Origin: Rhyzopertha dominica
Taxonomy: Eukaryota > Arthropoda > Insecta > Coleoptera > Bostrichidae
DNA: 64,000 bases
Direction of reading: 5' to 3'
Assembly (NCBI GenBank): GCA_025024175.1
Contig: QCXZ01000001.1
Span: forward strand, 14,198,001 to 14,262,000
The notes under the pieces were generated by a model. That model ran no database searches and was not told the origin of the DNA. It worked only from the letters and a program-made list of their open reading frames with translations. Position numbers and translations under genes: made by a program. Shown in pieces: positions 1 to 64,000 of this stretch. Position 1 is the first letter of the stretch. Every line of letters begins with the position of its first letter.

Positions 1-2149
1 TACAATGGGCCTGTAGCCCACATTTTTTTATTGCAGAATATATATCTGCATGAAAAAATAATAGACCCGTGTTTTTTTTTTATTTTTCGTAAAGCGCTTA
101 ATGGTCGAAAAAATTAATAATGTTTAAAGTTTGAATCTGTGACGTCACTGTTCCCTGGCGGGCTTACTCGGTGCAACTAGTGTGATGTTGCCACGAGCAT
201 TTTGTGATCCTAGAATGTCAATCAGTGCGGTTGGCCAAGGTTAGATTTCTAAAACTGAAGTTATATTGCCCAAACTCGCAACCATAGTTATGATTTATAA
301 CAACCTACATACAAGCAAATGAATGTGTAACAATGCGATGCGTCGCAGCAGTCTGATAAAATTTTTGAGAAATCGAGAATCGACATGGTCACGTACCGGT
401 ATTCAAGACTTCAAAGTCTTCTCGTATCTCAAAACAAAAACGTAAATAAAGATTACGCGTGTTTAGCAGCGACCAAACTAGGCAAAGGCAAAGCCGTCAA
501 ACATGCAACAAGGCATCCAGCGCATCGGCGCAATAGCGGAATGCGTCACTGGGAGCGGTGACGAATCACGCAATATTTGAATTTGGCGGAAAACTTTTAA
601 AGGTAAAAATAAGACATTAAAACATTAAAAATGTTCTTTCTGTGGCTAGCTTCTAACTCCGTTAAGTTCTAGTATACTATTTTCATAACCTAAAACAATT
701 TTGTATGTAATTATATATTTGTATTTTTCCCTGTTATTCTGTGTACACCTGTAGGAAAAATAAATCATATTATTATTATATTATATTAGGTCCAGGCAAA
801 GTCGCACATGTGTTAAAATAACAATTTGCTTCACATTACAACATACCTTCACCTCAAACTGTTTCTCTACATCGAAGCAAGTTTGGAAGCGTGCTTTTGG
901 TTGTTTTGAATGTTCATAAAAATGAATGGAATCGCTTTAAAATACTGCTTTTATTTTCTGGTAAGCAAGCTGCACGTTGTTTACGGAATTACAAGTGCCC
1001 ATGGCATCATTATAAGAAAAGAATACGAAAAACACAAATATATCATATCTGAAAAATATGCCTAATGTACTATACTGAATTTCTACGAACAGATTCGACG
1101 GTATTAAATAATTATTTTGCTAATTTAACAATTAGGTCAGTTTTAAAAGTTTTAAGTTTTATATGGCTTAACTTAGAATACAACTAGAAAATAACACAAA
1201 GCATAATAACGGTTCAATTATTACTATCTTATTTTTTGTATAACTTGGGCAGTTCAGTACTTAGCATTCACTATCATTGTTACGACTACCATAAAAACAC
1301 AACAGAAAATGAACCGCCGGTGTATTATTCAGAACTGCTCGACTAGATAAAGCTGAATGTTTTCTATAGTCCTTTGTTATTTTACTTAGTAATTAGAAAA
1401 AAATCTTAACGGAAATATTAACGCGATAAAACAGTATTAATTGGAATAGGCAACATCTACGTAGATAAAAATAATACTCATTCTTAAATTGACTCGATAA
1501 ATACACAACCAATTAGTTTGATACGAAACGCACGAACAAGAAATTCTACTACATTCACCTTAGAGACAAAAAATCGGGGACACCTTATGGAAGTTTTTAA
1601 ATAAGTAATCCTACTTTCAGCATAAGTGACATAGAATGCGAGCTGTACACCCGAACAAAAGCTACGAACGTTATTACTATAACTACTAAAAAAAATCAAC
1701 AAAACAGCTCATTCACGCGATACTGAGAAACAACCATAACTGTTTCCCATTCACAAACCGCTATTTAAACAACCAGGTTATTTTGACCATGAAATGGACC
1801 TCGCATTAACTAAATTGTATACACGTCCAGCCAGTTAGTTTCGCGTCTGTTGCGTCGTCCCATTGAACTTGAACTTATCGACGGTCGTACCTATCGCGGC
1901 AATTTAAATGCACGTGTTGCAGGTGCAAATCTGCATCTTGCTTTATCGGACAGCAAATCACCGACACATAGCGGACTGCTCCGACACGTCCAGGAAATAT
2001 TACGGGAGGTGTAGCCGGAAGCATATCGCGGGCAGAAGTCGGAATGGCCGTTGCCGTCTGAAATTGATACGCGCAGTTTGTTTCAGTCAAGTTTTATTGT
2101 GGAAATCACGCGAAGCCTTCCGTGTTTGCTGCACTTGAACGGTGCACTG
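1..2149. other. A+T-rich DNA, no gene recognised
   Basis: I see no recognisable exon, RNA gene or mobile element here. The stretch at about 480-600 and that at 1860-2130 are richer in G+C and CpG than their surroundings, but the open frames in them are short (76 codons or less) and resemble nothing I know. A short TTATTATTATATTATATTAGG-like simple stretch lies near 770-790. Confidence 0.5.
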
Positions 2150-3010
2150 AAATCTTGAACAAGCTGAAAGAAATGACAAGTGACAACTGAAATACAGATA
2201 AGTCCATCGTAGTTACTGCAGCAGATAAAGTTAGTAAACTATTACATGAGGAAACGCACAAAAAATTGTCCCGGGATCCTATCTCAAAAATCTTATTAAA
2301 TTTTAAATGTGTTCCCGACTGCAAAGTACCATAAATGTATAGTTTACCTAAAATCCATGAAACCAATTCCCCTAAGACTTATAGGCAATACGATTGATAA
2401 GTCTTTGTTACAAATTAGCAAAACTATTTGGAGCAATATGTAGAGAAAAAACTCAAGGTTACATTAAGATTTTATTCATGTTATATAAAAGGATGGAGTA
2501 TTTTAGAAATTGATAATTTAGTTCGTTTTGAATTTGAATAGTCAAAATACTGACATAAAATTTAAGATTAAGTCGAAAACTAGTATAAATATCCAAATCT
2601 ACAAAGAAAACACTAAATCAGCACAAGTAAGAAATGGTTGCAGTAATAAGAATGTTTAGTCAATGTTTAATAAGTGCTCGTCTAAGTCAAGCAAATTCTT
2701 AATCAATCAAATATTTCAAGCTATGTTTGCCTTATTTACAAAATTTTTCAGGAAAAAAAATAAAGAGGATATTTAAAAAGCATTATATTTTAGTTGTTGA
2801 TAGTGCACAATATAATAATCTAGATAAAACTGTATGTTCTTGTGGCGAATGTGTTGTAGGTAAAAGCAGACAAAAGTAAGGATACGTTTGAAACAAACAG
2901 ATAAATCTTACGTAGCTTAACATTTATATTTAAATAAACATATCATTGATTTTGACAATGACAAAATTCTGAACTTATTGTTTTCGAGAATAGCATTTCC
3001 GGAAAAGAAA
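2150..3010 (+). pseudogene. Decayed Penelope-like element: reverse transcriptase and GIY-YIG endonuclease remnants
   Basis: One frame from about 2199 reads DKSIVVTAADK, then HKKLSRDP, one stop, then SLPKIHE. This order matches the conserved fingers region of Penelope-like reverse transcriptases (I-x-PADKG, KLxxDPT, GLPKIHK). A following stretch near 2440-2545 ends in IDNLVRFEFE, corresponding to the family's LVSFDVxSLF motif. Further on, near 2830-2875, VCSCGECVVGKSRQK resembles the CxCGxxYVGxT signature of the GIY-YIG endonuclease, and 2925-2985 reads HIIDFDNDKIL, a typical downstream endonuclease motif. Stops, frameshifts and loss of most of the palm and thumb leave about 0.9 kb of an element that is normally well over 2 kb, so it cannot be autonomous. 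Family members copy RNA into DNA and insert it with the endonuclease. I am fairly sure of the family and unsure of the exact ends. Confidence 0.8.
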
Positions 3011-5044
3011 TCCCATTTAGATCCCTTTAAGTCTGTGTTCACGATGGGTCAAAAGTCCCAATGCTAGATAATGTTGGAGTCCAATTTTAGTCGCAAAGTT
3101 AAATTTGAAATATAACAAAGAAATAAAAGTCGCTGCATCGTTATTCTTTGTAATATACTGCACCTAAAAAACGTAAGATAAAGGACAAAAATGGGTCGCC
3201 TTGCATACAATGTAATTTTTATCGTCTGCATCTAAACTAACAGATTATTCAATAACAAGTACAGATAGGTTACTGGAAACGTTGAAAACATCAATAACAA
3301 CATATTATGATTCTTTTGTCGTATACATAGTTTGTGAACCGTTTTGTATTATTAAATTGTAAATTTCTCCACGAAGTGGTACTCCATAAAATGTGTACAT
3401 CGAAAATGTAGACCACTAAAACATTTTTAGTGAAAAACTTTAAACGTCAATTTTTTGTTTCGTTGCGTGGTTTGAAATTCTCAATCCCATGGTCCAATAA
3501 TCATTGGACCATGCTCACTCCATTCCAGGCCAGGCCACGTCATTCTTTGGTCGATTGTATCCAACTGCTAATCTTAAAAGTAGGTATTTAGATCAAAAAG
3601 GTAAAGTGATGTGGTAGTAGTTCAAAATCTAAGTAAAAAACTTGTGAAAATTCTACACTTACATGTACGACTTTTATTTCTATATGATGGCCTGAAAAAA
3701 GATATACGGATTTTGCGCTGTTTGACCTGACCAGATCACCAAATAGTATGACCTGGAAATTGAGCGACTGATCGTGTTTGCGTACTAATAAACAAAATTA
3801 TTTTGCAGTATATTAAGATATATAGTTTGGTAACTTTTTGCTTTGAGAACTTTACACAAGACCTACAGATATATGTCTCAATGTGAAGACTACCACTCAT
3901 CAATGCTGTGGTTCGATTAACAGTCAAAGCACTCATTAACGATGAAAACACATTAATGGGCCATCTGACATAATTATAAATTCTAATTAAATTTGGGATG
4001 TGAGCGTCTGATGGTCGTGTGGCAGTTTATTCAGAAGCTCGCAATGCTTAGCAGAGTGATATAGCGGCAAAGTGTTAGATGGCGTGTCGATAGGATTACT
4101 AATGTGTTTTCATCGTTGATATACTGCTCTGACTGCTAGCCATGTCGTGGCACATAATTGGAGTCCTCATTTTACTCCTAATGTTAACAAGAGTTGCCAG
4201 AACGATTTCTGTCTCAACTTTAATTATCTTTGATACCTATATAAACTGATATTTGATTTTCGTCAAAAGCTTGGTCTTGCTTGAACTCGATAGGATGCGG
4301 GTTAAATCACAATAGAAATCAGGTGTTCAAAATATTGTAAAAATCATGACACAACCATGGCAAATCAAGGGACAATTAAACGAAATTAAGAGGTTCTGAA
4401 AAAACAAATGTAAAACGAGTAAATGGTAATTACTTTGTTTTAGTTAAATACTAGAGTAGTAAGTACTATAAGTTTTATTTACATCAAGTCAAATCGCTTG
4501 CAAACGAATGGTAGTGCGGAGACACTAGGAAGAAACCTACTCCGAATTGGGCACGTGTAAATTTACTAGATCGTTAGTGAGAATTAATTTCGGTAGCTTT
4601 GCGTGGCGTAGATTTGGATAGAATCACGGATGAAGCTACCTTACCGACGCAATGGATTAACTGCTTCCCGGCTTTCTTAATGATTAGAAAGCAATTGCAT
4701 AAAAACATTTTATTAAAAAAGTATTCCCTTTGCTGGATTTTAAATGAAATAGATGATATTAGCAGTCATCGTACGATTTACTCAAAGTCTTCATTGGCGA
4801 ATACGTATATCTATATTCACAAATAAACTCCAAAATAATCAACAGAATGTTAGAAACTGGACTAGAAAAATGCAACTGAATTTTTCAAATAAACTTCCAG
4901 AAATGTCTTCAAAATAGAATCGAACTGGTTCAGCTTAACCAGAAACAGGTTCATCTGACTTTAGCCTCATGTGACGTTTGTCTGGATCGGGATTAGTTAA
5001 TAAGCGGCCATGAATATTGCAAAATGAAAATTTGGTATAGATGT
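3011..5044. other. A+T-rich DNA, no gene recognised
   Basis: There are only short open frames (75 codons or less) without recognisable domains. This may include the decayed 3' part of the Penelope-like element, but I found no boundary or terminal repeat to prove it. The only structure noted is a perfect hairpin at 3488-3513. Confidence 0.45.
3488..3513. repeat. Perfect 11-bp hairpin
   Basis: The arms CATGGTCCAAT and ATTGGACCATG are perfectly complementary around a 4-nt loop. Nothing around it indicates a terminator, an RNA gene or an element end. Confidence 0.6.
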
Positions 5045-5777
5045 AGTCCGCTTCACTAAACATGAGACGGCGTAGACGGAACGCGTGGCGGGTTGTGTGT
5101 CTCATTATTAATCTAGCGGTCACTTTACGAAATACAACGTAGGTTGCTACAGGAGGTAAGTGCAGAAACCTACATTATGTAAGTACAAAAGCCGATTGCC
5201 TAGTAATTCTGTGAAAAACGGCGTGCGTCATCTAGATGGTCTTAGGAACTACGATGTGTTACGGTCGGCAAGCAGAGAAAAGGACCAGCGAAAAAAGAAG
5301 TACGGTTTGATTGATCGATTGATTATACCGCTGGGCCGGCCGTCTATGCTGGGTTGGAGGCGTACGTGCTGAGTGCTAATAGTGCTACTGCCTAGCGCAT
5401 GTTAAGGGAATATAAGGACTGAATGGGAAGGTTATATAGGCAACAGAAGAAAATATTTTATTTGAATGTTTTCTTGGTGCTGTTGACATCATTGGTCCAT
5501 TTCAGAGTCGCTTGATTAATTTCTTGTACCTTGTGATTTCTGTTCTAGCCATTATTTTTCACTTTCGCTGGTTTCTGAATTATCCTAATTGTTTTTCGTG
5601 TAAAGTAAGGTCTTTCTCTTTTTCGTTGGTCTCCGCTTACCTCCCAAGTCTTTCCTTTTGATGTGTCCCAGCGAAAAACGAAGTACGTGGAAATAAAATT
5701 ACAAAAATCTTTGTCATATTCATTTCACCTCAAAGTTAACTACCTCCCCTACCATGTATATACGTGTCCACGTCAAA
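5045..5777 (+). mobile_element. Short-TIR element with internal tandem duplication (copy 1), interrupted by a retroposon
   Basis: This is a copy of a family also seen at 5990-6074, 32671-32996 and 62235-62643. Shared blocks in order are: a CATCTAGCGGTGGCTT-like block followed by an ACTACGAC block, a TTACGGTCGGTAAG block, a spacer with GCCGATTGC, the first blocks again (the internal duplication), a GAAATAAAAT block, TCAAAGTTAACTACCTC, and a right end reading ACGTGTCCACGTCAAA. The family's left end reads TTTGACGTGGACA, so the ends are inverted repeats. This copy is split at 5305-5667 by a retroposon. No protein is encoded, so it would be a non-autonomous DNA element (MITE-like). The left boundary of this copy is poorly preserved. 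Confidence 0.6.
5305..5667 (-). mobile_element. Retroposon (SINE-like) with 20-bp target-site duplication
   Basis: The 363-bp insert is flanked by 20-bp direct repeats at 5285-5304 and 5668-5687 (CCAGCGAAAAAAGAAGTACG with one mismatch). The host sequence on either side is continuous with the other copies of the short-TIR element, so the insertion boundaries are well supported. Read on the minus strand the insert ends in an ATCA/ATCG simple tail (plus-strand 5305-5325), which suggests target-primed reverse transcription. The region 22865-23110 is a diverged second copy. I see no clear tRNA-type A and B boxes, so the promoter class is unknown. No protein is encoded. Confidence 0.65.
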
Positions 5778-5989
5778 CTTACAGATCAAATACAGCCATC
5801 CGGGACTTTGTTATAAGTATATTGTTCTCTTACCGTATTTTTTTAAAATGCCGACTGAATTAGGAGAAATAATAATAAATATTGGGGAAGTTCAAAAAGC
5901 TAAAATTAACATGTGAGATGACGAACACAGATTCTCACAAAATGACGGGTCGATCGGCAATTAGGTCTCTGTAATCTATACTCAGGCAA

Positions 5990-6074
5990 TGTAAGGTCTC
6001 GAATCGCGACCCTTACCGGGTCGTAGCAACCTACGTCGTAGTTTATGAAACCGTGAAGACATGTCCACGTCAAA
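5990..6074 (-). mobile_element. Fragment of the short-TIR element (copy 2, left end only)
   Basis: Read on the minus strand it begins TTTGACGTGGACATGTCTTC and continues with the CATAAACTACGACGTAGG and CGGTAAGG blocks. This is the left end of the family, and it shows that the true left terminus is the inverse of the ACGTGTCCACGTCAAA right end at 5762-5777. The rest of the element is missing. Confidence 0.6.
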
Positions 6075-7867
6075 ACAATTTACAGAAGTCTGGAACGAGC
6101 AAACAACACCAATGGAAATGGAGGGAAACCCTAAGGAGATCAGGAAAAAATCAGGTAATCTAAGGAAGTCTTACGAAAATCATTGGAAAATCAACGACAT
6201 GGAGGGTTTACAACAAGCGAATATCAGTTCTACAACATGCTTATCATAATTTGTAAGTCGTTCCTGTTTTACGGATACTAGAATTCATTAAAAAAAATGG
6301 GAATCACACAACACGATCTTATTGAGCAATAAATCTGTACTTATTCAATTATGTCCGCTGTCATCGAGTTGTTTCTTGAACACTAATGAACGACGAGAAG
6401 GTGTAATTACAATATGCATTAGTTTTATTATTCGTATTATTATTTACTAATGGTTTGTTAAAATCGCAAACAAAAACGTAACACAAATAATTCCAAAACC
6501 TTTATGAGATTTATAATAGCATTTTTTGATTACATACAAGCTAGCAGGTTATTAGCCGACAAACCAACGGACATTATAAACGGTTCTATTCATCTAAGAA
6601 ATGAAAAAGCAATTCTTGCGACCCCCCATGCGACTATTATGATTCATTATCTTCGCTGTTTGACAAAATAAAATCTTTCTGATGCGCTTCTGGCCAGGCT
6701 CTCTGATCCTGGAATGTTACCTGTTCCATACAGTAGAAATTTAGAAATGACAGCAGGTAACAGTAACAGTACATGGGATACTTGCTGAACACGGCGAAAA
6801 TTTCTTTGAAAAACACATGCACGGATCTCTCAGCAGCGTTTTAGGTTAAGTACGTCTGCAGTTGGCAAATTACAAGACTAGAAGGAGGATACCATCGCTG
6901 ACCTCGGATGAACTTGCGCGCCGAGGAATGATCACAAATGCAAAGAGAGTAACGACCGGGTCCGTTAGCCGATCGTGAGTTGCTCCACTTAGGTGTATCT
7001 CTTCCTGCTCCGGTGGAACTGGTCCGATGGACCGTGCCGGACATCGTTTACAGGTGAAGATTTATCGTTCACGCCGCTATTACGCCGGATTCACGCGGAA
7101 AATGTGCGGTCAAAGGCGGGAGACTCGGTTACATATTATAGGTGGCGAAACGTAATCAAGCGCCGTTGCAGAACGACNGAATAAGCTTATTACGAAGGGC
7201 GTTAACCTCAGAATGTAGGATAAGAAATAGTGACCATCGGTAATTTTAACTGTCGATCCAAAATTTTTAATTAATAGTTTACCACTTCCTTTAATACTAT
7301 AGATTAGTTTCCCATATTCAGGATGTTCTAATTTCGTTGCTTTATACTGAGATCTCCAAAATAGTAGTAAGGAGAAGATTCAAGTGTGAAGGGAAACATG
7401 CAAATTCTCATGGCTTTTAAACGCGTATTAAATGCCCCAGCTGATGAAACGAATGGAAGAATAATTCGAGTATTGAAAGAAAACAAAGTTTAAAAAGTTA
7501 ACTTTAACCAAAAGTGTAAAAAGGTGTATGAATTATGTATTAAACAATATACAATTATAAGCACAACAATAGCACCAACCCAAATTTTGGCGATATCTAC
7601 GTTAAACTTTAAATGAATAAATAATCAAAAATTGAGGTAGTTTAAAAACAAAGCAAAATATTGTCATATAACAATTTTTATACCAATTACAAGCAATTTT
7701 ATTTATTCACCAAGCTCGAATAAATCAAGGGTACATAACTTACCTATAGAGCCTATGATTCTATGGCAATTTCAGCAAGAAATAATGTTAAGGTAACTTT
7801 GGTGGCAACATAAACCAATGCCACTTTTTTGCAATAGAAGGTACATATTGTCTCAATCAGAGTAAAA
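6075..7867. other. No gene recognised; slightly G+C-richer patch at 6840-7180
   Basis: No exon or element is recognised. The patch at 6840-7180 is richer in CpG and G+C than its surroundings and has short open frames on both strands (67 codons minus, 63 plus), none of which I can assign. It could be a promoter-proximal island, an old exon or an unrecognised repeat. Confidence 0.4.
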
Positions 7868-8570
7868 ATGCCCCGCGGGTCTTATTATTTGAGCTTGGAA
7901 TGGTATAATTTTGGTTTCTTAGGACGAAAGGCTAAGTCGACGTGAAATTGCTCGAAGAATTAATCGGTCATGCAAGTTGTGCAAAATTACCTAAGAAACC
8001 CCCCGGAATATGGTGATATACTAAACAGGAGGCCCAAAAAAGTTTCCCCTAACGTATATAATTTATAGCATTTGCATCATTTAATTTTTATTTCTTTCCG
8101 AGTTTATCCTATGCTTCAAATGCTTTTCATCTTATTTCTTTTTGGTAAAAAAACAGTTTCAATTGCAAGCGGTATTTTGAGGGATGTACTCTCATGGTAT
8201 CACAGAAGAGGCTTTAAATTTGTGTTAACCAACAACACGGATGAATACAAGACTACCTTTAATGTCTTAGAAGGTCGTCTATTGTCATTTTTAAATTAGA
8301 ATAACCTCAAATAGATCACGTCTTCCAACAAAACAATGGGCGGAGAGGCGATGGCATGGTTCGGGGATAAAAAATATTGACTTGTTAGAGGGGACTACAT
8401 GCTCCTCGGACATAAATCCCAATGGAAAATCTTTGGGGAATCTTGGTTCGCCGACCATACAAAGACCACAAACAATATTCCTCCATTAACGAATTAAAAC
8501 TTTCTTTGGAGATATTCAGAAGATGAAGTACTAATAAAATTGGTTGGGGGTATGAATACGTGAATTCTTG
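7868..8570 (+). pseudogene. Tc1-like transposase fossil
   Basis: The start at 7868 reads MPRGS, the usual opening of Tc1/Tc3-type transposases. After a frameshift SRREIARRINRSCK follows, which is the second helix-turn-helix of the DNA-binding domain, then RPKKVSPNVY from the linker. Near 8250-8290 FNVLEGRLLSFLN matches the stretch before the second catalytic Asp. Near 8415-8500 PMENLWGILVRR and KQYSSINELK match the conserved C-terminus. Multiple stops, frameshifts and an internal deletion covering the first two catalytic Asp residues make it inactive. Intact relatives are about 340 residues, and this fossil spans about 700 bp. I did not find convincing terminal inverted repeats. Confidence 0.85.
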
Positions 8571-10467
8571 AGTACATTAGACAAAAATAGTGACCTAACC
8601 CATTATTTAATTATAGAATAACAATCTTTTCAGTTAAATGTCACTTACTGTAGTTATGTAGCAATTATTTATGCAATCCTGTTAAATAAATACAACAAAT
8701 TGTTTGAAAATGGCGTAAACTTTATTTTTGGAGACTTTTCACTTTATTTTCAAGGCCTTCAAATGCAATATTGACTTATTTAAAGTAGTTACGCCGCCAC
8801 TGACAGAAGTCAAAAAATTCCTTCCTATTTTGAAAGTTGAAATACTGTCGTCACTTCAGAACATGTCATCGAAGAATATATCACACAAATTATGACAAAA
8901 AGCACAAACTGAGGAATAGTGTCTATATGCCTTAAAAATGTCTTTCTAAATTACTGTTAGCACCTTGTAAAAAGTGACTTAAATATGTACTTTCTTTTTG
9001 TGATATCATGTCTATTAGAAAATTACTAGGTTCTTATTAACTGGCATAAAAGCTTAACCTTGTCTCTATTTAATATTTTCTTTCTGTCTTTCTTATCATT
9101 TACGAAATTTTCACGCACAGGCCCAAAGGTAAAGTAACCCGTGTTTCCATATCCGCATTTTAAACTGCTCTGGTTTGGGAACCCTGCGTATTTTTTAATC
9201 TAATTGAACACAAATACGGGTGATTACTAAAATTTAGTCATGGAAAGATACACAGTCGAACATACACGTTCAAATAAGTCAATTATATTGCAAAATTTCA
9301 TGGGCTACGTGCGTAAAAATTATAGTGCGCATAATAAATAAACGAATCGAAGCAAAATGATCGTTGATGACGTATTTTGCTGATTTGCTTGTAAATAATG
9401 TCAATTCCAATTTCAAACAACTAACAGACCTACTAGGACAATGAAAATGAGCAAATACAGGCAATTTTTTTTGGATGATGCATTTAAAATTCATTACAAA
9501 AATTCGAACCTTTTATATGAGAATTTGTAAATGAAACTTTATAGGAATGAAGTGTGTCATATCTTCAGCAAACGATAATTTGTGTCTTTTTTGTTAAATA
9601 TGGCACGTATACAATAAAGAATGAGGTATCCTTATAAAGGTGCCATTAAGTGAAGGCTAAACACAAATGCGTACGCAATATCCACCTACGATACGCCTTT
9701 TCTAAACTCACCTGCCTGCCGCTCTTGTTCTCAGTAACGTCCGATTAACACACTAGCTAGAAAAATGAAGGCGTCCTTGACATCAAACTAGGTTAGCCAA
9801 ACATTGAAACAAAAACAGCCTCAAGAAAAATATTTTGTTTTCATCAAGCCAAGCACTTTGTCGAGCTGCTGGCATGTCAAAACTTCATGTTATTAACTAT
9901 TCTTGGGCCAAACAACCTTGTAATGCTGTAAAGGGGTAGAAACAGCGAACACATACAAAATGTAGCTTAATATTAAGCGTTATTTTATTAAAGGATACCT
10001 TCGAATTCATGTATAAAGCCAAATGTTCAAAAACCTCTGTTTAACACTATAAAGCGCACTTTTTGGATAGGTATAACAAATAATAAAAGCGATATAACAT
10101 TGAAGTATCAATGAAACCGTTAACAATTTCGTCATAACATTACAGATGAAGGTGTATTCTTTGTTGCCAGTGAAACTGTTTAATCCCAAATCATTCCAGC
10201 AAAAGCGCCGCGCAACAAATATAACGGTACAAGCATAAACGCTTTTATGAGCAGTGCTTCGCCCGTATTAAATAAAGAATACAATGCGCATAGCGTAAAA
10301 CGAAATGTACAAAGTTACTTTCAGGCCGAGTCACGAAAGCTATTTAGCTGAAATGTCGTTGGTTTAGTACACAGGGGTTGCTAGATTTCAAGATACGGGA
10401 GCAATCTACATATAAATTAAACTCCAGCTTTTCGGCTTAACCCATAACACATTAATGTGTAACTAAA

Positions 10468-10866
10468 ATGTTCGATCCTAACTGCCCGCAATCAACGTTG
10501 ACGAAGCGTCGTTATTCGATAGATGGAAATCAGTGGCCCTTCGGAGTCAGCTCGTTGGGCTTAATACCTAAATCCGTCGCCGGGAATTCATATACCCACT
10601 ATCAAAAACGTATTTTCATTGAATTCGTTATTTTACGATATACAGATAGTTCGATATTGAATCTTTTACTCACACATACGTTCTCATTTTGCCCATTCAA
10701 CCATTTATATCAATTCATTACAAGTTTAAAATGTAAAAACTGTTTGCAGTGCGCATGCTTGCAGATAACATTTCTTAATCACAACATAAAGTTATTTCCT
10801 TGCGCCCAAATTTTCAAAATATCATATAATTTTCTCCATTTTCAAGCGATTTGTCAGATTTTGTAG
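10468..10866 (+). CDS. Unrecognised 132-codon ORF, probably not a gene
   Basis: I do not recognise this frame. The first 45 residues are mixed polar. The middle holds a run of hydrophobic and aromatic residues with four clustered cysteines (CKNCLQCAC), and the end is hydrophobic. No signal peptide, catalytic motif or domain can be named. There is no neighbour to suggest a role, and codon use looks like the A+T-rich background. A frame of this length can arise by chance in a 64-kb window read six ways, so I list it only as a candidate. Confidence 0.1.
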   Translation: MFDPNCPQSTLTKRRYSIDGNQWPFGVSSLGLIPKSVAGNSYTHYQKRIFIEFVILRYTDSSILNLLLTHTFSFCPFNHLYQFITSLKCKNCLQCACLQITFLNHNIKLFPCAQIFKISYNFLHFQAICQIL

Positions 10867-12045
10867 GAGATTAAGTAAGATCCAAACGATCCTCAAATAC
10901 TTAATCAACTTAAAAAGCTGAAGCCTGGGGTACCGAAGAAATAACTTCNTATACCTTNGATGTATGTACATACAATCTAGCATATGCCGGAAAGTCCCAA
11001 TTTCTCTTGAGTTTAAGCTAACATTTTACAATGTTGTGTACATTTGTAAAAGTCTCTTGGGAATGCTATAGTCTTATATTATAGCATACGACATCAACAC
11101 TTGTGTTATATAAGAACATAAGCACATTCATTATGTTTGGTTATGCAAAGGCCATTGGTGACCTTAAGTACATTTCACGTAGACGCATATATAAAACGAT
11201 ATCTAGAATGCTAAATCGATATGTTCTTAGGAGGCGTCACTTGCTTGCCTAAGAAGCCGATATTCTTTTAGAACATTCGAGTGTTTACAGAAACAACCCA
11301 TGTCTAGTTTATATACGTTATGAGCTCCCATACTTATTTCCCGAGGGAAGTTCCATCCGCGTAATACCAAAAACTAATTATGTAGGTAGACCTTTTCCTT
11401 ATAAATAACATCAAACAAGCGCAATGTTGTAGTTTCAATATTAATGGTGACAAACAACATTACTGGAGTAGTATTTATCCAAACATCCAGGTGAATTATT
11501 GCGGACTTACGTATATGGCAAGGGATTGTATTATGTAACATGCGGAATGCGCCTGTATTGCGCAACTAACTCTCTTTAGAAAAGCAGGATAATAAATTAA
11601 ACGCAGCAAATATGAACATGGCACATTATTTATATTAGTGCTACAAAGCAGATACCGGAATTTGCGGTGGTCGGCCGACTCTACAAAAATTAGATGACCG
11701 TAAGGTGGAATACGAGTATACCTAGCAACCTCCATGCTGCGTCAGGTGCGATTATCTGAATCGGGTTTTCTTCCGTGTCATCCAACGATTATGGTTCGTA
11801 CAAGCATACAGATAACCAAATCACTGCTTACATGGAACCTAAATGTGGCCGAATAATGTCATTCTGTTTACCTGACGTCTACTGTTTACAATTACAATTG
11901 ACGTTGTTTTTAAGGTCTTTACTTAACTTTCAGTGTATTTCTTGTAAGCACGGAAAGTTGTAATCATTTCCATCGGCATACCTAATAACCTAGGGTATAC
12001 TGGGACGTGCTATCCAGGAAGTTGTTATTAAAAAGATAATGTCTT

Positions 12046-12459
12046 TTGAGTAGATATAATTTTAGTTCACACACAAAGCGACAAAAATACAAAGCCTCAA
12101 ATCTGTATAGACTAAAGAAAAAACTATTTTGCTTTCAAAATAATAATTACCAAGTACTGAATGGTATCCATGTAAAAGTGAAATGTCGATTAGATATGCT
12201 GTTTTGGACTTTATTAACGAAATCTCGGGAACCTTTCAACATAATACGCCCCACCATTTCAGTACTTCACTGTTATCTTTATATGCCTAAAAATTATACC
12301 TCTTACCAAACGAAAGAAATCTCTGAAAAGATATCATTCGGTTTAGCAGATACAGTACCTTCGTATCGTTTTTCGAAATTATTAAAAGTACTTAATTTGA
12401 AAATGAGTATTGCTGAACAGAGAGGTGTTGACTGCAAACAGTTTATGCCTTTTAAGTAA
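12046..12459 (+). CDS. Unrecognised 137-codon ORF, probably not a gene
   Basis: I do not recognise this frame. It is basic at the N-terminus (many Lys and Arg in the first 30 residues), has no membrane segment and no motif I can name. The open frame does not overlap a recognised repeat. It could be part of an old element or a chance frame. Confidence 0.1.
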   Translation: MSRYNFSSHTKRQKYKASNLYRLKKKLFCFQNNNYQVLNGIHVKVKCRLDMLFWTLLTKSREPFNIIRPTISVLHCYLYMPKNYTSYQTKEISEKISFGLADTVPSYRFSKLLKVLNLKMSIAEQRGVDCKQFMPFK

Positions 12460-12885
12460 TCTCCTGTTTAATAGCAAATACATTATGATGTTTACTTTCA
12501 GGCCACATGAATCTACTGGTCTTAGCTGCGCTATAATTTTTCTGCTCTAAATATTGACGGACGATGTATTATTTATAACGTGCATCTTTTTTGAAAGCGC
12601 ACGAGGGCGGTTTGGTTGGAAGTTGCACTATACATGGTTAAACTGCAAATGTTGAGCAGAATACTGAGCTCTTGCTTGGCCTGTTTCTTAATTCGACAAT
12701 GAACTGACTACTTCTATTAAGGGATTCCTCTAATAGCTTTTAGTTCGAGCAGAAGTAAAGTCTTAGCTCGAATGGACACGAAGCTGAAAACTTAACGACA
12801 AAAAAGCAGTTTCGATGTAATTACGGTTTGTCAGCGCAACACACAAATGACAGGTTAAGTAGGTATGCCTTTTGCAAGATAAGTA

Positions 12886-13248
12886 CAGGGATTCTATAAA
12901 TGATTCATGCATACAGGATGCTTACGGAAATTATCGATTAGATCAATTTGCCGCCTTTCAGCAAAGTGACGTATACTTGTCATCTATCGATTTTTGAATT
13001 GTTAGATATACTTTAATATGAGAAAACGCCTGGAAGGGTGTATTTTCAACCTATTGTTTTTTTTTTGGGATAATTAACTTTAAGGTTGCAGAAAGCTCAC
13101 ATTTCAGAGCTGTAGTGTGACATTCATCTGCAACCTTCAACTACTATCGCCGTACATATTGTAGCTTGGCAGTAGTTACGAAAAGGCGGCACAAAGAATT
13201 CAGAAATCAACGCCGCCCGCGTTGCATGAATCATTTATAGAAACCCTG
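12886..13248. mobile_element. MITE with 27-bp terminal inverted repeats
   Basis: The left end reads CAGGGATTCTATAAATGATT and the right end is its inverse with one change (CAGGGTTTCTATAAATGATT). The match extends to about 27 bp, and a second inverted block (TTGCCGCCTTTC against GAAAAGGCGGCA) lies further in. TA precedes the left end, and the right flank reads TC, so a TA target duplication with one mutation is likely. This points to a Tc1/mariner-related non-autonomous element. An internal AAGGTTGCAGA/TCTGCAACCTT pair at about 13081-13135 adds another hairpin. There is no coding capacity. Confidence 0.75.
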
Positions 13249-13929
13249 TCCAAAATGCAGAAACGGTAGATTAATATATTTTATTACTTTCGCTTTAGCC
13301 AGAAGTCTTACCTATCTACTTACTAATTTTTTTAAATAAAACTACACGTTTATTTAAGCACTTTTTGATCGACAATGAAAAGAAGTGAGGAATTGAACGC
13401 AAGGAAGGTACTTTTGCAAAATTGATATTTCGAGCCAAAAACATTCAAAGTATTTATTGCAAAATATATTTGTTATTATAAGGCATAAGAAAAGCACTTG
13501 TAGCGTTTGATAGTTTATCCTGCAGCTCTACCTGTTCACAATATTTTAAAACAATTACAATTATATACATAAGGTATTATGCATAAAAAATAGAAAAAGT
13601 TGTATACGCAAAGTCAGTGTATCTTAAAGAACAATAATAACAAATTGCACTGTAACCTGATCTAAAAATAATAATAATAGCAGACAGCTCATAGGTACTA
13701 AATGTCGCTAAGAAAAAGATTTATCGAAAGTGGAACTCCAACCAATGAAGATATCAGTATGAATGTTTTATTAACAGTTCATGAAAACCGGCAGGTATTT
13801 ACAACGCATCAGGGACAAATTCATAAAATCTCCATAAAAGCAAGTATTTAAGTCTTTTTTATGTAACAAACCTTTTCTGAATGGTCCAGTCAACAAACAA
13901 TATTGTCGTCACTGGAAAAAAATCCTTAA

Positions 13930-14116
13930 TGTACAGCCGTGGACTTTGAAAATGAAACGATCTAGGAAAGTTCTGAACCTGAGATATTTTTTTTATTTTC
14001 TAGTAACACAACTATTAACCGAACAAATATAGCTGCCTCGTAAAAGCCCATCATCTGATGAAGATTACCTAAGTTTCTCTCCTAGGTCGTTTCATTTTCA
14101 AAGTCTACAATGGTAC
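13930..14116. mobile_element. Small inverted-repeat element
   Basis: The arms, roughly 13931-13970 and 14073-14116, share ACTTTGAAAATGAAACGA and CTAGGA in inverted orientation, about 30 well-matched bases in all, with weaker pairing outwards (TGTAC). The 100-bp centre is not repeated elsewhere in the window. The class is unknown and there is no coding capacity. Confidence 0.6.
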
Positions 14117-16261
14117 AAGGAGGTCCATACACAGCATTTTCAAAAAGTAATTACGTGAGTTGTGATTGTAGGAAAGAACACAAGTCCATTTTCGTAAAAG
14201 CAATTTCAATAGTGACAATTACTTATATATATTAAGGAACGAGGTCATGACTTGACTTATACCCGTATAATAGCTCTCTGCATGGGCTAAATGCATTTAT
14301 ATCACTGACGTACTGTAAAATATATCACTGACGTGCTATAAAATGATGCACAACACTATCAAGCGTAAAAAACGAATTAGTTTTGGAATTGCGCACTAAC
14401 TAATAGCCTACTAACTCTGTATATAACTGCTGAGTAAGCAATTCCGCGGATAGTGTCCCCGTATTTTGGTTTAATGACAAGAAGTGACATCAGGAACTCC
14501 ATTTCCCTTATACCAAACATTGTTACAAGAAATAAAATGTGATAAATGAAAACGTACCTAATGAAAAAAAAGCTATTAGCCATTAAATTTTTGCCTGGAT
14601 GTTTCTGAACGAGCTTGTTCCTACACCCATCAAAACCCAACATTTTAGTGGTACGTTGAGCGTTGAAAAAACGTTCATAAAAGTCGAATAAATTGAGGGT
14701 TATGTATAATTCCGATGTTATCGGGGACGCTAACATCGTAATAATAAAAGCAGTAATAAACGCTGTGCAGCGCCGCTTCGTGTACACATTACACATACGC
14801 CGACGGGGTGGACATAAAATTGCGGCAGAGGACACAGCTTGTGGTTTTGCATTTTATGTGCTCTTGCGTTTATTGTCTGCCGTTTATTGTACAGTAAGGT
14901 CGAAGGTTGCACTATAATCACAGTTTCATATTAGCACGTTCAATCTTCGGTTTGGTTAATGCAGCATGCGATTTTTTTTGCATCAGCACAACTTCTAGGA
15001 AATTTCGAACTGTTTACACCTCAGCTTTGCACTGCAGCAAAAATAATTTAATCTGCACTATTTTACATTACTTCTCAAACTTGGAGTTAACTATTAATAT
15101 CGCTGCTTCAGAATTTCTCAAAATACTTGAGCAATTATATTAATTGGGATGCAATTCAGGTCTAAGCAATCAGAAGTGCACAACTAATAGATTGAGCGTT
15201 TAATAACCAAGTTCAATCAAACGTGTACCGGCAATGATCATTTACGGTTCTGCTTCATTATGTACGACTGGCTTTGTGTCGTATGCAAATCCAACATGTA
15301 CTCTCATGTACTAAACTGCATTTGAACTCTAGCATCTGTTCAGCGGTAAAATATAGATTATATAACTAGAAGTCGGTACATACAAATAGCAATCATTTTT
15401 AATATGTTCACCAATTTTTACCGCAACTAGTTTAAGTATCTGTAAATCATACGTATCTAAAAGTGTCATACTATTTATTGATACAGTGAGCAAAGAACCT
15501 GCTATTTTATCCTTGATTAGTGCAAGAATGGCTGCAGTCTAATTTGCTAACTTGTTTATTAAAATGAAACTCAACAAAATTTTAGGCACTTTTGTAAAAA
15601 GAACATTCGTAATGCATGATGGTACAACAGTAAAAAAACCGATTTGTATACTTACTTATTGCATATTAAAAATTTACATGTTACAGAAATAGATACAGTC
15701 ATTAACAAGACTACTAATTTCTGTTTTACAAGCAGCTGATAGCGTTTTTCCAACAATTTCCATATATTATGGGTATGACAACAAAAAAATCTTGAAAACA
15801 TATCATAATTACTATTATTTTTTGTTTGGTATGTTAATGTGAAAGAAGATAACCCTTTGGTGAACAAACGAGCCATCGACTTTTCAAAATGCAAACACTG
15901 AAATAATTGACCACGCTTGTCTTATTTTTCCCGTGAGTTCTTCCGTTGCTGTATAGCTTCACAGCGCCTTCATAAAGTTAATGTTTCAAGTTTCAACTGA
16001 TAGCAAACCTTTCAATAGGTCTTAACTAGGCAACATTTGTGACATTTTTTGCCCGTGGAATAAATATAATGATAATAGCTGCCTCAGACATAGACTACCA
16101 AAATATTGTGCGCATAATGTGGCGTTATCACATCTCAATAAAGTATTATTCTTGTATTATTCTCGACTTGACAATCCCTCCATGGTAATAAGATTTCGGT
16201 TCCTAAGTCTCGTATTGACCCAAACAACTTTTTCTCCAGGTAGGGTCACTAGGGTCAAAAT
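14117..16261. other. No gene recognised
   Basis: This is A+T-rich unique-looking DNA. One 152-codon frame on the minus strand (14377-14835) is listed separately. Near 14300-14345 a short phrase (ATATCACTGACGT) is repeated twice within 35 bp. Nothing else was identified. Confidence 0.4.
14377..14835 (-). CDS. Unrecognised 152-codon ORF with hydrophobic segments
   Basis: This is the second-longest open frame of the window. I do not recognise it. A cysteine- and arginine-rich start is followed by hydrophobic segments near residues 25-40 and 85-105 that could be membrane-spanning, and by a further hydrophobic stretch near 115-145. There is no catalytic or binding motif and no supporting neighbour. 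A chance frame is the likeliest explanation. Confidence 0.12.
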   Translation of the reverse strand: MSSAAILCPPRRRMCNVYTKRRCTAFITAFIITMLASPITSELYITLNLFDFYERFFNAQRTTKMLGFDGCRNKLVQKHPGKNLMANSFFFIRYVFIYHILFLVTMFGIREMEFLMSLLVIKPKYGDTIRGIAYSAVIYRVSRLLVSAQFQN

Positions 16262-16805
16262 TCCATTGATATTTTTCTTCACTGGTGTTGCTGAATGTAA
16301 CGTTTGATGCTGTATATGATGATGCACGTCAAATTTTGATCAAGGCTATGAAGGCTTATAGACGGACAAGCACCATATACTTCAAGGCGCAAAATTTGGA
16401 TTTTCTTCATGGGTGTCGTTGAACGCGATTTTTGATTCATGAGGATGATGGTATCTGTCACATTTGGATGAAGACTATGACTTGACGATTTCGCTTCATC
16501 ATTGTCGTGGAACGTGATCTTTGATGTCGAGTATGATGGTACATGTCAAATTTGGATGAAGATTGACGGACATGCACCACGGTACCTAAATATGAAAAAA
16601 AAATCGATGTCGTAACTAAAGGTGAAAAAAAAATTCGATTTTGCTTCGTTAATGTCGTTGAACGTAATTTTTTATGCTGAATATATGGTACATGACAAAT
16701 TAGGATGAAGACTATGACGAGCATGTACCATGCTACCTAAAGATACAAAAATCGATTATGCTTTCATGGATATCGTTACACGTGCACCGTGGTACCTAAT
16801 GTATG
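16262..16805. repeat. Tandem array of a ~120-bp repeat (array 1)
   Basis: There are about four diverged units. Each contains a CGATTTTGCTTCATGGGTGTC-like block, a GTTGAACGTGATTTTTGATG block, a GATGGTACATGTCAAATTTG block, a GATGAAGACTATGACGGACA block and a CATGCACCATGGTACCTAAA block. The same unit forms a second array at 19005-19440. Unit divergence is high, so the array is old. Blocks like this are common inside non-autonomous Helitrons and other insect repeats, but I found no diagnostic ends. Confidence 0.8.
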
Positions 16806-19004
16806 ATTTAAATACTGATCTGTGACCGGTTGGTTGTGCTGGTAGCACATCCGTATATATGGTTTTTGATTAGATTTTTTATAGTCACCAATGGGTTACT
16901 CGCACTAATTTTATTTTTGGATAAATCTGGCAAAATTCAATGGTCATTATTAAGTTTATTTCACACACGAAAAGTTAGCACTTGCAAAAAAATTGCAAAT
17001 GCATAAAATTATTAATTAAAAATTGCATTTGGCCCTTTAAATTTCACGTGTCATCAAAACGATGTCCACGTCACGAGTATCGAGTCTGTTATGCGCATAC
17101 TCGGCGCCCGCAAAAGGGAAACAAACGTATAAACGCTGGAACAGCGAGTGACGAGTGGCAATGATCTCTAAAAGAAGAGGGCCGCGCGCAGTTTTCTTTA
17201 ACTTGTTTATTTTGATAATTCTGACGTCACAGCGCTTCAGTGATCGTTTTGGCGCGCAGATAATGGGTTCGAATTTTAACACGAAATAAATAGCGTATTA
17301 ACAAAGACAATTCAAAAATACTTTGCACACGTAATTATATGACCTTAATGATCAAATTAAGCACATAAAATTCTTTAGTGCAAATAGCCCATTTGAGATT
17401 GCTTTGATACTAACGACCAAACATCAATATTAATAGCAATTGTTTTTCAGGGTAACTGTACAATTTTTTTAGTTGACATACATTAAATTATTAAATAATT
17501 TAAGGGAAGTAACAGTGTGGTTACCCAATATATCGTTTATTATCCTACATTAATGGATAAGTTGTTTGTTGCTACCCTTAATTCGCTATACAAACTTCGC
17601 TTTTTAAAAAAAGTTCTTGTTATTTTGCTAGCATATTACTTNAACCGTATTTCTAAATAGATTACATTCTTTTGTAAAACACACGTTCACATAATTGTCA
17701 ATTCTGTAACTCTTAAACACGAAGATACGGTTATTATTTTGATAATTTGCTAAGAATAATTACGTTACTTATTGCTATTTACAATCTTAATGTCTGGAAT
17801 ATATCGAATCTTTCCGATTACAAACCAAATCGAACGCTGTTGTACAGAGGCATTTGAAGGTCATAAATACCAGAAGCATAATACTTCACACAACTAAACG
17901 TATTCATTTCGAACAGTGTGTGTATGCTGCGTGGATTCCATTCACCATGGTGGGAAGAACTACTCCCCGTATAAGTCAAATTGGGTGGGATGTAACGTTC
18001 GCGGATGCTGAGTAACGTTAAGTGTGTTGCTATGTATTTGTTTGGTATCGAATGAAAGTAGGTTAAATAACTTCGCACGCTACTGAGAACTGATGAAACC
18101 CGGGAAACTACTGGCAGCAAACGGTGGAAAAACAACCAGACAAAACAACCAAAAAACGCTGGCATATGAACGCTTAGAATGTAAGCAATTTGCACAGCGA
18201 AATTAACGCCACATGAGCTGCCAGTGAGCACGAACACGCTTGCAGCAATCAAAGCATCGCTGCAGCCGCAAATGGGTTAATGACTTAACATTGCAGCTAA
18301 ATGGCAAAACAAACGGTGAAATGAGAAAGCCGCCAGTTAGTAAAATGGAAATAATACGAAGCGCGCGGTCCATCTGAAGTAAAGAAAACGGGTATTTGTC
18401 ATATGTTCTCCCAACACTTCGACGACATAGGCTGACAAACTGTTTTGTTATTTAAATTTTGATTTACACATGTACGTTTTCGTCACTGCTGCGTAACCGC
18501 GAATTTTAATAATTCCAAGGTGAATGGATAGGTTTGTCAGCGGAACAAATTAGAGACTTGTATTGTGAATTTAAGCGCCGCATCTGGCATACATTTTAAT
18601 GTCTTTTTACTTCTTTTAGAGCGGATACAAGACTTCCTCCGTGTCGATTTAAATTAACAGATTTAATAACTTCATTCGATGGACGAAGTAACTATTTTGT
18701 ATTTAATTTCCTACTGCAGATAAGAAACTGTGGAGCGGAACCCGCTGCACTGGTTTTAACCAAATGCATTGAGAGAGGTCTCCTCAGTTTTGCAGTAATG
18801 GCCTAACTAGCTATTACCTGTTTGAAGAAGGACGAATAAGAGTAAAATAATTTATCCAGAGGATTTATCGAGATCCTGGTTCATGCAAATGTCGACAAAA
18901 TGGTTAATACCTGCGGTGGCAAATAAAACAAAATTAACCACCATGATCTGCTCTTGGTTGGTTGATATCTTAGCTCCTAAGCATCGGGTGCATAGCATGA
19001 TTAC
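16806..19004. other. No gene recognised between the two arrays
   Basis: The sequence just after array 1 (about 16806-16930) weakly resembles that after array 2 (19440-19510), so both may be copies of one larger element. The rest is A+T-rich, with a G+C-richer patch near 17950-18400 that holds one unassigned frame. Confidence 0.4.
17818..18252 (-). CDS. Unrecognised 144-codon ORF with hydrophobic N-terminus
   Basis: I do not recognise this frame. Its first 60 residues are strongly hydrophobic with two or three possible membrane segments; the remainder is polar and serine-rich. The underlying DNA is somewhat richer in G+C than its neighbours. No homologue comes to mind, and splice sites do not clearly frame it as an exon. 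Confidence 0.13.
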   Translation of the reverse strand: MIAASVFVLTGSSCGVNFAVQIAYILSVHMPAFFGCFVWLFFHRLLPVVSRVSSVLSSVRSYLTYFHSIPNKYIATHLTLLSIRERYIPPNLTYTGSSSSHHGEWNPRSIHTLFEMNTFSCVKYYASGIYDLQMPLYNSVRFGL

Positions 19005-19440
19005 GACCCAAAGACACAAAAAATGGATTTTGCTTCATGAGTACCGTTGAACGTGATTTTTGATGCTTAAAATGATGGTACAACTCAAATTTGGGTTAAG
19101 ACTATGACGAACACATACCATGACACCTAAAAGTACAAAAATTCGAGTTTGCTTGGAAGTGTCGTTGAACATAATTTTTGACACAGAGTATGATGAAACA
19201 TGTCACATTTGGATTAAGACTATGACGGACATGCAATATGGTACCTAAAGGTGTCGTTGAATATATATTTTTTTCTGCTAAGAATGAGGGTCCCTATCAC
19301 ATTTGGATTAACCTAGAGGTGAAAATGGTTGATTTTGCTTCATGGGTTTCGTTGTAGGTGATTTTGGATGCTATATTGGTGCATGTCAAATATGGATTAA
19401 GGATATGAAGGATGGGCACCACTGTATCTAAAGTGTGATA
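19005..19440. repeat. Tandem array of the ~120-bp repeat (array 2)
   Basis: There are three to four units of the repeat seen at 16262-16805 in the same orientation. Recognisable blocks include GGATTTTGCTTCATG, GTTGAACGTGATTTTTGATG, GATTAAGACTATGACGGACA and GGTACCTAAAGG. The third unit has lost its central part. Confidence 0.8.
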
Positions 19441-20189
19441 TCAAAAACCGACCCGTTGCCCCATGTATTGATTAATTTTTATAGGTACTTACACTAGTCT
19501 GGCAATATAAGGATCGTAGCATATAAAAGAATTTAATTTCTCCTGCGTCATGCATGCAAAACAAAAACTGTCGGCCTATAATATAAAGGTGATTCTAATG
19601 CTAGATAAGAATATTTCATGCTACTTAATGACGAAACTCAAAATGGTGACTAAAATTCTCAACAGGCGTGATACTGATCAACAAAGAACTACATATTTCT
19701 AACGAACCGTCACAAAAGTCTTGTCAAGTTTCAAACAAGGGTTTTCATTCAAGTGTTAGTAGGAAAAAAGCAACCTTTCGAACATCTTAAAATAAAATAT
19801 AATATCTTTTTTACACTTACGTCGAAAATGACTACAAATCTGCATTTATTATAATATCCACTTATATGCCTTTATGCGGTATTTGCTATTTTGTACCCAT
19901 ACATTTACACGTTATAAAGAGTTTTTCAATATCATCAAACTGAGAGTAATTATACAGCTGTTATGGTGCGTTAGCCATGACATTTAAACTGAGAACGCTA
20001 CACGATTCACAAGTGCCAAGAAAGTGTTGAAATTTATTATCAAGATCAGCGATCTTTCAGCAAACTTTTAGTGCGCTTGTCCAATTTACGGTCTGTCTCT
20101 TCATTCTGCATAGTCAATAATTTGTGGTCTAATAACAAAATTTGAAGCTTCGGGGTCAGTAGTGTAGAGAAACAAACGGCTGTACATCA
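19441..20189. other. No gene recognised
   Basis: This is A+T-rich DNA downstream of array 2. It may contain the 5' terminal part of the mariner-like element that follows, but no inverted repeat was found to mark its end. Confidence 0.4.
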
Positions 20190-20690
20190 TCGAAACGCAA
20201 GATCAGTTGAAAATATCGCTATGGTCAGACACCAAAGCCAGTACAGTTTGCAGTACAGTCCACGCTGTGCATAAGAACATCGCCATTAACCTGGCGAATT
20301 CTACAATGGGACTTTGATCTTTACCCATACAATTTAACCTTATCTCAGGAGTTAAAAATCTCAATGACCACAGACAATGATGTGGTGCATTAAGCAAGTC
20401 TTTGAGCAATTAGGAGCTGCTCTTGCCTTTAGACAAAAAACAGACACATTTTTGATTGGCTCACTTTGTTAACAAGCAAATTTGTCAGATATGGAGATAT
20501 GAAAATCCATGCACGAGATTCATCAGAATGCATTCCGAAAATGTCAATGTTTAGTGTACATTTTGGGACGAGGAATCATCGGTCTGTATTTTCTTTAACT
20601 GGAGGAATTTGTCAGAGAAAATTTCTGTCCCGTGCTGCCTGCATCAGAACAAGATGCAGACAGTTGTTTCAGTTTATTAAGTCTCATGAG
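20190..20690 (+). pseudogene. IS630/mariner-type transposase fossil
   Basis: Fragments in three frames read in the correct order for the family that also provides the better-preserved element at 44123-45062: ENIAMVRH near the start, EQLGAALAFRQK, FVNKQ..RYENPC, and LGRGIIGLYF near 20565-20600. These correspond to the segment between the helix-turn-helix and the second catalytic Asp. Stops and frameshifts occur every 20-40 codons. The first catalytic Asp (in SDEAHF) has been lost, and the C-terminal third is missing. Confidence 0.7.
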
Positions 20691-22864
20691 CAACGTTAAC
20701 TGACTACTGCGACCTTATGGGGATAGCTAAAATCTCATAAAATTGATGCCCTAAAAACCATATCACTAGCACCATTTCTGAAATTGAGTCTGTTTTATGG
20801 ATCTCCATAATTTGATCAACACAGCAGGAACACTGCACAATCATTAGTTTTATTTTATTTTAGAAATCGAGCGCTGCAAACAAAAAAGGTTATAAGTAGG
20901 ATTAGTGTACCAAAAATTAATGCGCTGCCTTAAGTTTTTTCAGACCAATGAAACGTAAAAAATAGATTGATGTGTTGATGTATAGTAATCTTTGAAAGTT
21001 ATTAAATACTACTAATAAAACATGTCCAGCTAAAGCTAAAAATGCATTTATCAAAAGCCATACGAATACACCGCTTCTTAAGGTAAAGTGAAAGTCGAGC
21101 ATTTATTAGACATATAGGGTTATGTTTAGAAAAGCGGACTGAAGGATTTTTTGCCAGTTGTACAGCCGTTACGGAGAAGGAGTATCGGTTTTGTTTACGC
21201 ATTTTGCGCTTATGAGACCACTGTCAATATTTGCTATAAATGGAAACGCTTTTAGATAAGGGACCTAATCAGGAATGAGTAGGGGCTCTTTTGTGACTAT
21301 ACAGTGATATTAAAATACCCGCTCATATAATCAATTATTACGAGTTTTGTGCTATTGTTTGAACTGTGATGAAATAATAAATTATGCCTTTGTACGCGTC
21401 ACACTGAGTGGGCGCTCCATAAAAGTTTTCCTTAATCACGTCAATGAAATACAATTTAACATCAGGCGAAGGACTCGGGTAGCTTCTTACACGTTATAAT
21501 TTGACAAAGGCGCTTGTCACCTTCCTTTTAAAATGAGTCGCTGTAATAAAGATGTTAACACACCTACATACTTCAGTGCTAAATTTTAGTGAATTTAAAA
21601 TTCGTACGGACTCTCTAAACCAAACGAAGTGTTTACCGCTAATCTTAGATGACACGAGTATCTCGTTCTTTGGTCAATGACCTTCATCTAAAATGTCATA
21701 TTTGACTAATCAATTACTACTATAATTATATCTTAAACGCCAGGTTCGACACATAAGTATTCCAAACTGGGCAAGCGCCATAATTAACACAATGCTTAAT
21801 AATTAAAAGTGTTTTGAACTCGTTAAGGAATACCTCTCTTTTAACCATTAATGGCGTGCCGAGCTAACAAAAAAATACTGTAAAGGTTGCATTTAATTAA
21901 GCTAATAAAGAAGAAACGCCGGATGTGGCGGTCGCAACAATAAGGTGTAGATGTATAGCTTGAAAAAGCTCCCGCCACACATAATTTCAAACTGACTTTT
22001 TTCGACCTAGATAAATTCGTCACGTAGTTCTAACCTTCGCGCACTCTCGGGATGGAAGTTCGCACATTTCATGTTCCGAAAAATGAATACAGGCACAGAG
22101 TCAGAAAATACGAGAGCTATTCTAACTATTCGTCGCCCCAACTATAATAATGTTTGCATACAACAGACAATTTCCTCGGGGTTCTCCCAATGGCGCTTGA
22201 TATACGACGGCGTTTAACAAAATTAGATTGGTCTTTGTTGTAGTAAATCGTTCGCATGACTTCAGAGGTAAATACAACGCCAACTAAACGCGTAATTACG
22301 AGGTAATGGCATACAACTTCCCTAATCGATAACTAACTCACTCGTAAGTGGCGAATGGAAGATTAGCTGGGACTGTTAACACAGAACGCAATGCAGTATT
22401 TATTTCCATTCAAAAAAAGTCGGCAAAGTGTAATATAGGTTTGAGAATGAGGCATCAAAAGAAAGCATTCGTGTTGACATCTATACCATATAGTACAAAC
22501 AATCCGTGTTACGAAATAATTTTGGTACCTGCTCGTCGGTGGTAGAATGTCAATCGTTGGAACGAAAATAAATATAAACATATTGAATATTATAAATGAT
22601 GCCAGAAAATACGTTTTGCATAACAAATATAATAATAATGAAAGTAGGAGCGAGAGAAAACGAGTTTTATAAACTAATTTAATAGCAACACTGAAAACAT
22701 ATCTACTTTATATAAAATAAATGCCTTACGCCTCTTTATGCTCAGTAGTGATATCAAACTTACGTTAAAAATTTAATGCCACCCTTCTAATTTTTTAAGT
22801 TAATTACAAGAAGTCACAAAATATGTTGATGAAACCAGCGCGCTCCCCGAATATATACATATCA
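20691..22864. other. No gene recognised
   Basis: There are only short frames (87 codons or less) without known motifs. No inverted repeats or arrays were found by eye. Confidence 0.4.
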
Positions 22865-23110
22865 TCGGGTCCGCTACGTCTAGGCTGGATTCGAGTAGTT
22901 GCTGGATAGCTAGTATGGAAATGGAACGGGAAGGTTACATGGTATACACCCATCGTGTGAATCCTTTTTTATGGTATGTCTGTGTTATTAGTCTAATTTA
23001 AGAATAACTTGCTTTTGATATTTCGTAGCCTTACATTAATTTCTTATTTCTTGGCCTTTTCCAGTGTTTGCCATCTATAGTACAATCTTTCTGTTTTTAG
23101 CTTGTCTCCG
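22865..23110 (-). mobile_element. Retroposon, diverged second copy of the 5305-5667 family
   Basis: Shared blocks with 5305-5667 occur in the same order and orientation: GTCTAGGCTGGATTCGAG, GAACGGGAAGGTTACAT, CATTAATTTCTTATTTCTTG, and TCTTTCTGTTTTTAGCTTGTC followed by TCCGG. Identity is low but collinear over about 240 bp. I could not identify a target duplication. The GGATTCGAG block resembles a pol III B box, but it lies in the orientation opposite to that implied by the tail of the first copy, so I do not rely on it. Confidence 0.5.
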
Positions 23111-24015
23111 GTTAGATTTCATTTAGTAAGTGATTCATCTGTCTTCGCTACGCTGCTTGTGCCCAGAATATTTTATCAAGTATGTGTCTATTATTATGAC
23201 ATTTGTTGTTGATCTTTGTTCTTCGTCATTCACCGCTTTAGAAACTTGGAATGTTTTCTGGGTATTATTGTGTAAAAAGCTTTACTGTTTCCACTATTTC
23301 GGTCAAATGTATGCTTAAAAATAAAGTACAAATTCTGCAAAAAAACACATGTTGATCCTAAAGAAGCGCCTATAGACCGAAGTGATGCTCTCAGGAAGAA
23401 AATAGGGACAATATAAAATAAGAAAAGTATCACTGTAAACTACCATAATCAAAGGCGAACTAATAAGAAGTTCAATAATATTTAAAATAAAACAACTGAA
23501 TCAACTGAAGGCGACTTAATATTTGTAACGCTATTCTCCTCTAGTGTGATTAAAACACTGAACTGTACCAATTTTGACAATTTTCAACGCTAAACTAGAG
23601 ATGCATAAAGCTTCACCATGGATTTCACAACTGTTAATTTCAGAACAAAAACTATTTAAGTAGTAACTTCGCATTATCATTTGGTATTTCTAAATTTTTT
23701 GATGTAGTAAAGTATGATTGTGGCTGGACTAGGGTAACCTTAAGCTATAAAGCGCCGCCAAAATCTGCAGATATCAAGAAGAATATGATTGACCCCGACT
23801 AGTTCTTTTTTTAATAAACAGAAAACCAGATGACGCTTTGTAGGCAAAGATACAAGGATGGGAATAAAAGTAATTGCGATAAAGTTACTGCAAAAGCGTT
23901 TAAGTAATTTAATGTAATGTCTATGTATGAGGGTCAGTAGAAAAGAAAACTACTTAGCCAACTGTCATGGTAAAAGCTGAATTTGTCAAGTGCCAGTTTT
24001 GGTTTTGTGATCAAA
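23111..24015. other. No gene recognised
   Basis: A+T-rich DNA with only chance-length frames; no repeats seen. Confidence 0.4.
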
Positions 24016-24695
24016 AATGAGTAATCTGAAACTGGAGCTCTGCAGCACCATAAACAGAACTATCAGCCAAAATTTCCCAGAAAAAATAGTTGCCGTATAT
24101 GGAAATGATGCATCATCGCACTATGTGATAAAGTTTTGCTCTAAACAGTTCTGATGGGAACGCGAAGACATCAAAGATACCTGCAACAGCAACAAATGCT
24201 GAAATTATCCAAAAGTCTTAGTCTTTTCAGATCTTCGTGAGAAGGTCTCCATTAGGTATAGTACTAGGAATATCTGAACCCATTGTGGTAACCGTTCTTC
24301 ATGACTATTAGTAAGGTGCGAATGAGGTGTGAAGACCTAAACAAGAAACGCGCAGGCTGCAAATTTCTCCAACTCCCTTGGAGATTCGGATACGAATTCT
24401 GATTTCTTGGAACAACTTGGGTACATCACTGGGACCGCAAACCAAAGTCAAAATCCAAGCAGTGGGTTCACATAGGGTGTCTCCGCCACCAAAAAAGGCA
24501 TGCGCGCAACAATCTGCTGAAAAACTGATGGCAATTATTTTTGGGTATGAAGGAAATATCTCTCATCGAATGCTAAATGGGTTCACCATAAACGTCTTTC
24601 TAATTAAGAAGTGTCGCTGTTGCACGACAGCAGCAGTGACGACAGTAGATGACGTCTTTGCAAATAAGGAAGAATTATATTTGGTCAAATATTAA
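24016..24695 (+). pseudogene. Mos1-type mariner transposase fossil
   Basis: The start at 24016 reads MSNLKLE, followed by VAVYGNDAS and then EIIQKV and LREKVSIR. These correspond to the paired-like DNA-binding domain and linker of mauritiana/cecropia-type mariners. After frameshifts, 24425-24560 reads WVHHWD, SKQWVHIGC, PPPKKA and LMAIIFG, matching the region after the first catalytic Asp (GDETWVHHYDPETK, SxQW, PxPKK). The frame then ends where an element with long inverted repeats begins (24699), and the part carrying the HDNARPH and YSPDLAP motifs is absent. Intact mariners encode about 345 residues. It is inactive. Confidence 0.8.
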
Positions 24696-24698
24696 AAA

Positions 24699-25562
24699 AA
24701 TCAAATGCAACCCCTATAGCCTTTTTTTTTAGTTGTAATAAATTTTTAATCAAGCAAGATGAATTCGAAAACTGGAGGTCGATATCTTTCTTCGTTTCTT
24801 GGTTATAGTAAAAAAAAACGCGAACCCTTCCTTTACTTTGGCTATTCTTTTCCTTGAACTGAAACAAGCTTACGGTTAGATAGATACTGAATGGGTCTTG
24901 TGGGTATTTACTTATTTGTAAGTAAATCAGTAGCTCATGACCGTTCCTTGTCATTTGTAAGTTGTAACCATATCGAATAACTTTTATCCTATATAACACA
25001 GTGTTTATACTATTATCACATTTGCTTACCGTACTTCCCTAGAAAGATCATACGGAGTTAACAACCCGTCATACTCGGAATGTAAATGATCTATTTTTGT
25101 ATTAAGTACTAGTGTTATGACCGCTTACTGGTGCTAATGAGAAAGCTATTCAAGTTAGTAATATAAAATATACAAGTCGCACTATGGTCAATAAACTACT
25201 TATAATATATTAAAAATCAAACGATATAAAACCGCCAACAATAAACTAACAGTACAAAACAACATAACAATGNAAACACTTCAATGGAAAAATTATCAAT
25301 GATCTTCAAAATGCCCGGCGTTGCTGGCAAATCACCAACCTAATCTAACCTAATAAGTCGTAATTTATGAGTAGACGGTTGATTTTTTCAATATAACCTA
25401 ATTTTATTTCAAGGAATAAATTGCCAAACCCAAGGACGGGTTCCAAGTTTTTTTTTTTTACTATAACCAAGAAATGAAAAAGATATCGACCTCAGGTTTT
25501 CAGAAGTTTAAGTAGTTATAATAACTAACAAAAAGTATATCGGGTTGCATGTTTAATCCTTT
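24699..25562. mobile_element. Non-autonomous element with ~165-bp terminal inverted repeats
   Basis: The arms, about 24699-24866 and 25400-25562, pair over several long blocks: ATGCAACCC at the outside, GGTCGATATCTTT, TTTCTTGGTTATAGTAAAAA, and further in GAACCC..CCTTTACTTTGGC and TTCCTTGAA. AATATTAAA occurs next to both ends (24689-24697 and 25571-25579) but does not sit symmetrically, so a target duplication is unproven. The ~530-bp centre has no coding capacity and contains one N. Its left end abuts the mariner fossil, suggesting insertion into it or a deletion. The superfamily is unknown. Confidence 0.7.
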
Positions 25563-27382
25563 GATATGCAATATTAAATGTGCCGTCTAGCGGCAAAATT
25601 ACGTACTTAATATTTTAAATGAAATCTGTGTGGCCATATATGTTAAAAAAAATACCGCAGGTTTCTAGCACGATTAATTACCAAGCCGCTGTCCAGCCTT
25701 AACTGATCAGCCTGTATAACGAAATAAATATAAACATATTGCATACTTACTTTTTTTAGATATACGATAACAAAATTAGATCACATGGTAAAAGATACAC
25801 TCTTATATGTGAATGAAAAACGGTAGTGGTATAATACACTTGTGGCACACATTTTGCTTGATTTCAATCTGCCCACCCACCACCCAAATTACATAATAAT
25901 ACTGGTATGTTGTTAAAAGTCTGTTTGTTATCTAGCACAATACGATTCCGCGTGCGGGGAGTGAAAGGGTATATTATGTCCATGCCTAAACGTCCTTGGG
26001 GTATGACATATGGGCTGCGGGCAAGCTACAAACTTGACCTTGCCTCATATTTTCGACGTTGGACGGAGCAGACATATTATGTTACAAATAATGTATGCGG
26101 TTGGAAGGCATCGTGGAAATCATTATTTCACGTCAGACACAGCGGCCGTGCTCATCAAGACCGAAAATGGAATGGTCCGAGTTTGCGAATGTAATCATTA
26201 ATCCTCTTTTTTCCGGAAAGCGCCTGCAGGACTAATCTGTCGGATCCAGCTTGTCATACTTTATTGCTGGATCACGTATAATTTCATTGTCAGGTAATAC
26301 AGGCAGTCATGCCTAATATATTATATTAATNATAAAAATGAGTTCGAANCTATACTTTTAAATACAANGCTGCTAGAAGAACAAGAATGGTTAACGCGAT
26401 CGCTTGGCTATGTNGTAATCTAACGCTTTACTATAGCACCAAAGTATACATTATTCTACCGTATATTAAAAAATGATTCGAGCAATTCAGCCAACAAAGA
26501 TTGCTCTATGGTTTATGCAAACGTATTAGTCTACAGTAGTAATGAGTTATAATACAGTTAATAATGTCAGCTCCTAATGAGATTACTCAATTACTGCTAA
26601 CTCAATTCCAAATGACGACAAAATCGCCAATTACAAATTGGTTGGGATAGTGCTAGGGATGGCCAGGATAGGTCACTGAATAGAATTGAGCAATGCTCAT
26701 AATGAATTTGAATGATTATTGATTTACCTAAAATTGTTTACTTATTTTTTTTTTGTGTTATAAACGTACCGTGACACTGACTACAATAAACGGTAGTACA
26801 GTTTTCTACATATGTATCCATATACAGTCAACGCTTAAAGGTATGGCTACGTAGTAAAGAGCAGATTAAAACACCAAAATCTGTCTTTTTAAATTCATTT
26901 TTAAAAGTAAATAAGCAATAACCAAAGAAGCGAAACGTCATATGTACAACGTGCCAACCCGGTAAAATTTAATACAGTCTATTAAAAAAAACCTAGATAT
27001 ACACGAACTATTGGATAATAGAAAACTGCAAAATTGCATTTCAATTATCACCCAGTTCACAATTTTCATTATGCCTATGAATGTGACTAGAAAATTTATA
27101 GATTCTTTTATTGAACGATTGCAATAATATTTTTTTCGACGAACAAAAATATTACAAAACTTTAACAAAATAATCTAGATAAATTTTACTAACTTTAATA
27201 CAAATAATGGAAATAATAATAATAACTTAAAAGGTAATTTTGTCTGCGAGAATTACAGCGTGGGTGACACCATGCCATCTAGTGGCAATACGGCATCATC
27301 CACTCGTCTCTGTGGGCGTTTAAAAGCCGGCAGACGTTCCCCAGCGACGCTTTCTGCAAAGAATGTAGTTCTCGAGCAAAAT
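25563..27382. other. No gene recognised
   Basis: Overlapping frames at 25907-26201 (95 and 63 codons, plus strand) lie in a slightly G+C-richer patch, but I cannot assign either. Several Ns occur near 26331-26414. The rest is A+T-rich. Confidence 0.4.
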
Positions 27383-27650
27383 AACAAAATTACGTCTATG
27401 CCATGTCGCCTGCGTCAAAACAATCTGTGGACAGCTGTTTCGGCTTATAAAGCCTTCTCAGCAGCTATAGTCCCAACGCAGACAACACGGCATAGATCCG
27501 GTTTCCCTTATATGCGCCAAGGTAGGCGATGTGTATGCGAGAATTGTCTGCGTTGGGACTACAGTTGTGCTGAGGAGGCTTTATATGCCGAAACAGCTAT
27601 CCACAGATTGTTTTGACGCAGGCGACATGGCGTAGACGTAATTTTGTAGT
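27383..27650. repeat. Long hairpin: 103-bp inverted repeat with hammerhead-like core
   Basis: The arms 27383-27485 and 27544-27650 are near-perfect inverted copies around a 58-nt loop. Each arm contains a smaller structure: a GGCTT..AAGCC or GGC..GCC hairpin preceded by CTGAGGA (27570-27576, plus strand of the right arm) and followed by GAAAC. That combination resembles the CUGANGA/stem II/GAA core of a hammerhead ribozyme. However, I cannot draw a stem I plus cleavage site around it. Instead GGGACTA and AGTTG pair with CAGCT and TCC. It could be a foldback element or two inverted copies of a small structured retroposon. No protein is implied. Confidence 0.75.
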
Positions 27651-29104
27651 TGTCTTTTATCAAATAGTTGGTGTGTTCTGGAATCTAGAAGGTAAGTATT
27701 TTTTAATTAATCGGATCAGACTTTATTATGTTGGCACTATGTTTCTGTGATTTCTAGTAATTTGTTTATCTATTTTTAAATTTGTTAGAGCAGTGTGTTA
27801 GAGGTTGTACTTTTCATAGAGATTACAGAAGTAGGTAATCGTATCGATCGTTAAAAGCATCCACCGTCGTTTTAGTGTATTAACTTATGAATACAGCCAA
27901 TTCTAGGAAAACAAATAATTTGATAAACATAAAATCACTAAATGAAAAAAATCGTATTAGATGGTGACAGATGCGAATTCACTCAATCAATACATAAAAT
28001 ATGCAGTTAGCATAACATAATTTTTAATTTATTGCATGTTGAATAGGCAATAAGAAGAAAAAATGTAACAGACGAGACAATGTAAACTTCCTCTTTAGCT
28101 CTGAAGTATCGTGCATACTGGGATTCATACTATTGCAATGAGATAATTAAAAAGGTTTATAGAATAAAACTTATGAGAGTGTTCTACTACGTAGTACAAA
28201 AAGATCCGAGTAAATAGAAACGTTTTAATTAAGAACAAGGAGCAATTTAGAAGATTAAAATGCTAGCGATTGTAAAGCACGGGGAGGTTTAATAAGTGAC
28301 ACAAAGGTACTTCCCGGCACATTCACTCATGCACGGAGCTTTCGTTTTATTTGAAGGTGGATGTAATAATATCCATAGTCAAGTCCCCGATGTTTGGAGC
28401 TATCGAGTGCCACCAACCCGATGCGATCGAATCGCAAACCGGAGTATTTCGTAGTCTGTTGAACACCCTAAGGTGAAATCCGATAACTCTGTTATCTCTC
28501 CGATTTCCACGAGAAGGAGAACCCTCGAGATGCGCAAATGATTGCTGAAAACCGGTAACGAATTGATTTGTTCTTCTTTTCTTGTTCTACATCCACACGG
28601 CCTTTATTGTATCGTCTAGCAACGATTGCAATGTGATATTCTAGTTATTTATGATCAAAAGCAATGGTTTAGCACTTACCAGTAGACCTCCACTTTAACA
28701 GAGATTTCATACAATTGAAGCTTACCTAACATATCAAAATTGCATTAAATTTAGAAAAACAAAAGCTGTATTACTTCTACGTGATAAATCTTACTCTTCA
28801 AAACAACTCATTCGCTACTGTTCAAACGTGTGGATGTGCTCCTATAAACTGATTCTGAACAAGCTGACTACTCTATACACTCCAGATAATGGAAACAAGT
28901 GGCGTAACCATTAACAGCCACCTTAATTGTGATAATGGGACCAACGTTGCAGTTTGGGAACATTTTAGAGACACACTGAAAACATATTTTCTGGTGAAAA
29001 TACACAAATATTGGTATCGAACAGGCCCGGATCCAAATTGCATAAACAATTTTATTACATGGGAGGGTAATCCCAAAAAATTACCTTTTGAACGCTTTTA
29101 GAGT
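27651..29104. other. No gene recognised
   Basis: A G+C-richer patch at about 28300-28560 and a 70-codon frame at 28889-29101 were inspected. Neither matches a family I know. The rest is A+T-rich. Confidence 0.4.
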
Positions 29105-29750
29105 CTTTATTTCAACGTAAAAGACTGAGAAACAACATATAAAATTAGTAGTCAGCCATAACATCAGGTCAGGTCAGGGAGCAGCAATGCATTTGAGGTT
29201 TGCTACTGTAATTTTTCAATGTAATAGACTGTGAAAAAGATACTACAGTCTTAAAATTGGTAGTCAGAAATAATGTGAGGCTTGTTCGCTAAGAGATAGA
29301 GGGTAAGGGTATACCGATCCCCCTTCTTAATAAGCATGCTTAGGAGTACACTTTGAGGCTTGTTGTTTTTTTTTTAAGTGAAAGACTATAAACAGATACT
29401 AAAATCTTAAAATTTGGGTTATAACGATCTTCACTGATTTTTTTAAAAGCATGCTTTAATATGCAATTTCAATGTGAAAGACCGTGAAACAGCAGCTGGT
29501 AAATCTTGAACCATGTTAGGCCTGCTCCACAGTCTTCTCGGGCATTTTTTTTTAAATAATGATGCTTAGGGATGTACTTTGAGATTGGTGTATATTTTCC
29601 ATCAAACAGAATGCAAAACAAACCCTAAAATTATAAACTAGTAGTCAAAAATAATGTTATGCCCCAGGAACACAAGGGCCGGGGCCTTTTTTGCAATAAG
29701 GATGCTAAAAATTAAAATTGGCAATCACAAATAATGTCAAGCCCGCCTAT
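29105..29750. repeat. Degenerate tandem array, irregular 90-160-bp units
   Basis: There are about five diverged units. Each begins with a TTTCAATGTGAAAGACTGTG-like block near 29109, 29214, 29375, 29467 and 29600. This is followed by ACTAAAATCTTAAAATTGG, GGTAGTCAGAAATAATGT and, in some units, AAGCATGCTTAGG and GTACTTTGAGGCTTG. Unit length varies because of indels. There is no coding capacity. The array ends about 300 bp before the hammerhead retroposon, and I see no shared sequence between them. Confidence 0.7.
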
Positions 29751-30044
29751 ATTATATTTAGTTACCAAAAAACTTTTAAAGTACGTACTTTTATGTTTTG
29801 TCACTTATTTCACAATTGTATGTAGTCTATAAAGTTAACTAATAATAACAAATTAGTTTTTGTATTGCCCCGTTCCTAAATCCTGCCTGGTGTCGACGAA
29901 GATTGTGCTGACCTAAAATTTATTTGTGCGCCTGCACAATTTTCTCCTATATGCAGATATAGTCAGGAAATACAATTTTTGATTCTTATTTTTGTTTGTT
30001 GTTTTGTTGTTACTCATAATATTAAATGCCAGCTTTAACGAAAT

Positions 30045-30306
30045 AAAGGTTCATCTTTAGGAAGTAGTTCCTGTTAAGGCAGCTAGGTGGCTTTGTCATC
30101 ATGTCAGTGTAATACTGACAGATGGCATTGCCATCCTAAATTCTTACTTTCATCATACCATTGCTTTGGTATATAAGCAAATCCAGTTCTATGCCGTGTT
30201 GTCTACATTAGACCTAAACTGCACTGATGAGCTGTAATGACAGCGAAATAGTACTATCTGCAGTTGGTTGAGCACAGCATAGACATGCATTTTAAAGGTT
30301 CATCTT
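30045..30306 (+). mobile_element. Hammerhead-bearing retroposon flanked by 13-bp direct repeats
   Basis: AAAGGTTCATCTT occurs at 30045-30057 and 30294-30306 and brackets a 236-bp unit that starts near TAGGAAGTAG and ends in GACATGCATTTT. Similarity to a second partial copy at 38225-38300 begins just inside the left repeat, so the 13-mers are best read as a target-site duplication. A tandem-unit junction of ~249 bp is the alternative. The 3' half is a complete type I hammerhead ribozyme (listed separately). No protein is encoded, so mobility would need a reverse transcriptase supplied in trans. I compare it with metazoan retrozymes and with hammerhead-bearing parts of Penelope-like elements. 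Confidence 0.75.
30188..30283 (+). ncRNA. Type I hammerhead self-cleaving ribozyme, intact
   Basis: All conserved positions are present. CTGATGA (30224-30230) is followed by stem II GCTG/CAGC around a TAATGA loop (30231-30244) and GAA (30245-30247). Stem III is the self-complementary ATAGTACTAT (30248-30257), and the cleavage-site C is at 30258, giving the triplet AUC. Stem I closes with AACTGCA (30217-30223) against TGCAGTT (30259-30265), and after an internal loop a further 13-nt strand (30188-30200) pairs with 30271-30283 with one mismatch and one G-U. Known type I hammerheads cleave their own backbone 3' of this C. Because stem III is a palindrome with almost no loop, efficient cleavage probably needs two ribozymes pairing through it. 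Nothing here is mutated. Confidence 0.92.
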
Positions 30307-32461
30307 CTTTAAATTTTGCACGAATTTATATCGCAAACGAAACGTGGTGTTCAGCAGCTTTTCTGAGAATTTTGGCACACTTGTATAAAAAGTTTTACAT
30401 TTCCATTGAGAGAAGTTAAATTTATATGGAAACATATAAATGCAGCACTGCCTTAATCAGAAAGAAACCCGAAGAGATGTTAGTGGTTCCATAAAAATAA
30501 ATTCGAGCCCTGCAATCTATAGCTTTAATAACCTTCGCACATTTTCGATTTCCTGTCAAATGAGTTCCTGATTAAATCTGAGCGATTTTCTTTCAGAAAC
30601 TGATTGCCGGATACACGTGTAACAGAAGAGAAACGGTACATGTAAATTGAGCAGATCAATAACACCTCGATCTTATTACGGCTTCATCGCAGAAGCAGAA
30701 ATTTGATTGCCTAACGAGCACCGCGCGATATGGTTTGAAATTGTAGCAGATGACGAGTTTATTAGCTTGGACGTGTAATATTTCAGCAGGCACAAATTCT
30801 GCATTGCTGCGGAACTTAATAATACAATTTCCTCCTCCAATTACTCCTGTTCCACGATGGGTAAGTGGGCAGTTCTATGCATCCAAAGCGTAACCGATCG
30901 AAAAGGGTTGAATTTGCTATGGAATTACAGCAATAAAGTTATAAAAAAAGCGTATCTCAAAATAAAATTACGGAATTAACTGACCAATGGCAAAAAATTC
31001 AACTGGAGTTATAGTTGGTTTTCATTATTTCATACATGATACCCAAAAGTATGAAATAGCAGTTTATTTCCGCAAAGAGAAGTTTAACTTTTTANTTCTT
31101 AAAAATAAAGAACTATTTTTAACACTTGGATAACAATATTCTACAGTACTACAGTTGTAGTATCTTATTTTAAAATGTCACTTTTCTTATCAATGCGAAG
31201 TACTACCTATGAATAGGTAAAATTGTTTATTTGATAATAGTAGTAGTTTCATTTCAATTTGTAGATATGGTGAAACTTTATGAAATTGAAAGAATTTAAA
31301 TATATGACCTTCATAACCCAAAACATTTAAACAACACTCGATTTTCCGTACCACCAACTTTTTGCCTACATGGGTTTATACACGTAAATGTATTTTGGTT
31401 TACTCCAGCAACTATGATAAGATTTTCTGCACGTAAAATATTATTACAATCAATTTCATGTAGGTAAATTAAAAAACGCACGTGTGGCAGCATGTAGATG
31501 CAGAAAGGCAGATTTAAAATGTTCGGCTGTATGTGCAACTGGCACAGGAACTTCATGCAACAATGTTTTGGTCATGCTTCCCTGCTCGGAAGTTGTGGAT
31601 GCTGAACCGCTTCAATTGAATTCATTCCTTTATCCGTAAATGCTAAACGACGGTATTGATGACTCTGATATGAATTATCACCGACGAGCAACCAGAACTA
31701 TCGATAAATGAATGCTTAATGGACCTAATATAACACGCCTTGTTACTATCTCTTTATCATGGAGTGGAAAGGAGTTAAAAGAAGACTAAACATTGATACC
31801 TAACAAATTCCACTCAGAAATAAAATTTTCTGCAAACTGGTGAATATGTTCAATCTCTACGCGCTTAACTAATAATCTAACCATGAAACGAAATCTGGAA
31901 AATGACACGCTGCAATAATGTTTTAGTAAGTGCCAAGCAAGAAATCAATTCAACATGTGTAAGATGTTACAATATTCAGTCCTTTATAGGTCTTAGATAA
32001 TTTGATCAAAGCCAAAGCTCTAAACGACGCTTTTACCAAACACCTACGGCGTCCGACATGAAAACACAATGTTCTCAACGCCGTCATCGATTCACCGTCA
32101 ACCATCCAATTTACCATGACGACCAATTACGCATCGAATGCCGCACATAAATGTTGTATTATTATAATCGTTTAACACGACAATTCACCCTCAGGACGCC
32201 GGGGTCAGTTCGAAAGACAGGAAATTGTGTAGACCGCGCAGGCGGAAGCTATACAATATCGTCTGGGATTATGAGTGAAGTTTCTCTTACTGACTTCGTT
32301 AACTGTAGAGTCCGCATCGACCTCTGAAAGCAACACCGGTCATTACAACAGGGTGCGCACCAAGTCTACTCCCCCATTAAGGGCGACAAACTTTGATGTC
32401 TTAAGATAATATTTTGTCGGATAGATCGCTGTCTCTTGAAAACACTGACAAAAAATTAATA
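30307..32461. other. No gene recognised
   Basis: A+T-rich DNA with no recognisable exon or repeat. Short frames only (81 codons or less). Confidence 0.4.
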
Positions 32462-32501
32462 GTCTGACGTTTCGATTACACCTGTAATCTTTGTCAAAGA
32501 C
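32462..32501 (-). ncRNA. Degenerate hammerhead-like motif
   Basis: On the minus strand the order is GTCT, TTGACAA, A, GATTAC, a 4-nt loop, GTAATC, GAA, ACGT, C, AGAC. GTCT and AGAC pair as a 4-bp stem I on either side of the putative cleavage site. GATTAC/GTAATC is a perfect 6-bp stem II, and ACGT could form a dimeric stem III. The core TTGACAA departs from CTGANGA at two conserved positions and is followed by an extra A, so activity is unlikely. It may be a decayed ribozyme or a coincidental structured repeat. Confidence 0.35.
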
Positions 32502-32670
32502 GAAGAACCTCAAAATTTGCCTGACACAAGTTCAAACAAAATTTTGAAAGTGTCTTGTCACTAACAGCAATTTTGTCTAAAAAAAGACAGCTAGATAGGT
32601 ATAAAATATCAATAACTGCATCCATGATAATATTACTGGCGAGTGCTGTTAGTCATTTTTTTTACTTATT

Positions 32671-32996
32671 AACGTGGACACGTCTTAAGCCGCCCTGTGA
32701 GAGTCATTTTATGAAAATCGTCAATAAATGATGTAGCGGTGGCTTTAGAAACTACGACGTGAATTGGCACGGTCGGTAAGTAGAAACCTACAATGCCGAT
32801 TGCTTGGTCATTTTGTAAAAATCAATGTGCGTCATCTAGCGGAGGCTTTACGAACTACGACCTATTACAGTCGGTAAGCTCAGAGAAAAAAGAGGACAAC
32901 GAAATAAAATGTATTTGAATGATTAGTCTTTGTAGCTAAAGCTCAAAGTTAACCACCTCATCTATAGCTTATTAAGATAGATCTGTCCACTTCAAA
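32671..32996 (+). mobile_element. Short-TIR element with internal tandem duplication (copy 3)
   Basis: It starts AACGTGGACACGTCTTAAGC and ends ATCTGTCCACTTCAAA, which are degraded versions of the family's inverted ends. Inside, the block GTAGCGGTGGCTT..ACTACGAC..GGTCGGTAAG occurs twice (about 32733-32779 and 32835-32880). GAAACCTACAATGCCGATTG lies between them, and GAAATAAAAT and TCAAAGTTAACCACCTC follow. It lacks the retroposon found in copy 1, so it also serves as the uninterrupted reference for that insertion. Confidence 0.65.
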
Positions 32997-35799
32997 CTGG
33001 TATATCAATAATACAATATCGTTTTAAAATATGACCAAAACAAATCATATATGCACAATACACATCTTAGTTTAAATTATTATTCTGTACTCTACAACTC
33101 CTTAAATATAATATATTCATATTTGTTTAGACACATTTGCAATTACCTACTAGTTTCTTACTTACTTCTAGTTATCGCTAATATGGTTATCTAGTTGTTT
33201 CATTCCGGTTCATAATTTTGCGCAATTTACTTAATTTTACCAAAGATGATTGTTGTAAAATTAAACACTACGATGGTCGTTTTGTAAACGGACAAAAGTA
33301 CAAGCAGCATCCGAGGGCCAGAAATCAGTGTAACGACTTCACAATTTCGCTTTGTGCAATAGTTTAAAAATCTCTGTTTATGAACATTATTTTGCAGTAA
33401 TTGACAATTTAACGCTGTATCTCTGTTTCGATTTGTTTAAATGTATGACAATAATTAAATATTAAGTTTCAAACTTTTATTTCATCGAAAGGTGGTTGTA
33501 AGCATGCCCTTGCTTTTGTGAGTGCACTGTCTCCAACTGATGTGGATCGTTATATGAATTTGCACACTGCTAAACACGTGTAGGCTATCTAGCGGAACAT
33601 ATTATTGGTGCTTACAAGATAAGGAACACTAAGTAAACAGGGACGAGGAAATACAATGTGTGGAAGGCAAACTAAAAGTGACTATTGATAAGTGCGGTTT
33701 CGTACTACTCCAATCGTGTCCACCATTTGTAGCTTCCCCTAATTGTATTTATGTATAGTTGAAGTGCCCTGGTACTGAAAAAGCAGTGACTATCTATTTA
33801 AAAGATGGTATTATTACTTAAAAGTTTAAAGCTGAAATACACCTCCGAATGTTATGTTCTAGTAAATGCAAAGAGCTGTTTTGCGTCGCGGCGAGTTAGT
33901 ATTGTACAAATAGATTATGATGAATTTTTAAAAGAGAATTGTTGAATTTTGAATTTAGTTAGTGAAAAATGGAAAACATGTATATCCTATATTATATAAT
34001 TCTGTTTTATCATAATTTGTTGGGTTATTTTTAATGCATGAGTATTTTTTTTGCAAAAAGGATGAATGTCGAAATAAATATAAACTCATGTGCAACTATA
34101 TTTGTTTTATTATCGGATTCTGTATATGTATTAATCAATGCACATGCAATCTGAATTACGCTAGGTATCTGTTTGTACTATTTTTGTTTGCTCTATACGC
34201 ATAAATGAGCGTTCATGTGGAGAATTTTTACATTTGAACTTCTAACCATTGTCTTGCCGCAATAAAACAAAAATGTGGAAAAACAGAATTAAAGATATCT
34301 TACACAACGAAGCAGAATATAAACGCACTTTTACGTTGCATGCAATAGAATTTCCAAAATATTACATCACATGAATAGTGAGTTAAAATCTGAGACCAAT
34401 GAAATCAACAAAGCAGAGCATATCGTATTTTAAACAAAAGGAAGACAATCGCATTGGTCATTCCTGACCCCTCCAAGATAAATCTATTCCAAATGGAATC
34501 GGACTGCTTCTGTCAGTGTAATAAATAAAGCCAGCCTCAGGCCAATAATCAATACTAAATAGAAGCAGAAAGGCAGACGGGCTTTTTAAAGGGACGGTAT
34601 ACTTACAACACTGTAGCATAATTAGAATCCGGAATGGCAAAAACGGGACTTACCTGAAACAAAAAGACAAAACAGATATTATTTGTGATGTAATTATGTG
34701 GAGGCTAAAAGNNGCTTTAAATTATAATGACCGGGATGCTTCAGGAAGCTCCAGTACAGAATGATTATCGCATACCTGTTTTATGAGCGGCTTTGTTTAG
34801 AGCAGTAAATTTATAAACGTTGTAATAAAAACATTAATTACGATGTAAAGGTTTTTCAACACCGTAAAGCTAACTAGTCGTTGAGAGCAGTACGCACCGC
34901 CGCGTATGAGGGACTTGTGTAGTGCCATAAGAGGACTTAAAGCAAATAAATTTCAGTTTTTCTTAGTAGACAAGCAGCTGAAAGTAAACGTCTATCACAC
35001 GCTAAATACAACAGTAGTAGATGAAAAATGATTTCATCTCAGATTTCTCAGGCAAACTGCCATATTTCTTATTAAGCCAAAGCAGTTCGACGTTCGTAAG
35101 GCTGATATTTAAATGCCAAAGGTACACAAAAGGAAGTTCGAGAACAGTTAAAAAGGGTACCTACATTCATCGACGCGAAAAAGAAAGTCGTGAGCGGCTG
35201 CAAAATTAATGAACGACGAAAAAGGAACATGAGCTAACCCCTTTCACGAAAATATAGCGCAGAAATTCAGTTAATACCGAACAAAACTTGCCACTGCGCT
35301 AATATGCAATTCCAAAACATGTTTTCTGATTAAAAATGTTTTCTGTTTTCTGATTAAAAATAAATTACTGGTAGATGATTCCGACTTGGCCGTGGTCGCG
35401 GCGTCTTCCAAGTCGAGTTCATCGTAGACGTAATTATCTTCGAGAGAACACAAACTGACTCAAGAGTCGAAAATAATAAATAAATCCACAAAATCAGTTT
35501 TATTTCTTTCTTTATTTAATCTCACCAGAATCACGCAATCTGCTTTAAGAAATACATGAAGTAAAATAAGTAAACCAATAAACAACAAAAACCTAATAAC
35601 AGGTGTAGCAGTCAAGGTGCTATATATATGGGTTCATTAAAGTATCTGGTCTTCGATTCAATCACAACTTCCTCTTGAGGCGTCTCAGTTGCATTAAGAA
35701 GTGCCGCTATAGCCTGTGGAGGATTTAAGCCATTTTCTAAATAAAAGTCGGGTTCGAAGGTGACAGAACTGGGAATCTCGATGGCGCAACCAACGTACT
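32997..35799. other. No gene recognised
   Basis: A+T-rich DNA with chance-length frames. A pair of Ns lies at about 34712-34713. No repeats or structured RNAs seen. Confidence 0.4.
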
Positions 35800-36345
35800 G
35801 ACATTTTTTTGTTCAAAGCAGTCCAACGTATATTTTGTTGCAAAAAAGATCTACTAATGTCATGTTGTCTCTGATGAAGACCAAAGGAGATCTGCTGTCA
35901 TGAACAATAAACATTCAGTATTATTTAACGGTGCGGTTCACATGTTTTGCCTCCCCAAAATGCATACTCCAACAGAATTTAGGTTTGTCACTGAAGAAAA
36001 CAATAGGTATACCATCCTTGATGATAATACAATGTGCTTGTCCTCTGCACAACTCCAAACGGTTAAGTGAGGGCATCACCAGATGAGAATGTGTAGAATG
36101 AACGCTATTTCCAGGGCATACGTAATTCAAACTCAACATTACTTTGTAGTAAAAGTCATATTAAGAAAAATTTTTGGCAAAGCTGTCATTTCGTTCCTCA
36201 GGAAACTCACGATTTTGTCAGACAGGCACTCAGACCCAGGAAAGCGAGAAACTACACTCTTCCATTTGTTTCTAGTAATAGGTTTATGGATCGTTTGTTC
36301 ACTGGGGTGCAGATCTTTGTATTTATCTTGGTTTGCCATGTAAAC
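35800..36345 (-). pseudogene. Tc1-like transposase fossil (second lineage)
   Basis: On the minus strand, 35921-36139 reads SLNRLELCR, then KDGIPIVFFSDKPKFCW. This corresponds to the RxxRLxWCR and WxxVxFSDESRF segment around the first catalytic Asp, retained here in FSDK. After a stop it continues HDSRSPLVFIRDNMT, matching the WGAIxYxSRSPLVFI region, and later SRFPVLSPSN may be the remains of the SPDLNPIE motif. The DNA-binding domain is not recognisable. It differs in sequence from the Tc1-like fossil at 7868, so it is a separate lineage. The ends are unclear. Confidence 0.65.
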
Positions 36346-38224
36346 TCCTTAGCTTCATATAAAATTCTTCAATACTCGATTAGTTAGAAATGTGTTGATT
36401 CTATCGCTTAATTTCCTCATTGACAGAACTTTTTTTTATCTGGGATTGTTTTTATCCTGCCAAAAGTCAATAAGTAAATAGGTGGAAAAACTGATACGAA
36501 AAAGATGCTATACTAACGAGTGTCTCAAACAGACATTTAGGGAATACACGAACTAGTTAGATAAACTTTGATTAGCTTTGATAATTTGTAAACTCGTGTA
36601 CATAACATTTTCGCGCATAGATAACCGGTAGGGTCGGTAACATCCCGATTTGACGAATCAGAATTTAGCCAGAAAATGAACGAGTAATGTAAGTTATTTC
36701 TACGAAATTTAAAGTCTGGAATCTAGTTCCAGATTTGATACCGATCACAGCTCACGATGTACGGTAATGAAAGTAGTCAAGTCCTAAAATCTGAATGTTA
36801 TGGTTGATATGCGCTTTTGCTGTGAGGTAGTTCATATTAATTTCGGATTAGGTACGCTTCTCTGTATTTTTGAAAATGTTCTACATAATTATTAAAATCA
36901 ACTTTGGTTTTGAATTATAATTTGATTAAATTGATCGTAATGAGAAAATGCTACCAAAAGTAAATCTTTGTGCAAAGTGGTTTAAATATCTAAAAATTAA
37001 TTTCTATATAATTACCAGAACTCGCGATCACGTTAAATTAATGAGAATCCCATAGTCAGTTAATGTCGGCCAACGATAGTGACATGTAAAAGGGATATAG
37101 ATATTACTCTTAAACTGTAAGACATGTCAGTTCAAATGAAAGAAGCTTTTAGAATTGTTTTAGAAATCGATATATAACATAGCTTCGAAGAAGAGTTTTT
37201 TAAACAGTTATCCCAAGTTTTTCCACTTACGTAATACGTAAACTTCAAACTTCTCAATGAATCATTCAATTCTTAGCATTTTATTTGGTCATTGAAATAA
37301 TCGGCCAGAAAGTTTATAATAACTTTCTCATCTGCTATAGAATAAATTTAAAGATTTTTGGGACAGGAGAATGGTTACCAGCAAGTTAAACCTGCAAAAA
37401 AGCTTTATACATTTTAGCCTAAATCGATAAATTACAGATGTAATGTGCTGATGCACAAATTAATTACAGTTCCAAGCGAAATTAATTAATGGAAGCATTT
37501 CAATCAGTCTAGTGCTCTAATAAGACCGAGAAAGTTTTAGCAACATGAAACGTTTAANCGCAACGCAGATTCATTATTCTAGAGGTTTACTTAGTTTCGG
37601 GATCAAGCACGTAGAACCCCAACCTCTTGCTTTTCCTTATATTGATTTGAAAGTCCCGCAGATTTTAATAGCACTCAAAATTCCGATATAAACGAATATT
37701 TCGCGTCCGATACTATCGCAGATGAATGTGAGTTATGGAAGCATGGTGAAATATACTTTCGGACTTCCAGCAACTAGACGGAGTTATTGATTATGTGGCG
37801 CGGTAAATGCACTCTAGCACGCGACAAATATTCAACCGAGGGCTTATCGCCCCTGTCTGATCCATTCTTTTCGGCGAAAGGGAAGTTTTTCAAGGTGCGG
37901 CGCAAGATGAGCCATAGAAGACCAGTAACCGCATTTTAGACAGCTAATGCTTGGGGGAATAGTGGTAAAATCGTTCTTGAGTGAGGAGTTGACGCGGGCA
38001 TTAAAGTCCTAAAGTTCGAAGGACATCCGAGGGTCGGAGCTAACAGATTTTCGCTTTAAAGGAACTAGTGTAGTGTATAGATTTGACAAATAGTACATTA
38101 CATAACATTACATTACAGCGCGAGCTTATATTAATGAAGTTTTCTAACGAATAAAAAGATTAGAAATTGAAGAACTGTCAGCACCTAAAAGAATTTAGTG
38201 GTAACTTGAATATATGCCACTTCC
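36346..38224. other. No gene recognised
   Basis: A G+C-richer patch at about 37840-38060 was read in all frames without finding a known motif. The remainder is A+T-rich. Confidence 0.4.
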
Positions 38225-38300
38225 TTTACGAAGTACTTCCCTATAAGGCAGCTAGGTGGATTTGCAGGCATTTAAGTTTATTATTGCTGCTAAATGACAT
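38225..38300 (+). mobile_element. 5' fragment of the 30-kb hammerhead retroposon family
   Basis: GAAGTACTTCCCTATAAGGC followed by AGCTAGGTGG aligns with GAAGTAGTTCCTGTTAAGGC and AGCTAGGTGG at 30061-30090. Further on, ATGACATTGGCATC aligns with ATGGCATTGCCATC. Similarity fades by about 38300, and no hammerhead core follows, so this is a 5' fragment or a copy whose 3' half has decayed. Confidence 0.6.
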
Positions 38301-38639
38301 TGGCATCTACTTTTCCATAAGGTCACCGAATCTTGACAGGTATCGACAACGTTCCGACGTATATCTATAGTTTTTGAAAACAATTCTGTATTTGAAATTG
38401 TAAGACGCTTGTCTCATACGAAACTCGACACTAATTTATCTTCATTACTGTCATAAAGAAGATCCCTTCACATATAAAAATTATTTTACTATTAAAAGTT
38501 GAGTAAAGTCTTATTAATTTTTCTACAAAATCACAAAAACAATTCAAGCACCTGTCATATCGAGTCACAGGCTTTTAGATGCCCTCTCTTCAGGGAACTT
38601 TGCTGCCAACTTAGTCAAAAGTACATTTTGACAACGTAC
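38301..38639. other. No gene recognised
   Basis: A+T-rich sequence between two mobile-element fossils; nothing identified. Confidence 0.4.
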
Positions 38640-39010
38640 TGGGACCCTTCCTTGCCGTTAAATCTATAGAATTACTGGTGCCAAGTTCGGACTATACGAT
38701 GGATGGTACAAAACTTCACACTTGAACTGGTTGAAAAGATCGTCACGTTGGCAAAGTGCGGCCATGCACTGTTGTGAATCAAAACAATGCCGAACGGAAG
38801 CACGCCTCTTCGTTGATTCAACTCGTAAATCGCTTGTCGCAGGCAACGTAATGTTTCACATAAACCTCATCGGTTATCGTTGTCCGTTGCTTCATAATTA
38901 AGCAGATAACGCTTTGCAATCAACGAATAGCTCCAGCAAATGCACTTGGCTGAGTTGGTGGCAAAGTTCCTTGAAGAAGGCATCTAAAAGCCCGTGTCAC
39001 GACAAATGCT
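38640..39010 (-). pseudogene. Mariner-type transposase fossil, C-terminal half
   Basis: On the minus strand it reads CETLRCLRQAIYELNQRRGVL, then GIVLIHNSAWPHFA, then after a frameshift NQFKCEVLYHPSYSPNLAP. These match the segments around the second and third catalytic Asp of mariner transposases (LHDNARPHxA and HPPYSPDLAPSDYHLF). Both catalytic Asp are replaced (HDN to HNS, SPD to SPN), so it is inactive even apart from the frameshift. The N-terminal domains are not recognisable. Confidence 0.8.
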
Positions 39011-42000
39011 TAAATGATTTCGGAAATTTTGTTGAGAAATAAGGTTTTGCTCAACATTTAATAATATTTATTTTATATGAAATGGTTTCATTTTTATAAC
39101 CCATCGGAGGTTGAAAAAAAAACAGTCATTGTATTATAAGTTACTGCAGTGATAAGCAGCTAGTTCGTAAATTTACACCTCAAAAAATAAGTGAACAACC
39201 CAAAATAATTTTAAGTAACGGCAGTGAAGCAGTTTCCACTACCTTTCTGTAGAATTAATTAGATGGAACAAAATGGAACACTATTATAGATGTATGTGTC
39301 GTTGGCCCGTGTGAATTGTAAATTCTACGAACCCCGCATAAATTAACATGTCACGCAACACAGTAAATATAGAAGGTAAATCCTTAGTATTCGAATTCGC
39401 TACCAAATCCTTAATAGCCATCCAATGCGCCATAACAGTAGTCTTATGTTTATCGTTTAACGGAAAATGTCGATTCAAATGGAACGCGTAGTTTTGTCCA
39501 CTTTTATATAATATTTGGGATTGGCAGGCAGATGGGTGCGGTGATATGATAACAACTGACGGACCACACCCTGCTGTCGTCGCTCCTTGCGACGCTAATG
39601 GACTAACAAACAGTTTTTGTAAGCATGCTACTTATATTTGTAAAATGGCTAAAACATTACACCGGCACCGGGAACAAAACTAAACCACTTAAACTAATAT
39701 TTCATCCGATAGTTTAGGATCATCTTCAAGTTCTTTTCTGTCGGAACTAATTGCGTGAAATAAAAGCAACGTTAATTATAAGTTGTTGTTATTCAGTTTG
39801 TTATATTATTCACAATTAGGGACATCTATTCAAGATTTAAAAAAATAACAGTTTATGACCAATGTTTTTTTTGAAACTATGCGAACAAATTCATAAGATT
39901 AAAATGAATTAGTTGTTTTGTACTTACTTTTGAGAGTAAATTAAAGACACACCGTTAGAAAGGGCCTAAAAACCTGGCCAAAAATTAGCATAGATAGAAT
40001 AGAAAAATATCAACGAGCAAAATGAACATTTACAAGTATTTCAAGTGATTAATACAGATCCTTTATCATAATATTTAACATGTATCTCTACTTTAAATTC
40101 AAATTCTACTCTCCGCGTGACGTCATGGGGGTCACGATTTAAATTGGAACGGCGCCAACTAATTCCAACGAATTAATTATTAGATACAGAAATCTAATTT
40201 TTCATTACCAATTTCCGTACAAAATTGGACTTCAATTATGTGTAGTCCAACAAAATGGCAAATTAACTAGCGAATAACTTTGGACGTCACGTATGTACAT
40301 ACCGGTTAATTACACACCTCTCGCTGTAATAAAAAAAAACTATTTCAACCGTAAATATTAGTCGTCACTTCATATTAAGCAATTCAAACGAGAATTCAAA
40401 TGACGAGTTACCATCAAGAAGTCAGCACTACTTGAAAAAGCAGTCCCGTTGGTGTTGTTAAAAAAAGTAAAGTAAATAACCGCGTCAACACAAGGCATTC
40501 TCACACTCTCATGCCATTCAAATACCACCTTGTTATAAAAACAGCTCTAATGGATGTTACCGTTATAAACACAATTTGCACAATTGCACGTCTCTAAAAA
40601 TCACACGACGAAATCACGCGCTAACAAAATATCGTAGGATTACAAAGCACAAAAGCAATGTAGCGCCAAAGCGACACTTTTAACGACTGCAAACCGCAAG
40701 CGCAAACAAATAAATTAAAATGGGAAACGCAATTGGCCAAAGGGCCCATAACATATGAAATATGTGTACCTACTTACATCAAGCGAACAACAAAGCCCAC
40801 AAAGGCAAGGAATGCAATTTTTATATTCCGTTGAGGCAGGACGGAGTTCTTCATGAACCGTCCACTTGTAAATAATTTTATATTTATTTTTGAGGCGCGA
40901 TCGAAGTTCTGTTGAGGCAGAAAGATTGGTCGAATAGGACCTAAGGAATATTCTGAAGGAGACAACGTGTGGCATGGCGGTGAGGTCTAAATAATATCAT
41001 AACGCTGTCTTTCTTGTTGGAGCTTCATAGAATATCGGATGGACTGAGCGAATGAGAGTAAACAATTTAGAACACTATGTAAGTTTAAATAGGTTAATTC
41101 TTCTTTATAAGTTACAAGGACTTCTAAGTCAACGATTATTGTGATATACCTGAATATATGTTGGAATATGTTAACATGCAGAAACATAACAGAGAAAATT
41201 TGGATGTCTTGATCATATCATTCACCTGCGCGATGTCTTATTGTTACTTATTGATAAAAATACAATTTCAGTGTCAAAAATGGTAATGCTGTCTTACCAT
41301 TACAGTTGAAAGAAATCTATATGTTGTAAGTGGCAACATATGGCGCTTCCAATCGCATACATTCATAGCGATTAATCTCATTCCAGCATGTGTAAACGGG
41401 AGCATTTCTTATCTCGTATAGAACGGTAAGTGTGTTTATTTACAGATTTGTTTTAAGTTTGTTAATAAATTGTTGTTAAAACGACCTAAGTGGTATCACG
41501 CCTGCCCTTGTCCCAAGTTCTGTTTCAGATACTAATCTACGGCAACGCAAACAGCTCACACCCTAAACTCCGGGGTGCGACAACTTCTTGGATTAAAAAA
41601 AACTACAAAATGTACAAGTGACTTCAAGCTAAAACTGTAATATCGAATATTGCGAAACTAAGACCGATAATTACAATTACATTGATGCTCGTGTTCGAGG
41701 GTGGATTCGAATATCAAATAATGAAAACTATACATTCACTATTGATTAATTATGATTGTTATATCAATCTTCTCTACTAAACCCGGTGGGTCATTGCCTT
41801 TAAAAAATGTACTATAAAGATACATTGAGCTCGTATTTTTAAAAAGCAAGCAAGAATAGAAACTTAATGGTGTAATGTTTAATCTGAAAAGGTATACTCA
41901 GATATTCCACAGGACAAGACCTTCGATAAAACACCCCTTAAATAAATAAATAATAAATACATTTTACAAGATTGTTTGTACGCAAACTATTAATTTTTGT

Positions 42001-44122
42001 CTCTTTAGATTAAACCAATCGTTAATACTATCTAATTTTCGACCGCCAGGACGGTACACGGGTCCCATGCTCCAAACGTTTCCAGTTGGAAGAAACATTA
42101 AAGGCAATAAAAGAATGTCACAGCCTCATTAATCTTTTTCAAAGCGCAAATTAGCGTTTCAACCTTGTCCGAGGAAATTCATTTTCTGAAGCGAAGCAGC
42201 AGGGAAACGAAAAACAGACGCGAATGGATGTTGCAGTGTGTGCCTCTCGTCTGATTGGTCTGGCATGTTGCCGCCAGAAAACTGTAAATTATTCGAATTA
42301 CTTCACTCACAAGCTCTACTCGGCACACTATGTTTCCAAACTGACGTAGCNGANAGATGTTGCTACGGTTTAGCTTGAATGTGCAATAAAGTTANTCTGG
42401 CTTGATATTAAGACATTACAATTAAACAGAATTACTCTNTTGGCGTCGGGATTCAAAAAACATTTTTACATACAAACGTTCACACTTATGTTGCAGTTAT
42501 CTGTTAACGACACTAAAAATGTACGCTTTGAACACTAATTACCTACACGCTTTTTGAAACGTTATAACGTTTACAAGAGATGTTAAAAGCAGATGCTCAT
42601 TTGCCTTCGATTTCACTATGTAGCATCCTTTAATACGAATTAGTGTGTAGAAAGTCTACATGAGCAAGCTGAAGTTTTAGCAATCATACAACACGAAATT
42701 ACTGGAACGAAAGTACTTTCTCTGATGGATGAAGCATCAATTATGGTTGATATTAACACAAGTAGAATGTTTGCCATTGAGGATTTGTTGACCACTTTCT
42801 GTAACATATGTTACTTAAAAAAGTGGGAATTTACTGGTACATTGTCGTAAACTATATTCGACTGTACTTGGACAAAAACCGAAGCAAAAACAAGATGCTC
42901 AGTAAACAATATACTTCTTTATCTTTAGTAAACAAGTAACCTGTAGGCGATAGTTAATAAATCCGTTAGCTTCATCGAGAATTATAGTGCTCAGGATATT
43001 TATCAAATGCTACAGACTTTGTTTACATTCGTAATTTCAAATTTTGCAGTATGGCATAAGTGTTTATTCTTTGTAGTCAAAATATATCAAAATCAAATGA
43101 AATAAGTGAGCGAATGATCAAAGAGTCGGCTATGGATATGACTGAAGACAATAACACAAATATCTAATTATTATTTATATCATTTAATCATTGCCACAAA
43201 CCAAGTGCTCTTCACTTTTATACTGTGGATAAAGATCGTATGTATTTGTGCTCTTTTTAATTTTCGTCACAAACATGTTCATATTTTAATTTAATATCCA
43301 ACCGCACATAGCCGTCTCATTAAATCTGATTTGTATTGAGACATAACACTGCATAATAAAACTTGAAAGAAAAAACATAAGAATATTTCATATTTTGCAA
43401 AGCATGTATTCACGCACCGATTTCTTTTTTTTACAAGGTTTACCGAACATTCTAGATGCGCAAATAAACAGGTATTGTATAGATAGCTAACTGTCGTTAT
43501 TTATGAAGTACTACTTTCGAACGTTTTACCTGTTTGGTAACTCTCCAATACACCAGTGCGATGCATCCTCTGGAATTCTATTCCCAAATCAGGCCTTCAC
43601 GTCTGATCCAAAGCGAATTGCCTATGCAATTACTGTGATTACACTGATTAAAAGCAAAAAGTAACATTTCCATCCTAGAAAGTCCGAATATAGTAAAGCT
43701 ATTTCACTTGGCTCGTCAAAATGTCTAAAGCCAGAGAAAGTTCAAGTGCAGCATATTCAATAGGTTCACCTTTACATGTTTTAAATTGTATAAAAGGACT
43801 AAGTTAGGTTGTTAGGTCTAGTTACATGTTGAACTCAGATTTTCCTTGTATAATTGTAGGTATCCCAATGTCGCTATACCTCCAGAAAGAAAAACAAGAT
43901 TTTGCATTGACATACGGGGAGCGTCAGTTTGGTATCAGCACTTATATAACTTTTTTTTTATTAAAACGTGTTTATATTTGAAAATTAGACAGTAAAACCT
44001 ATTTAATGCAAGTGCTCAACATCTTTCGGCAAAACATGTCAGCAAGACGACAGCCTACTATCTTTTCTCCAACGACATCCGCATACTTTTTCTACATTTA
44101 ATTCCAAAAATGCAAAATTATA
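39011..44122. other. No gene recognised
   Basis: This is five kilobases of A+T-rich sequence with frames of 86 codons or less and no recognisable protein motif. Around 40830-40925 the phrase GTTGAGGCAG occurs twice. Ns cluster near 42350-42440. No arrays or long inverted repeats were seen. Confidence 0.4.
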
Positions 44123-45062
44123 ACGGGTGCGCAAACTCGAGCTTCGGTATGGAAATATTGAATAACTTCGACAAGTAGTGAAAGTGAATGTTTGTTAGTG
44201 TTTTTTTATTTGATTTAGTCCTTTACAATTTGTTTCAACTGTACTTAGAACACAACATCCAACAAATGACCACCTTTACGAGCCACACAATATTATGCTC
44301 TTGTTTTCGAATTTTCCAATACTTTGGCCAGCACGTTGGTCTTGAGCGCTTCCAATGTCGTGGGCTTGTTGGCGTATACTTTACTTTTTAGATAACCCCA
44401 TAAAAAAAGTCCGGCGGCGTCAAATCCGGCGATCTTGGAGGGCACTCAATATCCGCCACCTTTCGACATCAAACGGCCGGGGAACTTTCGCTTCAAAAAG
44501 TTCATCGTTTTGATCGCCGTGTGGCATGGGGCGCCGTCTTGTTGAAACCAGAAGTTCAATAATATTTTTTCGCGCATTTTTGGAATCACATAGTGCCCCA
44601 GAATCGACAATTTTGTTTGTTCACTCCGCCAGAGAGATGGAAATGGGCCTCGTCCTTGAGCAAAATTTGATTCCAAAACTCGGAATCAACCTGGGCCATT
44701 TGAACAACGCTTTTTCCGTATTCCAAGCGACGGGGCTCGTCTGTAAGCAATAATCGTTGGGTTATTTGCACTTTGTAAGGAAACACGTGAAGATCTTCCT
44801 TTAAAATCCTCCTGAGAGTAGTTCCTTTGATGCTGGACACGGTGACGATACGACGGTATGCACGTTGAGCAAGCACAATTGAACGACCATTTTCCAAATA
44901 CATAGTCACAATTTCCGCGCGTTCTTTAGGTGTAAAGTTATTCATGGTAAGAATTGTACTGAAATGACGTTTCCAAATTTTTTTCCTCAAGTCATACCAA
45001 CAATGGATGACAAGGTTATTCAATAGGTATTTCCATACCGAAGCTCGAGATGGCGCACCCTG
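44123..45062 (-). mobile_element. End-to-end IS630/mariner-type transposon, internally deleted
   Basis: The terminal inverted repeats are about 50 bp. The left end starts ACGGGTGCGC, followed by CTCGAGCTTCGGTATGGAAA and TTGAATAAC; the right end is its inverse starting CAGGGTGCGC. TA flanks both sides (44121-44122 and 45063-45064), the TA target duplication of this superfamily. The element is 940 bp, shorter than the usual 1.2-1.3 kb, because the transposase has lost an internal segment. Its transposase lies on the minus strand and is a pseudogene (listed separately). Confidence 0.9.
44300..44943 (-). pseudogene. IS630/mariner-type transposase, internally deleted and frameshifted
   Basis: The start at 44943 reads MNNFTPKERAEIV, the helix-turn-helix opening of the family. 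LLLTDEPRRLEY and FWNQILLKDEAHF follow; KDEAHF keeps the first catalytic Asp. SGGVNKQNCRFWGTM comes next, and then a stop. In another frame FWFQQDGAPCHTA carries the second catalytic Asp, and in a third CPPRSPDLTPPDFF keeps the third, with WGYLKSKVYANKPTT to the end. About 40-45 residues expected between WGT and the second Asp are missing. The catalytic triad is still spelled out, but two frameshifts and the deletion make the gene non-functional. It is read entirely within the inverted repeats at 44123-45062. Confidence 0.88.
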
Positions 45063-48000
45063 TAGGTATGGCTGACAATATTGATACAAGTTTTGAAAAG
45101 TACGCAATTAAAAAAAATATTTGAAGTTGCCAAAGAAATAATTACAACCACAGTTATCCCATTATATAAAAGAGTAATACGGATTGTTTTCCTGTGCAAT
45201 TTTTTTTCCAAAAATGACCCATTTCACAACCTGAAAAAACGAGGCATGCCAGAAATGTAAGGGGATTTTATTAAGAGGAACGATTACCAAATTGGCTGCC
45301 ACTACCGGACAAGTTATTTGCAGAAGTGGTCAAGAATTTAGAAGTATAGCACTGCCATTTAGAAAATGACATTGTTTAAACCACGAACAACAAAAATGAC
45401 TAGTACTCGTACAAACTGTTAATTTTATCCCCACATATATATACGACAATTCGTCTATATTTCCTATTAAAATAAAAACAAAATAACGATGTTTATGCAA
45501 ACCCTATACAACCATTGAACTCCTAACAAAAGAGTATGAAAAATAAGTATTTAGAAGACCAGCTAAAAATGTAATTAGGTATGTTATTGACATAAAACAG
45601 GTATGTATCTGGATAAAATATATCGAAACTTGTATACACAATACATTATTTCTTGCTAGACAATAAAGCTTCCTATTATCATGCCAATAACAAATAAATT
45701 GATCACAAATAACCCAACTGTGAAGTCCAGACTATACTAGATTATTAAAAGGCATAGCCTTTTTTTATTTTAATTAATGCAAACCGCAGTTTGGCCGATA
45801 TTGTCCGATTAATGCAAATTATATACATATTGACATAATTCATGCAAGCACAAAGTAACATAATTCATTAGGAGCGGTGTCACCTTCACCGAAGTGGAAA
45901 CTATCACTGCATATCCCACATGATCTACTATTACATACTCGTCTTCTTATTAACGTGACTTTCCTAACAATTTTCGTCGTAATAAACCAGCCAAAGACAG
46001 TTTCGAGGTTTGAGCGTATAACATGTTCGCTCCCGACAGTCTTAGAAGACGTGGCGTGCACGACCAAAGTTTTATAACTATATAACTTGGATTACGAAAC
46101 CAAGTTCTTGCTACCGAAGTGGCATGATGGATGGGAATCGTGTCTTTATCAAAATAGGTACATCGTTTTACGGATCCATCACGAAATGTAATTTGAAAAC
46201 GTACTGTATTAGGTTCTTCAACCGTAGCATAGTATGAGTATGTGCGCTGTCTACACTATACACCAATGCCGTTTCGCCGTTTCGATATCGTTACATCTCA
46301 CCAAAAATAGAATGCCGAATGATGGCAATGTGTAACCTGAAACAAGCATACACTTTAACGTTTACTGCATTCTATCCCTTCTGCATCCCTTCTGTAAGTT
46401 AATTTTTTAAAGTTATTTTTTCGTCAGTACATACCTGCAGAACAATCACGTGTTTTGGCTGGCTTTTACATGAATCAGTTAACCGTTTAAATTAGATGGT
46501 AATTTGTATTTTTGCTACATCTAACTATACACTAAACTAGGTTCATCGCTTATAATATTCATGTACACTGTTTAGACATTAAATTCTTTCTTAATTCGTT
46601 TGATTTTGTAGATATTAGTTGACAACAGACAAGTTATTGGTAATATTTTTTGCCGATTATCAACTTAAACAACTGACATGAACATGGCTTTCTTGATTAC
46701 TATCGCTTGGGTTCAACAATGTTTACCGTTATTTAAATGGTTTTTTATACTGAATCGATTTCGTCTTAATTATAGATTCAATTGCTTACTTACTTGAAGC
46801 ATCTGAGATGAAAAAGTTAAGCACCTATTTCCCTAGATAGTGCATTCTAAAAATATAAAAATTGCGATCATCAATTTTATTTTTGCAGCACATTATAAAA
46901 TGATCAATTTTGTTAATCTCAGAAAATAAAGTTCTGGTTTTAATCATGAAACGCAGTAGTCATTATTCATTGTGTTTGCTTACAGGTTTTATGTTTAGAT
47001 GCCATCTAAAGTTATATTCGATTTTATTTATTTCTATTTTATTAGATTACAATAAACAGATGGTGCACTAAACCTGTCTATCCCAAACAATCGTTATTAA
47101 CGTATAACAAAAGTTCATGATTTTTAGTATTTTTTTTTTATTTTTTCCATCACTTGGAGATACCTACATAATTTATTACATTTGGTATTGGAGGTGTTTT
47201 GGGCTTAAGAATGTTAAATCATTTTGGACTGGAGAAATGTTTTTCCCGAGCTTTTTAACATATAAAAGATATACCTTACTAATGTCGTAAGGAGCAACCG
47301 TTCTTTGAGAAAAACTCATTAAAACTATTCTTTTATCAGATGAAGTACTATCTCATAAACTGAATGTAAATTAATAATCCAATTACTTTAGCTTAAATAT
47401 ATAAGAGTGTGCAATACTAACTTTATCCGATACATAAAAACGGAATTTTTTGTAAACGGTTGGTCCTAGTGATACCACTATCTCTATTATGTAAAAATAG
47501 TAACAAAAAAAGCCAGGATTGATATACAGAGAGGAACAAAAAAGTGTTAGTGATTTAAAAACTGTCCCAACCGTAACATGTGGCGCTCTCCGCACATGGA
47601 GATCTCTAGCAAACATAACAAATTTGTAAATAGAATAATTGGATTCATCAACAAACAAGCCTCCAACTTTTAGGCATTATTTCAACTATTTCAACACCAT
47701 CTAAACATATTAAAGCTAATGAAACTTATATTCCTAACTTTGACAATATATTACCTTTTATATCAAATTTCGTACTAAGGTAACAACATTTTATGCAAAT
47801 AACAACAGGTTCGACGAATTTCCGTTCGTACGATATCACAGTATTTACAGAAATGCCAATTACGTAATAAAAAAAATCTAGATCGTTACCTTAAAAACAT
47901 GAAAATTCCACTGTACGCCGAGTATTTTGGAAATAACTTCCCCGAAAATTTTTATGCTGATTTACACTAATTACGTGTAATCTTATAGCTGTCCATNGAA

Positions 48001-49956
48001 ATTTGTTTGCTGGGCAATGTCCTAATCGCAAGCATTAAAGAATGTTCTGCAGACCAAAATAAATATTTTTCTTAACATCTTATTGAAATTACTTTATTAC
48101 TCGTATATGGAATTATACTGTCGCCAAGATTAATACTTATCTAATTTTTGGGCAAATAAAGATTCATCTTCCCTAAATAAACGTAACTTTATTTAATTTA
48201 CGAAATAGCATGGAAGTTAAATACTACGTAAACAGGAATTTGCGTCTACAATATGTCAAAACGTTTAACTGGTTTGTATTTGAAGTTGTTTACATCTCGG
48301 CGGCGATGAGAGAAGCGCATACAGACACCAGAAAGCATTTTACCATCGTGTGTACTTGACATTCTAAATGCAATTACGAATCTCCACGAAGCAAAATAAC
48401 ACCGCTCAAGTAAGCTTATGATGCAAAACGTACGTGACGTAGACAACCATAGGCGAATACAGAACACAAAATAGCGGACTAACAGTAAACACGGCGAAAG
48501 AAGAAGAAAGGTCGACTTCGTCGCCTGCAGCATATAAACTAGTCTTGAGGTGACCGAGTTCCGTTACCGTCACCTCTACACGTATGGAAGAATACCGGTT
48601 CAAAACACATGCATCCAAACGAATAATACAGTTATTTCTCCGAAACGCGATATCCGTTTTTTTTTCACGAACCTTGTCGGGCCATTAGGTCAGCCTAGTT
48701 TATTGCGGTTGAGCTGAAATGGCCATCACCTTGATTTGAAAAATGGTCTTTTCGCGGGCCAGTTGATGATGCTGTACGTCAAAATGGAATTATGGAAACA
48801 CAACAGGATCCTCAACCTACCCAGCTGCTGATGACAACAATCCCTTTTTATTTGATAGCAAATGTATAAAAATTCTGGCAACTTTTCACTTTGCAACCGA
48901 AATCTACCTTACTCTAAGAACACTGCCTTGCCATCCAGTTTTGTTATCGTAATAATGGATCGCCATCATCGTTCGACTTTTTTTTATAGGAAAAATGGTC
49001 CTACCAACAGATGTTTTAACAGATCTCACTTACATAAAGCTTTGAATTTACGAGTTGATTTACAGCGATTGTAACTTCAACACAACAGGAAAACGGAAGA
49101 AACCAGTTGTATATTTTAATATAAACATGTGTTCTCAGTGACTTACTATTCTAAAACGATAAGCGAATATAAAACAGCGTGACTGAAATGAGTCACGATG
49201 ATGTCAATAAAAAGTACAGACAAATAAAACTTCACTGTACATCTTAAATAAGAATGAACTAATACTTTGGACAATATCTATATTTTGCAGATATGTTATG
49301 TAGAAAAGACTAAAAACTGATTATTTGGTAACTTCGTTGGACAAAAGTCTATTAAATTCAGGTAATGACCTATAATTTAGAAGGCTAGCTTTTTTTTAAC
49401 AGCAATCATCAAATTTTCTGAGCTGCAGATGCTAGGTATAAAAGAAAACGAAACTGAATTTTATCGTCAGTTTCCTTAAACATGTAATAATTTATTTATG
49501 ATGCTTATTATTCCTATTTAAGCAAAATGTGTTCAATAGTTCTTAAATTTCAGTGGAGAAAACTGTGTAGTTACACATATATTAGATGCCTAGATGAAAC
49601 TACTTCTATGGTACTGTAATCATTCGTCCAAATCCAAAAGGTAATTTAGCAAAAACAGGTGAAAAAAAGAAACCAATAGTACTTCCTATAGTCCAGACAT
49701 TGCCAGCAGCCTGCACATCATATTGCCGGGATGAAAATTTGAACGATATGCGACAAAAAGGTGAAAGCTGCCATGCGGACATACATAGAATGACTGACAT
49801 AGAAATAAAACGCCCATTAATGACACTGGTTTTACTTCAATAAATTTTGGTGGCACATTTATTGGGATAAAGCAACTAAATCGTTAGAAAACAGTCATGA
49901 ATCGGATAATAAGTAAGAATCTAAACAAAAATAATAACCTGTAGAGCTTCTACGGT
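45063..49956. other. No gene recognised
   Basis: A+T-rich DNA. A G+C-richer patch at about 48290-48620 and a 64-codon minus-strand frame at 49606-49800 (ending in AAGNVWTIGSTIGFFFSPVF and a short tail, preceded by a possible splice acceptor) were considered as exon candidates, but I cannot assign them. A small palindrome AAAGGCATAGCCTTT lies at about 45748-45762. Confidence 0.4.
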
Positions 49957-50077
49957 GCTGTCTGACTTGGTCATGGAATATTATGATCGATCTCCAGCGC
50001 CACCTAAGCGAAGGGCATTTGTTCTCTTGCACATCAGTGCTGCATACTGCGGTTAAGGGGGCTGTCTGACGTGGTCA
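49957..50077 (+). repeat. 17-bp direct repeats upstream of hammerhead 2
   Basis: GCTGTCTGAC, then T or G, then TGGTCA occurs at 49957-49973 and again at 50061-50077, 104 bp apart. The second copy runs into the 5' strand of the ribozyme's stem I. The first may mark a truncated upstream unit of a tandem arrangement, or the pair may be coincidental flanking sequence. Confidence 0.55.
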
Positions 50078-50150
50078 ATTAATTCGGTATTCCGACCTGA
50101 AGAGCCCCAACAAGGACGAAACTTGTCGTATGATCCGATTGAAATGACCA
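50072..50150 (+). ncRNA. Type I hammerhead self-cleaving ribozyme (second family)
   Basis: CTGAAGA (50097-50103) fits CUGANGA. Stem II GCCC/GGAC (50104-50107 and 50114-50117) has one C-A mismatch, and GAA follows at 50118-50120. ACTTGT (50121-50126) is stem III, and C50127 completes a GUC cleavage triplet. Stem I is long: TGGTCA (50072-50077) pairs with TGACCA (50145-50150), TCGG near 50083-50087 with CCGA at 50135-50138, and AC next to the core with GT at 50128-50129, separated by internal loops as in natural type I hammerheads. Stem III can close only as a 2-nt-loop hairpin or between two molecules, so cleavage would favour dimers. The core is intact, and the stem II mismatch may lower activity. 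Confidence 0.85.
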
Positions 50151-53100
50151 GAGCAGATGTTTATGTATTATTATTCATCTTCGCCCATGGAGAAGCTTCC
50201 CGAGTGTCAACGACTAGGTCGTGAGTGGCTACCACAGTCGTAATCTGCCTAATATTAATATTCGCAACCTGTTTCTGTATAATTTCTGAAATTATCATTT
50301 AATACATTTTGTAACAGAGTCAAACTGTTAATCAAGATTAATTGGACATTATGCAATAGGCATTAAATTATCCCTTTACTTCAAATAACTTAAATTATTC
50401 CCTTTACACGAATATTGCTGTTGATCCTTGGTCCAGAAGAGTGATTTTAGAATACAAATCTGGGACAGACAGGAAATTTTAAAATGCGAGCTGCCGCAAG
50501 GAGGAACTAACGTCTCCATATGCTGCTCCTGATCCCTGGAGGCAACCATGTTAAGTGCTTTCTCGGTGCCAGCTAATATGCTAACAAAACTATTAAATTT
50601 CTCGTGGCTAGTAAAAGCCTGAATACATCATTGCCAGAAGAGCGAAACTAGACTTTACGATATTTAGCTCTTCGGTGATTTACATACTGCATTGCTGTGG
50701 CTTGTACAGTACAAACATTTTGTCTTTTCACTACAACAAACAATATCTTTGTTTAAAAGTGATGGTAAGAAACGGGACAATGATTTCATCCAAATTTACG
50801 GCAATGTGTGACGAAGTCATTGCCTTATGTGACACATTCTAAATGAAATGTTTATTTGGTGTTTAATCACACCCGGCTGTCAATATTATCTAAGCAATTG
50901 AGCAATGCAGGAATATAGTCCTATAAAAAGCAGAAAATTCCGTTTATCTGTCGCAGACTATTTGCAAATATTATATCGAGATAACGATTTTAACGCTGTG
51001 CTTATCCGAGAAATTTTAACCGCGACGGGAAGTAAATTATTCATCTTTCTCGTTGCACAAATGCTTCATCACGATGTTTAACATTAAAACCGATGTACGT
51101 TCCATTCCTTAGAACCGTGATTTGCGGGACCAAAGCCAAGGTGATTTTATTTAATACTTGGGAAGATAAAAAATTTAATGTTACCACGATTAGGATTTTT
51201 TAAACCAAACGGCATAAGTACCATTACTTTTACGACATCATCATGTGTGGTCAAAGCTATTTACAAAAACACTGGCGATTTTAAGATGCTATAAAGGTTC
51301 GTACTTCTGGTGCGAAAAAAAAAATGCTGAACATGCTGCCCAAGTTGAATTCTCGGTAAACAGTTTACAGACAGGTTTGAAAACATTCAGAAATTGCTGG
51401 GAAAGCTCAAGATATACAAGTGCGCAGCAGAGCGATTTAAACTGCAAATACCCATCAATCATACCGGGAACCAGAGCTGAGTACTTTGATAAATTGCAGT
51501 TTTTTCTTAGATGCGAAGTTCCGGCTTTGACCCAAATAAGCGTATCAGGTTACTTCGTAAAGAAAATCGTTTACATAATGTGAATGGTTCAATCTAACCT
51601 ATGCGCAAGTTGTCCTAAATGTGAACCACAATGATGATGCATAGACCCCAGAGTCTAAAGTGAAGTTCAAGCCCCATCACGTAATAATAACTTTCATTAA
51701 TAGAGATCCTGGATATATATAAACAAACAACTTTAATATTTTAGCGGTTCTTTCATGTGAATTTAATAAATAACCCGAACATTGTGGGAACAAACGNTTG
51801 AATATGAAGTGCTGAAAATACGTTGAAATCCTCGTCATGAACAAAACTTATGCAAGAATATATATAGCTATAACATTTATGTGCGTGAAATTGCAAATTT
51901 AACATCTCATTCACTTAATGGTGCAAGACTTTTCCGGACCCTCTCAGATACCTATGCCTTACTAGTTTCCCATTCCGAGTGTACCTACTAATCGCGCGAC
52001 CGAAAGCTGAACAGCAGGGCGTTAAATGCTCTTCCGTAAACGGCAGCCGTTCAATGCATCCAAATTTCGCAATTTCCGGAATACGTAGCGAAACGGTATA
52101 TAGNCGCTACTTTCCTGGTTGCAGCACACACTGAAATAAGAAAGCTGTAAAACAGAACTTTTCATAGTTATCTGAATATATCACGAACACTTATTGGTCC
52201 GAGTAATAGGCATCTATAAATATACGGTACAAAATAGGGATGGTCGTTTCGCAATAGTAGTTGTAGTTATTAAGCAGTAGCCCTTCGGCGTATATACGTA
52301 ACGAAGCAGAAATACATGCAGCAAATGTAGTGCATAAAAAAGGCGTTGCTAATTGACCAAAGTTTTTATGTTACAACGGTATCTGCAGATAATATACTCA
52401 TATTTAATGCAACAAAAAGGAGGCTCGTTTTTCATTTAGTTTTCCAGATATGTACCATCTATCAAGCATCGTTTAAAAAAATTCACCGCTTTTGGTCTTT
52501 TCGAGGTTTAAGCCAGAGAGAATTACTTGCATATGGATGCTTGAAATAAAATAGTATAATAAATTGAAACGCAATATCACTTTTTAATGGATCTCTTAAA
52601 ATACAGAATAGGTGCATGCATCAAATATTTTAATATTAGAACCACGGAAAACAGTTTTCATTACAATTTTAACACCGATTGTCATTACTGTGAAGAATAT
52701 TAGTATCTTCTTCATACAAACCTCCGAACGTAGAATGGAATATCAAAACAGTTTTTTTTTATTTTAAGCTCTTTGTTACACACAAGTGGGAAATGTAGAA
52801 AATTTTGAAATATGTATAAAGGAACTGCGATACAAATGTTATTTCCAAACTAAAATGCTTATGTTCTTACTGTTTTATATTATTCATATTTACGCAGAAG
52901 TTCATTAGAAGTTAAAACTTACACGAGAAATTTTTAGTTTTATTACTTCCACATCCAATGGATGGGAAGTGTTGGATTGCGAAAAAAAAATCTAAAATTT
53001 TTATTTGCTCATTCGCTTTAAATTGGTCGAAAACACAAAAAAACGAAATTTGAGCAAAAACAAATTTCTTGTCTGTGTGTGGTTTTGTTTGTGGACACGA

Positions 53101-53539
53101 TAATTTTTGAGACTTAATATATGAACTTAAAATTTGGCAAACGTATAAATCTCAACTACCCAAAGCGACCTATTGTTTGTGGGGTAAGTAGGGCATCGGG
53201 AAGGGGGCGAAATTGGGAAGTAACTACCCTTTTTGCAAATTTTTTTTCGTTTTAGTATGTGATTAGTAGTATAACTGCGAGTATTATTCGTTCTTATAAA
53301 TTTTCAGTGTAGCAAACTGTTTAGAAGATATTATCAAAAAAGCGTCACTTAAAGAAAACGGTATTTCCTAAATATCTCCCAATATCTTTAATATATTCAA
53401 AAAATGAAAATACCAACACATAGGAAATAAAATTTCTCAAAAAAAGTATCTTAGAACATTTATCCNAAATTTTGAAATATTCTAAATATTCCCAAACAAC
53501 CTATTTTGGACCCTGTCGTACGATTTTTTTAAACTTTGG
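50151..53539. other. No gene recognised
   Basis: A+T-rich DNA. One unassigned 112-codon frame (51245-51583) is listed separately. No structured repeats were seen before 53540. Confidence 0.4.
51245..51583 (+). CDS. Unrecognised 112-codon ORF, probably not a gene
   Basis: I do not recognise this frame. It has scattered cysteines and basic residues and no membrane segment or known motif. There is no neighbouring gene or element to support it. A chance frame or a fragment of an old element is likely. Confidence 0.1.
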   Translation: MWSKLFTKTLAILRCYKGSYFWCEKKNAEHAAQVEFSVNSLQTGLKTFRNCWESSRYTSAQQSDLNCKYPSIIPGTRAEYFDKLQFFLRCEVPALTQISVSGYFVKKIVYIM

Positions 53540-53701
53540 TATTATATAGATTATTTTTCCGACCCAAATATCGACCAATAGAATTGCACCATTCGACGTC
53601 ACGTGGTACAACCTACATGGTATTATACTGATTATTTTTCCGACCCAAATATCGACCAATAGAATTGCACCATTCGACGTCACGTGGTACAACCTACATG
53701 G
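53540..53701. repeat. Two tandem 81-bp units with a block inverted at 54227-54271
   Basis: Units 53540-53620 and 53621-53701 are nearly identical; each runs from TATTATA through GATTATTTTTCCGACC, CCAATAGAATTGCACCATTC and GACGTCACGTGG to CCTACATGG. The block from GATTATTTTTCCGACC to TTGCACCAT is present in inverted orientation at 54227-54271. The two blocks therefore look like terminal or subterminal inverted repeats of the recombinase element between them, with the left one duplicated. Several Ns in and just after the second unit suggest assembly uncertainty. Confidence 0.75.
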
Positions 53702-53832
53702 NATTATACTGNTAATTTTTTGATTATTTTCTNTGGTAGTTGCTATATATAAAAAACAAAACATGATCCAGTCAAATTAACCACACGTCAAACTGACAGG
53801 TTGAATTCAATTGTGAAAATTGGAGATTTTGC

Positions 53833-54336
53833 ATGAAAATGAGTCGATTTGGAGTTTGTTCTCTGTCCACCATCGATAAAAAAGTCAAAGGAAATGTTCC
53901 CATTAATACGGAGAAGGCAAAAAAAACAGTTTGGAACCAATTTACTACTTTTTGTACTGAGAGGAAATACACATTGAGTGCTGAAACGAGTGAAGCGCAA
54001 TTGGCAAACATTATGAAAGATTACGCTTACAATATGAAGAAAATGGATGGAGAAGACTATAAGGAAGGTACAATAAAAACAATGTGGAATCAGACTGCCA
54101 AATTACTTCAAGAAAAGTATTTGAACGATTTCGACATCAAAATCAACCCATTTTCGGATGCTGCATTCAAAACCGCTCGAGGAGCTCGTGATGCCAAGCG
54201 TAAGGCTTTACTGTTCATTTCATCTCATGGTGCAATTCTATTGGCCGACATTTGGGTCGGAAAAATAATCCCCCGAATACCACACGAGCTTCAAAATTAT
54301 CTGGCATTTCCCTCAAGGTTCCCTGCAAACAAATAA
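53833..54336 (+). pseudogene. Crypton/KIAA1958-like tyrosine recombinase, N-terminal fragment
   Basis: MSRFGV opens the protein (second Met at 53839). Then VWNQFTTFCTERKY, ANIMKDYAYNMKKMDGEDYK, GTIKTMWNQTAKLLQEKY and FSDAAFKTARGARDAKRK follow. This is the order and spacing of the core-binding (SAM-like) domain of Crypton-derived recombinases related to vertebrate KIAA1958 and ZMYM proteins, in which such a domain precedes the catalytic R..HxxR..Y domain. After residue ~118 the frame enters repeat-derived sequence (ISSHGAILLADIWVGKII) and stops at 54336, so all catalytic residues are missing. It could bind DNA at most. The first ~118 codons are otherwise uninterrupted, which suggests a fairly young copy. 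The leader upstream, repeated at 54470, may contain its promoter. Confidence 0.78.
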
Positions 54337-54473
54337 AGTCGTCAAGTTTTTCAGGAAAAATCACTCGCGCTTCGCGCTCGTGATTTTTTAACCTGAAAAA
54401 CTTGACTCCTTCATTTGTTTGCAACGAACCTATCGGGAAATACCCGATAATTTTGAAGCTCTTGTGGTATTAT
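54275..54473. repeat. Terminal palindrome 1 (~95-bp arms)
   Basis: The two halves are inverted copies with indels. They share AATACCAC/GTGGTATT at the outside, GAGCTTCAAAATTAT and GCAAACAAAT with its inverse, and CAAGTTTTTCAGG/CCTGAAAAACTTG near the centre. The centre reads CACTCGCGCTTCGCGCTCGTG, itself a palindrome. As single-stranded DNA or RNA this would fold into one long hairpin. Confidence 0.85.
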
Positions 54474-54810
54474 AAGTGATAATTTTTTGATTATTTTCTC
54501 TGGTAGTTGCTATATATAAAAAACAAAACATGATCCAGTCAAATTAACCACACGTCAAACTGACAGGTTGAATTCAATTGTGAAAATTGGAGAAAAATCG
54601 GAAAAATAATCCCCCGAATACCACACGAGCTTCAAAATTATCTGGCATTTCCCTCAAGGTTCGTTGCAAACAAATAAAGTCGTCAAGTTTTTCAGGTTAA
54701 AAAATCACGAGTGATTTTTTAACCTGAAAAACTTGACGACTTTATTTGTTTGCAACGAATCTATCGGGAAATACCCGATAATTTTGAAGCTCTTGTGGTA
54801 TTATAAGTGA
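54470..54810 (+). mobile_element. Tandem deletion derivative of the recombinase element
   Basis: The leader (54470-54593) is joined directly to GAAAAATAATCCCCCGAATA and the terminal palindrome. The whole ORF and most of the inverted block are gone. The deletion junction is near 54594-54600. It lies head-to-tail with the larger copy, sharing the GGTATTATAAGTG motif at the boundary, as if integrated from a dimeric circle or made by slippage. Confidence 0.75.
54615..54804. repeat. Terminal palindrome 2 (~94-bp arms, 2-nt loop)
   Basis: It is centred at 54709/54710 (ATCAC-GA-GTGAT). The inner 45 bp of each arm is essentially perfect (AAGTCGTCAAGTTTTTCAGG followed by TTAAAAAATCAC, with its inverse). 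The outer part has a few mismatches. It is a more regular copy of palindrome 1 without the CGCGCTTCGCG centre. Confidence 0.88.
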
Positions 54811-55940
54811 AAATTACATTTCTGATCACAAAGCACTCTTGCAATTTTGGGACTGATTTTAAAAATTTATAAATTTTTGCTAATGTCACGAGGACTGTTT
54901 GTCTTAGAAAAAATGTGTAGAGAGAAAAAATGCTTAAAACCTGATTACCAATCGTATAGAATAAGACTTAAAAACGTAAATGTCATTCTGACAATTGGAT
55001 GTGGAAATATTGACTCAATTTGCAGCGGTTTTTTTAACATCACGAAAAATCGGTAAAAATTTCTGTAATGTGCTCAGAAAAACACATAAAATTTAAGATA
55101 AAACAAAAAAGTAATCGTATGTGATTCACAGCTGCATTTTTAAACTGTAGGTACGTATTCTTACGCCAAACAAAAAAAATATCCAATTACTTATCTCTAT
55201 TATCTGGACTGTTCAAATGAAAATACGAAAACCCGCAGATTTGATGGCACCCCCAGAGTTCCGGATATGACGTCAACCCCATATTTTCGTAAAATAAATT
55301 ATTATTGTAATTTTTTTTATTAATGTAAAAGTTTTTTTTTTACTATTTACACTAAATTCAATCCAAAAACACTGAAAAGTGGTACCCCATGAGTACTCTG
55401 CACAACTATAACGAGGACATGGTTTAACATCAGTAAGTGAACTCTGAATCTTTTACTAATTTTTAAGGTAGCCAGGATTGATATCTCATTCAAGCACTAA
55501 GGTGCGTTTAAATCAACGGGGAATAAATAAACTAACATTGCTGGTAGAGTAAGATATGAACATCCTGATTTGCTCCCTGCAGGGGCTACTACTGGAGAGG
55601 GTTGTTTCTAACAGTTGGGTTAATTCAATCTTTTTTACAATTTAACTTCGTTGGCGGTTTTGTACTCAAACAATAAAGATTGGCCCTCCTATGTCCTATC
55701 TGGACATATAGTTTCAGCATGAAACAGCGCCTTTTTATGGCGTTGCACTGCAATTCTTAAATAATACTTTTGTTGATTAAGTTGATACGAGGACTAATAG
55801 TAAGCCCGGTACTTTGACAAGCTCAGTGTTTTTGTTTGACCATTTTAAATAAACATTCGGCAGGAATATAGTCAGAAGGAAGAAAAACAATGTGGCATGG
55901 TTGTAATCAAAAAGGAATACATTAGTTTGTCTCAAAAAAT
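54811..55940. other. No gene recognised
   Basis: A+T-rich DNA with runs of A and T. No exon, repeat or structured RNA was identified. Confidence 0.4.
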
Positions 55941-55944
55941 GACT

Positions 55945-56020
55945 CTGATGGGCTGGGGAAAAAAAACAGCGGAACTCATGAGTCACGGGGTAAGGCTTGT
56001 CAACCCAGACACATTTTATT
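55945..56020 (+). ncRNA. Hammerhead ribozyme, mutated copy (unit A)
   Basis: CTGATGG (55945-55951) replaces CTGATGA. Stem II GCTG/CAGC (55952-55955 and 55967-55970) is intact around an A-rich loop. GGA (55971-55973) replaces GAA. Stem III is the palindrome ACTCATGAGT (55974-55983), followed by C55984, giving the GUC triplet. Two invariant core positions (A9 and A13) are changed to G, and the 5' strand of stem I is not recognisable upstream, so this copy should be inactive. The 3' strand of stem I resembles that of unit B. Confidence 0.75.
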
Positions 56021-56025
56021 TGCCA

Positions 56026-57803
56026 CACAGATAAAATTATTTGTTTGGATTTATAAAATAAATTTGTTTGACTTACATTTCTTTAGGTCCAACAAATTTA
56101 TCTTCAAACAAACAAATTTGATTTGTAAGAAGAATAACAGTTTGTTTTAACTATATTACCATTTATTTGAGATCGAACAGAACTTGCGAGTTCAAGTAAC
56201 CTAATAATTATTTGAGCGAACAGAATATTATTTTTCACGGTCAAACAATTTATTCCAATGAGTTAACATTTCAAATATTTAAATTAAATGCTTTGAAGAA
56301 TTAGATCAACAAAAGTAAATCATTGTTTCAAATAAATATATCTTTCGTTAAATCAATGTTTCTTTTTGTTATTCAACTATTTAAATGTAAACTCAAACAC
56401 ACCTGTTGTTACAGCAAACAACATGTATTTAAACAGAATAAATAATGCTTTAATGCAACAATCTGTTTTTGGATACAAAGAAATAATTGTTTGAATTTGC
56501 GCGTGCCACTAGCAAAGTGGAAGTTTGGAGTTCCGCTTCTTTAGCCATGGTTGGACCCTGGACAGAATGTATCAAGGTAAATCGGGAAAATCCGCCTCTT
56601 ATTATTGTCAGTTTATTTCATTAAATGTGAAACAAAAGAGGAAGATGGTCACAGAATTTAAAAGTAAGTATGAAGCCTAATTAAAGTATTTGCTTAATAT
56701 GATGTGAAAAATAAGGCATTGAAACAAGCACATGATCGTTAACGTAAGCTCTGTTACAAAATGACCATCTATGATTCGTAAGGATGTTAATTACGGCGTT
56801 GTTTCTCTACGTCTTGAAGTAGGTATATGTAAAGTCTGCTCAATGAAGTGCCCTATTTGTACAAAACTACTATTACAAGTAATGCGTTATTTATTCAGTA
56901 TATTTGTAATACTAAAACGGAACACATTTATCACGTTATAGAAACCAGTAGAATTGTGATTGTCCTTTAAATTTAAATAAATATCATACTTTCCGTCTGC
57001 ATTATATTCGTACATATAAGTAGCAAAATTTACCTTGTCAATGGACTTGTCTAGGTTAGGCTGATTTAAATCAGAGGTTTTTTTTACCAAACCGATTACA
57101 GTTTGGCGGAAATGAACTGAGTGACATGTTGCATTTTTAATTACAAGAAACATCTTTTATACGCTCAATAAAAAACAGGAAGCCACAGGAATACACTTGC
57201 ATAAAATACATAAACATATCAAAATGGGTTAATCAAAATTTATTTCTTTAACTTAAAAACAATTTATTTATTATTTAAAGGGCTTGTTTGAATGCAATAT
57301 TTATAAAATCTAATTAAAAAATATATATTTCATTAAAATTCACATGCAGTTTGCTGCAATAACAGAGACAATGAATTGAGTATCTGAATTATTTCAATCA
57401 AACAATTGTTTGATTCCAGGAAATAGCTGTTTCATTGGACTAAATCAGTGATATCTTTACTGCAAAGAAATATTTATTATGTATGCAGAGAATCACTTAC
57501 CTCTTCTCTGATTCCAAACAAATATTTGTTTCGGTCAAATTTATTCATATGTTTATTCCAAACATCTTCATGATTTAGTGAAACAAATACTTTGTTCTAC
57601 AAAGGAAATGATTATTCTTGATTCAATAGTTTCAAAAGTTAATTTAAAGCTTTGTATATATTATGTTGAATANACGTTATTTTAGTCGCTTCAAGAATTT
57701 TGAGGGTTTGAAACAAACAAATCATTTACTTCGCTATATACAAATAAATAATTTGTTTGCCGTAAATATATTTTTTTCTTCCATACAAATTGTTCTCTCT
57801 GTG
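56026..57803. mobile_element. CACTA-like non-autonomous transposon with CA target duplication
   Basis: The ends are imperfect inverted repeats: CACAGATAAAATTATTTGTT followed by TGGA at the left, CACAGAGAGAACAATTTGTA followed by TGGA as the inverse of the right. The host sequence reads TTTGCCA before and CATATTTG after, while the uninterrupted unit B reads TTTGCCATATTT. This gives a 2-bp CA duplication and an insert of 1,778 bp. Both flanks (about 56026-56480 and 57290-57800) are packed with CAAACAAAT and ATTTGTTTG motifs in both orientations. Subterminal repeats, ends starting CAC and a 2-3-bp duplication suggest the CACTA/EnSpm (CMC) group. No transposase frame was found. Confidence 0.7.
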
Positions 57804-57950
57804 CATATTTGTTCATGCACTGGAATATATCTTCCTTTTAGTCTTCCTGTAGCAGAGCTTAGTCGCTGCTCGCTACTTGCTCGTGGCTATGTCTTGCAGT
57901 GATTTCGTTTGGTACTTTTAGGCTTCTCGTATTACTTGTACTTAGAAAGT

Positions 57951-58048
57951 CTGTCTCTGTTGGTTAGCAAGTCGGTAGCCTTCGTCTGATGAGCCGAAAA
58001 AACACCGAAACTCATGAGTCACGGGGTCCGGCTTGCCAACCAAGACAG
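57951..58048 (+). ncRNA. Type I hammerhead ribozyme with long stem I (unit B)
   Basis: CTGATGA (57986-57992), GAA (58007-58009), stem III palindrome ACTCATGAGT (58010-58019) and C58020 (GUC triplet) are all intact. Stem I has CGT (57983-57985) against ACG (58021-58023), an internal loop, then 57961-57975 pairing with 58028-58042 over 15 positions with one A-C mismatch and one G-U, and CTGTC (57951-57955) against GACAG (58044-58048). Stem II is weak: GCCG (57993-57996) against CACC (58003-58006) gives only two pairs. Unit A keeps a good GCTG/CAGC stem II, so unit B has lost it by mutation. The core should be recognisable to any hammerhead model, but activity may be reduced. Confidence 0.85.
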
Positions 58049-58160
58049 ATGGCCTTTTTATTTGGCATTATTTGCCATATTTATTCATGCACTGGATACT
58101 GGAATGTATATTGTATACTCCTTTTGGTCATAGATCCCTACGCCAGAGCTTAGTCGCTAC

Positions 58161-59114
58161 ACTTTTATGCTTGTTTAAAAAAAAGAGCTTTTGCTAAGGA
58201 AATGCCGATGCCGCCATCTAATACCACCATGTCATAATAAAATCTGTAGATAATAGAAGAAGCAAAATTGACTAGAAACGGAATTTTGTATCCTGTGGGT
58301 TTCGAAGGAACAAAAAAGCGAATAATTTGAAATGTATGGCCTAAATTTAAAAAACAGTATACATATAGCTACTGATACAAAATCACTAAGTGACTCAGCT
58401 TCCCCGTCTGATACCTACAAAACTGCAATCTATTGTCATTACGGTTACTTGCCCTCTATTTGTTTTCCGCCTAATTGATTAAATTCTAGTGGCACAACCG
58501 GGGAACGCAACTGATTGATTACCTAACTTGAAAAGTTCCACATCGTTTCGTAAGTTAGTTCCGGGCTTTCGTGTGCTTAAACACCTGAACTGCGTATCCG
58601 TGCACGGCGCACCAGCATTTTCGAAGCCAGTTCCCACAGCGTAATATTCAGAATCCCTTAAAATTCCTGTCGTTCCGGGAACACGCAGGCGAGTGTTTAC
58701 TATAAGGGATTCGCAGGGGCTTGGCATTAATAAAGCGAACGGAGATACCTGCAGCGAAGTTTGTACAAGCCACGTAAAGTTATCCTTCCCCTCAAGGATG
58801 TGAGAGACTAAGTGTTAGACGAACAACCAACGGCTGTGCGAGGTGATTTCAATCGAAATACATTTTGGCAGAGGTGATATTGAATTTCAAACTATCAATT
58901 CAGTTGAACAGAATTGTTTTTTTTAGTTTATCTCATCCACGTCCATTTGAAAATTGGAGAGATTTTTTTGGAATAAGGTGTTAATAAAATTGGGTAAGAT
59001 CCCTTTTTTGAAAATTACGTAAAACGAATCTTGAAGTGCATAATATATAGTACGCCATGTTAAAAAAACAAAAAAAAATATTTGTAGGTAGAGAATTTCC
59101 GGTCTGAAATTCGA
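58161..59114. other. No gene recognised; unassigned 82-codon frame at 58479-58727
   Basis: A G+C-richer patch (about 58480-58740) holds a minus-strand frame with several Pro, Gly and Cys residues (GTTGILRDSEYYAVGTG). I do not recognise it, and no splice sites clearly frame it. The rest is A+T-rich. Confidence 0.35.
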
Positions 59115-60150
59115 ATTTTAGGAGTCACCGCCAAAACGCTTCTATCCAAGGTTATTCAACTCGTGACGTCAAATGTCATGTAAACATTACCGAGGAACGT
59201 GCTGTTTAATGGTGTAGTATCATTCTTCTATTGGAAAAGCTTTTGTGTGGTGTTTATTGAAAGGACGGTGTAAGAGGTCGCACCAAAAAGTGATTTATGT
59301 AGTTTTACAAGCATCTATTATGTATGGAAAACAAAACAAGATTTGTTTTATACATGGTTATAAAAGTACTTCAGTCAGTACAGCTAACAAAATTTTTGTA
59401 ACCGTTCCTCGAGATTATCAACGTATGAAAAAGTTGCTTAAGGCCCCTAGACGGGATATGTCGAAATCGCAAAGTTGTTTTTCTGTTGTGAAGATCATCT
59501 TAATGCTTACTAAAGTTTTATTATTCTTTTTGGGGTTAAAGTGTTTACCATTCAGTTTCCATTTTGTTATAGCTTGAAGAGGATATGAAAAATTATATGC
59601 GTTTTAAGTTGATAGAGGGATATGTTATAATAAAGAACGACGTAATTCCCCATATATTCGACTGCCAGACCGAAAACGAGCCGCGAGAGCCCCAAAAATA
59701 AATGGCAATTTATATTTATTCTGACCTCTAAAATAAATGTCACGTTTAGGGTACATTTTTGATTCTTATATTACATTTTTATGTTTACAAACAGTATGTT
59801 TCCAACAACCCACTGTGATCAAATTATCAGTGCTACGTTAATTTGATAAAAAGTTCACTTATGCTGTTGCTTTTGCTTTTACGTTCCTCATCTCCGCCGC
59901 GTTGAACCGCTCGTCGCTGTACACAAATTCCATAACAACGAGCATGCCTTCAGAAGTCATAACTGATAAGTATTTCACTTTTTCTTGGCGTATCTTAATT
60001 CGCTTCTCACAAAATGAACGCAAACAACAAACTGATAAATTGACGGGCTGAGGCTGACGCGTGACGCGCTGACCCCAGATATAAACAAGCGGCCATTTAC
60101 AAGACACCTGACGTCACGGCCAATATGTTGGCGTTTTGGCGGTCCCTTTA
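59115..60150 (+). mobile_element. THAP-carrying DNA element with inverted ends
   Basis: Left (about 59118-59185) and right (about 60090-60147) regions are inverted copies sharing ACCGCCAAAACGC, then after ~20 variable bases CGTGACGTCA, then TGTCATGTAAA against TGTCTTGTAAA. A THAP-domain pseudogene lies inside on the plus strand. THAP domains are the DNA-binding domains of P-element transposases, so a P-type or P-derived transposon is the simplest reading, but I see no RNase-H-like catalytic region in the 1.03 kb. A minus-strand 82-codon frame at 59859-60107 is unassigned. No target duplication could be fixed. Confidence 0.55.
59320..59701 (+). pseudogene. THAP-domain protein, degenerate (two exons)
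   Basis: Exon 1 begins MYGKQNKICFIHGYKSTS and continues IFVTVPRD and RRDMSKSQSC. A shifted frame (1-nt indel in a T run near 59478) then gives FCCEDHLN, and after a gap EEDMKNYMRFKLIEGYVII and NDVIPHIFDCQ finish with a stop at 59699-59701. This is the C2CH zinc-binding THAP domain (CxxxGC, W, CEDHF, with the C-terminal FxLKxxxVP region). The second Cys of the first pair is Tyr and the conserved Trp is lost, so the zinc site is broken. The gap at 59505-59572 is A+T-rich and ends TTATAG like a short intron, though its 5' end reads GC, not GT. It cannot encode a working domain. Confidence 0.75.
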
Positions 60151-62234
60151 AAGATTCACATTTTTAATATTAAAAATACACCTTACGATCCATTTTTTCG
60201 AATTTATAAGCTGTCACAGCTGTTTTGTGGATTAAATGCTACCTATTAATATGCAATTTAATAAAATATAAATACATGGCAAATACCCAATTAGTAACCC
60301 CAGACAAATAACAAACGAAGTGACAAATATTTATTGTATAAAATTTATTAATTACACACAATGAGCGTTACCAGACGTTTACGAGCTCTAAGCAGTCATT
60401 AAGTCACTCTTAAACAGATAATGGCCATTAAGTAAAAGAATTTGAATAGTTACATGTAACATTTACATATTAAGTAAACGGTCTAAGAAACATTTACAAG
60501 ATTCTCTAAGCTCATTTTTTACATTAACGCGAAAACTTATAAGATGGAGTTTCTAAAATCAAATATTTAGGGAACATTGGAAGGTTGTAGAAATTTTATT
60601 TACGATCTACAGGGAGACGGTTTTTATAAACATTGATATTCAAACAAGTAAATTCCAAATAAAGTTATTTTCAACGACCTGACAAGGACAAGACCCAAGC
60701 ACCTGATGTGTCCATTCATACCTATTAATTAAGCACCGTTGCGGAAATACCACATTTACGTAATCACTCACTATCGCGCTATTATTGAGACAGACGCCGT
60801 CCTACTGAAGATACATCAATCTTCGTTGTTAACCAATGGTAAGTCGACTTTGAACAAAAAGCCAAACATCGCAAACTTGTCAAGCAATCATTGTGAAAGT
60901 AGGGGTCCAACTTTTCTCAAAATATTCCGCATCATAATTTATGCCTATCTTAGAAACCGATTTCTCTTGCAAAGAAAGATTTCAGATGACCAGTGAAGAT
61001 AGTGCGATGACGAATGACTTCCCTTTATTGGGCAAAAACTTTCATTGGACATTGATGTGACAGACTATCCACAAGTTGTTTGCTTTATACAAACATGCGC
61101 AAAATTCCGAAGTATACAGAGGTTTCACTTGCTCTGTAGGGATCTACGTTGTAGTTTATATTTTATATTTTACCACATTGTGGACAATCGGTGACAGACA
61201 CACAATTAAAAAAAGACAGCGGCGACGCTTTGAAAGTTTTGAGACCCAAAAAGTCGCATTTAAATGCATAATTCTTTAGTTACATAACTTTCTTTTTCTT
61301 TACGATTACTTTTATTAGTACCTATGTTATAACGCAATCGGTTTTTGATCATTTGTAATACTATTAATTAAAATTTGTTAAGACAGCATAGACGTTACTT
61401 TAATAAAAGTGGGCGTTAATGTATCCACTTTATTTTCTAATGCAGAAACTTTGCTCTCCTGAACGATTTAGTGTAGAGTTCATTCCCCTGTAATAAATCT
61501 TTTCTGACCTATTTATATTAAAATACCAATATCTTTCACATTTTTGTAACGCAGTAATAATACTTTTCTTCAACCCAATATTAATAAACCAATAGGGTGT
61601 TCATAAACTCAGGAATATCAATTGTGAAATAGAAATTGTTGAGTTTGTAACAAGAAGCACTTACATAACGATTTCTATTTACAAATTTTCGCAATGTTTG
61701 AAAAAAAGCGCGGAGAGCAAGTGATTATTGGCTTTAAATGCATATCATGTATTTTGAACAATTTATTAAGTGTAATTGATTCAACATTACTTTCAAATTT
61801 AAAATTTGTATAGTCGTTTAGTATACTGTGTGAATTTCGTGCACCACTAGAAATGTTAACTGTACCTACTTTCGAGGCAGTTTAGATAACTGAGGGCTGA
61901 ACTTAATTTTGCGAATTTGTGAAAACAAAAAACCTGGTAATAAAGTCTTTTTTTTTGCGAACATAGTATTCACAAAGGAGCCTAATTTTACTTAGATGAC
62001 GCTGTCCATAGTCACAGTTTATGATATTGGCATAGAGATGATCCCTATTAATTTCAAACGGAACATGCAGTATCCACAAAACAAATTAATCTTAGGAACA
62101 GAATAAAGAACATTCAAAATTCGGGTCACGATGATATTTTTTTACAGATCGTTAAAAGGCGAAATATTCCCAAACTTTGTCCTTACAACTAGATGATGTA
62201 GATACTTTCTGTGTTGAAAATACACCACCACATT
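60151..62234. other. No gene recognised
   Basis: A+T-rich DNA with frames of 85 codons or less and no recognisable motif or repeat. Confidence 0.4.
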
Positions 62235-62643
62235 ATTGACGGAAGAACACGTCTTGCGCCGCATTTTGCGGATTAAATTATGCAAATTGCTTATAAGTCA
62301 TCTAGCGGTGGCTTCACGAACTACGACTTAAGTTGGTACAGTCTGTAAGTACAGGTGTACCTACAACGTCGATGGCGCGGTGATTTGCTGAATATTGGGA
62401 ATACATCATCCAGCGGTTGCTTTATGAGCTATAACCTAGATTGGTACGGTCGGTAAGTAAGTACAGAGACCTACATACCAATTGCCGATTGAATTTTTGA
62501 GCTCATTGCAATATACGAGCGAGAAAAAAAAGCGCCTACTGAAATAAAATTACTTTAAATTATTATGTTTTTTTCATATTTTAGATCAAAGTTAATTACT
62601 TTTACTAACACGTATTGAAAGTAAACGTGTTGTTCACGTCAAA
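62235..62643 (+). mobile_element. Short-TIR element with internal tandem duplication (copy 4)
   Basis: It starts TTGACGGAAGAACACGTCTT and ends GTGTTGTTCACGTCAAA, degraded inverted ends of the family. CATCTAGCGGTGGCTTCACG at 62299 and CATCCAGCGGTTGCTTTATG at 62407 begin the two internal units, each followed by an AC(G/C)AC-type block and TTGGTAC(A/G)GTC(T/G)GTAAGTA. GCCGATTGA, GAAATAAAAT and ATCAAAGTTAATTAC follow in the same order as in copies 1 and 3. It is the longest uninterrupted copy, about 409 bp. Confidence 0.65.
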
Positions 62644-64000
62644 GGGGTGTATCAAAAGTATAACCACCAGGGATTTTTTTAACAAAATGTTTCGTTAGCA
62701 CTGTCTTCCTAACCCGATGTAAATAGACTATTTCTTGTGGAAATACTTTAAAGGGTGGTCCCCGCAATTTAGATAACTTAAAAACTAATATTATTGCCGA
62801 ATTCACCTTTTGCTGTAAAAAAATGTTCACAACAAATCTGTATGTCGCGTTGGATACTGTAAATATGAGAGTTTACGCTGATTTTGCTCTGGTTTTATTA
62901 TTTTGGTAATTTCATTGCAGTTGTGTTGTTATTCGACCTCAAAGTCCGGCACTATGCTGTTTTGTTGGTTTGAGGAATATTAGTAATTTGTTTGTTTGCT
63001 TTTGTATTTGTATGTTTTTTCATATGATGTTTTAATAGTAGGATTCATATGATATCAAATTAAATTAATATTTGTACATACTGTTTTCAACCGTAAAATA
63101 CAAATTCACTTAACTGCGTGTTTTCATTTTAGAATCGACTTCATGAACATACTGCTTAATTAGTATTAGTCATCAACAGTTCAATTTTAGTAATATGTTA
63201 ATATTAGTATGTGTAAGCAAATTACGTTTATTAGGAAACATATGATTAAAATAAAATGATATTAATATTGTTTTGGACTCTAAACTCCTTTTCAATAAAT
63301 ACATGACCTTACTATGTATGGAATGGAACAGCCATTTAATTGATTTAACGAATATGTCACCAAAGCACAGCATATGTTGCAGACACAAGTTTAGGAACTG
63401 AAACTGTACTACTGATAAGGAGATTGAAGGACTATCTTTTAAGCAACTATATGTGGCATTTGCACTTGTTCTTTGCGTGCGTAACCATCAAACTGGGCAA
63501 CAGCGAAGCACGTAAAATACCTGCTAGGCAAGGTGGTGACATTAGCAGGGGGAAAATCGGACAAATCAATTAGACCTGCAGTGTCATCCATCAGTTTCAA
63601 CTAATCCACCGGTACTATCGCGACCGTGTCCAATGGCACCGCACGCAGTAAGCTTTTTACGAGGTGTTACTTGTACGTAACCAGACCGGATTGGTGCGTT
63701 GAACCTTGCTTTCACCCAAGCACCTCGGGTTACAAGCTTCGCGCACGGGTAAACTGCTTTGTTATTTTTCTAGTCAGATGTGCTTGTGGAAAAGACGGCC
63801 GGCATTCGAGAAATCGTAATTCAGCGTTCACCAGACCCAAGTACGTGGATGATAAACCGGAGAGAGGTTGAGCAGATATCCTGACGGGCATCGATGCCAG
63901 GAACAGTTACCTAGCGGGATTTGTACAATTTACTGAGCAAATGAACCGGAAAGAATTCGCATTGAAAGGCGGCACGCGGCAGTTCATTTAATCAGCAGTC
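62644..64000. other. No gene recognised; G+C-richer end
   Basis: From about 63460 to the window end the sequence is richer in G+C and CpG, with an 81-codon plus-strand frame (63626-63871) that I cannot assign. It may be the edge of a gene or another element continuing beyond the window. Confidence 0.35.

Follow-up and report, generated by a model that had tools for sequence, protein, structure and literature searches.

A decayed hammerhead array of Rhyzopertha dominica and a young retrozyme-like family whose head-to-head arrays fit Penelope-type mobilization

Metazoan non-LTR retrozymes, as described by Cervera and de la Pena (2020, PMC7229834), are 150–450-bp tandem units that bear one type I hammerhead each: they have a GC content below 45–50%, occur as dimers upward, are flanked by duplications of more than 4 bp, have no coding capacity and correspond to a highly paired circle. 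The sequences described here share these properties, the highly paired circle being a prediction for the young family. Both LINEs and Penelope-like elements (PLEs) are named as possible mobilizers in PMC7229834 without a decision between them, and a review of December 2024 (PMC11722881) likewise leaves this choice open. Penelope itself is bounded by inverted pseudo-LTRs (pLTRs), with a duplication that encloses the whole insert and an optional tail at one end (PMC3846280). For a Penelope-like protein from a lizard, cutting and extension of both target strands have been shown, with starts at internal sites of the RNA; in vitro the strands did not differ in start site, and insertion did not need hammerhead cleavage (PMC11167929). 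Two further systems are close by description. The pDo500 repeat of Dolichopoda cave crickets (PMC2837043) is also an insect hammerhead repeat whose multimers are processed into monomers; it differs in being described as satellite DNA, and the likeness is one of description only. The W-elements of Schistosoma mansoni (PMC8490949) are satellite-like repeats with some working type I hammerheads, signs of mobility and one possible duplication, but the part of that source drawn on here describes no head-to-head array architecture.

The locus that we characterized lies at 55944–58172 of a 64,000-nt stretch of R. dominica DNA (the window), and searches for relatives covered the genome of 479 Mb in 138 contigs. 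In it, a hammerhead unit is present twice in direct orientation (copies A and B), and copy A is interrupted at 56025/56026. Unit A begins at the hammerhead core: alignments place its portion 5′ of the insert at 55944..56025 (+ strand), whereas the portion 3′ of the insert, aligned to B, spans 57806..57960 (+) and continues into unit B. The rest of unit B aligns at 58051..58172 (+); its final part possibly follows an internal deletion, and the similarity of this tail was matched or beaten by 23 of 1000 shuffles. Upstream of the start of unit A we found no homology to B, as similarity there is at the level of shuffles (196 of 1000 reach it). An earlier note on this DNA had described two direct copies with their parts in identical order, and the alignment bears this out: units A (insert left out) and B show 130 matches and 21 mismatches, that is 86% identity in ungapped columns, and the hammerhead stretches 55961–56014 and 57997–58050 are 87% identical. 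The note would have given up its reading had identity fallen to background outside the hammerhead, which is not the case: there the alignment scores 85.5, compared with a mean of 28.9 and a maximum of 51 in 1000 shuffles. The distance from one cleavage site to the other is 2,036 nt, or 256 nt once the insert and its 2-bp duplication are removed, which makes the period slightly shorter than the 260–275 bp given in the note. Units A and B contain 43% and 44% GC, respectively, no open frame of at least 120 aa runs across the array, and the fold of the joined monomer is close to that of shuffled sequences (z = −0.84). A possible decayed target-site duplication at 55925..55941 and 58169..58185 matches at 13 of 17 positions, a score reached by 7 of 600 random pairs and by 10 of 600 A-matched pairs, and is suggestive only.

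The insert of about 1,780 bp reported in the first copy proved to be a DNA transposon-like sequence of 1,778 bp (56026..57803) with relatives of its own. It has an imperfect 24-bp terminal inverted repeat that starts with CACAGA and matches at 19 of 24 positions (among 62,151 pairs with this spacing across the window, none was as good), a 2-bp duplication, a GC content of 28% and no long reading frame. A genome search, in which 40 of 525 candidates were scored, yielded 47 matches besides the window itself. At least 20 of these cover nearly the whole insert at 89–94% identity, and among those 20 the ends recur: 11 start at query base 126 (56025) and 11 end at 1904 (57803). TA was found on both sides in five of seven fetched relatives, CA on both sides in the window copy. 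The insert is a TA-targeting transposon with terminal inverted repeats, which we take to resemble non-autonomous elements of the Tc1/mariner-like kind; with these it has in common the inverted repeats and the TA of five of seven relatives, while the CA of the window copy departs from them.

The hammerheads of the two units have decayed in different ways. Remnant A (55945..55984, +), delineated from sequence and folds, keeps an intact stem II (GCTG/CAGC) but carries the core changes A9→G and A13→G; since copy A starts at the core, stem I has no 5′ strand, and what pairing can be found (−8.6 kcal/mol) is background, so that stem I is present in B only. Hammerhead B with its extended stem I occupies 57949..58050 (+), the core lying at 57986..58020 (+). 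This core is complete (CUGAUGA, GAA, predicted cleavage after C58020), and the stem I duplex reaches −37.9 kcal/mol. The earlier note considered this pairing hard to obtain by chance, and rightly so: none of 2000 shuffles was as strong, and among random sites of the same geometry it was reached by one of 3906 and, in a second draw, by none of 5871. Stem III of B has 3 bp; this and the names of the core positions were assigned by reading of the sequence. In stem II of B (GCCG/CACC) two of four pairs are broken, and solely the core-adjacent pair is kept ahead of the two mispairs. The best Rfam match in A/B is Hammerhead_HH9 over B; at 26.6 bits it falls short of the gathering score, which is 52, and at gathering score nothing was found in the whole 64-kb window, where all matches appeared at relaxed thresholds. 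The filter of PMC3088659 rejects hits whose core is altered anywhere or whose short stems contain more than one mispair; because of the core changes of A and the stem II mispairs of B, neither copy is a bona fide hammerhead by that filter. Changes of A9 or A13 are reported to cut activity 10- to 100-fold (PMC4075628). Judged from these features, the A/B copy of the window has lost its activity wholly or almost wholly, and no monomer should be set free from it by two cuts. The proposal that the genomic dimer can produce a monomeric circle is therefore not upheld, given the core changes and absent stem I 5′ strand of A, the stem II mispairs of B and the 2,036 nt between the sites. The retained stem II of A, together with relatives that have intact hammerheads, indicates descent from an ordinary type I hammerhead.

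These relatives were found with the A/B unit as genome query, which gave 184 candidates; the 40 scored yielded 50 matches including the window's own, and among them the copies outside the window are 70–88% identical. An intact-looking hammerhead is present in six of 30 loci cut out (the window's own included), in three of these six with exactly the stem II GCTG..CAGC of copy A. Both orientations occur in only seven of the 30 loci, at least one of which (L052) may be a self-overlap, and no head-to-head inverted copies were seen at the A/B locus itself. Other tandem copies, on which the earlier note had made its reading depend, are present: for example, two are separated by 306 bp on contig C41, and on C3 there are three with a spacing of about 169 bp. 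The type I hammerhead, the 256-bp unit, the GC content of 43–44%, the dimer and the dispersed relatives thus support the assignment to a metazoan-retrozyme-like family. The A/B array does exist, as a decayed representative of an already known class of element, and taken alone it is an unremarkable fossil.

We scanned the 64-kb window for other hammerheads, demanding a perfect core, the closing pair of stems I and II and a stem I of −18 kcal/mol or better. The loose hammerhead pattern by itself is not significant (six found, 4.8 expected), and it was the stem I pairing that made the scan discriminating: four sites were found, all of them on the + strand (27570, 30224, 50097 and B), and 60 shuffled windows gave no site at all. 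Copy A is absent from the scan because of its two core changes. Allowing one core change at −20 kcal/mol adds a − strand site at 27461–27430 (two overlapping rows), with a mean of 0.12 and a maximum of two in shuffles; additionally demanding a sound stem II leaves 27570 and 30224, with none in 12 shuffles. The first of these loci is a head-to-head inverted hammerhead pair (27384..27647) with arms 82% identical, in which the + strand hammerhead (27570–27601) has a complete core and the − strand one (27461–27430) has one core change. The second, at 30058–30292 (30044..30306 with repeats, +), is a single retrozyme copy of the young family described below, an insertion of 235 bp with an exact 14-bp direct repeat on either side (30044–30057 and 30293–30306). 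Its intact type I hammerhead (30224..30258, +) matches Rfam HH9 with 29.6 bits, below gathering; the outer stem I is short by 10 nt and the 45-nt core pattern is retained. This copy is related to the 27-kb pair (66% over 133 nt, E 1e-9) and has a partial relative at 38224..38307 (+; 74% over 84 nt), in which the hammerhead part is unmatched. A third, decayed hammerhead locus at 49954..50165 (+), with its core at 50097–50135 and the 5′ strand of stem I repeated at 49954, is a distant relative of A/B, its score against B being reached by one of 200 shuffles. A/B is one of several hammerhead families in the genome. The hammerhead motif and pieces of the units gave no matches in viral contigs and none in prokaryote genomes. 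The window also contains two transposon-like reading frames, with named relatives in ant, fly, amphipod, cockroach, beetles and butterfly.

The 30-kb copy, used as genome query, returned 2,415 first-look candidates, of which the best 40 were scored, giving 101 matches in 39 places. Leaving out the window's own, we examined 38 loci; as these come from the best 40 of 2,415 candidates, the proportions given below may not hold for older copies. The unit of this young family is 352 bp long with 43% GC, and the arrays are 97.7–99.9% identical (median 98.6%) to a reference unit taken from one array. All 38 loci carry an intact hammerhead, 14 of them at least two on one strand, and as a circle the 352-bp unit has a far better predicted fold than its shuffles (z = −8.9). 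A type I hammerhead in which core and stems are complete, as in metazoan retrozymes, is thus found in the young family and not in A/B. Judging by these intact tandem copies, the young family could supply monomeric circles.

The arrangement of the units is characteristic. In 28 of 38 loci a − arm is followed by a + arm, i.e. the arms stand head-to-head; ten loci have a single orientation, one of them (L046) being clipped by the fetched stretch, and tail-to-tail arrays were seen in none of the 38. The outer ends follow a rule in 23 of the 28 two-arm loci: one lies at unit positions u88–101 (~93) and the other at u245–254 (~248), with the left/right placement of the two varying (16 and seven cases). 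The same outer end never occurs twice (0/28). Misfits to the rule are L030, L040, L085 and L088, the second arms of L040 and L085 measuring merely 16–17 nt; a further locus, L094, is clipped by the fetched stretch. Since the ends were measured with the full tandem unit, they are not fixed by the span of the query (unit positions 1–248). The inner junctions are variable, and arms may exceed several units. An exact direct repeat of 12–17 bp lies within 8 nt of both outer ends in 27 of 38 loci, including 23 of the 28 with two arms; none of 1000 random pairs scored as high, and these target-site duplications are 79% AT. In the other 11 loci, among them the clipped L046 and L094, no duplication scored 12 or more. 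Architecture, fixed ends and duplications together indicate that in most loci both arms entered in one event, with the RNA-sense 3′ ends pointing outward. Two divergent arms with two fixed outer ends, seen in most young insertions examined, set this family apart from metazoan retrozymes as described in PMC7229834, in the main text of which the words inverted, orientation and head-to-head do not occur.

The two arms of an array also share their sequence variants. Counted as cells and not as independent events, differences within an array amount to 0.43% for the same arm and 0.40% for opposite arms, compared with a mean of 1.48% between arrays. Over 12 variable sites, 186 of 189 comparisons between the two arms of an array agree, and in 23 of 26 arrays there is no discordant site; when arms were permuted between arrays the means were 77% and 25%, and none of 2000 permutations reached the observed agreement. 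The shared variants indicate that both arms derive from one kind of template molecule. This template would be an RNA circle, or a uniform multimeric transcript of a homogeneous array, which would explain the variants equally well.

Head-to-head repeats within one duplication, unequal ends, an AT-rich target and tandem or partial-tandem copies are shared with PLEs (PMC3846280, PMC11167929), and we therefore compared the arrays with PLEs of the same genome. A genome search for the GIY-YIG domain gave at least 144 matches (150 of 2,080 candidates scored), 57 of which share a score of 33.5 bits. Among the matches listed, neighbours within 5 kb are arranged minus-then-plus in 19 pairs and plus-then-minus in none. 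Three loci picked from those pairs and fetched (L097–L099) are all head-to-head, with one end ~40 nt longer than the other in each; exact duplications of 12 and 16 bp enclose two of them, and a weak one was seen in the third. All six arms of these loci contain a motif somewhat like a minimal hammerhead, with an unusual core (GACC/GGTC as the stem, followed by GAAACGTC). The young family thus shows two marks of PLEs: it stands head-to-head within one duplication, and it has a fixed extension at one end. The distance differs, however, as the ends of the arrays are offset by 155 or 197 nt, compared with ~40 nt in the sampled loci and 30–40 nt in PLEs as described. The 352-bp unit is also too short for a reverse transcriptase frame, in contrast to PLEs. 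No terminal sequence shared with a mobilizing partner was found within the three sampled GIY-YIG elements, and the 352-bp unit has no match inside them; its sole match at these loci (36 nt, 89%, E 5e-9) lies 348 nt outside the end of L099. The arrays fit a Penelope-type mechanism in which a circle would replace the linear mRNA. A simple partnership with the sampled elements is made less likely by the absence of common sequence inside them, by the wider spacing of the two start sites and by the in vitro results of PMC11167929, in which the strands share their start site and hammerhead cleavage is dispensable.

LINE machinery could also generate such structures by twin priming: one target strand would prime at the 3′ end of the RNA and the other within it, so that the insert has an inverted 5′ portion and is flanked by a target-site duplication. 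This route likewise predicts head-to-head arms within one duplication, and LINEs are among the possible mobilizers in PMC7229834. We nevertheless consider it unlikely, as fixed internal positions mark both outer ends in 23 of the 28 loci with two arms, arms may run to more than several units and two arms occur in 28 of 38 loci. Among LINE copies, inversions generally make up a minority; their second start is scattered, and they end in poly(A). Three PLEs of the same genome have the architecture that the arrays show. Still less probable is ordinary hammerhead satellite DNA spread by unequal exchange, with the head-to-head arrays as later inversions or assembly artefacts: hammerhead satellites do exist in cave crickets (PMC2837043), but 27 of 38 arrays sit inside an exact 12–17-bp duplication, the loci are dispersed and their outer ends are fixed, which leaves this reading hardly credible.

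Two alternatives concern A/B itself. The array might be a fragment of the pLTRs of a PLE and not a retrozyme, since pLTRs of this kind occur in tandem and contain type I hammerheads of the minimal form (PMC7761336). This seems quite improbable to us: none of nine stop-to-stop frames of at least 120 aa in the window matches a reverse transcriptase or GIY-YIG family, the long stem I and 3-bp stem III of B are unlike the minimal PLE motifs, and A/B has nothing in common with the three sampled GIY-YIG loci beyond 17 nt at E 0.09. Alternatively A/B could still be functional, the intact core of B cleaving its own site and, in trans, that of A, and so freeing an RNA. The stem I strand of B pairs with the 3′ strand of A at −25.3 kcal/mol, and a hammerhead whose stem II has a single pair is known from nature (PMC3088659); yet stem II of B keeps just the core-adjacent pair before two mispairs, and the product would include the 1.78-kb insert, so that we regard continued function as very improbable.

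We therefore think it likely that A/B is a fossil retrozyme and that the young family was made by Penelope-style two-strand reverse transcription of hammerhead RNA circles, or of uniform multimers. A/B would be an old, dead insertion of ~1.75 tandem 256-bp units, each formerly with a type I hammerhead, that later decayed and was interrupted by the TA-targeting DNA transposon. For the young family, the course of events that we infer comprises cleavage, circularization, the enzyme and two-strand priming. A multimeric transcript would be cut by its own hammerheads into 352-nt monomers, which would be ligated into a circle, as is reported for other animals. A Penelope-like reverse transcriptase would presumably cut both strands of an AT-rich target with a stagger of 12–17 bp, and both target 3′ ends would then prime at fixed internal sites of the RNA, at ~248 and ~93. 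Synthesis would often travel round the template more than once, and the two cDNAs would join head-to-head, leaving tandem arms that diverge from each other, the RNA-sense 3′ end of each on the outside.

In its general form this reading makes metazoan retrozymes satellites of PLEs: one circle would be reverse-transcribed simultaneously from both strands of a staggered cut, at two fixed internal sites, yielding two divergent multimeric arms per insertion. To this wider claim we incline only slightly. We found no published description of head-to-head retrozyme arrays in a literature search conducted mostly without subscription journals and without two key papers on PLE hammerheads. The value of the flagged locus lies in having led to the young family. 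The marks of the arrays fit two-strand priming and bear on the question of the mobilizer, which PMC7229834 and PMC11722881 leave open. If the proposal is true, head-to-head arrays with unequal ends would be a diagnostic mark of retrozyme mobilization in other animal genomes.

The window contains a lone retrozyme copy with an intact hammerhead; it is flanked by exact 14-bp repeats at both sides (30044–30306 with the repeats) and belongs to the dispersed young family with a unit of 352 bp. A partial relative of this element was found at 38224–38307, where the match does not include the hammerhead part. Hammerhead units are also present at two further sites: a head-to-head inverted pair at 27384–27647 carries one hammerhead per strand, and a third, decayed locus (49954–50165) shows distant kinship to unit B, the second of the two direct hammerhead-unit copies.

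A transposase-like reading frame at 44586–45107 yields a sub-threshold match to the DUF4817 helix-turn-helix, and its named relatives are arthropod. A 179-aa frame at 53797–54336 matches a hypothetical protein of Molorchus minor (93% identity over 69% of the frame length) and is probably a piece of a mobile element. A long, near-exact direct repeat with an offset of 341 bp, then 331 bp, spans 54257–54796; it neighbours an 81-bp tandem repeat (53537–53720) and contains a sub-threshold MIR837 match (54660–54759).

Elsewhere in the genome, a match to the GIY-YIG endonuclease family (C53:7052542-7052781) lies ∼500 bp from the young retrozyme copy L085 (G000:C53:7052700-7054500). In three sampled Penelope-like loci (L097, L098 and L099), a GACC..GGTC stem followed by GAAACGTC is present in all six arms (6/6), ∼75 nt before the shorter end. 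This candidate motif is reminiscent of a minimal hammerhead.
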